From Alicyclobacillaceae bacterium I2511 (lineage in GTDB: Bacteria; Bacillota; Bacilli; Alicyclobacillales; Alicyclobacillaceae): a stretch of 37,512 nt of DNA. Within the stretch, counting starts at the first letter, position 1. Each line of letters opens with the position of its first letter. A model generated the notes under the pieces. The model searched no databases. It worked only from the letters and a program-made list of their open reading frames with translations, and was not told where the DNA came from. The translations under genes and the position numbers were made by a program. Of the stretch, positions 1 through 37,512 are shown piece after piece. Where the stretch lies: contig QXHL01000025.1 of the NCBI GenBank assembly GCA_003584005.1, forward strand, positions 1-37,512, written 5' to 3'.

Positions 1-145
1 AGCACAGATTGGAAATCCGGGTGTTTCTAGTTGCTGCTGAAAAATCATTCGCCATTCTTCACACGCTCCCCCGCAATAAAGCCTTCCACTATATTTGGTG
101 CGGCCTATTTACGCAACAACTTACCCCAATAACTTACCCACGGCC
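1..145. other. Left edge, no gene seen
   Basis: I see no coding frame with a ribosome site here. A 7-bp inverted repeat (GGCCCTA at 142-148, TAGGGCC at 167-173) straddles the stop codon of the minus-strand phosphodiesterase gene. It has no T tract, so it is at best a weak 3' stem-loop. Confidence 0.4.
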
Positions 146-883
146 CTAAACCGTGCGTACCGCCTGTAGGGCCACATTGGGGTGATTGGAAATGAGCACA
201 TCTACCCCCCATGCTGCCAGGGTACGCAAATCCAAGGCATCGTCCACGGTCCAGGCGCAGACCTTCACGGCCGCAGCATGGCAATCTTCCACCAGCTTCT
301 TTGTGATGAATTGGTAATCCATATTCACCGAGTAGGCCCCCAACCGCTTTGCATCCTGACAGGGGTCTGTCCCCTTGTCCTCATATAAAAGCCCCACCGG
401 CGTACCTGGGAATTGTTCCTGCAGGTAACGCAAACAGGGATGATAAAAAGAAGAAATCAAGACGTGTTTGCCAAATGGGTACTGCAGCAGGATGGGCATA
501 AAGCGGTCCACCAGTGCTTTCCAATCCTCGTTGTAAACCTTGACTTCGATGTTGTAAAAACCGTTTGGATGGGTTTGGGCAATCAGCTGCAAAACCTCTT
601 CCAGCAACGGAATGGGTTGGGCAGGCACTTGGGGCCAACCCTGGGCCGCATTGAGACGACGCAGCTGGGCCAAGGATTTTTCGGAGACTTTGCCACTTTC
701 CTGGGTAGTACGGTTGACAGTTGCATCATGAAAAATAACCGGCACATGGTCTGAGGACAGTTGCACATCAAATTCAAGTCCATCCACACCCAGCGCTAAC
801 GCCTCGTTAAATGCCATCAGGGTGTTTTCCGGATACTGTCCACTCCAGCCGCGATGGGCTAATATGAATGATTGGTTTAGCAA
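146..883 (-). CDS. Glycerophosphodiester phosphodiesterase (GDPD family)
   Basis: Hydrolyses glycerophosphodiesters to sn-glycerol 3-phosphate plus an alcohol. The N-terminus carries the family signature LAHRGWSGQYPENT, followed by GLEFDVQLSSD and the HD motif, i.e. the catalytic and metal-binding His/Glu/Asp set of a TIM-barrel GDPD. The C-terminus has the usual WTVDD and GVDVLISNHP segments. I start it at the TTG at 883 (245 aa) because GGAG lies 8 nt upstream and the protein then begins right before the HRG motif; a GTG at 943 would add 20 residues without homology. No signal peptide is seen, so it is probably cytoplasmic. It is divergent from glpP, whose product senses glycerol 3-phosphate, which fits a shared glycerol-phosphate theme. 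Confidence 0.88.
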   Translation of the reverse strand: MLNQSFILAHRGWSGQYPENTLMAFNEALALGVDGLEFDVQLSSDHVPVIFHDATVNRTTQESGKVSEKSLAQLRRLNAAQGWPQVPAQPIPLLEEVLQLIAQTHPNGFYNIEVKVYNEDWKALVDRFMPILLQYPFGKHVLISSFYHPCLRYLQEQFPGTPVGLLYEDKGTDPCQDAKRLGAYSVNMDYQFITKKLVEDCHAAAVKVCAWTVDDALDLRTLAAWGVDVLISNHPNVALQAVRTV

Positions 884-1030
884 TAGAACGACTCCTTCCA
901 ATCGATGTCTAAAATTCCAGAAAAACAAAACCCCATGGCACACCCCTCCCTACTGCTGGAAGGGGAAACCACGGGGCTCTCATCATCTCCGGCCCATGAC
1001 CATCATCCCTGTATTGGGTCAAAATCTGTG

Positions 1031-1059
1031 TTTCACGCCAAATCTTTTACCCCTATAAT
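1031..1059 (+). promoter_or_regulatory. Probable sigma-A promoter of glpP
   Basis: A perfect TATAAT lies at 1054-1059, with a weak -35 (TTTCAC, 1031-1036) 17 bp upstream. Transcription would start near 1066. This leaves only about 20 nt before the Shine-Dalgarno sequence at 1085-1091, and so constrains where translation of glpP can begin. Confidence 0.6.
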
Positions 1060-1096
1060 AAGAATACATGCTGCTATTGATTAGAAGGGAGCCAAT

Positions 1097-1693
1097 ATCA
1101 TCAATACATTAGAGTACGCCCTGAAGAAAAAGCCCATTATTACGGCTGTCACACGGGATGAGGACCTTGACACAGCTGTGAGTTCAAGCGCCAATGTGGT
1201 CTTTCTGCTCAACTCAGACATCATGACGTTATCTGAGACCACATCCCAACTACAGGCCGCAGGCAAACTTTGCTTCGTGCACCTGGACCTGATGACGGGA
1301 ATCGCCCGAGACGCTTCCGGAATTCGCTATTTAGCCGAGCAAATGGGCGTCGACGGCATTGTCACCACACGCACCAACCTCATTTCCATCGCCAAACACC
1401 ATGGCCTCATGACAGTACAACGCACCTTCATTTTGGACTCTGTTTCCATAGACCAGGCCTTAAAGACCATGCAAGACTCCCGTCCCGATGCCGTGGAAGT
1501 GCTACCGGGATTGGTGATTCCGCATGTGCTGCCAATGACACAGGCGGGCAACCATTCTCCCATCATCGCCGGCGGTCTATTGTCGACAACGGATCACGTG
1601 CGGATGGTCCTTAAATCCGGCTGTATTGGCATCTCCACCAGTTCTTTACACCTGTGGCAGTGGCAAGACCAGGGTTTCCCACAAAAATCATAA
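1097..1693 (+). CDS. glpP: Glycerol-3-phosphate-responsive antiterminator GlpP
   Basis: GlpP is a TIM-barrel-like RNA-binding protein that, with glycerol 3-phosphate, prevents termination in leaders of glycerol genes. Family segments are clear: KKKPIITAV near the N-terminus, VVFLLNSDI, FVHLDLMTGIARD, GVDGIVTTRTNL, the segment DAVEVLPG, and IIAGGLLSTTDHV. The start is unusual. The frame is open back to a stop at 1082-1084, but holds no ATG, GTG or TTG before GTG 1178, which would delete conserved residues. A good ribosome site (AAGGGAG, 1085-1091) points to ATC at 1097 (or 1100), giving 198 aa. An ATG at 1068 opens a different frame, so a 1-nt frameshift is the alternative. Divergent from the phosphodiesterase gene. 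Confidence 0.85.
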   Translation: MINTLEYALKKKPIITAVTRDEDLDTAVSSSANVVFLLNSDIMTLSETTSQLQAAGKLCFVHLDLMTGIARDASGIRYLAEQMGVDGIVTTRTNLISIAKHHGLMTVQRTFILDSVSIDQALKTMQDSRPDAVEVLPGLVIPHVLPMTQAGNHSPIIAGGLLSTTDHVRMVLKSGCIGISTSSLHLWQWQDQGFPQKS

Positions 1694-1886
1694 TCTGCAG
1701 CAATTCAGGAGCAATTCAAGAGGAAACGGTAAAACTTATTGTAACACACTATTGGCTTGCTGGGCGGCGGCTTGCATGGTGGCCGGGTAATTCTAAGGTG
1801 TGATGTGCGCCGTTACACCCACGGGCTGACGAAGAACCAAGATGCGCTTGTGGGTGGATGAAGCAGGAACAATTTCGGACAATATT
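1694..1886. other. Intergenic, convergent gene ends
   Basis: This stretch separates the 3' ends of glpP and the ABC ATPase gene. A short imperfect hairpin around 1797-1818 is visible but has no T tract. No confident terminator or gene. Confidence 0.3.
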
Positions 1887-2933
1887 TTATGGTGCGGATA
1901 AAACAGAAATACCTTTTAAAGATACTTTAACCAAATCCCCAAGTTCAAGCTCCATGGCTTGTGCGGCTGGTGTGTCCATAAGGACTTCAGCACCCTTGAT
2001 GCTTAAAGTGAGCCGCACAATGGACCCTAAAAATGTTTTCCTAAGTACTTGTGCTTCCATGCCCACATCACTTTCTTGCATCACAACATACTCGGGCCGA
2101 ACATAAAAATACCACTTGCCGCTTGTATCCTGATGGAGATGCGTGGTGGAACATTGCAATTCATACCCTGCCCAGCGACAGTGGTGTGTCGTTGCATCAT
2201 AAGTTTCTAAATTAAATACATTCGTTGTACCAATAAAGGTTGCAACAAACGGTGTAGATGGATGATTATAGACCTCCTCGGGTGTTCCAATTTGCTCCAA
2301 TATCCCCTCTGGGGACAATATTGCCACTCTAGTGGCCAAGGATAAGGCATCCTCTTGGTCATGGGTAACCAATATCATAGTGACACCTAGTGTTTTATAT
2401 AACCTGGCAAATTCGCTGCGCATGATGACTCGAACCTTTGCATCTAAAGCAGCCAAGGGTTCATCCAGTAATATAATTTTAGGGTTACTGGCCAATGCCC
2501 TCGCAATGGCCACACGTTGTTGCTCTCCACCTGAAAGCTGTGCCGGATAGCGATTGGGACCGGAAATTTTGATTAAATCAACTAATTCATCAACCCTCTT
2601 CTGAATCGCCTCCTTTGAATAGTGACGCAGTTCTAAAGGGTACGCGATGTTTTTCCATGCTGTTAAATGTGGAAACAGCGCATACGACTGGAACACGACT
2701 CCAATATTGCGCCGATGTGTTGGCACCTGAGTGATATCCGAACCATCCATAATAATATGGCCCTCGTCAGGGGAAATTAAGCCAGCAATCATGCGTAAGA
2801 TTGTCGTCTTGCCCCCTCCGCTGGGACCCACAATAGATACCAATTCCCCCTGGTCAATATTCAACGAAACGTGATCTATCACCATATGATTCCCAAATTT
2901 TTTTGTTAAGTTGTCTAACTGTAAATAGGCCAT
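1887..2933 (-). CDS. ABC importer ATPase, PotA/FbpC type
   Basis: Energising subunit of an importer of the polyamine/iron/phosphonate group. Walker A GPSGGGKTT is at about residues 37-45, a Q-loop GVVFQSYALFPH follows, the signature LSGGEQQRVAIARAL is near 135, Walker B IILLDEPLAALD follows, and the switch His is in LVTHDQEDAL. The ~110 C-terminal residues form the TOBE-type regulatory extension usual in this family, containing YVRPEYV. 348 aa, the normal length. The ATG at 2933 has GGAGCGGG just upstream. It is the last gene of a minus-strand operon after the binding protein and two permeases, so it belongs with them. The substrate cannot be read from the sequence. Confidence 0.9.
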   Translation of the reverse strand: MAYLQLDNLTKKFGNHMVIDHVSLNIDQGELVSIVGPSGGGKTTILRMIAGLISPDEGHIIMDGSDITQVPTHRRNIGVVFQSYALFPHLTAWKNIAYPLELRHYSKEAIQKRVDELVDLIKISGPNRYPAQLSGGEQQRVAIARALASNPKIILLDEPLAALDAKVRVIMRSEFARLYKTLGVTMILVTHDQEDALSLATRVAILSPEGILEQIGTPEEVYNHPSTPFVATFIGTTNVFNLETYDATTHHCRWAGYELQCSTTHLHQDTSGKWYFYVRPEYVVMQESDVGMEAQVLRKTFLGSIVRLTLSIKGAEVLMDTPAAQAMELELGDLVKVSLKGISVLSAP

Positions 2934-3036
2934 TAATCCCGCTCCATTTCGTCAAACTACACCAGGAATTTATTTACAAAAGAACCCCATAAGGAAAACT
3001 GTGAAACATGCCTACATTGAACGATTTTGTTTTCGA

Positions 3037-3834
3037 CTAGGAAGCACGATAACGATGTGTGATTTTGGGAATAATAAATATCGTAACTGCTAACGCAATC
3101 CATGTAATAAAAAAGCTTAAAAATGCCATACTAGCACCTTCCTGCGGATTGTACATAAAAATAGAATCCATATACAGTGGAAATGTAATTAAATTTCCTC
3201 CCGTCGTCAGTTGTGTAACTGCAAACTCTCCCATTCCTAAAGCAAAAACCAATAGACTTCCATTTATAATACCCGGAGTCAAGTTTGGAAGAATCACTTT
3301 ATAAAAACTTCGCCAGGGAGAAGAACCTAGCGTTGAAGCCGCTTCAGTTAGAGTTCGCACGTCCACTCCCATAAGAGCGTTGTAACAGGCTCGGAAAAAG
3401 AATGGCGAACCCAGAACAGCAAAGGCGAAGGGCAATAAGTAGGGTGTCCCAACTAATGGCAGTGGCCCCGATGAAAACACGGAAACGTAACCAATCGCTA
3501 AGGCCACTCCAGGAACCATAAAGGGCAGTAATGTCCACCATTCCAGAAAAGGCATCCAGCGTGGGTAATACACATACAAGACATACATACTTGGCACAAA
3601 AATAATAATTGCAATGGCCACACCTGTTAAAGAAAGAATAAACGATTCTACCATTGCACTTGTGAAATTTGGGTCTTCCACCAGTTTCACATACGCTTCA
3701 ACCGACCATATTCCACGTGCACCATGGAGAGTTTCCCATAGCAAACCAAGCAAAGGGCTGAGGAGTACAATAACATACAAAAAAATTATTAGTTTATACC
3801 CTTGAAAACCATGCTGTTCACGAGAACCACGCAT
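3037..3834 (-). CDS. ABC importer permease 2, PotC/ThiP-like
   Basis: Multi-pass inner-membrane subunit with about six hydrophobic segments. The EAA loop that contacts the ATPase is seen as LTEAASTLGSSPWRSFYKVI, followed by LPNLTPGIINGSLLVFALGMGEF, typical of the second permease of PotABCD-type systems. I use the ATG at 3834 (265 aa), preceded by GGGAGTG at a 6-nt spacing; a start at 3849 would only add five residues. It follows permease 1 after a gap of about 95 bp and precedes the ATPase after about 100 bp. Slightly AT-richer than the flanking genes, as is the whole transporter operon. Confidence 0.85.
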   Translation of the reverse strand: MRGSREQHGFQGYKLIIFLYVIVLLSPLLGLLWETLHGARGIWSVEAYVKLVEDPNFTSAMVESFILSLTGVAIAIIIFVPSMYVLYVYYPRWMPFLEWWTLLPFMVPGVALAIGYVSVFSSGPLPLVGTPYLLPFAFAVLGSPFFFRACYNALMGVDVRTLTEAASTLGSSPWRSFYKVILPNLTPGIINGSLLVFALGMGEFAVTQLTTGGNLITFPLYMDSIFMYNPQEGASMAFLSFFITWIALAVTIFIIPKITHRYRAS

Positions 3835-3930
3835 AAAAAGCACTCCCAACCGTCCTACGGATCATTCTCATGTAGCATTTTTTGTAAATTAATAATACTT
3901 TTTAGCAGTATGGCTCTATAAGAGACCAAA

Positions 3931-4782
3931 CTATCGCCAACCGGCAGTCCAACGCAAGCTCCAACGATAGGCGAATAATGCAATTAGCATCACAACAATC
4001 ATATCCATGGACAAGGCATCTCCAACGCCAATATTCATCCCAACATTTCCATTGATAAGAAACCCAATTTGTACAGGAACGAGGTTAATGGTACCCGCAG
4101 CTAATGCATAGGCTGTCACGTACGCACCAAAGGAGTTTGCAAACAAAAGAGCAAATACTCCTAATGCTGGCGGAAGCAAAATTGGGAAAGCAACCTTCCA
4201 CCAATAAAGGGGTCTTGAGCCTCCTAAGGTTTGATGTGCTTCCAACCATTCCTGACGCAGTCCCAGTACTGCAGGAAGGATTAATAGAACCGTTAATGGA
4301 ATTTGAAAATTAGAGTAGACAATTACCAGGCCGGTAATACTCAACAAACTAAAGCCAGCCGCATAGATATTGATTCCAAATAAATGATGCAAAAGATTTG
4401 TATAAACTCCATTTGCACCTAAGCTCACCATAAATGCAAAAGCTAGCGGCACCCCCGCAAAGTTGGCAGTCAAAGCAGAAAAGCTCTCCAAAACACGGGC
4501 CATTCCCTGATTTTTTTCACGAGAAATGGCAAGTGCCGCAATAACTCCTAAAACCAACCCAATCAGCGCACTAATCAAGGACACGTACGTCGAAGTAAGA
4601 AAAGAAGAGCGATATTGTGTGGACCATGAAGAACTTAGATTATGGATAGAAAAACTACCGTTATTCAGGAATGTCCCTGATAGAATGCCCAAAACGGGAA
4701 GTATTTCAAACAAAAAAAGAAAAAGGGCTAGAATAACCAACGTCCCTAGCCCCATTTTACGAGATAAAAATCTATGCCTCAC
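3931..4782 (-). CDS. ABC importer permease 1, PotB-like
   Basis: Inner-membrane permease of 283 aa with an N-terminal signal-anchor-like helix and about five further hydrophobic segments. The EAA region is present as EWLEAHQTLGGSRPLYWWKVA followed by FPILLPPALGVFALLFANSFGA. The GTG start overlaps the stop of the binding-protein gene (GTGA), so the two are probably translationally coupled; AGGTG lies 8 nt upstream of the GTG. It pairs with the downstream permease to form the heterodimeric channel. Confidence 0.85.
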   Translation of the reverse strand: MRHRFLSRKMGLGTLVILALFLFLFEILPVLGILSGTFLNNGSFSIHNLSSSWSTQYRSSFLTSTYVSLISALIGLVLGVIAALAISREKNQGMARVLESFSALTANFAGVPLAFAFMVSLGANGVYTNLLHHLFGINIYAAGFSLLSITGLVIVYSNFQIPLTVLLILPAVLGLRQEWLEAHQTLGGSRPLYWWKVAFPILLPPALGVFALLFANSFGAYVTAYALAAGTINLVPVQIGFLINGNVGMNIGVGDALSMDMIVVMLIALFAYRWSLRWTAGWR

Positions 4783-5894
4783 GATTTCAACACCTCAGGT
4801 CCCCATTCTGTGTTCACTAGTTTTTGTTGAGCGCTTAAATCTCCTGTGAGAAAGTGGACAGCGCTCATATTGATTTTGGGGAGATGAACGGAACTGGGCA
4901 AATGAATGTAGGAAAGTCTAACTGGAAACGCTCCCCCCTCAGCGTAGGAAATCTGTCCCGCATCTGAAAACAAATAATTATTTAATAGTCTGGCCGCATA
5001 AGGGTGTGGGGCAGATTGATTAATCACTTCAACGTAGGGCCCCGCCACAGTTGAATTTGTGGGTACAACGACTTTGACAGGCGGATTCCCATTAAAAGTT
5101 TGAGCATCAGACTGGCCTAAATAATTCCATGTAATTTCGATGGCTGCTTGCCCAGATTGTAACTCACTCGGATCCCCTAACGCGCCGGTCCAATTACCAT
5201 CCTGATGTAACTTAGCAAAAAAATTGATACCGGGTTGAATATTCTGTGCGCTTCCTCCAAAAGCGTAAGCCGCTGCTACAACCGCATCAAAAGCTTCGGC
5301 AGAGGCCCTTGGATCGTCCACCCCAATGAGTCCTTTGTACTGTGGGTTTAATAAATCCTGCCACGTGGTGGGTATTGTTTTCACTTTAGCAGGATTCACA
5401 ACAAAAGAAATCACACCGTAATAAGCAGTAGCCCAGTAACCGTTCGCGTCTTTTAAATTACTCGGAATTTGATTCCAATATTGATTTTTATAGGGTGCAA
5501 GTACCCCCATTTTCACTGCTTCTGGACCAAATGAAATACCGATATCGCCCACATCACCGATGGGATGCGCTTTTTCAGACTGAAAGGCCTGGAGTTCTTG
5601 CGCAGAAGACATATTGCCTTCTGCCACATAAAGAGTTTTTAGCCCATATTTAGTGGAAAAGTTTTTCCACATCCCTCCATAATTCGCCCAATTTGACGGC
5701 ATTCCAAATCCCACAACTTCGCCTTCAGATTTTGCATGAGATACTAATGTGGACGTTGCTATTCCGCTAACAGGCAATTGTGCAGGTGTAGATGTGGGCG
5801 CAGAGGTCTGTGTTCCACATCCGCTAAGAACCATAGCCGTTAATACAGGAGACGTTGCCAAAAGCAAAGAAGTCTTTACTCTTTTTTTCATCAT
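4779..5894 (-). CDS. ABC importer solute-binding lipoprotein, PotD/AfuA type
   Basis: Extracytoplasmic binding protein of 371 aa. It has a charged N-terminus, a hydrophobic core and a lipobox ending in LSGCG, so the mature protein is probably anchored by lipid at Cys 26. Blocks such as SEGEVVGFGMPSNW, TTWQDLLNPQYKGLIGVDDP and PYAARLLNNYLFSDAGQ are typical of family-1 proteins of the Fe3+/spermidine/phosphonate/thiamine cluster. First gene of the operon; AGGGGGG lies just before tandem ATG codons (5894 and 5891). A long leader of about 310 nt with an attenuator precedes it. The ligand is unknown. Proximity to the GDPD and glpP genes is suggestive only. Confidence 0.88.
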   Translation of the reverse strand: MMKKRVKTSLLLATSPVLTAMVLSGCGTQTSAPTSTPAQLPVSGIATSTLVSHAKSEGEVVGFGMPSNWANYGGMWKNFSTKYGLKTLYVAEGNMSSAQELQAFQSEKAHPIGDVGDIGISFGPEAVKMGVLAPYKNQYWNQIPSNLKDANGYWATAYYGVISFVVNPAKVKTIPTTWQDLLNPQYKGLIGVDDPRASAEAFDAVVAAAYAFGGSAQNIQPGINFFAKLHQDGNWTGALGDPSELQSGQAAIEITWNYLGQSDAQTFNGNPPVKVVVPTNSTVAGPYVEVINQSAPHPYAARLLNNYLFSDAGQISYAEGGAFPVRLSYIHLPSSVHLPKINMSAVHFLTGDLSAQQKLVNTEWGPEVLKS

Positions 5895-6049
5895 TTTCCC
5901 CCCTAATTAAATGACCAAACTGCAATTAGGAATATAGTTATAAGCTCTACGATTATATACTCCCAACTTGTGTATCATCAATTGTGCTTTTAATACCCCA
6001 TTAATCCCCCCTTTATATGCTTCAAATGAAGAACATTTAAAGTAAATAC

Positions 6050-6131
6050 AAAAACCCAATTGAAAACTACCAGACAGCAAAGCTATCTGCTTAGCTTTCA
6101 ATTGGGTGTTCTCCATTACTCAGCCCAATTG
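6050..6131 (-). promoter_or_regulatory. Three-arm transcription attenuator in ABC operon leader
   Basis: Read on the minus strand, arm 1 (CAATTGGG, 6131-6124) can pair with arm 2 (CCCAATTG, 6106-6099). Arm 2 extended (CCCAATTGAAA, 6106-6096) can instead pair with arm 3 (TTTCAATTGGG, 6065-6055), which is followed by five U residues (6054-6050). The second pairing, helped by an inner imperfect stem (CAGATAGC/GCTGTCTG), makes an intrinsic terminator; the first is a competing antiterminator. This is the classic layout of a riboswitch or protein-controlled attenuator. I do not recognise the class. It lies about 155 nt upstream of the binding-protein start. Confidence 0.65.
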
Positions 6132-6215
6132 GCGCAAAAATATTATTAGATTATTTGACTTATTGCTTTTACATAAACTACTTGAACACTCAGGACGCTT
6201 CTTGAAGACACTTTC

Positions 6216-6244
6216 AATCTACTATTTCTAAATTTCATTGTCAA
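6216..6244 (-). promoter_or_regulatory. Probable sigma-A promoter of the ABC operon
   Basis: On the minus strand a perfect -35 TTGACA (6244-6239) and a -10-like TAGATT (6221-6216) are separated by exactly 17 bp. Transcription would begin near 6208 and read through the attenuator into the solute-binding-protein gene. Confidence 0.6.
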
Positions 6245-6258
6245 CATTTTTTTTTGCA

Positions 6259-6294
6259 AATCACCGCCCACAACTCACGTGGTGGGCGGTGATT
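6259..6294 (-). other. Strong stem-loop across the lgt stop codon
   Basis: A perfect 13-bp inverted repeat (AATCACCGCCCAC at 6259-6271, its complement at 6282-6294) with a 10-nt loop encloses the stop codon (6275-6277). On the minus strand it is followed by an A run, not a T run, so it does not look like a canonical intrinsic terminator; it may protect the 3' end. Confidence 0.55.
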
Positions 6295-7114
6295 CATCCG
6301 CCTGACTGTGGGTGTAACCAAGGCGATTTGTGCGGTTTTTTCTAAATATCCAAACCCCCAGGGCCAGTCCCACTACCACGGAAACGACGGCCGTGTACTG
6401 TGCAGCATCCCACCCTAAGGCGAAACGAGGTGAGTCCCCCCGCATAATCTCCATAAAAAACCGCACAATGTTGTAGGTGACCAGGTAGTAGATAAACGCG
6501 AAACCCACGGGCCAACCCTTTTTTCGTTGAAAGAGTACCAGAAGAATGGCAAACAAGATGACATCGGCCATCCCCTCCCAAATGACTGCGGGCCACAAGG
6601 GATGCAATCCGTATTGTTCATTGGCCAATGTTCCGGGCGGAAACACCACGCCAAATCCGTGCGGATTGGGGGCACCGTATGCACTGCCATTCATAAAATC
6701 AGCATCCCGCCCAATACTCTGGCCCAGCAGAATGCCGGGGGCCGCCATATCGGCAAAAAGCAAGATACTCCTGTTGTGTCTGCGCAAATACCAGATGCCG
6801 GCCGCAACGCCGCCGACAATCCCCCCTTGGATAGACAAACCGCCATTCCAGACTGCGACAATTTGGCCGAGGTGATGCTCGTAAAACGGCCAGTCAAAGA
6901 AAAAAACTTGCCAAAAGCGAGCCCCGGCGATGCCAAAAATCAGAATCATGGGGGCCATATTCCACCAGTGCTCCGTATCCCCCTTCTCCCCAAACACCTT
7001 GGCAAAGTACATTGTAACTCCTAACCCGAGCAGAAACGCCAAAGCAAAAATGGTGCTGTAAGAGCGGATGGGAAACGGGCCAATCCAAAACCAATAGGAG
7101 TGCAATTGCTTCAC
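6275..7114 (-). CDS. lgt: Prolipoprotein diacylglyceryl transferase family protein (Lgt), variant
   Basis: Lgt transfers diacylglycerol to the lipobox Cys of prolipoproteins in the membrane. The 279-aa protein has about seven membrane segments and family landmarks: the N-terminal PIRSYS, WNGGLSIQGGIVGG near 89-102, GQSIGRDADFMNG at 131-143, HPLWPAVIWEG, and NIVRFFMEIMRGD with Arg 218 and Glu 222. Two positions differ from classical Lgt. The essential His of the GG-x-x-x-HGG motif is Gln 96, and the Asn of GR-x-GNF is Asp 139. So it is either a divergent active enzyme or a paralogue; whether another lgt exists is not visible here. Divergent from the riboswitch-controlled GGDEF gene. Confidence 0.82.
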   Translation of the reverse strand: MKQLHSYWFWIGPFPIRSYSTIFALAFLLGLGVTMYFAKVFGEKGDTEHWWNMAPMILIFGIAGARFWQVFFFDWPFYEHHLGQIVAVWNGGLSIQGGIVGGVAAGIWYLRRHNRSILLFADMAAPGILLGQSIGRDADFMNGSAYGAPNPHGFGVVFPPGTLANEQYGLHPLWPAVIWEGMADVILFAILLVLFQRKKGWPVGFAFIYYLVTYNIVRFFMEIMRGDSPRFALGWDAAQYTAVVSVVVGLALGVWIFRKNRTNRLGYTHSQADESPPTT

Positions 7115-7167
7115 CTCACATCATAGAATTTCACATCGACAATCCCCTGGGTATGGCTCTAAATAGA

Positions 7168-7196
7168 TTGAAACGGAATCAAAAAAGTGGGACAAT
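7168..7196 (+). promoter_or_regulatory. Probable sigma-A promoter for the riboswitch transcript
   Basis: TTGAAA (7168-7173) and GACAAT (7191-7196) are 17 bp apart, a good sigma-A match. A start near 7203 would place the c-di-GMP aptamer at the very 5' end of the transcript. Confidence 0.6.
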
Positions 7197-7214
7197 ATGT
7201 ACCAGATAGTAAGG

Positions 7215-7303
7215 TACGGTTGGTATATTAAAGGCAAACCAGCGGTGACGCTGGGACGCAAAGCCTCGGGTCTGTCTCCAGGCAGATGGCCAGGTTGCTG
7301 CCA
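7215..7303 (+). promoter_or_regulatory. Cyclic di-GMP-I (GEMM) riboswitch aptamer
   Basis: Conserved GEMM blocks are present in order: GGCAAACC (7233-7240), a short stem closed by a GNRA tetraloop (AGCG-GTGA-CGCT, 7241-7252), GGGACGCAAAGCC (7253-7265), a second longer stem, and a tetraloop-receptor/3' strand region with CAGGTTGCTG (7291-7300). These are the hallmark ligand-site and tertiary-contact sequences of class I c-di-GMP aptamers. The element is followed by an intrinsic terminator and then by a GGDEF gene, a known genomic context for this riboswitch. Confidence 0.92.
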
Positions 7304-7314
7304 CCACTTATTGC

Positions 7315-7340
7315 GGGCAGCCTTTGATGGTTGCCCTTTT
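7315..7340 (+). terminator. Riboswitch expression-platform terminator
   Basis: GGGCAGCC (7315-7322), loop TTTGAT, GGTTGCCC (7329-7336), then TTTT. The 5' arm GGCAGC (7316-7321) can alternatively pair with GCTGCC (7298-7303), which overlaps the 3' strand of the aptamer. Aptamer folding should therefore free the terminator, predicting an OFF switch (inference). Confidence 0.75.
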
Positions 7341-7421
7341 CGTTATACCACGGGTTCTCTCGACAATCTACCCATTCACCCCTTCCGACTCCGCAAGTTG
7401 TGAAAGGAATGAAGCCAAAAA

Positions 7422-8543
7422 ATGCCTGACGGAGACGATGTCTACGCTACCTTGTTACGAAAAGTACGGGATTACGAGTGGTTGGATAGGTGTTCAGAAC
7501 CGTTCACCACAGCTACCGACGTCGTAGAAATGATGAACCATATTCGTGCGGGAATGATGGAGCGGTTTGAGTTTGACCGCTTTGGTATTCTCGTCGCCAC
7601 CGTCAATAACCACTATTGTATCATTCATGAAGTGGTCACCCGACAAGACATGGAACCCGTTCCGGCCGGCTCGCTCATGCTGGTGGAAAACACAGGTGTA
7701 CAGCGGGTGTTCAACACGCGATGTTTCCATTACAACCCGGATGTGGCACACCAACCAGAGTTTGTTGAAGACGCGGAATTTATTCGCATGGGACTGCGCA
7801 GCATTGTTCGTTTACCGCTACTGTCCGCTGGCCAAGTGCTCGGTGTGATGACCGTAAAGAGTGTGCAACCCCACCGGTACAATTCGCAAGATGTGCAACT
7901 AATGGAACGCATTGCGGGCAAATTCAGTGCGGGGATACGCTCGCTCAAGCTCATCTATGACCTGCGCGAGGCGAGTTTTAAAGATTCCCTCACCCACGTG
8001 ATGAATCGGCGCTTTCTAACAGAGGTCGCAGACCAACCGGACAGCGGGCTGTTGGAGGAAGTGACTGGCTTGCCGACGCCAAAAGACCCCACGCTTACCG
8101 TACTCTTTGTCGATATTAACGATTTCAAACAGCTCAACGACCAAAACGGTCATTCCGTGGGCGACAAACGGCTGCAAGACGTGGCCCAGTTGCTGCTACA
8201 CATCACCCGGGACAGAGGATTTGTCGTTCGTTACGGCGGTGACGAGTTTCTTGTTGTGCTACCGGCGCCAATCATCGGTGTGGAAGAACAGGTTTATCGT
8301 CAGATTCTTGACGGCGTAGCCGTGTTAAACAACAAGTTGCCTGACATCCGGCCCATCCACCTGAGCCTGGGACTGGCACATGGGGACTGGTATCACTTGG
8401 ATGCCCTCATCCATCAGGCAGACATGGCCATGTATGCACACAAAAGCAACCAGAACCAATCTAACCAGTACCAATCTAACCAGAACCAACCCAACCCAGA
8501 GGCCCAGTCCAGACTAGCCAGGGACACCTCCCCCGAGACCTGA
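7422..8543 (+). CDS. GAF-GGDEF diguanylate cyclase
   Basis: Makes c-di-GMP from two GTP. Residues about 30-175 resemble a GAF sensor (RSIVRLPLLSAGQVLGVMTV). Residues about 185-340 form a GGDEF domain with the metal-binding Asp in LFVDINDFK and the intact active site RYGGDEF (GGDEF at 272-276). The allosteric inhibitory site expected nine residues before GGDEF reads RDRG (263-266), not RxxD, so product inhibition through the I-site is probably absent. A Gln/Asn/Ser-rich tail (about 342-358) follows. No membrane segment is seen. The start is uncertain: ATG 7422 has AAAGGA about 15 nt upstream, longer than ideal. Expression should be set by the c-di-GMP riboswitch and terminator in the leader, giving feedback control at the RNA level. 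Confidence 0.9.
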   Translation: MPDGDDVYATLLRKVRDYEWLDRCSEPFTTATDVVEMMNHIRAGMMERFEFDRFGILVATVNNHYCIIHEVVTRQDMEPVPAGSLMLVENTGVQRVFNTRCFHYNPDVAHQPEFVEDAEFIRMGLRSIVRLPLLSAGQVLGVMTVKSVQPHRYNSQDVQLMERIAGKFSAGIRSLKLIYDLREASFKDSLTHVMNRRFLTEVADQPDSGLLEEVTGLPTPKDPTLTVLFVDINDFKQLNDQNGHSVGDKRLQDVAQLLLHITRDRGFVVRYGGDEFLVVLPAPIIGVEEQVYRQILDGVAVLNNKLPDIRPIHLSLGLAHGDWYHLDALIHQADMAMYAHKSNQNQSNQYQSNQNQPNPEAQSRLARDTSPET

Positions 8544-8582
8544 CCCAAACAGTAGAGGGTTTGCTATTGCTTTTGTGACTTA

Positions 8583-9095
8583 TTATTTTTGTAATTGTGC
8601 GTTTGGAACGAAGAAACTGGCCTTGCCTGTCACCACCTGTTTTCCCTCCTGTTGGGTGGCCCACACCTCACAGTGCACTCGGTTGCCCTCTGGGACCTGC
8701 TCGCTACTAGAAACCCGCCCTTGGCAAGTGAGAACATCCCCGGGGTGTACCATTTCCTTAAACCGGACACTGAAAGACTCCATTCTTCCTTGCGGACCCA
8801 TGATATCTGTCAGCAATTGCCCGACAAAGCCCATCGTCAACATGCCATGGGCAATGACTCCCCCCAACCCTGCGGCAAGCGCAAATTCTGCCACCGTATG
8901 GATGGGGTTAAAATCACCCGAGGCCCCAGCATAGCGCACCAATTGAATCCTCGTAATGGGCGGTTTAACCAGCGGGCCAAGGACCTGCCCTTGTACATAC
9001 TTTTCATTCACCAAATGCCCGCGAGAAGCCCCCGACTTTAGTCGCGGGGAGGAAAGCGGGCTTCCGCCGTCAGGCGGAAATGTATTTGGACTCAT
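8583..9095 (-). CDS. MaoC-type hot-dog dehydratase, N-terminus altered by inserted repeat
   Basis: An (R)-specific enoyl-CoA hydratase/3-hydroxyacyl dehydratase-like protein of 170 aa. The hydratase-2 motif is YAGASGDFNPIHT, with catalytic Asp and His, followed by GGVIAHGMLTMGF and, further on, VRFKEMVHPGDVL. The ATG at 9095 has a strong AGGAGGG site, 8 nt away. Residues about 5-27, however, are read from an IS200/IS605-end-like sequence on the opposite strand, in frame, and look foreign to the family. The conserved domain resumes around VNEKYVQGQVLG; the GTG there lacks a good ribosome site. It follows the FAS1-like dehydratase gene by 18 bp, and the two probably act as a heterodimer, as in HadAB-like pairs. 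Confidence 0.85.
   Translation of the reverse strand: MSPNTFPPDGGSPLSSPRLKSGASRGHLVNEKYVQGQVLGPLVKPPITRIQLVRYAGASGDFNPIHTVAEFALAAGLGGVIAHGMLTMGFVGQLLTDIMGPQGRMESFSVRFKEMVHPGDVLTCQGRVSSSEQVPEGNRVHCEVWATQQEGKQVVTGKASFFVPNAQLQK
9017..9082 (+). mobile_element. IS200/IS605-like right-end fragment inside maoC
   Basis: The plus strand reads GAGAAGCCCCCGACTTTAGT and then CGCGGGGAGG, an imperfect hairpin followed by GGAGG. This closely resembles the 3' end of tnpB/omega-RNA regions in IS200/IS605 elements. The plus-strand translation REAPDFSRGEE also resembles a TnpB C-terminus. A second perfect hairpin follows (TTCCGCC-GTCA-GGCGGAA, 9062-9079). No transposase gene is attached. Boundaries are approximate. 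Confidence 0.5.
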
Positions 9096-9113
9096 AGTGC
9101 CATCCCTCCTTTT

Positions 9114-9569
9114 TTATGACACAGTGGTGGTTGTAGGTTCGGTGTAAATGACTGTCATTTGCTCTTGCAAGCGCAACTGTCCCTGGCCATCCCGGACAGA
9201 CTGTTCCAACACCAGAAACACCATCTTACCAAGGCTCCCCTTGCGTTCTTTTACCTGCAGCAATTGGCTGGAACAGTACAGTACATCGCCCGCTACAATG
9301 GGGGCATAATAGGTAAAACTCTGATCGCCGTGAATGAGTCCCTCCTCTGGCAAGGTAAAACCGGCAATCGTGCCATAATCAAAAGTACGACTGAACGTTG
9401 GGGGTGCCGGCACACTCGCATAGCCCATAGACCGCGCATACACCTCGTCCCGATAAAGAGGATTCGGATCGCCCAATGCTTCGGCAAAGCGCCGAATGGC
9501 TCCCTTTTCCACTTCATTGCGCACAGGTGAAGAACTTTGACCCATAAATGCGGAAAAATCTAGCGTCAT
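9114..9569 (-). CDS. FAS1-like / MaoC N-terminal-type dehydratase subunit
   Basis: Hot-dog fold protein of 151 aa related to the non-catalytic or N-terminal half of two-subunit 3-hydroxyacyl dehydratases. Visible motifs are IRRFAEALGDPNPLYRDE (in the place of the MaoC catalytic loop, but with Tyr where His would be), VPAPPTFSRTFDYG and LPEEGLIHGDQSFTYYAPI. I choose ATG 9569 because AGGGGTGA lies 4 nt upstream; the longer frame to 9641 has no ribosome site. It lies directly upstream of the MaoC gene, so the pair likely forms one dehydratase in fatty-acid or polyketide-like metabolism (inference). Confidence 0.82.
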   Translation of the reverse strand: MTLDFSAFMGQSSSPVRNEVEKGAIRRFAEALGDPNPLYRDEVYARSMGYASVPAPPTFSRTFDYGTIAGFTLPEEGLIHGDQSFTYYAPIVAGDVLYCSSQLLQVKERKGSLGKMVFLVLEQSVRDGQGQLRLQEQMTVIYTEPTTTTVS

Positions 9570-9705
9570 GAAATCACCCCTGTCCACGGCCAAATATCGG
9601 CCCGTCGTTAGAATTGCTGCAACAATTTGTACGTTGATCATATCCTATGTGGGCGCTTGAATACAATCCACCAAGACCACCAAGACCACCCAGAACTCTC
9701 GCCGC

Positions 9706-9748
9706 GGCCTGCCGCCGCAGGCCAAAAAAAAAGCCCCGAAACGGGGCC
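9706..9748 (-). terminator. Terminator of clpE
   Basis: On the minus strand GCCCCG-TTT-CGGGGC (9747-9733) is followed by nine T residues (9732-9724), a canonical intrinsic terminator about 45 bp after the clpE stop. A second hairpin (GGCCTGC/GCAGGCC, 9706-9723) follows the T run. Confidence 0.88.
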
Positions 9749-9791
9749 AGTGCCTACAGGGCCAATGCCTGTGGAAGGAGGATGCCTCCAA

Positions 9792-11993
9792 TTAAACGGT
9801 TTTTTGCAGCTCTACCTGTGCTACAGTGATTACTTTGTCCACAACGTCCACCCGCAATTCTGTGGCGTCTTCGTGTTCCAGCAAGACGTCCGCAATCCTG
9901 TCTTCCACCTGCTCCTGAATCACGCGCCGCAACGGCCGCGCCCCAAACACAGGACTGTATCCTAATTCCGCCAATTTAGCCTTGGCTGTCTCTGTAAAGG
10001 TAATCTGTACCCCCCGCTCATGCAGGTTGTCCACAACTTCCTGCAGCATCAGAGAGACAATTTGTACCAGATCCCCAGCCTGCAGACTGTCAAATTCCAC
10101 AATTGCGTCAAACCGGTTGAGAAACTCTGGTTTAAAGTAGACATGCAGGGAACTCAGAACACTGGAGTTTTGCACAGGTTTCTCGCTCTGGCCAAAACCC
10201 ACCGCAACCTTTCTGTCCACAGCCCCCGCATTGCTGGTCATGATGATGACCGTGTCTTTAAAACTGACTGTTCTACCTTGCCCATCTGTCAGTCGCCCAT
10301 CCTCCAAAATTTGTAGGAAAATATGTTGCACATCTGGATGGGCCTTTTCGATTTCATCCAAGAGCACAATACTGTAAGGCTTGTGGCGCACCTGCTCCGT
10401 CAGTTGCCCAGCTTCCTCGTAACCCACGTACCCTGGAGGGGAACCAATAATCTTCGACACTGAGTGTTTCTCCATGTATTCGCTCATATCGAGGCGAATC
10501 AAGGCATCCCTGTCCCCAAACAACTGCTCGGCCAACACTTTTGCCAACTCCGTTTTGCCCACCCCTGTAGGGCCGACGAACAAGAAAGTCCCAATGGGCC
10601 GATGACTGGCCTTCAAACCAGCCCGACTGCGCCGAATGGCACGGGCCACCTTGGCCACCGCTGGCTGTTGACCCACAACCTTACTCGCCAAACGCTCTTC
10701 TAAGTCCTTCATCTTAGCCTGTTCATCTTTCTGCAACTTGCCCACCGGAATGCCCGTTTTTTGCTCCACAATAGCCTCAATGTCGGCAATCGTGACCGTC
10801 GCTGCCGTAACGTCTTTTTGTTGTTTGAATTGCTGGATTAACCGCTGTTCCTCATCACGCAATTGGGCCGCCTGCTCATATCGCTCTTCTTTGGTCGCCA
10901 AATCCTTCTGTTGCCGCACCGCGACGACACGGGCTTCCAGTTCTGACGGGGTCTGTGTTCCCTCCCGCAAGTTGACCTTCGATCCCGCTTCATCCATCAA
11001 ATCAATCGCCTTGTCCGGTAAGAAGCGGTCCTGGATATACCGATGGGACAAGACAGCGCAAGCCTTCAGGACCTCGTCGTTAAACTTCACTTGGTGATAC
11101 TGCTCGTACTTTTCTCGCAGTCCCTCCAAAATTCTCTGGGTTTCCTCGACAGTCGGCTCTTCCACCAACACTGGCTGCAGCCGCCGCTCAAGCGCCGCGT
11201 CCTTTTCAATCTGTCGATATTCTTTCAGCGTCGTAGCGCCAATCACCTGTAGTTCCCCCCGGCCCAACGCGGGCTTGAGGATATTTCCGGCATCCATGGA
11301 GCCCTGTGCCGAACCTGCCCCCACCAAAAGGTGAATTTCATCAATAAACAACAGGACATCTTTGCGTTGTTGCACCTCTGCAATCAACTGTTTCATCCGC
11401 TCTTCAAATTGCCCCCGAATACCTGTGTTGGCCACCAAGCCCGCCACATCCAGCAAGTACACCTGCTTATTTAAGAGTTTTCTCGGGACCCGACTTTCAG
11501 CCACGCGTAGTGCCAAACCCTCCGCAATCGCTGTCTTCCCGACACCTGGCTCCCCAATTAACACCGGATTATTTTTGTTGCGCCGATTCAGAATTTCAAT
11601 TACCCGGGCAATCTCCTTGTCCCGGCCAATCACCGGATCGACCTTTCCAGCTCGTGCGGAAGCGGTCAGGTTGCGACCCAATTCCTCCAACAGTCCACCG
11701 CCACCCTGGCCGCCCGCGGTCATGGTTTGTGGTCCCGCCTGTTTTCCTTGTGACGAGTTGGGGGCTCCAGAAATCCCCTGCAACCAATCTTCCAAAGACC
11801 CCTGTCCAGCCTGTCCGGCACCAAACCCACCAAAAGAACTGCTGGGGATGAAACCACCCATTGCAGGATTCATCTGGTTCCCAAGTTTTGCATAACATTC
11901 CTGGCACAAGTTTAAATCTTGTACCTCATTGTGATATTGTAAGTGTAAGTGAATCGTTGCCGGATTCGCTTTGCAAATTTCGCACACGGCCAT
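9792..11993 (-). CDS. clpE: Clp ATPase ClpE
   Basis: HSP100 AAA+ unfoldase that feeds ClpP. The N-terminus has the four-cysteine zinc finger diagnostic of ClpE (Cys 4, 7, 30, 33), then a Gly/Gln-rich linker. Two AAA modules follow: Walker A GEPGVGKT with [13 protein letters not shown], and Walker A GPTGVGKT with [19 protein letters not shown]-like coiled segment ([16 protein letters not shown]) lies between them. The VGF tripeptide in AVGFGQ is the ClpP-docking loop. 733 aa, close to other ClpE proteins. Start ATG 11993 is preceded by GGAGGAATG. It is monocistronic, with its own promoter, CtsR sites and terminator, so it is a heat/stress gene under CtsR (inference from the operator). Confidence 0.95.
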
Positions 11994-12096
11994 GATTCAT
12001 TCCTCCTAAATTTACGATTTCTGGTCCGCCACTTTGCTCCCAGCGGTGGAAATTCTGAAGGGCCGGGACCCAAGCGGGAGCAAAGCGGAAGCAAAG

Positions 12097-12164
12097 TTTG
12101 ACTTTGACTTTGACTTTCTTTGACCTTCTGACTTTTATTATACCCAGATTTGACCTTTGTGCAA
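12097..12164 (-). promoter_or_regulatory. clpE promoter with CtsR operator array
   Basis: On the minus strand the -35 TTGCAC (12164-12159) and a perfect -10 TATAAT (12142-12137) are 16 bp apart. A consensus CtsR operator, GGTCAAA-GAA-AGTCAAA (12125-12109), lies just past the start point, with two more overlapping AGTCAAA heptads down to 12097. One further GGTCAAA (12155-12149) sits in the promoter spacer. Confidence 0.85.
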
Positions 12165-12209
12165 CCCCTTCAGAAAAAAATTTAGGGTAGTGGAGCAGGG
12201 GGAGAGGAA

Positions 12210-12450
12210 ATAAGCGTCCCCCAGTCGCTAAATCATTAAATATCGAGCGATGAAACACAAATAAGGGTGTGAAAGTCGCCTATTGCGCGTTTTCCCCCTG
12301 TGTTTGCACCGATTTTGTTGAAATAAGGGCCTGGCGGACGCCTATTGATGCGAAACGCGGCTTGAAAAGGCCCATAAGCGACCTGTGGTCGCTTATTTGA
12401 GACCGTCGATTCAATTCCTAAGTAAATCCTAGCTGGGGGATAATTTGCAG
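12210..12450 (+). repeat. 240-bp intergenic repeat, copy A
   Basis: This stretch matches 28313-28555 in the same orientation without any gap; by hand count about 193 of the 230 positions from 12211 agree. It contains four dyads of the form ATAAG[CG]G-N9-CGCyTATT, at 12210, 12261, 12323 and 12374, i.e. spaced 51, 62 and 51 bp. The outer two are best as palindromes (the last is a perfect ATAAGCG/CGCTTAT). No conserved reading frame is apparent. It lies between the clpE promoter and the 3' end of the glutaredoxin gene. Function unknown; see findings. Confidence 0.85.
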
Positions 12451-12459
12451 AAGAAACCC

Positions 12460-12714
12460 CTATGAAGAAATATGCGGGTGCTGAAGGAGAAATTTCTTTA
12501 ATTCCGTCACATCTGGACCGACTAATACGGTTTCACCATACTTTAGAATTGGCAACCAACGATGGCCTAAAGTCTCGGCTTCCTGCAAAAATTCTTCTCT
12601 TTCGCCGACATCTCGCACCTCAAACACAACTGCTTGGCTCTGTAGGAAAGCTATCGCCTGTTCACAAAAGCTACAACCCATTGCAGAATACAAAATGGGC
12701 AAAGTCTGCGCCAT
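12460..12714 (-). CDS. Glutaredoxin-like protein
   Basis: Small thioredoxin-fold protein of 84 aa. The active site CSFC (GCSFCEQAIAFLQ) is at residues 14-17, the cis-Pro in WLPILKYG follows at about residue 55, and GPDVTELKKFL forms the C-terminal helix, as in glutaredoxin/NrdH-like proteins. It probably reduces disulfides or transfers thiol equivalents in the cytoplasm. It is the last gene of the minus-strand cluster that starts with cytochrome b6, only 27 bp after the DoxX-like gene, so it is probably cotranscribed and may serve redox maintenance of that system (inference). Confidence 0.85.
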   Translation of the reverse strand: MAQTLPILYSAMGCSFCEQAIAFLQSQAVVFEVRDVGEREEFLQEAETLGHRWLPILKYGETVLVGPDVTELKKFLLQHPHISS

Positions 12715-12741
12715 TCCCTTACCTCCCCCCCGCCCTTATGG

Positions 12742-13620
12742 CTACGATTCCACTTCCATCGGATGGAGTTTACGAAACCTCTGCCCGCGACAGTCGCAAA
12801 GTGGCAACAGACCCAGCGCGAGTAGGATGTACAACAGCCCCGAATTAAAGTCGGTTGCCAAGGGTGTGAAAATTTGTCCAAACCCTTGTCCGGACCACCA
12901 ATATAGAAAAGATAAAATCATAGACCCAACCAGTGGCACAAGTAGCTTTCGGCCAACCGCCAACCATAATCCAATGCCCAGTTGAATCCCCCCTAAAGTA
13001 ATACTCAAAGTGGGTCCCAAGTGGCCAACCCACTGCGCCAATCCCTGTGGTTGAACAGACCCAGCCAGCCCTTTACTGGACAGAAAGGCCTTTTGAAACT
13101 GCAGGAGTCCATCCATCATCCACACAACGGCAAAGGCCCACCTGGCAACTTGTAGCCCACCCGCAGACCATTGGTTTCTATTGCCGAGTTTGCCTGGCCA
13201 CACCGCAATCCCCAAGATGACGTAGAGCACCACCGAGCCAGGCGCCCCCGTGAGCGCAATTGCCTGGCCTGTCCACAATTGACCTAGGCCCTCCCCAAAC
13301 CACCACACAATCAAAGACCAAGCGAAACTTGTCAACAGCGTTGTTTTCGGCAAGATATTCAATATCAAAGCAAGCCCCAAAACCAGCTGGACTGCGGCAA
13401 ACACAACCCCCCATGCCGCAATGTGTGGCGTAATCCAGCTTGCCACGTCAATAATGGGGACAGAAACCCAACTCGGTTGCGACTGGGCCATGGGAAGAAT
13501 AACCTGTTGTACAAAGGCGACTGTAAACATGGCTGGCTTCAACTGTAAGAGTCCATCAAGTAACCAAATAATTCCTAACACGAGTTGTAGCACTCTTCGC
13601 GAAAAATAGCGAGACAACAT
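12742..13620 (-). CDS. DoxX-like membrane protein with internal duplication
   Basis: Integral membrane protein of 292 aa with about eight hydrophobic helices. The two halves repeat each other: LGIIWLLDGLLQLKPAMF with WWFGEGLGQLWTG in the first, and FAVVWMMDGLLQFQKAFL with WWSGQGFGQIFTP in the second. The four-helix half with an early W-x-x-DG-x-LQ motif resembles DoxX/DoxD-type proteins, which in acidophiles are linked to thiosulfate:quinone oxidoreductase; this assignment is tentative. ATG 13620 is preceded by AAAGGAA. It sits between a small membrane protein gene and the glutaredoxin gene in the respiratory cluster. Confidence 0.7.
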   Translation of the reverse strand: MLSRYFSRRVLQLVLGIIWLLDGLLQLKPAMFTVAFVQQVILPMAQSQPSWVSVPIIDVASWITPHIAAWGVVFAAVQLVLGLALILNILPKTTLLTSFAWSLIVWWFGEGLGQLWTGQAIALTGAPGSVVLYVILGIAVWPGKLGNRNQWSAGGLQVARWAFAVVWMMDGLLQFQKAFLSSKGLAGSVQPQGLAQWVGHLGPTLSITLGGIQLGIGLWLAVGRKLLVPLVGSMILSFLYWWSGQGFGQIFTPLATDFNSGLLYILLALGLLPLCDCRGQRFRKLHPMEVES

Positions 13621-13643
13621 TTCCTTTCACCCCCCCTTTACAT

Positions 13644-13919
13644 TCAGTGTTCTGTACGATGCCGCCGTACTGGCCGCCCGCGCCATCCCTCACGGGTTAG
13701 TTTCCCTCGTTTGCGATCCCGAAAGTGGATGAATCCCCCTAAGAAAACCACCGCAATCCCCGCCAGCAGTAACCCTCCTATAATCCATAGGCTGTCCATG
13801 GGGTCCCTGTAAGCCAGCCAGTGCTCCACATGGTATCGCACCACGTTAAGCCCTTCACCGCCCAGAAACAAAAAGACAAATAAGATCAGCCATCCTGGAG
13901 AAGACTTTATCCACCCCAT
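13644..13919 (-). CDS. Small membrane protein, unknown
   Basis: 91-aa protein with two membrane helices (about residues 8-25 and 43-65) separated by a short loop rich in His, Tyr and Arg, and a strongly basic tail. I do not recognise a family. It lies 23 bp upstream of the DoxX-like gene in the same direction and is probably cotranscribed. Confidence 0.6.
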   Translation of the reverse strand: MGWIKSSPGWLILFVFLFLGGEGLNVVRYHVEHWLAYRDPMDSLWIIGGLLLAGIAVVFLGGFIHFRDRKRGKLTREGWRGRPVRRHRTEH

Positions 13920-14048
13920 GTGTGTCCACCCCCCTTTTGCGATATTGACTTTCGCCTTAGCATCCCCGCCTTAGCATCCCTGCCTTAGCATTTCTCACCC
14001 TGACATCCCTAACTTGCAATTCCTTGCTTGACAGCCGTTTTATTGCAG

Positions 14049-14813
14049 TCATAAAACTCGAAAAAGGAATGCTCCCAGGAACGAGGCCATGGCCACTGCA
14101 ACAAGTAGAGCAAACAAAACACCCGCCACAGCAAAGCCAGTGACCACCGTACTGCCCCCCCAAAGTCCGAGTGCTTGGAAAAAACTTTTACGGTGAAAAA
14201 TCACTTGATAGCTCGCCGACCAAATAATCAGCAAACTCCCCCCGGTTAAAATAGCCAAAACAGCGCCACTCGGGCGGTTAAATTGACTTACATACCAACT
14301 CAAATCGAACAAGATACTTAATGGAAGTGTTGCACTCAAGGCATTGAGCAAACGCAGCCGTTGACCCCTCACCTTAAACAGATTGACGGTGAGTACATGG
14401 GCTTCCACCACATAAAACCGAAAAAGGCCATAGAAAATCACGGCCCCCAGTCCACACAACATTAGCCACAACAGCACAGCCAAGGCCACAGGCCAGTTCT
14501 CTGTCCATCGTAAAAAGGTAGTTTGATACCACAAGGGTCTGACCAAGGCGGCCGTCACAGCCCCCAGCAGCACAGACCACAGACTTCCCCAACGCGCCCG
14601 CTGCACACCCGTCCCCAACGGAACGTCCAAAATGGCCTCAAAATGCCGTTTGCCATGCCGGAGCCCCCACAAATCTGTCCAATAAGTGGTCCCCTGCGCC
14701 ACCGTCAGAATCACCGTTTCACCCCCTCTGGCAATCGCCAAAATTTCAGTGGGGCCCACAGAGGCCACAGGGATTTCTCTTTCCAAACCCCCGCGACCCC
14801 CACAGAACCTCAC
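14049..14813 (-). CDS. Multi-pass membrane protein, possibly YIP1-like
   Basis: 254 aa at most. A hydrophilic N-terminal part of about 75 residues is followed by five or six membrane helices, an arrangement reminiscent of YIP1-domain proteins, but no decisive motif is seen. The start is unclear. GTG 14813 lies within a CAGTGAGG tandem repeat and has no ribosome site; TTG or GTG codons 9-15 residues further in are alternatives. It follows the sulfocyanin gene by about 65 bp in the same direction and probably belongs to the same transcript. Confidence 0.6.
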   Translation of the reverse strand: MRFCGGRGGLEREIPVASVGPTEILAIARGGETVILTVAQGTTYWTDLWGLRHGKRHFEAILDVPLGTGVQRARWGSLWSVLLGAVTAALVRPLWYQTTFLRWTENWPVALAVLLWLMLCGLGAVIFYGLFRFYVVEAHVLTVNLFKVRGQRLRLLNALSATLPLSILFDLSWYVSQFNRPSGAVLAILTGGSLLIIWSASYQVIFHRKSFFQALGLWGGSTVVTGFAVAGVLFALLVAVAMASFLGAFLFRVL

Positions 14814-14851
14814 TGCCTCACTGCCTCACTGCCTCACTGCCTCACTGCCTC
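14808..14851. repeat. 8-bp tandem repeat, CCTCACTG x5.5
   Basis: Five exact copies of CCTCACTG plus CCTC lie between the sulfocyanin stop and the membrane-protein gene, overlapping the latter's annotated GTG. On the minus strand each unit holds a GTG, and the 8-bp period means each copy is in a different frame. Confidence 0.9.
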
Positions 14852-14878
14852 GGTCCCACGGTCACCACTTCACGGTCA

Positions 14879-15586
14879 CTATTTCACAGAAACTGTTCCA
14901 CTCGGCGTCTGAATTGTGGGCTGCTTCGCCGTGGCAGAAACATCCAATTCATCCCACATGCCCCCGACTGCATGGCCTGGCAGGCCACATACCAGTGCAT
15001 ATTTCCCAGCCTTGTTTGCAACCACAGAAAATTTTATGGGCGCCTGCCCCTTTACAATTCCTCCACCAAAAGCTGCTGGAATTGAACCCGTAAAGGCGGG
15101 TGCAAAAGTCCCCGTAGACATCCTATCCGCCCACGTGGTGACCCCCAGACTATGAGGAAGGCTCGGATCTAAGTTTACGAAGTTGAAGTTCAAGGTCCAG
15201 CCCACAGGCACTGTAACTACCAGTTGTCCACTGGAAAACCCATTAAAGTTCATTCCCTGATTAGCCTGGCTGCCCCCAGCTTGCATGTTCAGATTGAGCG
15301 TTTTTGGCTGTGCCCCCAATGCATAAAAAGCAGGTGTCGCTGTGGCACTGGGGGTGGTAGCCGCCGTAGTCGATCCGGTCGTGGCAGATCCGGTTGTGGC
15401 GGTCCCAGTGGAAGTCCCCCCATTTGCGCCTGGCGTGGCTGCCACTGAAGAAAGAATGGGCGGATTTTCCGCCAGATTGCGATGTGTGTCTGTATTAGGC
15501 AAGGCGTAATATCCAACCACCCAAATTGCAATGGCTGCAATGAAACTGAGCGCCACAGAAAGAACTCCCAAAGGAGAAAGCTTCAC
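14879..15586 (-). CDS. Sulfocyanin-like blue copper protein
   Basis: Membrane-anchored cupredoxin of 235 aa. A single N-terminal helix (about residues 7-28) is followed by a Thr/Ala/Gly-rich linker (about 45-85), then the copper domain. The type I ligands are His 145 in DPSLPHSLGV, and Cys 200, His 205 and Met 210 in VCGLPGHAVGGMW, matching the sulfocyanin signature known from iron- and sulfur-oxidising archaea and acidophilic bacteria. It should act on the outer face as a one-electron carrier. It lies directly downstream of the Rieske gene in the cytochrome b cluster, and is thus the likely redox partner of that complex, which has no cytochrome c (inference). Confidence 0.9.
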   Translation of the reverse strand: MKLSPLGVLSVALSFIAAIAIWVVGYYALPNTDTHRNLAENPPILSSVAATPGANGGTSTGTATTGSATTGSTTAATTPSATATPAFYALGAQPKTLNLNMQAGGSQANQGMNFNGFSSGQLVVTVPVGWTLNFNFVNLDPSLPHSLGVTTWADRMSTGTFAPAFTGSIPAAFGGGIVKGQAPIKFSVVANKAGKYALVCGLPGHAVGGMWDELDVSATAKQPTIQTPSGTVSVK

Positions 15587-15677
15587 AATTCATTCCTTCT
15601 TTCATCAACCGTGTGACTGCAACTGCATAACACTTAATTCCACAAAGTTTGCGTACCTTGCACAAGCCTTGCAGGCC

Positions 15678-16367
15678 TTAGGCAAGGGTTGGATTCGGGT
15701 TGTTTCCCCATGTAGCATCACTGCGTTGGAAGTTATTCCCTACTTCTACATAGCCATCAGCATTCACGTGATAGTAATACAAGTCCAGCGGTCGCGGCGC
15801 AGGGGATGCTGGGGTCTGTACCCCATAAATATTGTACTGACTCCCATGACAAGGACAAAAAAACCATTCTTTTCCGTTCCCATATTCCGGAGCTACAGAC
15901 TTCCCATTCTCTGTGGAACCGTTCACGTGACACCCCAGATGTGTGCAAACATGGGACATAATCATTAGCTTCTTTTGGTAAACAATCACATAGACATCAT
16001 TGGAAACGTCTTGTGAATTCCAGCCATCGTCAATGTGCTGCAAGTAATTCACATGGGTCGGCAATTTTTCGTTAAAATCAGAGGGCTTCCAGTTTGTTTT
16101 TGAAAATGCTCCGCCAGAGGCCCGGTGGAGTGGGTCAAATGCACTGACCACGAGTGGGCTTGCCACCATTGTCGCCATTAAAGCTCCGGTGCCACCCAAA
16201 GCATACGTAAGAAACTGCCGGCGCGACATTACCTCCCGCTGGCCTGACACAGTTTGTGTCCCTTGCGGTGGGAGTTGCGGCGGTTGTGCCCCCCCTGCCT
16301 GGTCCAACGCATCTTTAGGCGGCACTTGCCCACTTGCAGGAGTATCCATTTCATTCTCGTGATCCAC
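15678..16367 (-). CDS. qcrA: Rieske iron-sulfur protein of a cytochrome b complex (QcrA-like)
   Basis: Rieske [2Fe-2S] subunit. The cluster motifs are CTHLGC (Cys 141, His 143, disulfide Cys 146) and CPCHGS (Cys 171, disulfide Cys 173, His 174). Upstream is a twin-arginine anchor, SRRQFLTYALGGTGALM, meaning Tat-dependent insertion; tatA and tatC are encoded about 5 kb away. A Pro/Gln-rich segment of about 45 residues precedes the twin arginines. I take GTG 16367 (229 aa) because GAGGGG lies 7-8 nt upstream; the frame stays open to TTG 16457 without a ribosome site. It is separated from the cytochrome b genes by an isochorismatase-like gene, unlike the usual qcrABC order. Confidence 0.92.
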   Translation of the reverse strand: MDHENEMDTPASGQVPPKDALDQAGGAQPPQLPPQGTQTVSGQREVMSRRQFLTYALGGTGALMATMVASPLVVSAFDPLHRASGGAFSKTNWKPSDFNEKLPTHVNYLQHIDDGWNSQDVSNDVYVIVYQKKLMIMSHVCTHLGCHVNGSTENGKSVAPEYGNGKEWFFCPCHGSQYNIYGVQTPASPAPRPLDLYYYHVNADGYVEVGNNFQRSDATWGNNPNPTLA

Positions 16368-16463
16368 AATATAAGCCCCCTCAAAACACAACAGGTTTTG
16401 GTAGATTCCCATCCAGACGACGGCTTTTGGCGAACCATCGACTGGGTGGTATTCCAAGTTCTC

Positions 16464-16931
16464 TTACAAAAACACGCGTTGCCCACCGGCTGTAAGAACA
16501 CCCTCTTTACCCAGCACCACTTTCACAATACGCATGGCTTCATAGGACAAATCGTGGTAGCTGCTCACCAGCCGTTCTAACACTTTTGTGGCATAACCTG
16601 CATCCACACAGGCAAACACCGTCGCCAACACAGACAGCTCACTGTCCACACCGGCCAAGTGCACCTCTTCAATGTGATGTTCCTCTAGTAAGCCCACCAC
16701 GTCCTGTGTTAATGCTGAGAAAGTTCGTTTCTCAATCACCACAGCCCGCGGATGGGACAACAACACCCCATCCGGCTGTTTCGTATCTGGGTCTACCCAG
16801 TGAGTCAAAATGATAACCTCATACTCTGAGCCACTGTCTTCTAGGTACCTTTGACACAGTGGTGCAATGTAATCCAAACGATTTCCCAAAAAGTTTTCCT
16901 GTACATCCAGACAAATGAGTGCCTTGGACAC
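16464..16931 (-). CDS. Isochorismatase-like (cysteine hydrolase) protein lacking the catalytic Cys
   Basis: 155 aa with the Rossmann-like isochorismatase fold. Asp 9 is in ICLDVQENF, Lys 68 is in IEKRTFSAL, and the block HLAGVDSELSVLATVFACVDAGY matches the region that normally carries the nucleophilic Cys before V-x-x-T-A. Here that position is Ser 100. The protein is therefore unlikely to be a normal cysteine hydrolase and may be structural, regulatory or a Ser variant. It is inserted between cytochrome b subunit IV and the Rieske gene, with 55-bp and 96-bp gaps, in the same direction. Confidence 0.78.
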   Translation of the reverse strand: MSKALICLDVQENFLGNRLDYIAPLCQRYLEDSGSEYEVIILTHWVDPDTKQPDGVLLSHPRAVVIEKRTFSALTQDVVGLLEEHHIEEVHLAGVDSELSVLATVFACVDAGYATKVLERLVSSYHDLSYEAMRIVKVVLGKEGVLTAGGQRVFL

Positions 16932-16986
16932 TTTGGCTCACCCTCACTTTTCCCCTTTTACATCCCACAGCTTTTACATCCCACAG

Positions 16987-17478
16987 CTAAGGATGGGAAT
17001 GCGCATATGGATGGGCTTGTGCATACAGCTCAGCAGCATGCTGAATACTTGCTTCATTTGTCAGCCAAATAACCAACACAAGTGTCAACACCATGGCCAC
17101 CGTGGCCATCGGACGACGCCACGGGTGACGGTGTGGAGACGTGTCCAACCACGGTAAAAATGTCAGGAGGACAATAGAAATTGCGGGGATAAGCACCACA
17201 CCCACAGCCATGTCCCCACCAGGGAAATACTTCAGGAACTGATAGAGAAAGTTAAAATACCAATCGGGCATGGGAATGTACGATACATCGTTCGGGTTGG
17301 CCGCACTCCCCAATGTCACCGGATTGAACGCAATCCACAAAATAAACGCCAGTAAAAAAACGGCACCGACAATCCACTCTTTCAGCAAGAAGTTAGGGAA
17401 AAAGGGCTCGTAACCATGGTCAGGCCCTAATCCGTCAACAGGTCGCGGAGGTTTTGGTAGCTTCCGCAGGTCTTTCAT
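16987..17478 (-). CDS. Cytochrome b subunit IV (PetD/QcrC-type, no cytochrome c domain)
   Basis: C-terminal half of a split cytochrome b, 163 aa with three membrane helices. The quinol-site motif PDWYF (PEWY equivalent) is in IPMPDWYFNFLYQFLKYFP. The N-terminal hydrophilic part contains PDHGYEPFFPNFLLKEW, typical of subunit IV. There is no CxxCH motif, so unlike Bacillus QcrC it carries no covalent haem c. It sits 71 bp downstream of cytochrome b6. The His-rich C-terminus (HAAELYAQAHPYAHSHP) is unusual and may bind metal (inference). Confidence 0.9.
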   Translation of the reverse strand: MKDLRKLPKPPRPVDGLGPDHGYEPFFPNFLLKEWIVGAVFLLAFILWIAFNPVTLGSAANPNDVSYIPMPDWYFNFLYQFLKYFPGGDMAVGVVLIPAISIVLLTFLPWLDTSPHRHPWRRPMATVAMVLTLVLVIWLTNEASIQHAAELYAQAHPYAHSHP

Positions 17479-17549
17479 CCTTCCTCAACTCCCATTCTCC
17501 TAAAATCCCTCGTTTGAAATAAAATGGTGAATTCCACAGGGACTCGGAT

Positions 17550-18221
17550 TTATAGGGGACCCGCAATCCCTTGCAAGCGGATCATGACGAAGTGAACTCC
17601 CAGCAAAACCATTAAAGCTGCTGGCAAGAAGAAGACGTGAATCGCATAAAACCGTGTGAGCGTCAAGGCCCCCACCGTATGGCCCCCGACCAATAGGGTT
17701 TGAATATAAGTACCCACCCACGGCACAGCACCCGCAATCTGACTTCCCACCGAGGTGGCCCAGTACGCCTTCTGATCCCACGGCAATAGATAGCCAGTAA
17801 AACCAAGGGCAAGAATCACAATGAAAATAAGTACGCCGAGCACCCAGTTCAATTCTCTTGGCTTCTTGTACGCACCTGTAAAGAAAACCCGGAGCATGTG
17901 AAGAATCATAATGATGATGACGAGACTTGCACCCCAGAAGTGCATGCCTCTCACAACATTTCCGAGCAAGACATCGTTGGTAATGTAGTTGACACTGTAC
18001 CAGGCATTCTTGATGTCAGGAGTGTAAAACATAGCCAAGAATATTCCGGATAAAAATTGTGTCACAATAGTTAGAAATGTGAGTCCACCAAAGCAGTACA
18101 TGAAGGCGGACAATTTCTTGGTTGGATTCACATGCGCCGGGACCTCATGCTGTGCCACATCTCTCCACAACGGCGTCACAGAAATTCGTTCATCAATCCA
18201 GTCATACACCTTCCTCAGCAC
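17550..18221 (-). CDS. qcrB: Cytochrome b6 of menaquinol oxidising complex (QcrB-like)
   Basis: Di-haem membrane subunit with four helices. Haem-ligand histidines occur as pairs in GMHFWGASLVIIIMILHMLRVFF and in YAIHVFFLPA...GVHFVMIR. Other conserved blocks are DIKNAW, GAYKKPRELNW and GFTGYLLPWDQKAYWAT, nearly as in Bacillus QcrB. I start at GTG 18221 (223 aa) because AGGTGAGG precedes it and the protein then aligns with the QcrB N-terminus (VLRKVYDWIDERISVTPLW); ATG 18260 lacks a ribosome site. It lies 82 bp downstream of a 30-aa membrane peptide gene. Confidence 0.92.
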   Translation of the reverse strand: MLRKVYDWIDERISVTPLWRDVAQHEVPAHVNPTKKLSAFMYCFGGLTFLTIVTQFLSGIFLAMFYTPDIKNAWYSVNYITNDVLLGNVVRGMHFWGASLVIIIMILHMLRVFFTGAYKKPRELNWVLGVLIFIVILALGFTGYLLPWDQKAYWATSVGSQIAGAVPWVGTYIQTLLVGGHTVGALTLTRFYAIHVFFLPAALMVLLGVHFVMIRLQGIAGPL

Positions 18222-18303
18222 TTTCCTCACCTGCCTATACACAAAATTTTCGGTATTCATTTGCTTTGAAAAAGACCCGTTTGTAACTTTTTTTACCTAC
18301 AGA

Positions 18304-18396
18304 TTATTTGCCCACATGGCTCGCTAGCCCCCACAGTGTGCCGAGGACTGCAAAAAATATCACCACCATCGCAATAGAACCTGAGGCTAAATTCAC
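18304..18396 (-). CDS. 30-aa single-helix membrane peptide upstream of cytochrome b6
   Basis: A GTG start preceded by AAGGAGGGG at a 7-nt spacing opens a 30-codon frame, MNLASGSIAMVV... ending ASHVGK. Residues 6-25 form one hydrophobic helix. The excellent ribosome site and position directly ahead of qcrB suggest a genuine small subunit or assembly peptide, comparable in size to the small subunits of b6f complexes, though no homology is claimed. Confidence 0.65.
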   Translation of the reverse strand: MNLASGSIAMVVIFFAVLGTLWGLASHVGK

Positions 18397-18611
18397 GTTA
18401 TTACCCCTCCTTTTCGTAACCCTATAACCTTTCATGTGGTTTTACCGGCGCAAGTAATATCCTCTACTTTCATCAGTTACCAAACAAGTGTCATTTAGAC
18501 CATGTATTTCGGACTGTTACAAAACGTAATCTGCTATGGTTCAAAAGAACCCCCACATTCATCCGACCCCGACAATATTTATAGTTCAACAAACCTAGTC
18601 CAAACTCGCCA
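18397..18611. other. Divergent promoter region between cytochrome b and microprotein operons
   Basis: About 215 bp without a gene. On the minus strand a possible promoter, TTGGTA with GATATT 16 bp later, lies upstream of the 30-aa peptide gene; it is weak. I see no riboswitch or repeat here. Confidence 0.35.
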
Positions 18612-18640
18612 TTGATCTACACCGTAAGTAATTTGATAAT
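18612..18640 (+). promoter_or_regulatory. Probable promoter of the microprotein operon
   Basis: TTGATC (18612-18617) and GATAAT (18635-18640) are exactly 17 bp apart. The first microprotein starts 37 bp after the -10 box. Confidence 0.6.
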
Positions 18641-18676
18641 TTTTTAGAAGTCATTAACAAGATGGGAGTGAGGAAA

Positions 18677-18811
18677 ATGCATACCAACGGCCTTGTGGGA
18701 ATGCTGGTAACCGCCATTGGAATGGTCGCTTTACTGATGATGGCTTCGTCATCAACGCGCCAGAACGTGTTAAAGGTGCTTCGTCGCGAACAAGCAACAG
18801 CGAAAGAGTAA
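18677..18811 (+). CDS. 44-aa membrane microprotein
   Basis: The frame begins MHTNGLVGMLVTAIG and ends REQATAKE. GTGAGGAAA lies directly before the ATG. One hydrophobic helix (about residues 5-23) is followed by a charged tail. Family not recognised. First of four consecutive small membrane-protein genes; 12 bp separate it from the next. Confidence 0.6.
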   Translation: MHTNGLVGMLVTAIGMVALLMMASSSTRQNVLKVLRREQATAKE

Positions 18812-18823
18812 GGGGGCTTTAAA

Positions 18824-18988
18824 ATGTTGAAGTTCTATTTCGGGGTTGGCTTAATGTGCTTGGTATTTGCCGTGTTTGCTTTGTTTTTGTCCCAAAACCC
18901 CATTACGTTGGCGGCCATCTTTGTCGGCATGTTTTTCGTCTTATTGGGGATTGGACTGTGGACACGGTCCCCCAAAGCCCGCTGGTAG
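18824..18988 (+). CDS. 54-aa membrane microprotein
   Basis: The frame begins MLKFYFGVGLMCLVF and ends WTRSPKARW. AGGGGG precedes the ATG at a 7-nt spacing. Two hydrophobic segments (about residues 4-22 and 27-46) suggest a helical hairpin with a basic C-terminus. Family not recognised. Confidence 0.6.
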   Translation: MLKFYFGVGLMCLVFAVFALFLSQNPITLAAIFVGMFFVLLGIGLWTRSPKARW

Positions 18989-19084
18989 TGGGTATCGCAC
19001 ACTACGGGTAGGAGTGGGGCACTGCACGGGTAGGGGTGTGCACAGTATGAAAACAAAACGGTTGGCAAGGGGGGAGGGAAGACC

Positions 19085-19264
19085 ATGGACAACGCGAGGT
19101 ACCTGCATCCGCTGTTAATCGCAATTTTTATGGGCCTGTTTACAATTCTGTCGATTGTCAGCTTTCTCAATATGTTTAAGCAGCGGCAGATCTTCACATC
19201 ACTCATTCTCTTGCTGTCCATCCTGATATTTGGGTACAGCACGTATATCATCGCGACCTCTTAA
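19085..19264 (+). CDS. 59-aa membrane microprotein
   Basis: The frame begins MDNARYLHPLLIAIF and ends YSTYIIATS, with GGGAGGGA 5 nt before the ATG. Two hydrophobic segments flank a short basic loop (FKQRQ). Family not recognised. The 96-bp gap before it contains two imperfect copies of CGGGTAGGrGTG. Confidence 0.6.
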   Translation: MDNARYLHPLLIAIFMGLFTILSIVSFLNMFKQRQIFTSLILLLSILIFGYSTYIIATS

Positions 19265-19287
19265 ATTCGCGCTTGGAGGGAGTCCAT

Positions 19288-19473
19288 TTGCAACCGACAG
19301 TAGCCCGTTCGACTTTTTACGTTGAATTTTTTATTTCGTTCATCATGATTTTGATTGGATTAGTGCTCGTGATTAAGACGTCCAATTTAACACAGTTTAT
19401 CGGGGTATTGTTGATGTTTATTCCTTTGTTGGTTGCCGGAGGTTTGGAACTCAGAGAAAAGCATCAGGCATAA
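19288..19473 (+). CDS. 61-aa membrane microprotein
   Basis: TTG 19288 is chosen because GGAGGG lies 7 nt upstream; a TTG at 19273 would add five residues but overlaps that ribosome site. Two hydrophobic helices (about residues 10-30 and 36-52) are followed by a charged tail (LELREKHQA). Family not recognised. Last of the four-gene set, ahead of the cupredoxin lipoprotein. Confidence 0.6.
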   Translation: MQPTVARSTFYVEFFISFIMILIGLVLVIKTSNLTQFIGVLLMFIPLLVAGGLELREKHQA

Positions 19474-19625
19474 CGCGCCCATGTAATTCCTGGGTCTCGG
19501 GCTGTAAAACACAAATTGCCTCATCCAAGTGGACTATACAGTTTGTCACTATGTACTATTTAGTTAATTTAATTCCAGAGTATGCTTACTTTGTTATTGA
19601 TACTTACACTAGGGGGATTTCATTA

Positions 19626-20267
19626 ATGAAAAAACAGTTCGTTGTTGCCGCAGTAGGGATTGCCGCACTGGTCACCGTAGCCGGTTGTGGTACACCCGCC
19701 AGTTCCGGGTCATCCAATTCAGGCGGTAATGCCGCAGCATCTGGGGCAACCAACACCCCTGCGACAAACGCAGCCCCTTCGTCGACAACCGGATCAGCGG
19801 CGAGCACCTTGCCAGTTTCCTATTCTGTGAAAGTTGAAACTGGGAAAATGGACGGCAAAAAAGGATGGCCGGAGATTGTTCCTGCAAACATGACCCTGCC
19901 TGCAAATCAGAATGTCACTATCCTCATCCACAGCTACGATGACGGCAATGCACCTATTCCTGAAGGGGACAATGTGGTCAAAGGAACACAATCTGGAACG
20001 ATGCTTCTCAATGGTAAAGCTGTCAAATCCGTTCCAACCGCAGATGTCGCACACACCATCACGATTCCAACCATCGGTCTTAACATCCCCATTCCTGTGA
20101 AGACAAGCTCGGAGCCGTACAGCACCGTTGAGTTTACGTTCCATACACCGGCTACTGGAGAAAAGCTGCACTGGCAATGTATGGCCGCTTGTGGTTCTGG
20201 GGCGAGTGGCTGGGGCGGGGCAATGGCCACCAATGGATGGATGCAGGGTGTGTGGACTGTTCAGTAA
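19626..20267 (+). CDS. Cupredoxin lipoprotein, cytochrome-oxidase-subunit-II-like with altered CuA motif
   Basis: 213 aa starting at ATG 19626 (GGGGG 9 nt upstream). Lipobox VAGC makes Cys 21 the lipid site, followed by a Ser/Asn/Thr/Ala-rich linker to about residue 60. The C-terminal domain resembles the CuA cupredoxin of oxidase subunit II: AHTITIPTIGLNIPIP with His 143, then HWQCMAACG with Cys 185 and Cys 189 in C-x3-C spacing. The His expected four residues after the second Cys is Ala 193, and Met is displaced (Met 200). It may hold a modified copper site. It lies between the membrane microproteins and tatA. Alternative: a copper-binding chaperone-like protein. Confidence 0.72.
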   Translation: MKKQFVVAAVGIAALVTVAGCGTPASSGSSNSGGNAAASGATNTPATNAAPSSTTGSAASTLPVSYSVKVETGKMDGKKGWPEIVPANMTLPANQNVTILIHSYDDGNAPIPEGDNVVKGTQSGTMLLNGKAVKSVPTADVAHTITIPTIGLNIPIPVKTSSEPYSTVEFTFHTPATGEKLHWQCMAACGSGASGWGGAMATNGWMQGVWTVQ

Positions 20268-20361
20268 CCGTTTGGTCAAGGTCCTGTTTGAGAAAAGTGA
20301 TTGGTAAATTCTGAAGCATAGGAATCTTTCGTATTTAATGCTCCCTTAATGCTCCGCATCG

Positions 20362-20391
20362 GTCCAGACCCGTACTGCAACGGGCCTGGAC
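20362..20391 (+). terminator. Stem-loop after the cupredoxin gene
   Basis: GTCCAG-A-CCCGT (20362-20373), loop ACTGCA, ACGGG-C-CTGGAC (20380-20391). A strong hairpin 95 bp after the cupredoxin stop and ahead of tatA. It is followed by GCACTTAAAAG rather than a T run, so termination is uncertain. Confidence 0.45.
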
Positions 20392-20429
20392 TGCACTTAA
20401 AAGCTAACCCAGGTTGGGAGAGATTGAGT

Positions 20430-20672
20430 ATGGGATTTGGAAATATTGGATGGTCTGGTTTATTGCTCATTTTCTTTATGGCGTTTCTTGTCTTCGGTCC
20501 GTCCAGACTGCCTGAACTCGCAAAATCTATTGGCAAGTCGTTACAAGAATTCCGTAAGGCGTCCAAGGGTTTGCTGAGCGAAAATGAACCCCCACAGACA
20601 GAGTGTCCCATCACCGAACCACCGCTGAATTCCACAGCGGCTGAGCTTTCCAAACCAGTGCAGAAAGACTGA
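20430..20672 (+). CDS. tatA: Tat translocase subunit TatA
   Basis: Pore-forming subunit of the twin-arginine translocase, 80 aa. A short N-terminal helix (about residues 6-21) is followed by the hinge FGPSRLPELAKSIGKSLQEFRKA, the conserved amphipathic-helix signature, and a polar tail. ATG 20430 has GGGAG 9 nt upstream. Genes for kbaA, a 27-aa peptide and tatC follow. An obvious client in this window is the Rieske protein with its SRRQF signal. Confidence 0.92.
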   Translation: MGFGNIGWSGLLLIFFMAFLVFGPSRLPELAKSIGKSLQEFRKASKGLLSENEPPQTECPITEPPLNSTAAELSKPVQKD

Positions 20673-20695
20673 AACAGGTTCAGCACAGACTAAAT

Positions 20696-20715
20696 CAGGC
20701 CCCAAAAGGGCCCTG
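20696..20715 (+). other. Stem-loop between tatA and kbaA
   Basis: CAGGCCC-CAAAA-GGGCCCTG makes a short GC-rich hairpin 24 bp after tatA. It has no T tract. It could tune expression between tatA and kbaA. Confidence 0.4.
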
Positions 20716-20758
20716 CAGGGAAGCAAATAAGCACGCATCAGCGTGGGAGGGAATTGAA

Positions 20759-21355
20759 TTGCACCTGAATAAGTTGGTCTTTTTACTAACCAGTACGGTA
20801 TTCCTCGGTTCCGTGATTGGTGCAATTGTCGGTGGCGCTTCCCTCTTCGTCCGTGTTCCATGGTACACAACAGTCATTGAAGGGGGCCTGCTTGCTACCA
20901 ACAGCCTGATGGGATTTTGGGCCTATCTAATGTTGGATTACACAGCCGTCCTGACACTGCCTCGTCGTGTCTGGCGATGGTCACAAGCCCTCATCATCGC
21001 CTTGGTGCTGTATGATATGGTCTACTGGCGTCAGCACTATGCAGGTGTCACCCATTTGGGACTGCAAAACCATCCAATTTCTTATATTATGCAGGGGCTG
21101 GTTCCTTTTGTGGTGGCACTCGCACTCGCTTTCGTAAAGGGGTGGATGGACGGAAAGTCCAGTTTTTTGCCTACACTTTTTTACTTATATGTTATCACCG
21201 TACTGGATTGGTTGCTTGTCCTACGTTTACATTCAAACGGAATTATTGACCAAATGGGTCTCATCATCTTGTTGTGCAATGTGTACATCATTTTTATCTA
21301 TGGCATGCTCGTAAAAAGGTCTGTACACCCATCCATCGTCGCGCTCGAAAGTTGA
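20759..21355 (+). CDS. kbaA: KbaA family membrane protein (KinB-pathway activator)
   Basis: 198 aa, exactly the length of Bacillus KbaA, with about six membrane helices. In Bacillus KbaA is needed for the KinB sensor kinase route into the sporulation phosphorelay. Recognisable features are the opening FLLTSTVFLGSVIGAIVG, the segment GFWAYLMLDYT, and VYWRQHYAG. TTG 20759 has GGAGGG 7 nt upstream. It is placed between tatA and tatC in one direction, an unusual arrangement. Confidence 0.8.
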   Translation: MHLNKLVFLLTSTVFLGSVIGAIVGGASLFVRVPWYTTVIEGGLLATNSLMGFWAYLMLDYTAVLTLPRRVWRWSQALIIALVLYDMVYWRQHYAGVTHLGLQNHPISYIMQGLVPFVVALALAFVKGWMDGKSSFLPTLFYLYVITVLDWLLVLRLHSNGIIDQMGLIILLCNVYIIFIYGMLVKRSVHPSIVALES

Positions 21356-21396
21356 TGCAGGCCGCTTAAAAAATCCCTTAAAAAGGATGTATTGCG

Positions 21397-21480
21397 ATGA
21401 TCCGTAAGCTGGCGATTGCGTGCTTGATTTCTGGAGCACTGTTTATGGTGCTAGGCATCGGTTTTACGCTCCACCCATAG
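21397..21480 (+). CDS. 27-aa single-helix peptide
   Basis: ATG 21397 follows AAGGATG at a suitable spacing and opens a 27-codon frame, MIRKLAIACLISGALF... ending GFTLHP. A basic start and one hydrophobic helix fill the whole peptide. It lies 41 bp after kbaA and 147 bp before tatC in the same direction. Unknown family; possibly a Tat or phosphorelay accessory peptide, but this is only context. Confidence 0.5.
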   Translation: MIRKLAIACLISGALFMVLGIGFTLHP

Positions 21481-21627
21481 GTTTTGGACGTGCACAAGAA
21501 GCATGGGAAGAATGCCAAATGCTTGCCCCCACCCCCATTTTGGGGCGATGGTTTCTACAAAATTAGGCATTTAGCGCATCTCGTGGTCCCAGGGATTCGA
21601 AAGGGTTCCTCACGGGGAGGGTTTATA

Positions 21628-22383
21628 ATGAAGCAAATAAAAGACAAAATGACTGCAATTCAACACTTTGAGGATTTACGAAAACGATTCATCTACACCT
21701 CAGTGATTTTTTTGGCGTTTTTTCTCACGTGTTTGGCCTTTATTTCACATATTTATTCCTATCTAGTCTCGCCCCTGCAAAAGTATGGATTTCGACTCAT
21801 GGTCATTTCCCCTGGAGAAGTCATCTCGGTTTATTTTTCTATGGCAGGCCTCGTAGCCATTGGTCTCACCCTGCCATTTGCACTGTGGCAGGCGTGGTTA
21901 TTCATCAGTCCAGGACTGACAGAAACCGAACGCAAACATACATTTCATTTATTGCCGATTATCATTGTGATGTTTTTGGTGGGAGTTACCTTTGCGTGGC
22001 TCATTATTTTCCCAACAATTTTACACTTCTTACTCCTCATCAGCAGTCAGCACTTTTCTGTGATGATTCGAGCCCGTGAGTATTTTTCTTTTGTGACAGG
22101 CATTTGTTTGCCGTTTGGATTTGTCTTTGAGTTACCTGTGGTGGTTGTTTTTCTCACCAGGATGGGCCTACTGACCCCCCATTGGTTGCGGAAAAAGCGC
22201 AAACTTGCTTACTTGGGAATTGTCTTGCTAGGTGTATTGATTAGCCCACCGGAGCTCATTTCACACTTAAGCGTGGTGGTTCCAATGATGCTTCTCTATG
22301 AAATCAGCATTGGATTATGCGCCATGTCCTACAGAAAACGTCAACGGATTTCTGCAGCGCTGATGAAGTCTGTTAGCTCTTAA
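21628..22383 (+). CDS. tatC: Tat translocase subunit TatC
   Basis: Twin-arginine signal receptor, 251 aa with six membrane helices. The N-terminal HFEDLRKRF (conserved Glu and Arg residues), ISPGLTETERKHTFHLLP and FGFVFELPVVVVFL are diagnostic. Start ATG 21628 has GGGGAGGG 7 nt upstream; the frame is open further but without a ribosome site. It forms with TatA a minimal TatAC system; no separate TatB is seen. Confidence 0.95.
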   Translation: MKQIKDKMTAIQHFEDLRKRFIYTSVIFLAFFLTCLAFISHIYSYLVSPLQKYGFRLMVISPGEVISVYFSMAGLVAIGLTLPFALWQAWLFISPGLTETERKHTFHLLPIIIVMFLVGVTFAWLIIFPTILHFLLLISSQHFSVMIRAREYFSFVTGICLPFGFVFELPVVVVFLTRMGLLTPHWLRKKRKLAYLGIVLLGVLISPPELISHLSVVVPMMLLYEISIGLCAMSYRKRQRISAALMKSVSS

Positions 22384-22417
22384 AAAATCTTCAGGAAATC
22401 TTTGGAAAATCTTTAGT

Positions 22418-22460
22418 CCCAATTCCAGCAGGCTAGTGGCACGGCCCTGCTGGAATTGGG
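22418..22460. terminator. Long perfect stem-loop after tatC
   Basis: CCCAATTCCAGCAGG (22418-22432) and its exact complement (22446-22460) form a 15-bp stem with a 13-nt loop, 34 bp after tatC and between convergent genes. Neither side has a T run longer than two, so it may act as a bidirectional, Rho-assisted or 3'-protective structure. Confidence 0.6.
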
Positions 22461-22516
22461 TTGGAAAGGCCCCCTGCAGGACGCGGGTTTGCGCAATCCA
22501 TTCAACCTGTAGTTTC

Positions 22517-22666
22517 TTAGTACATGACACCCGGTCCCGCCATTCCAGGTCCCGGGGCTGCTGTGACGGCCGCGGCCCCCGTGTAAGGGACAAACAGCAT
22601 GAACAGCACGAAAATAATTAGAAACACCACAGCCCAGCGGGTGTATCCACCAAACACTCCGTACAT
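22517..22666 (-). CDS. YjcZ-like sporulation peptide
   Basis: 49 aa: MYGVFGGYTRWAVVFLIIFV, then a hydrophobic helix to about residue 27, then a Gly/Ala/Pro-rich tail ending GPGVMY. A Gly-rich start followed by one hydrophobic helix is typical of the short YjcZ-type sporulation proteins. GGAGGTGA, a perfect Shine-Dalgarno, lies 5 nt before the ATG. A longer in-frame ORF to 22783 has no ribosome site. Confidence 0.55.
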   Translation of the reverse strand: MYGVFGGYTRWAVVFLIIFVLFMLFVPYTGAAAVTAAPGPGMAGPGVMY

Positions 22667-22808
22667 CCCAATCACCTCCTCCCACTCACAGCAACAGGAT
22701 ATGCCATACAGGATATACGCGTAGCGGCATTCGCCCTGTTTCTGAATGTGCGAAAGGAAAATCAGGGTTTTGCGGGTGTGCACGCTCTGAATTCGGACAC
22801 TGTTCCGT

Positions 22809-23639
22809 TCACCCTTTGACAGCGCCGGAGGTCAAGCCTGAGACAATCCATTTTCGAAACAGTATGGTGAGCAAAATAATAGGAACAATGGACACCACGG
22901 AGCCTGCAAAAATGGTCCCATAAGGAATCGTGTACTGGCCACTGAAGAGGGCAATGCCTACGGGAATGGTGCGCATGCTGTTATTTTGGTTGAAGGTCAA
23001 GGCCATGAAAAACTCTGTCCATGATGCGACAAAGGTGAAAACAGCCGCGGTAAACATGCCGGGTGTGGTCAATGGCAAGTAAATGCGATAAAAACTTTGA
23101 AAAATACTCGCTCCATCCACCCTTGCGGCCTCTAACAGTGCTTTTGGCAACTGCAAAAAGTAGTTGCGCAAAATCCAAATGGCAAAAGGCAAGTTGAAAG
23201 CTGTGTAAGGAATAATCAAAGCCTGGTAGGAATTCAGCCAGTTGAGATGGCGTAACAGCATGTACAAGGGGGACATAATAGCAATGGCGGGAAACATAGA
23301 GATAACAAGAAACATCACCAGTAAGGGCGTTTTCCCCCGCACCGGCAACTGTGCGACAGAAAATCCCGCCATACTTGCAAATGTTAAAACCAAAAAGGTA
23401 GAAACCAGGGATACCACCACACTGTTACGAATGTACGTACCAAATCCGTATTTGGTGAAAGCCTCCACGTAATGTTGCAAGGTCCAGTGGACGGGAAACA
23501 GGGAAGGTGGATAAGCCCCTAAGGCAAAATCCGTCTTAAACGAGGTAATGAACATCCAGTAGAAAGGCAGCAAAATGATAACCAAAAAGGCAATTAAAAT
23601 CACATACCGGAAAATGGTTTTCCACTTGGCCTCTATCAT
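22809..23639 (-). CDS. Carbohydrate ABC permease, MalG type
   Basis: 276 aa with six membrane helices. The EAA loop is EAARVDGASIFQSFYRIYLP, followed by LTTPGMFTAAVFTFVASWTEF, as in MalG/LacG-like permeases. ATG 23639 overlaps the malF-like stop (ATGA), implying translational coupling; GGGAGGGGG precedes it. No ATPase gene follows, so the importer likely borrows a shared MsmX-type ATPase encoded elsewhere. Confidence 0.9.
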   Translation of the reverse strand: MIEAKWKTIFRYVILIAFLVIILLPFYWMFITSFKTDFALGAYPPSLFPVHWTLQHYVEAFTKYGFGTYIRNSVVVSLVSTFLVLTFASMAGFSVAQLPVRGKTPLLVMFLVISMFPAIAIMSPLYMLLRHLNWLNSYQALIIPYTAFNLPFAIWILRNYFLQLPKALLEAARVDGASIFQSFYRIYLPLTTPGMFTAAVFTFVASWTEFFMALTFNQNNSMRTIPVGIALFSGQYTIPYGTIFAGSVVSIVPIILLTILFRKWIVSGLTSGAVKG

Positions 23640-24595
23640 TCCGACTCCCCCTCCCGGACCAGGTTTCGAAAGGCTGACAAGAAAACCAAACTCAAAGCCA
23701 AAACCAGAATTACGGTACACACCGCCACCGCCGACCCTGGGCCAAAGTCCAGATTTTGAAACATGACTCTGTCCCCTAAAATAGACAAACTTTCTGTGGC
23801 CGTACCTGGGCCCCCCTGTGTGAGGACATAGGGCAGGTCAAACATGCCAAATGCCTGCAAGATGCGAAATAAACCTGCCAGGGCAATGCTGCCCCGAACC
23901 ATTGGGAAGGTCACACTCCAAAAAACGTGCCAGGCATTGGCCCCATCCAAATAAGCGGATTCGTACAGGTCCCTTGGCACCATTTGCAGTCCTGCTAAAA
24001 TGATGATGACAACAAAGGGGGTGGTTTTCCAGATATCGGCCACCATCATGGCCATCACTGCACTGGTTCCTGTGCCCAACCAGGTTACAGGGGCTCCAAT
24101 CAGGTGTAGCGACTGCAAGAGGTAATTGAGTACGCCATACACCCCGTTATAAATGTACCCCCACATTTGGGCAGAAACCACAGTAATGAGAGACCACGGA
24201 ATCAACATAATGACCACCGAAACGTTCTTCAGCCGATCTATGCCATTAATCGCCAGGGCAATCAACATTCCTAGAAAAAGTTCTAGAAATACGGTGACAA
24301 CGGCAAAGTAAAACGTAAACCACACGGAGTGCCAAAAGGTTTCACTATGAATCACCAAACTGTAGTTTTGAAGCCCCGCGAAATTCATGGAGAACCCATT
24401 TACTGTTAAAGAGATGTGGTTTAAACTCATCCACATAGAATACAGAATTGGGAAAAGGGTCACCGCGCCAATGACCAATAAGCTTGGCGTTAACATACCA
24501 TACCCAGCTCGACGTTCAGGGGCCTGCAGGGATTGGCGCTTATTTCGCACCTTTCCTCGTTGATTTGTAGGTGCTGCATCGGTTTGTGGCGTCAT
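23636..24595 (-). CDS. Carbohydrate ABC permease, MalF type
   Basis: 319 aa with a polar N-terminal stretch of about 30 residues and six membrane helices. The EAA loop reads DLYESAYLDGANAWHVFWSV, followed by TFPMVRGSIALAGLFRILQAF. It partners the downstream MalG-type permease and is preceded by the sugar-binding lipoprotein gene after a 90-bp gap. Confidence 0.9.
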   Translation of the reverse strand: MTPQTDAAPTNQRGKVRNKRQSLQAPERRAGYGMLTPSLLVIGAVTLFPILYSMWMSLNHISLTVNGFSMNFAGLQNYSLVIHSETFWHSVWFTFYFAVVTVFLELFLGMLIALAINGIDRLKNVSVVIMLIPWSLITVVSAQMWGYIYNGVYGVLNYLLQSLHLIGAPVTWLGTGTSAVMAMMVADIWKTTPFVVIIILAGLQMVPRDLYESAYLDGANAWHVFWSVTFPMVRGSIALAGLFRILQAFGMFDLPYVLTQGGPGTATESLSILGDRVMFQNLDFGPGSAVAVCTVILVLALSLVFLSAFRNLVREGESE

Positions 24596-24685
24596 TCGTC
24601 AACCCCCTCAAGGGTCTTTGTGAGGTGCCACCAAGGACACCCCACACCCCCCGTTGCTAAAAATTAGAGACCCCATTTCTAAAGA

Positions 24686-26041
24686 TTAAAGTCCCCCGTT
24701 GCCACTCACAGCCGACTGAATCTGCTGCTGTGCCTTTTTCAGTGCCGCGCTGACGCTGGTTCCACCCGACAACGCCTGGTTCACATTCGTATAAATGGCC
24801 TGTGAGACTTGGGGATAGTTGGGTGTCTGAGAGGGCCGAGAAACGAGTTTCACCTGACTGACAATATTCAACACAGGGTTTACTTTTTTCACCTGCGGAT
24901 CATTCTGAACGGTTGCATTCGTAGGAATTTCTGAATACTTCGTGGCCAGAATCTTCTGCGCCTGAACTCCAGTCATCCAGTTGATGAACTCTAACGATGC
25001 GTTGAGATTTTTTGTGTGGGGATTGACATACAAATCCCAGCCCCCAATCGTGCCGTGCCCGTCCGGCCCGCCAAACGTAGGCAGAGGTTCGACACCCACC
25101 TTGCCAACCACCTTTGAGTCTGCGGGGTTTTGCGAGTTGGACCACGCATAATCCCAGTTGCGCAGAAATGCTGCATTCCCCTGGTCAAAAACGTTCATTG
25201 ATTGGGCCTCTTGGAAGGTTACCTCTGCCCGGGGTGAAATACCGCTGGTGATGAGGCTCTTCATGAAGTTAACGGCTTTTAACGCCTGTGGGGAATCAAT
25301 GGTGGGTTGGCCTTGACTGTTTAACACCTGGCCACCAGCATCTGTGAGGTACTCCATGAAATCACAAGTCAACCCTTCATAAGAAGCCCCCTGCCAAACG
25401 AAACCGTACTGAACCAACCCCTTTTTCTGCAGGGTTTGGGCATCACTCACGACTTGCTCCCAACTCTGTGGGGGTTGCAGGCCAGCTTTTTGTAGCAAGT
25501 CTTTGCGGTAATACAAAAAACCAGAGTCCACATAAAACGGTGCTGCGTACACATTGCCCTTGTAGCTGGCCCCCTGCACCAATCCGGAAGCAAAACGAGT
25601 AAAGAAAGAACTGGGCAGATACTTGTTCAGAGGCACCGCCAACTGGCTCTGACCAAACTGGGCTGGCCAAATTACATCCCCCATGTAGACATCAGGGGTG
25701 GTGGCCCCACCCTCAATTTCTGTTGCCAGAGACTGGCGATTTGTATCGGTGTTACTTGGCAAATCCACCAGTTGTATCTTAATATTGGGATGGGCCTTCT
25801 CAAAATCACCAATCAGTGTGTTGCGAATCCCTGTCTGCGCAATTGGTGAAGCGGCCCAGACAACGGTTCCGCTGGCTTTGCTCAAATCCACCGTGCCAGT
25901 GGTGTTTTGGGTACCTGAAGTCCCGTTACTCGCCGTGTTGGTGGCGGTATTCGTGGTGGGGGCCGTTCCACAACCCGCCACCAGGGCGCCTAGCGTTACC
26001 ACGGACAGCCCTAAAGTCCCCAGTTTTGTTCTGTTCTTCAA
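24686..26041 (-). CDS. Carbohydrate-binding lipoprotein, MalE/family 1
   Basis: 451 aa from TTG 26041, chosen for AAGGAGG 8 nt upstream; the frame is open to 26113 without a ribosome site. The signal ends with lipobox VAGC, followed by a Thr/Asn/Ser-rich linker. The mature part contains TEIEGGATTPDVYMGDVIWPAQF, DLYVNPHTKNLNASLEFINW and a C-terminal helical region, typical of binding proteins for di- and oligosaccharides (trehalose/maltose group). The exact sugar is not readable. First gene of the importer operon, behind a LacI-type operator. Confidence 0.88.
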   Translation of the reverse strand: MKNRTKLGTLGLSVVTLGALVAGCGTAPTTNTATNTASNGTSGTQNTTGTVDLSKASGTVVWAASPIAQTGIRNTLIGDFEKAHPNIKIQLVDLPSNTDTNRQSLATEIEGGATTPDVYMGDVIWPAQFGQSQLAVPLNKYLPSSFFTRFASGLVQGASYKGNVYAAPFYVDSGFLYYRKDLLQKAGLQPPQSWEQVVSDAQTLQKKGLVQYGFVWQGASYEGLTCDFMEYLTDAGGQVLNSQGQPTIDSPQALKAVNFMKSLITSGISPRAEVTFQEAQSMNVFDQGNAAFLRNWDYAWSNSQNPADSKVVGKVGVEPLPTFGGPDGHGTIGGWDLYVNPHTKNLNASLEFINWMTGVQAQKILATKYSEIPTNATVQNDPQVKKVNPVLNIVSQVKLVSRPSQTPNYPQVSQAIYTNVNQALSGGTSVSAALKKAQQQIQSAVSGNGGL

Positions 26042-26108
26042 ATTAATGACCTCCTTGTGTTGTGTTTTTCCCATTTTCTTAATCGGAATGGGTACACGGA
26101 CTCTATTG

Positions 26109-26124
26109 CGCAAACGGTTTTGCG
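26109..26124 (-). promoter_or_regulatory. LacI-family operator ahead of the sugar importer
   Basis: CGCAAA-CGGT-TTTGCG is a perfect 6-bp inverted repeat around a 4-bp CG-containing centre, 68 bp upstream of the binding-protein start. It is placed between lacI and the importer genes as expected for the local regulator. It shares ACCGTTTrCG with the site upstream of lacI. Confidence 0.65.
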
Positions 26125-26194
26125 GCTAAATCGCCCAATTGGGGACAATTCATTGCTTTCCCGCAACCCCGTTTTTGCCATACTGCAAAGTTTC

Positions 26195-27220
26195 CTAACG
26201 ATTCACAGTGGTTACAGACTCTCGTTCCACAATTCTATGGGGAAGATACACCGTCCCCAAGGTACTGGCTTGTCTGGGCTTCTCTATCAATCCCACCAAG
26301 TGTTCCACGACCGCGTGTCCGATATCTGCAAAAGGTTGTGCCACTGTGGTCAATTTGGGCATGGCCATGTTCGCCATGGGCAAATTGTCGTACCCCATTA
26401 CGGAGATATCTTGCGGAACCTGTAACCCTTCATCAAAGGCCCGACGCATCGCCCCAATGGCCATTTCGTCATCAGCAGCCAAGACTGCTGTAACCTTGGT
26501 GGTGGGACGGGCCGCCAAGATTTTTCCCATTGCTGTATATCCGTGATCATAGCGATATTCCCCATAGGCCACGAGGTCCTCTGAAAAGGGCAACCCATAG
26601 TGCTCGAGACCGCGACGATACCCGTCCAAACGCGGTTTTCCAGCCACCAAATCATCTAATGGGCCGGAAATCATCCCGATGCAACGGTGCCCCCTCGAAA
26701 CCAGATAGGACACTGCATCAAAAGTGGCCCTTAGGTCGTCCACTTTAAAAGCAGGTAGCTGGCGTTCCCCCGTTGATTCTGTAAGGGCCAACACCACGGG
26801 GACACCCACGCGTTCAATGATGGGAAAGTAGTCCTGTGCCACCAACTTACTCATGAAAATAATTCCAGAAACTTGGTGTTGGTGCAAAAAACTGAACCCT
26901 TTCAAAATTCGTTCCTGGTCGTACTGCCCGGTATATAGGAGAATGCGAAACCCCCTATGTTGTGCGGTCAGGTCTATGCCCTGATAAATCTCGTTGAAAA
27001 AGAAATCGGTAATGCCCGGCACCAAAAGCCCCAATGTATCTGGGTGATGGGCGCTGAGTCCCCGGGCAATGGCGCTGGGTTCAAAATTGAGATCCCGAAT
27101 GACCGCCTGCACCTTGGCCTTGGTATCCAACCCCACTTGTTCTGGCGTATTCAATACTCGAGAAACTGTGGCGACCGATACGCCTGCCTGTCGCGCCACC
27201 GTTCGAATGGTGACTCGCAA
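26195..27220 (-). CDS. LacI-family transcriptional regulator
   Basis: 341 aa. The N-terminal helix-turn-helix VTIRTVARQAGVSVATVSRVLN and hinge are followed by a periplasmic-binding-protein-like sensor domain (LGLLVPGITDFFFNEIYQGI, MISGPLDDLVAGKPRLDGYR, VMGYDNLPMANMAMPKLTTV). TTG 27220 places the helix-turn-helix at the usual position and has AGGTGGAGG upstream; GTG 27229 is an alternative. The open frame to 27487 is probably not translated. It very likely represses the adjacent sugar importer and itself, binding the two similar operators. Confidence 0.92.
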   Translation of the reverse strand: MRVTIRTVARQAGVSVATVSRVLNTPEQVGLDTKAKVQAVIRDLNFEPSAIARGLSAHHPDTLGLLVPGITDFFFNEIYQGIDLTAQHRGFRILLYTGQYDQERILKGFSFLHQHQVSGIIFMSKLVAQDYFPIIERVGVPVVLALTESTGERQLPAFKVDDLRATFDAVSYLVSRGHRCIGMISGPLDDLVAGKPRLDGYRRGLEHYGLPFSEDLVAYGEYRYDHGYTAMGKILAARPTTKVTAVLAADDEMAIGAMRRAFDEGLQVPQDISVMGYDNLPMANMAMPKLTTVAQPFADIGHAVVEHLVGLIEKPRQASTLGTVYLPHRIVERESVTTVNR

Positions 27221-27286
27221 ATCCTCCACCTCGACCTGAATAGAATTTCGTAAAGCGATTACAGTTAGAACTTGGTTTGAATGATA

Positions 27287-27296
27287 CCGTTTACGG
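27287..27296. promoter_or_regulatory. Possible LacI autoregulatory operator
   Basis: CCGT-TT-ACGG, within TACCGTTTACGG, lies 67 bp upstream of the lacI start, the same distance as the operator ahead of the importer. Both share ACCGTTTrCG. Confidence 0.45.
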
Positions 27297-27436
27297 AAAC
27301 AAAAATCAAGTGTTTTTAACATCAGATCCCTCGCATCTGCATAAATTAAATGGGAAGTCTCACCCATTCCCATGACTAGGGTGCAAATTAACAAGGGTGC
27401 AAATGGAATGTCAAACAACGAGAGGGGGAGACTATC

Positions 27437-27685
27437 ATTCCATCCTTCATTGCCTTTGGCGTGATTGCTCAAAACACTCCGCAGCAAAATGCTGGTTTAT
27501 TCGTTGGTGAAGGAAACTTTGGGGGTTGGGATGCCAATATAAAACTGGCACAAGGCCATGGAGGAACTTTTGGTTGGTGGAATCTATTCCCTGCCCAACT
27601 CAATGTGCTTCTTGATAACCTGGAGTTTATTGACGGCATGATGAATGACGCAGACCTGAAACCTGTAATTTCCGCGAATCTATAA
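27437..27685 (+). CDS. GerP-like spore protein 1, apparently starting with ATT
   Basis: 82 aa if started at ATT 27437, preceded by AGGGGGAG at a 6-nt spacing. It aligns end to end with the next gene, whose ATG occupies the same position (PSFIAFGVIAQNTPQQNAG here, PSIILCGVFHTNTPQQNAG there). Shared blocks are NFGGWDAN, GHGGTFG and IDGMMND. The pattern resembles small GerPA/GerPF-type proteins needed for germinant access through the spore coat; this family call is moderate. The first conventional codon, GTG 27461, has no ribosome site and would remove the conserved start. Confidence 0.6.
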   Translation: MPSFIAFGVIAQNTPQQNAGLFVGEGNFGGWDANIKLAQGHGGTFGWWNLFPAQLNVLLDNLEFIDGMMNDADLKPVISANL

Positions 27686-27699
27686 CGAGGAGCGTGAAC

Positions 27700-27948
27700 A
27701 TGCCATCCATTATCTTGTGTGGTGTATTTCATACAAATACCCCACAACAAAATGCGGGCAGTTTTTTTGGCGAGTATAATTTTGGGGGTTGGGATGCCAA
27801 TATGAAAATGTCCCAAGGTCACGGCGGGACATTCGGGTTTTTCAATGTTTTTCCCTTCCAAGTCAACATCAATTTCGACAACTTAGAGATTATTGACGGA
27901 ATGATGAATGACATGGACGTCAAGCCTCTGTTGGGATCTAATGCCTAA
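27700..27948 (+). CDS. GerP-like spore protein 2
   Basis: 82 aa from ATG 27700 with GAGGAG 7 nt upstream. About half the residues are identical to the preceding gene and the length is the same, so this is a tandem duplication 14 bp downstream. Motifs NTPQQNAGSFFGEYNFGGWD and GHGGTFG are followed by alternating hydrophobic residues ending NLEIIDGMMND. Likely a spore coat or germination protein of the GerP type; no catalytic motif. Confidence 0.6.
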   Translation: MPSIILCGVFHTNTPQQNAGSFFGEYNFGGWDANMKMSQGHGGTFGFFNVFPFQVNINFDNLEIIDGMMNDMDVKPLLGSNA

Positions 27949-27983
27949 ATGAGCAGTGGGAAAGCCGTCTGGTGAATCCATCA

Positions 27984-28038
27984 CACACCTCCGAGTGGTT
28001 ATTCTCATCCATGGGTCCACTATTTACACGGAGGTGTG
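27984..28038 (+). terminator. Terminator-like hairpin after the GerP-like pair
   Basis: CACACCTCCG-AGTGG (27984-27998) pairs with CCACT (28017-28021) and, after a 7-nt bulge, CGGAGGTGTG (28029-28038). It is followed by CAGACTTTTG. A bulged but strong stem about 35 bp after the second gene. Confidence 0.5.
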
Positions 28039-28312
28039 CAGACTTTTGTCATTGGCTTACACAATCACTTTACCTGAATCACTTTGCCTGAACCCTCTCC
28101 CTGGATAATGGATAATGGATACATCCCTAAGCACTCCCCTGCGCTCTCCCACTAAGAATGAACATGTGCATGCTCCATTTTACGTAAAAACATCCATATT
28201 GGACCATCTATGTTAGGAACATGCGGTTTATAGCCCAAATTTTTTTGCGGGGCACTTTTTCTGCCCTGGCCTCAGGGGGAAGTGCAGGGGATCTATTTTT
28301 ACGGTTCTGGAA
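28039..28312. other. Gene-free stretch
   Basis: Nothing coding is supported here. Short direct repeats (CACTTTACCTGAATCACTTT at 28068-28087, TGGATAATGGATAATGGAT at 28102-28120) are the only visible structure. Confidence 0.4.
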
Positions 28313-28555
28313 TTAAGCGTCCCCCAGTCGCTAAATCATCAAAAATCGAGGGCTGAAACGCAAATAAGGGCGTGAAAGTCGCCTATTGCACGTTACCCCA
28401 CCGTGTTTACGCCAAATTTGCTGAAATAAGGGCCTGGCGGACGCCTATTTATGAAAAAAATGACTTGAAAGAGCCCATAAGCGACCTGTGGTCCCTTATT
28501 TGAGACCGATGAATCAGTTCCCAAGAGAATCTTAGATGGGAGGTTCAATTTGTAG
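28313..28555 (+). repeat. 240-bp intergenic repeat, copy B
   Basis: Same orientation and exactly the same length as copy A at 12210-12450, about 84% identical by hand count. The four dyads lie at 28313, 28364, 28426 and 28477, again spaced 51, 62 and 51 bp. Dyads 1 and 4 are slightly degraded relative to copy A (TTAAGCG at the first, CCCTTATT in the last arm). It stands in a gene-poor region rather than next to clpE, so the conservation is not due to shared neighbours. Confidence 0.85.
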
Positions 28556-28610
28556 ACTATTGCTCCATTTAGGAACGATACTTGGGGATTCATCGTTGTT
28601 CAACGGGAGT

Positions 28611-28730
28611 TTAATTGCCGCTTGATTTGTTGGATTTCTTTGAGGGGCAGGTCTGTTGTACAAACCCATCCTTGGCATACTCTGCAATGTGCTTATGGGT
28701 AATGTCTTTGCCAATTCGTGAGATAGTCAA
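28611..28730 (-). CDS. Possible 39-aa peptide
   Basis: TTG 28730 follows GGAG at a rather long spacing (10 nt); a TATAAT-like box lies further upstream on the minus strand (28755-28760). The frame begins MTISRIGKDITHKHIAEYAK, is hydrophilic and ends with a Lys/Ser/Asn-rich tail. Not recognised; may be spurious. Confidence 0.3.
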   Translation of the reverse strand: MTISRIGKDITHKHIAEYAKDGFVQQTCPSKKSNKSSGN

Positions 28731-29140
28731 ACGGTTTGTTCTCCTTTATTCTCTTATTATAAAGGTAAAGGCTGGGGAACGGACCGTCTATGCACATCAG
28801 TGATCTCAGACCACCGGTACTGTGGGAGAATGTTTTCCGAATCAGATATGGATACGATGGATTGCCAAACTCGGTGGTTTTCTCGGACGACCCGCTCTGA
28901 CTCTGATAGCTACCGAAAGAGGAAGGCACAGGCCTTCCTCTCGCAGATTGTTTTAACGCCTGTTGTCAAGCCGTCCGCAGCAGCGGTTCCGCACCCTACC
29001 AGTTGCCACGTTTCGGTCCCTGTTAATGGCCGCTTTTTTTAGTGAAATGCTTGCCTGGGATTGCTCGTCCCCGTCGTCGTAACAATTGGGATTATTGACA
29101 CGGCGTTGGCGATCTTGTTCCTTTTGCAAAAGAGGGTACA
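28731..29140. other. Gene-poor stretch, possible decayed insertion sequence
   Basis: No intact gene. The minus-strand frame around 28960-29050 reads AAINRDRNVATGRVRNRCCG, which faintly resembles the C-terminal part of TnpB, just downstream of the IS200-like tnpA remnant. Too weak to call. Confidence 0.25.
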
Positions 29141-29194
29141 CTGTTCTTGCTGTTCTTGCTGTTCTTGCTGTTCTTGCTGTTCTTGCTGTTCTTG
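29141..29194. repeat. 9-bp tandem repeat, CTGTTCTTG x6
   Basis: Six exact copies of CTGTTCTTG, immediately beyond the stop codon of the tnpA remnant. The 9-bp period keeps any reading frame open, which explains a spurious Leu/Phe-rich plus-strand ORF there. Confidence 0.95.
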
Positions 29195-29200
29195 CCGCGC

Positions 29201-29380
29201 TTAGACGTGTTTTTGGTTTTCAATGTATTGTTTGATGGCAGCCTGCGGTGCCCCACCAACGGTGGAAACAAAGTGCGAATTTGTCCAAAGCGTCGGCAAC
29301 CAGCTCTTTACTCATGGAAACTCTTGCCTAAACAATCGAGAGGAACGACCTTTGATTAATTTCACCAACCGATGGATTCC
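29201..29380 (-). pseudogene. IS200/IS605 TnpA (Y1 transposase) C-terminal remnant
   Basis: The minus-strand frame reads HRLVKLIKGRSSRLFRQEFP, then a TGA stop, then LPTLWTNSHFVSTVGGAPQA and AIKQYIENQKHV before the natural stop at 29201. This is the well-known C-terminal half of IS200-type TnpA, with the YIENQ ending (the catalytic Tyr region). The N-terminal half is missing and the internal stop shows it is dead. It abuts the 3' end of the rusticyanin-like gene. Confidence 0.85.
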
Positions 29381-29389
29381 GAATTAGGG

Positions 29390-30268
29390 TTAGTCAATCA
29401 CAAACTTCCCGTACATGCCCGACTCCGCATGGCCCGGTACCTGACATAGGTAATCGTACTGCCCCGACGCGCTTGCCGTAAAATGGGTGCTGGTGACCGA
29501 ATACTGTCCATTGTTAGCCACAGGAATAACGGGCAGCCAAGCCCCAGGAAATGCAACCCCTATTCCCATGGTCATGTAGGGATAGGGCGGTGCCGCTGCA
29601 GTGACCACTACGTTATGGGGCATCCCAGCATCCTCATTGATGAGCTCCAACGTAACTGTTGCCCCTTTTGCCACATGGAGGGTGGGATTGACCAACCCGC
29701 CAATGACAAATTTTTCATCTGCCGTCTTAGGCGCAGCCCACATCACAATAGACACGGTTTTTCCGGTATAAGTCACGCTATTTGCCGTCTGATTCACCGT
29801 CGCATGTTGCAAGGATTCTTGCATTTGCTGCACCGCCTGTGTCTGTGTAACTGTCTGCAAATTGGCAGCTGAATTTGCAGCTCCGTTTACTCCGTAGCCG
29901 CCGCTACCATAACCGCCCATCATTCCATAACCACCACCGCCGCCATAGCCGCCACCGCCGTAACCGCCCATCATTCCATAACCACCACCGCCATAGCCGC
30001 CACCGCCATAACTTCCCCGCGCTCCATAGCCGTTACCGCCATAACTCCCCATCATTCCGTAACCGCCGCCATAGCCAGTGCCCCTGTTGGGACTCGCTAA
30101 CGAACTCCCAGAAAACTGTGCGGGGTTTGCCGCCCATGGCACAGCCGCACCAGAGGATGGTCCTAACCCACTTCGATTTGTGTTATGGGCCCATACCTGT
30201 AAAGAAACAAATCCTGCAACAATCAGCGCACCCCCACCCAGCGCGGCTAATGCCAGTTTTTTCACCAT
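29390..30268 (-). CDS. Rusticyanin-like blue copper protein with Gly/Tyr/Met-rich linker
   Basis: 292 aa from ATG 30268 (AAGGAGGAA about 8 nt upstream). An N-terminal membrane anchor or signal (residues 2-28) is followed by a repetitive linker (about 65-126) built from GGYG and GYGMMG units. The C-terminal 125 residues match rusticyanin: NPTLHVAKGATVTLELIN, PHNVVVT with His 218, and YLCQVPGHAESGMYGKFV with Cys 275, His 280 and Met 285. Rusticyanin carries electrons in acidophilic Fe(II) oxidation, so an outer-face electron-transfer role is likely. It stands alone between an IS remnant and a divergent HAD gene. Confidence 0.88.
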   Translation of the reverse strand: MVKKLALAALGGGALIVAGFVSLQVWAHNTNRSGLGPSSGAAVPWAANPAQFSGSSLASPNRGTGYGGGYGMMGSYGGNGYGARGSYGGGGYGGGGYGMMGGYGGGGYGGGGGYGMMGGYGSGGYGVNGAANSAANLQTVTQTQAVQQMQESLQHATVNQTANSVTYTGKTVSIVMWAAPKTADEKFVIGGLVNPTLHVAKGATVTLELINEDAGMPHNVVVTAAAPPYPYMTMGIGVAFPGAWLPVIPVANNGQYSVTSTHFTASASGQYDYLCQVPGHAESGMYGKFVID

Positions 30269-30490
30269 CCACAATTCCTCCTTCAAGTTCAATGGGTTCA
30301 TCCTACCACCCACTTGTGAAGAACCTATTTTCAATTTGTGGAGAAGTTGTGTGTTTTGTGAAAGGGGTCACAGGGTTGTAAGTTTTGTGAAACCTTTGTA
30401 TGATCCACACGTGGGTATGCTTGTTTTATCAAAAGCGATGCAGTTCACCCTAATGTGCCCGTAGCCTGGAGATATATGAGGAGGACTCCT

Positions 30491-30949
30491 ATGTACACCA
30501 TTGACATTCCTGGACGTGCCCCCATCCTACTGACCCATGCCGTGTTTGACTTTAACGGCACGCTGGCTTTCGAGGGCGCCCTGCTACCCGGGGTGGATGG
30601 GTGGATGCAAGCATTGCAACAGATTCTCACCCCCATTATTCTCACTGCGGACACAAATGGCACCGCCCAAACCTATGCGGATCAACTCGGATGCCTGATT
30701 CAAGTAGTCCCTTCCGGCCACGCAAAAGCTGAAATCGTTCGCCAACTTAACGGTACCGCAGTCGCAGTGGGAAATGGGCATAATGATGCCGCCATGTTCC
30801 AAGCGGCAGCACTGAGTATTGCCGTCCTTGGCCCAGAGGGAGCTGCCCTGTCGGCCGCACAGTCTGCAGATGTCCTGGTCACGCAAATCGCAGATGCATT
30901 TGGATTACTCCTACATCCGAAACGGCTCATTGCTACTTTACGAAATTGA
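30491..30949 (+). CDS. HAD-superfamily hydrolase, soluble P-type-ATPase-like phosphatase
   Basis: 152 aa from ATG 30491, preceded by AGGAGGA at 5 nt. Motif I is FDFNGTLAFEG (nucleophile Asp, but Asn where the second Asp is usual), motif II is LTADT, and motif IV is VGNGHNDAAMF. No cap domain, like the small COG4087-type phosphatases related to the P-domain of P-type ATPases. The substrate is unknown. Monocistronic; divergent from the rusticyanin-like gene. Confidence 0.82.
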   Translation: MYTIDIPGRAPILLTHAVFDFNGTLAFEGALLPGVDGWMQALQQILTPIILTADTNGTAQTYADQLGCLIQVVPSGHAKAEIVRQLNGTAVAVGNGHNDAAMFQAAALSIAVLGPEGAALSAAQSADVLVTQIADAFGLLLHPKRLIATLRN

Positions 30950-31174
30950 CAACTCACGCTGCTTGATTCGGCACACTCCAACCCATCATAAGGACAGATA
31001 CGAGCACTGCCAACGCGGCTAAAGAAAAAGCCAGGGTAATTTGCCCCAATAGCCACGAAAGTAATGCCTATTCCCGGCGGGGGCACCGCTACCTCCCTCC
31101 ACTGCGTCCACTATCTCCCTCCGCGGACACCCGCACGTGGAACGCCCGCCCCGTCAGACATGGGGCCGTTTGAA
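30950..31174. other. Intergenic, no firm gene
   Basis: A minus-strand frame around 30961-31060 could encode a short hydrophobic peptide (ITLAFSLAALAVLVSVLMMG), but it has no ribosome site. No other feature is seen. Confidence 0.3.
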
Positions 31175-32113
31175 CTAATAAAAGGTGGCCAAGGTCTCCG
31201 TCAAGATTGGAACGATTTGTTTTTTGCGAGAAACAACTCCTTTTAGTGTGCCCTGATGGTCCACCAGGGACAAATGATAGGCCTGCTCTACCGCATTCGC
31301 AGCGCGGCCCAGTGCAAGCACTACGGAGTCGCTGTTTAAAATATCGGTCACGACGAAAAGGAATAAATCCAATTGTTTTTCATCGATGGCCTGTACTAAA
31401 AGGGCCACCAACTCCCCTTTACGGGACAGTACATCGTTAACATCCACCGCATTCACTTGGGCAATTTCAACTTTGTGTAACCCCATTTGAAAGACCTTGG
31501 CATCCATCGAAATCAATTCTGGCAGTGTTTTCTCGCTGAGGTTCGCCCCTGCTTTCAGCATCTCTAACCCGTAGTCCGCCAGCGAGTCCACACGAGCAAT
31601 CCCGGCCAATTCATGCGCCGCCACCACATCCTGCTCGGTGCAGGTAGGAGATTTAAACAGCAGCGTGTCCGAAATAATGGCCGACAACATCAACCCCGCC
31701 ATTGCTTGGGGGATAGAAAGGTTATTTTCCTTGTACAGTTTTTTCAAGAGGGTGGCTGTGCAGCCCACTGGCTCAGCCCGGTAATACAAGGGATAGCTGG
31801 TTTCAAAGTTGGCAATCCGGTGGTGGTCAATCACCTCTATTACCCGAACCCTGTCAATGTCTGTCACACTCTGGGGTTGCTCGTTATGATCCACCAGAAT
31901 GACGTTCTCTACCTCACCCGCTACTGTTTCAACCAGCCGTGGTGCAGAAACTTGAAAGTGATGCAACACGAACTCTGTTTCTGAGTTCACCGCACCCAAG
32001 CGTACTGCTTCAGCTTCCATTCCCAGCCTGTTTTTTAACTCCGCATAAGCGATTGCGGAACAAATTGAGTCCGTGTCTGGATTTTTGTGTCCAAAAACAA
32101 GCACCTTATCCAT
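31175..32113 (-). CDS. ppaC: Manganese-dependent inorganic pyrophosphatase (family II)
   Basis: Cytoplasmic hydrolysis of pyrophosphate to phosphate. 312 aa, the usual size. The N-terminal DHH domain shows [18 protein letters not shown] and the signature VIDHHR; the C-terminal DHHA2 domain ends with [11 protein letters not shown], which contains the substrate-binding SRKKQ. ATG 32113 is the natural start, with AGGGGG upstream. Monocistronic as far as can be seen. Confidence 0.95.
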
Positions 32114-32276
32114 TTAAAATCCCCCTCACTGGTACACCACACAAGCTGTTTACAAACACCCACTGATTCGCACAACACTGATTCTATGGCAACAAGGAAC
32201 ATCCTGTCCACCCTATTGTGTTCCCATCAAATAATCTTTTTACAATTTCAAGTTTCAACCCCACATTCCACCAATC

Positions 32277-32546
32277 CTAATATGAAAGGGGGTATGACAC
32301 AGAACATCTTAGCCGCTGGACTAGTGGTGTTAGCCTGTGGAGAGGCCGTTCAAACACGCGCACCTCCCCAGAGTTGGGTCGATAAAGCCCCGATATCAAT
32401 CGCAGTAGCATGGTTTTTCCAGCTCCGTTGGCACCCACCAGGCCGTACACGCTGCCGACGGAGATTTGTAGACTCACCTTCTCTAAGGCCCGTATCGAAC
32501 CCAGTTGTTTGGTCAGTTGAACGATTTCAACGGCCCAATCCTTCAT
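32277..32546 (-). pseudogene. Truncated ABC transporter ATPase (YtrB-like)
   Basis: Starts normally at ATG 32546 with GGAGGGAA upstream, and runs through VSLQISVGSVYGLVGANGAGKT (Walker A with Met for the usual second Thr/Ser) and LLRLISGLYRPNSGEVRVF. It then ends after 89 residues with an unrelated tail. The Q-loop, signature motif and Walker B are absent, so it cannot be active. It overlaps the 3' end of the GntR frame, as in YtrA-YtrB-type operons. Confidence 0.75.
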
Positions 32547-33087
32547 GTCGGTTCCCTCCTTCACCAATGTCTGACAAATCGTCTGCAACGACTTCATCTG
32601 ATTTTGATGGGCTGGTGGAGCCAGACCTAGGAGGGATAACTGAAGGGATGTGACCAAGATTCTCGGATGTCGAACGCTTGGGAACAGGTGTCCACTCAGG
32701 ATTTTCTCCCGCCCACGGAGCCGTGACCTCGTCCAATAATCGATGTAAGTCTGTGTTCGCCAGATGTAAATGGTGTCCTTCCACCACCAACCGCTCCAAT
32801 TGAGTCCTCAGGCTCTGCAATCGCTCACTCATGTTTGGAACTACGTCCTGCGCTGCAATAAACGTTCCGCGACCACGGATGACTTCAATGACTCCTTCCC
32901 GCTCCAATTCCTGATATGCCTTGGCAACGGTGTTGTGATTGAGAGTCAATTGAACGGCCAACTCCCGCACGGACGGCAAGCGGTCTGCAGAGTTTAGAAA
33001 ACCCTTTACAACAGCGGCTTTAATTCTGTCGACAATCTGTTGGTAGACAAGAATGGGAAGATTTGAGCAAGGCTGTACCTCGGGTAG
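32527..33087 (-). pseudogene. YtrA-type GntR regulator without a usable start codon
   Basis: The open frame from 33087 reads PILVYQQIVDRIKAAVVKG, then LNSADRLPSVRELAVQLTLN and AYQELEREGVIEVIRGRG, a textbook GntR winged-helix domain, followed by a short effector part as in the YtrA subfamily. Between the upstream stop (33090-33088) and the domain there is no ATG, GTG or TTG; the first is TTG 32979 inside the DNA-binding domain. The frame begins directly at the terminator of the neighbouring Rpn gene, suggesting a deletion removed its promoter and start. Confidence 0.65.
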
Positions 33088-33088
33088 T

Positions 33089-33122
33089 TAAAAAAAGCCA
33101 GGTCCACGTAGGACCTGGCTTT
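33089..33122 (-). terminator. Terminator of the Rpn-family gene
   Basis: On the minus strand AAAGCCAGGTCC-TACGT-GGACCTGGCTTT forms a perfect 12-bp stem that runs into a run of T residues. It lies 16 bp after the stop of the nuclease-family gene. Confidence 0.92.
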
Positions 33123-33137
33123 GTGTTGTCGTAGGAG

Positions 33138-33992
33138 CTATTGTAGTTCCTCTTTGAGTTTCTGGACTTCCTCCAGCGGCAAGTCTGTGAACTCCACCAC
33201 TTTTTGGACAGGCTCTCCCGCCAGCAGCATTTTTCGTGCCGTGGTCACGGCCCGGCTATGTTCGCCTTCCTGCCGACCTTCCTGCCGACCTTCCTGCCGA
33301 CCTTCTTGACGACCTTCCTGGATACCTTCCTGTCGTCCTTCCTGGTATAATTCCTCTGCAATCTTCGACATTTTTCTCAACTCCTTTCGCAAATGGGTTC
33401 GTTGCTTGTCATTCAACGAATGGTCTCCAAGCGCTGCAATCGCACTCACAACCAGGTCTTTTTCGGTTTCATTCGGAACTACGGATACCAGTTCAAGGAC
33501 TCGATTTAATGTTACAGACATATCCTGTACCCTCATATTCAATGCTAAAGCTAATCGCAATCGATCTTTCGGTTCCCATTGTCCCATTTTCAGGTGCTGT
33601 GAAACCTCATCTAACGCCCTATCCCCATCCATTTGGGATAAATATATATTTTCCACGTGATACATCGCAGTGCCAATATTCAACTCGTTGGGGGCATCGT
33701 TGACCTTCGCATGATACAAAACCACAGTCCGTATCTGCGTGAAGTGTTGGTGTGCCAAACGGGCATCATATTCCAGAAAGCGGTGCAGCGTCGGTTCTCG
33801 GGTGCTTTGAAACTCTAAGTGAAACACGCGCCCGTCTTGCATCCGCCACGCTTTATCCATGCGCAAGGTGTTCGCAGGCAACTCGGTTGGCAACGGTTCT
33901 GCCAACTCCACACCCAAGACTCCTAAAACATCCAAAGCCCCACCGGATAGTGAACGGGTGAGAGCTTTCATCATTGTATCTTGTCCAGCCAT
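33138..33992 (-). CDS. Rpn family / PD-(D/E)XK nuclease-like protein
   Basis: 284 aa. The N-terminal part contains DKAWRMQDGRVFHLEFQST, matching the D-x(n)-ExQ core of Rpn (recombination-promoting nuclease/putative transposase) proteins. The helical middle ends in a highly charged repeat of QEGR units (about residues 217-243), followed by a coiled C-terminal segment. Rpn proteins are DNA endonucleases or phage-defence factors with variable C-terminal repeats. Monocistronic with its own terminator. It lies in a zone of decayed mobile elements. Confidence 0.8.
   Translation of the reverse strand: MAGQDTMMKALTRSLSGGALDVLGVLGVELAEPLPTELPANTLRMDKAWRMQDGRVFHLEFQSTREPTLHRFLEYDARLAHQHFTQIRTVVLYHAKVNDAPNELNIGTAMYHVENIYLSQMDGDRALDEVSQHLKMGQWEPKDRLRLALALNMRVQDMSVTLNRVLELVSVVPNETEKDLVVSAIAALGDHSLNDKQRTHLRKELRKMSKIAEELYQEGRQEGIQEGRQEGRQEGRQEGRQEGEHSRAVTTARKMLLAGEPVQKVVEFTDLPLEEVQKLKEELQ
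33265..33348. repeat. 12-bp tandem repeat in the Rpn gene
   Basis: Seven 12-bp units beginning CCTTCCTG; three are identical (CCTTCCTGCCGA, 33265-33300) and four have diverged. The period is a multiple of three, so copy number changes would keep the frame and only lengthen or shorten the QEGR repeat. Confidence 0.9.
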
Positions 33993-34063
33993 GGGAACAC
34001 CTCTAATCCCTAGTATAGGGGGATGGACTCGTCTTCACAAGACACCTTGCCTTTAGCCTAACA

Positions 34064-34115
34064 ATAAACTCTATGAACTCTCCCCCACTTGCTTACGCGG
34101 AAGTGGCGATTTCCA
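34064..34115 (-). mobile_element. Possible IS200/IS605-type end remnant
   Basis: On the minus strand CGCCACTTCCGCGTAAGC followed by AAGTGGGGGAGAG makes a CCACTT/AAGTGG hairpin and a GGGGGAG tail, resembling the 3' end of IS605-type elements and of tnpB guide-RNA regions. The adjacent minus-strand frame reads FDETGNRHFRVSKWGRV. No transposase gene is attached. Confidence 0.35.
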
Positions 34116-34339
34116 GTTTCGTCGAACAAAGCTTGGAAGCCGTTTGGTCCCCAAATCTTATTGGATTCTCCATAGACGATGGCGCTCCCGAGTTTGAAGG
34201 CCGCAGGGAAGAAGTTTCGAACCCTCAAAGGCAGGCTATAACCTTAAACAGCGCTTGGCTATTGTTGCAAGATGTGACCAATGGAGCACTTTTTTGTTAG
34301 GACTGACGTATGACCTATTGTTGGTTAATAAAGTAAAGG
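34116..34339. other. Gene-free stretch in decayed region
   Basis: A plus-strand frame (34073-34300) has no ribosome site or recognisable family and overlaps the IS-like end. I consider it noncoding. Confidence 0.35.
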
Positions 34340-34612
34340 GCAAAACTGCAAGATAGGGATTCGTCTCAAGAACGAGGTTTCAAAAAGTCCCTACAAACGC
34401 CCCAGAGTTGTGCATGCAAGGGGACTTTACACAGAAAATTATGTAACAAACTGAACCACCCGGTGCGGCGACATTTCATTCAAGCAGCCGACAGTTTCTC
34501 TCGACTTATCCACCAATTTTTGAATTTGCCTCGGACTGTCGTAGCTGAAGAGATCCCCAACTACGACGAGAAATCCAGTCACAGTCACAAGATAAAACTC
34601 CTGTTTTTGTAA
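34340..34612 (-). pseudogene. IS110-family transposase remnant
   Basis: The minus-strand frame reads TGFLVVVGDLFSYDSPRQIQ followed by KLVDKSRETVGCLNEMSPHR, close to the C-terminal transposase_20-type segment of IS110 enzymes (the G-D-x-x-x-F-x-S-x-x-Q-x-x-K-x-x-G motif). It then hits stop codons. Only this fragment remains. Confidence 0.6.
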
Positions 34613-34793
34613 AAACAATTTAGCATATAACCTATATACACAATTATACTCAATTTTTCATGCGTGGCGCGGGTCGAGGCCACATTCGATACGTGAACTT
34701 CCGTTTAATCTGTGAATTTCCCGTAACTCACCCGCAACTGGTGGGTGGTATAGTGTTGGCGATATAAATCTTTCAGTGGTGGAGGAAATTGTT

Positions 34794-35315
34794 ATGCTGA
34801 GTGTCAATCAGCGTATGGTATCGACCAGCCGACTTCAGGTTGCAACTTTGGAGGAAGGTGATCCAGAAAAACCGGTTGTTATTCTCCTGCACGGAAACGT
34901 GCCCTCGAGCGTATTTTGGCGGGACACGATGCAATACGCAATCCTTCACCCCGAAAACTTGTGCGGCCTGATTTTGATCAGTCCGCTGTCCCCATACGGG
35001 TTCTATCCCGGCGGATTCGTTCCCAGTAAAAACTGGCCGGGTACCGCGTCGAGTGAAGATGGGATCGCAAACGCAATGTCTCCGAAGTACGTGAACCTTG
35101 CAGGGATGGCAGAGGTTCATAAGCTCTTTCCGATACTCTGGGTTCGGGGAAATGGGGACCAAATCGTATCGGATCTCTCAATGTTCGATTTGGGGACACT
35201 CGGGAAATTGGGGCTTGTACCCGGATGGCCTGGGGATGATGTAAAAGTCCACCATGATATACTGAGAAATGGTTTCATCAGCCAATTCCCAAGCAAGGGA
35301 GGACGATGTACATAG
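34794..35315 (+). pseudogene. Alpha/beta hydrolase with internal deletion
   Basis: ATG 34794 with GGAGGA upstream opens 173 codons. The N-terminus is a normal alpha/beta hydrolase (PVVILLHGNVPSSVFWRDTM, with the oxyanion HG). Straight after it comes a sequence normally found well past the nucleophile elbow (HPENLCGLILISPLSPYGF). The GxSxG nucleophile segment and about 60-70 residues are missing, without a frameshift. The protein may be made but should not be catalytic. Confidence 0.65.
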
Positions 35316-35318
35316 GGC

Positions 35319-35360
35319 TGTAGTTGGCCACGATAGAATCGACATTAGTGGCCAACTACA
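35319..35360. terminator. 13-bp perfect stem-loop after the hydrolase remnant
   Basis: TGTAGTTGGCCAC (35319-35331) and its exact complement (35348-35360) flank a 16-nt loop, starting 4 bp after the stop codon. No T run follows on either strand, so it is terminator-like or the trace of a mobile element. Confidence 0.5.
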
Positions 35361-35400
35361 CCTGCGCCATTTCCCCCTACCCTAATAGAGGTTATCCAGA

Positions 35401-35466
35401 AAGGGGTCAGAACTCCCCGACGCATTGCCGCGTCGTCGCACTGCTTGGGTCTGACCGGAACCCCTT
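35401..35466. other. Nested stem structure between convergent genes
   Basis: GGTCAGA (35405-35411) pairs with TCTGACC (35450-35456); AAGG/CCTT arms extend it outside; inside lies a second hairpin, CGACGC-ATTGCC-GCGTCG (35418-35435). It sits between the hydrolase remnant and the permease 3' end. A structured RNA, REP-like element or terminator are all possible. Confidence 0.5.
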
Positions 35467-35512
35467 CCGGACACGCACTAATAGTAGTTAAATCTGTGTT
35501 GTTCTAAACGTT

Positions 35513-37108
35513 TCAGCGGTAATTTGTATTAGCGTGTTCCGCAAAAACCTCGTCTATATCAGGGGTATGATAACCACTGGCCACGCCCCAATAATAGAAT
35601 GCTGTCGCTACCACGATAACTACCACCATGTCCCAGGGGTAAGGAATGATGTTTTTGAATCCTCCTAATTGAGAGGAACCTAGGTAAGAGACAATCAACA
35701 TGGCTATCAGGTAAAAAACCATCCACATTCCACTCTTGATAGACTGGCCATTGGGACGTTGTATTTGCTCTGGCATCACCCAAGCAAAGAAGAGATAAAG
35801 GACGACACCAATCAGAATTGCAATCAGTAATTTTGAATCAATATTCCACCCTGTCCAATAAACAATTAAAGAACCAATCACAAAAGCAGCAGGGTTAATC
35901 ACGCCCGCCCAAGCCAGTCGAAAGGGGCGGCGTCCCTCAGGGACCGTTTTACGAAAAACAGCCATTGAAACGGGACCCAAGATATAAGTAAAGATGGTTG
36001 CCGAGGAGACTAATCCAACCAAGGACTGCCACGATGGGAAGGGCAGCAGAAAAATGAGACCCAAAACAAAGGCCACAAACAAAGCCAGAACGGGAATTCC
36101 ATTGCGTGGATTCACCTTAGCCAAAACCTTAGGGAAATATTTATTTTTGCCTAAAGCGTAGATAATCCGAGAAGTGGATGCCATATACACATTGCCTGTT
36201 CCAGCGGGAGACAGAATGGCATCTGCGTAAAGCAACATAGCAAACCATCCCAGATTCAAACTGGCTGCCAGTTCAGCAAAAGGAGCATTGAAGGTGACTT
36301 TGGACCAACCCTTGACCAGATCTGTTGGAGAAACGCCAACAATAAACACCAATTGCAAAAAAACATACAAGATTATTGTAATAATGAGGGAAATAATAAT
36401 AGATCTTGGAATATCTCGTTGGGGATTACGTGCTTCAGCAGCCAAGGCCAAAGACTGACGAAATCCAGTATAAGCAAAAATGACCCCCGTGGTAGCAATG
36501 GCAGTCAAAACTCCTGAACTTCCTCCTGGTGCAAAACCTCCAGCTTGAGTCAAGTTTCCCCAATGCATGCCCACTAAGAGGAAGATAATAATGGTGGCAA
36601 GAGGCATAATGAACTTCACAAAGGTTACAGTGGTATTGACCTGAGCGAAAAAGCGAACTCCCATATAATTGATAATAAAAAATACAAATATCAAAACAGT
36701 GGCTGCAAGTAATCCCCAACCCGTCAATAGACTGGTTTTGCTGTTCCACAACACAGGTAGCCAATGTGAGGCGTACTGCATGACGCCTTCAGCTTCCAAC
36801 GCTGGGACAGAGGCCCAAGCAATCCATGCAGCCCACCCTGCAATAAAGCCTGTGAGATGTCCGTGGCTAAGATGAGGATAGCGAACGATGGCCCCTGCTT
36901 CAGGCAACATGGCTCCCAATTCCGCATACGTAAAAGCAATCACTAATACAGCAAAGCCACCAATAATCCATGATATAACAGCTGCAGGACCAGCCACATT
37001 TGCTGCATACAACGCTCCGAACAACCACCCGGAACCAATGATGCCTCCTAGAGAAGACATAGTGAGATCCAATAATCCCAATTCCTTTTTAAATCCGTGC
37101 TCTGTCAA
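35513..37108 (-). CDS. APC-superfamily amino-acid permease
   Basis: 531 aa with about 12-13 membrane helices. The first helix has the substrate-binding motif SSLGGIIGSGWLFG, and the cytoplasmic loop with ALAAEARNPQRDIPRSI is the family signature. Start TTG 37108 has AAAGGAG at a 9-nt spacing; the longer frame to 37201 has no ribosome site. It lies downstream of, and in the same direction as, a P5C dehydrogenase gene, so import of proline, arginine, ornithine or a related amino acid for catabolism is plausible (inference). Confidence 0.9.
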   Translation of the reverse strand: MTEHGFKKELGLLDLTMSSLGGIIGSGWLFGALYAANVAGPAAVISWIIGGFAVLVIAFTYAELGAMLPEAGAIVRYPHLSHGHLTGFIAGWAAWIAWASVPALEAEGVMQYASHWLPVLWNSKTSLLTGWGLLAATVLIFVFFIINYMGVRFFAQVNTTVTFVKFIMPLATIIIFLLVGMHWGNLTQAGGFAPGGSSGVLTAIATTGVIFAYTGFRQSLALAAEARNPQRDIPRSIIISLIITIILYVFLQLVFIVGVSPTDLVKGWSKVTFNAPFAELAASLNLGWFAMLLYADAILSPAGTGNVYMASTSRIIYALGKNKYFPKVLAKVNPRNGIPVLALFVAFVLGLIFLLPFPSWQSLVGLVSSATIFTYILGPVSMAVFRKTVPEGRRPFRLAWAGVINPAAFVIGSLIVYWTGWNIDSKLLIAILIGVVLYLFFAWVMPEQIQRPNGQSIKSGMWMVFYLIAMLIVSYLGSSQLGGFKNIIPYPWDMVVVIVVATAFYYWGVASGYHTPDIDEVFAEHANTNYR

Positions 37109-37333
37109 TTTGTACACTCCTTTAAACAATATCCAAAAATCATGTACTTTAGCACCTATCCCTAGGAGTTCGTCTGACGAAACAACTTTGGATGCTCGCA
37201 CGAATAAACATGCAGTGAATGTGTCTATACCGCATAACCATTTGCTAATACAGTATGTTTATTAGGCGATTTTCTTAATTTTATTTTGTTAAACGAACTG
37301 CTAGGGATCAAGTTACAGAGATACAATAGAAAT

Positions 37334-37512
37334 TTAAAGGGTTTCTGTGACAGCTTTGGCTTGCATGAACAACTGCAGGTAATCTGGGCCACCAGTTTTG
37401 GAATCTGTACCCGACATGTTAAATCCTCCAAACGGATGCCCACCCACAAACGCCCCGGTGCACTTGCGATTGAAGTAGAGGTTACCACAGTGCAGGTGTT
37501 GTTCCCCAAATT
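37334..37512 (-). CDS. rocA: 1-pyrroline-5-carboxylate dehydrogenase, C-terminal part (gene runs off the window)
   Basis: Oxidises glutamate semialdehyde/P5C to glutamate in proline and arginine breakdown. Only the last 58 residues are in the window: [40 protein letters not shown] and [12 protein letters not shown], an ending characteristic of the Bacillus RocA/PutC aldehyde dehydrogenases. The start lies beyond the right edge on the minus strand. The permease gene follows after about 225 bp; I see no clear terminator in between, so the two may be cotranscribed. Confidence 0.88.

Follow-up and report, generated by a model that had tools for sequence, protein, structure and literature searches.

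Two arrays of four dyads

The window analysed here is the whole 37,512-nucleotide stretch of DNA from Alicyclobacillaceae bacterium I2511. It holds two copies of an array of four dyads, which spans 189 bp from the first to the last dyad. Each dyad is 25 bp long and follows the consensus AATARG-N13-CYTATT with some departures. The features of the two copies are as follows.

12209-12397, no strand assigned: array copy 1; dyads, by position and score, at 12209-12233, 12260-12284, 12322-12346 and 12373-12397; model match 12206-12398
12398-12463, + strand: genus-specific 3′ flank of copy 1, beginning with the TGAGACCGTCGATTCA motif at 12398 (18-mer match); consensus homology stops at 12463
28287-28311, + strand: genus-specific 5′ flank of copy 2, common to other copies in the genome; consensus homology from 28287
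28312-28500, no strand assigned: array copy 2; dyads, by position and score, at 28312-28336, 28363-28387, 28425-28449 and 28476-28500; model match 28308-28501
28501-28556, + strand: genus-specific 3′ flank of copy 2, truncated; consensus homology stops at 28556

An earlier note on this DNA had claimed four dyads per copy with starts 51, 62 and 51 bp apart, and the dyad coordinates confirm this in both copies. It had also put the identity of the copies at about 84% without an indel. The absence of indels stands for the 189-bp array, which aligns ungapped from dyad 1 to dyad 4 at 85.7% identity. It does not stand for the last 20 bp or so of the full 241/243 bp that the note had considered; over this full length the copies are 83.5% identical and differ by two 1-bp indels, each close to the 3′ end. 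Dyad 1 is imperfect (A[A/T]TAAGCG...CGCTAAAT). The 3′ flank of copy 1 is truncated short of the outer right-hand terminal repeat. In 809 kb of the genome to which the window belongs there are 38 cases of AATARG facing CYTATT across a 13-bp gap, and the 40 other gap lengths between 0 and 40 bp together account for 7; the dyad pattern is therefore far beyond chance.

Two other features of the window were observed. Upstream of a clpC-like gene, positions 12103-12169 hold a TTTGACC/GGTCAAA-type stretch, a possible CtsR operator, which is 91% identical to the sequence in the sole genus relative sampled, G001 (MAG DAHWFY01, 'Bacillota bacterium isolate clean1249'). Synteny with G001 breaks just past this stretch. 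G001 is without the array element upstream of clpC and, with the break in synteny near the insertion, the comparison provides no clean empty site. A c-di-GMP-I-GGC riboswitch (RF03167) at 7224-7303 precedes the gene for a GAF-GGDEF protein at 7422-8543.

Copies, spacing and flanks within the genus

Searched with a sequence-only model of the array, the 3.48-Mb assembly of the window's genome (G000) yields about 59 long matches; blastn of the same assembly gave 40. G001 has fewer copies. For some genomes the copy counts are to be read as at least the number given. The G000 copies are mostly 75-95% identical and are dispersed between genes; all 30 copies in the 0.8 Mb that was fetched sit outside ORFs of at least 150 aa. 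Our ORF-based statements rest on a simple ORF caller and not on annotation. Thirteen of these 30 copies lie on the majority gene strand and 11 on the G-rich strand, so that no orientation bias relative to genes or to replication is apparent in this set. The array has stops in all frames, which rules out coding sequence. A cis-regulatory leader or riboswitch was also ruled out, since the copies have no fixed strand or position with respect to the next gene and no Rfam match.

In a tree of the G000 and G001 copies the divergence is star-like and the closest pair is 95% identical. A few G001 copies are nested among those of G000 and the others form separate branches; the array family thus predates the split of G000 and G001 and has not undergone a very recent burst. 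One pair of copies (L013 in G000:C161 and L038 in G001:C308) has the same right flank after the array in both species, and at least one insertion may therefore be orthologous.

The internal geometry of the array is strongly conserved. A spacing of 51/62/51 occurs in 45 of 65 copies and fragments, 51/61/51 in 12 and 51/62/41 in one; the rest are incomplete. In 33 full copies, none of the 6,230 cells of the array core carries a private indel, compared with 11 of 3,115 in the next 95 bp (Fisher p ~6e-6, or ~6e-5 without homopolymers). Since copies were detected via their core, those in which it is badly broken will be too few in this set, but an indel of one base would not have kept a copy from being found. 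Substitutions per cell increase from the dyad arms (0.041) through the dyad centres (0.078) and the inter-dyad DNA (0.091) to the flank (0.138).

The longer G000 copies reach about 490 bp or more and contain a mosaic of flanking modules. These longer copies have the 18-mer TGAGACTGTCGATTCACT on the left, a near copy of it immediately after dyad 4 and, on the right, a copy in inverted orientation. The flanks vary and are often truncated, as they are in both window copies. Neither the G000-type flanks nor the imperfect inverted 18-mer terminal repeats were seen in other genera. A separate palindromic repeat of 50 bp, GTGCGTGTCCGGAAAGGGGTCTGGTCAGACCCCTTTCCGGACAACTTC, splits one G000 copy (L004, G000:C130, ~4690-4740) and has TATAT on either side. 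Similar 50-bp palindromic repeats also occur near other array copies.

Geometry, ends and carriers in other Bacilli

The sequence model also matches G041, from another genus of the same family, near full length, and G016 more weakly. Both have four dyads at the same spacing with different DNA between and around them. For a census of the class we used a pattern that requires one pair of dyads 51 bp apart with at most two mismatches and leaves the other intervals free. The four-dyad geometry, without overall sequence similarity, was found in 16 of 399 Bacilli genomes and 12 of 145 genera; a reversed control pattern was found in none of the 399. In a sample of 398 genomes from the phylum, the only matches were the window's genome and one weak match, against two for the control, which is chance level outside the class. 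As far as sampled, the array is confined to Bacilli. It is patchy within genera, being present in some species of one genus and absent in others; G163, G337 and G400, for example, have arrays, and G212 and G416 of that genus have none. Blastn found the array in one genus where the spacing pattern found it in 12; ordinary similarity searches miss elements that are defined by spacing.

The intervals left free in the census are 51 and 61-62 in nearly all genomes. A middle spacing of 72 is seen in most G400 arrays and in one G163 array, and both genomes also have 62. When any offset from 45 to 75 was allowed, the matches listed contained 75 pairs, all at 50-52 or 61-62 (hand count). At the fetched loci, 249 of 252 distinct dyad pairs are 50-52, 60-62 or 72 bp apart. 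The steps between these values equal one turn of B-DNA: a middle spacer that differs does so by a single helical turn. Between neighbouring dyads, the half-sites that face each other are separated by about 32, 42-43 (or 53) and 32 bp, corresponding to about 3, 4 (or 5) and 3 helical turns. The G400 copies align with each other only over the dyads, yet 51/72/51 is kept. The bases beside the half-site core vary by genome (for example CGGC, ACTG and GGCC), and the property common to the arrays across genomes is the half-site core ATAAG together with the spacing.

In G041, G070 and G292, homology between copies often stops at the outer dyads or a few bases from them, unless it runs into tandem repeats. 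The outer half-sites are inverted but short. We found no target-site duplication at the ends of bare arrays, where direct-repeat identity equals that of shuffled flanks, and no transposition event was seen for a bare array. In G292 one array does form part of a 773-bp MITE, which has ~22-bp terminal repeats (TAAACC[A/G]TTC[C/T]GTTTT...) and 9-bp target duplications, for example CTAATTTGC and TCATTTGAG. This MITE is located at G292:C1:975315-976088 and in 11 further places (L236-L245, L279-L290), the copies being 93-97% identical. By inspection, most of the copies examined appear to be inserted in the loops of terminator-like hairpins, with flanks that read as the two halves of a stem-loop. G292 also has many arrays without the MITE, and its arrays are found across the whole chromosome.

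Most arrays in G041 (L196-L211) are flanked by copy-specific tandem repeats of 7-11 bp. Whatever the strand, the left-hand repeats are rich in G (mean skew +0.31) and the right-hand ones in C (mean skew -0.34), the two sides having opposite sign in 18 of 21. Tandem duplication of the whole array is frequent in G041, G016 and G044. Arrays repeated in tandem two or three times with a period of ~250-480 bp are seen at L202, L210, L212, L213, L266, L270, L271 and L275. Among the sampled loci, only part of which were annotated, the only shared neighbour genes are common paralogues such as histidine kinases, MCPs and ABC transporters, and no binding protein was found. A phage or plasmid origin was considered and rejected, as the queries used matched nothing in phage records, plasmid records or IMG/VR.

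Nature of the array and relation to known systems

We observe a defined architecture, a constraint on spacing, discrete unit ends, dispersal, and a patchy distribution in Bacilli. In our judgement these features are probably those of a dispersed, non-coding, helically phased protein-binding array, although we have no binding data. The eight half-sites (core ATAAG) are arranged as four 25-bp pairs in inverted orientation, each of a size to suit one protein dimer, and we infer that an as yet unidentified dimeric DNA-binding protein occupies each dyad. Since the facing half-sites are about 3, 4 (or 5) and 3 helical turns apart, the four dimers would lie on one face of the DNA and could assemble into a single nucleoprotein complex, in which the middle segment would tolerate only whole-turn changes in length. 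Such a row of dimers would select for spacing that is kept without sequence alignment, as in G400. The bases adjacent to the core differ between genomes, which would be expected had the specificity of the binding protein diverged along with its sites. Spread of the array is also only inferred. The array itself appears to be the copied unit and, because it is non-coding, dispersed and patchy, it has presumably spread by functions supplied in trans, either alone or within larger carriers such as MITEs.

The dyads could instead be the four hairpin stems of a structured non-coding RNA (or of single-stranded DNA), with the fixed spacing arising from folding; we regard this as unlikely, though deserving of consideration. 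The folding energy of the window copy is below that of shuffled sequences on both strands (z -2.4 and -2.9) and the G041 dyads can form long perfect stems. In G041 and G070 the complementarity of the inner stem positions exceeds that of shuffled halves, which a hairpin would require, though related copies could also produce it; there is no such excess in G016, G400, G044 or G000. In 27 copies from G000 and G001, pairing and compensatory changes in the four local hairpins are equal to or below those of shuffles, and at several arm positions most copies have a mismatch. A long-range helix between dyads 1 and 3, suggested by folding, was rejected because its pairing and compensations equal those of shuffles, and the RNAalifold consensus is weak. 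There is in addition no strand relation to genes, no Rfam match above the gathering score or in a permissive search, and folding fails to predict spacings of 62 and 72 with nothing between. Although hairpins cannot be ruled out in every genome, the arrays do not have them as a common property. The preference of the earlier note for DNA binding over a four-hairpin RNA is thus supported: inter-dyad sequence drifts across genera while the spacing stays at 51 / 61-62 / 51. Its argument from helical phasing gains from the altered middle spacer becoming 72, one turn more, and the comparison that it proposed, of compensatory change with strict spacing, gave covariation no higher than in shuffles within the window genus and a spacing that is kept. 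Variable spacing or target duplications, which the note had named as refuting its reading, are not seen for the array itself, whose spacing is fixed and whose ends lack duplications. Larger mobile carriers nevertheless exist, with imperfect terminal repeats in G000 and as a true MITE in G292.

These carriers bear on two further explanations. In one, which we think distinctly unlikely, the array serves a family of mobile elements as its resolution or recombination site, with several recombinase dimers on phased subsites, and now survives as dispersed non-autonomous remnants. Phased subsites about five turns apart do recall res sites, an array is carried inside the G292 MITE, and tandem duplication is common in G041, G016 and G044. 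Against this, no recombinase gene adjoins the sampled arrays (annotation being partial) and the dyad centres are not conserved between arrays as crossover would need; moreover, serine recombinases cross over at a central dinucleotide and 25 bp is an odd length. The other explanation is that of a plain MITE whose geometry is baggage from an ancestral element. The inverted 18-mers bounding the longer G000 copies, the array-bearing MITE with its 9-bp target duplications and the star-like divergence would all fit, but the array is common to genera whereas terminal repeats and flanks are not, and bare arrays have no target duplications. Baggage would not preserve spacing in otherwise unrecognisable copies, nor would it have fewer indels than the flank. 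The spacing constraint is hard to reconcile with a plain MITE, and we consider this explanation improbable. Dozens of intergenic copies per genome, a strong spacing constraint and a core without private indels would also suit a host site for chromosome organisation or replication control, with a role comparable to that of matS, Noc sites or replication terminators. Such a site would not be expected to lack a fixed strand with respect to GC skew or genes, to be absent from some species of a genus, to be spread over the whole chromosome as in G292 or to be frequently duplicated in tandem, and we give this explanation very little credence. Chromosome organisation, replication or partition control, and regulation, the more specific roles suggested in the note, are not favoured because there is no strand bias and the distribution is patchy.

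Returning to the protein-binding array, we suggest, tentatively and with less than even confidence, that what is inherited in this class of element is a geometry, in which four dimer sites keep a fixed helical phase and nearly all the DNA between them is free to drift. The unknown protein would build a complex of four dimers on each of dozens of dispersed arrays, and in this way would help the arrays to be copied and to be duplicated locally in tandem. The recurrence of the same geometry in scattered Bacilli points, at the level of sequence, to an undescribed docking array for DNA-binding proteins. If the protein were confirmed, a new nucleoprotein system with dispersed sites would be defined in Bacilli, and the site variants that occur naturally in different species could be matched to variants of the protein.

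We know of no four-dyad phased architecture in bcr1, BOX or RUP, the sequences of which were not compared with the array. Like the array, bcr1 and other repeats of the Bacillus cereus group and the pneumococcal BOX and RUP elements are multi-copy intergenic sequences of ~100-200 bp from Firmicutes (PMC6542083, PMC3049150). REP/BIME elements, tagged GTAG or CGTC, are also short, intergenic palindromes present in many copies, patchy between species and often grouped (PMC3733652). REPs, however, are single 20-40 bp hairpins or dimers with a GTAG or CGTC tag and variable spacers (PMC3733652), whereas the arrays have four dyads at a fixed phased spacing that is kept while the sequence drifts. The unpaired GTAG/CGTC of REPs at the hairpin foot is absent from the array dyads, which begin with AATARG and have variable bases after their end. 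Bacterial MITEs (reviewed e.g. in PMC10969869) share with the arrays a non-coding, dispersed, multi-copy character and the lack of a transposase of their own, but the array lacks a target duplication, and what defines it is its internal geometry and not a set of terminal repeats. We found no published description of the array in open-access PMC full text; subscription papers and preprints were outside the scope of this search. As a broad class, interspersed palindromic repeats are known; what could not be placed is a phased architecture of four dyads that is conserved without sequence. Interspersed repeats are normally recognised by their sequence, the four-dyad array by its spacing.

The res sites of serine resolvases (Tn3/γδ) resemble the arrays in having several dimer-binding subsites at fixed helical phase, and changes to their spacers are tolerated in whole turns only. 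A res site consists of three subsites adjoining the resolvase gene, with a crossover subsite of even length. The arrays differ in having four equal 25-bp dyads and dozens of dispersed copies, with no adjacent recombinase seen at the sampled loci. By analogy, the nearest mechanical counterpart of the array would be a multi-dimer recombination site such as res.
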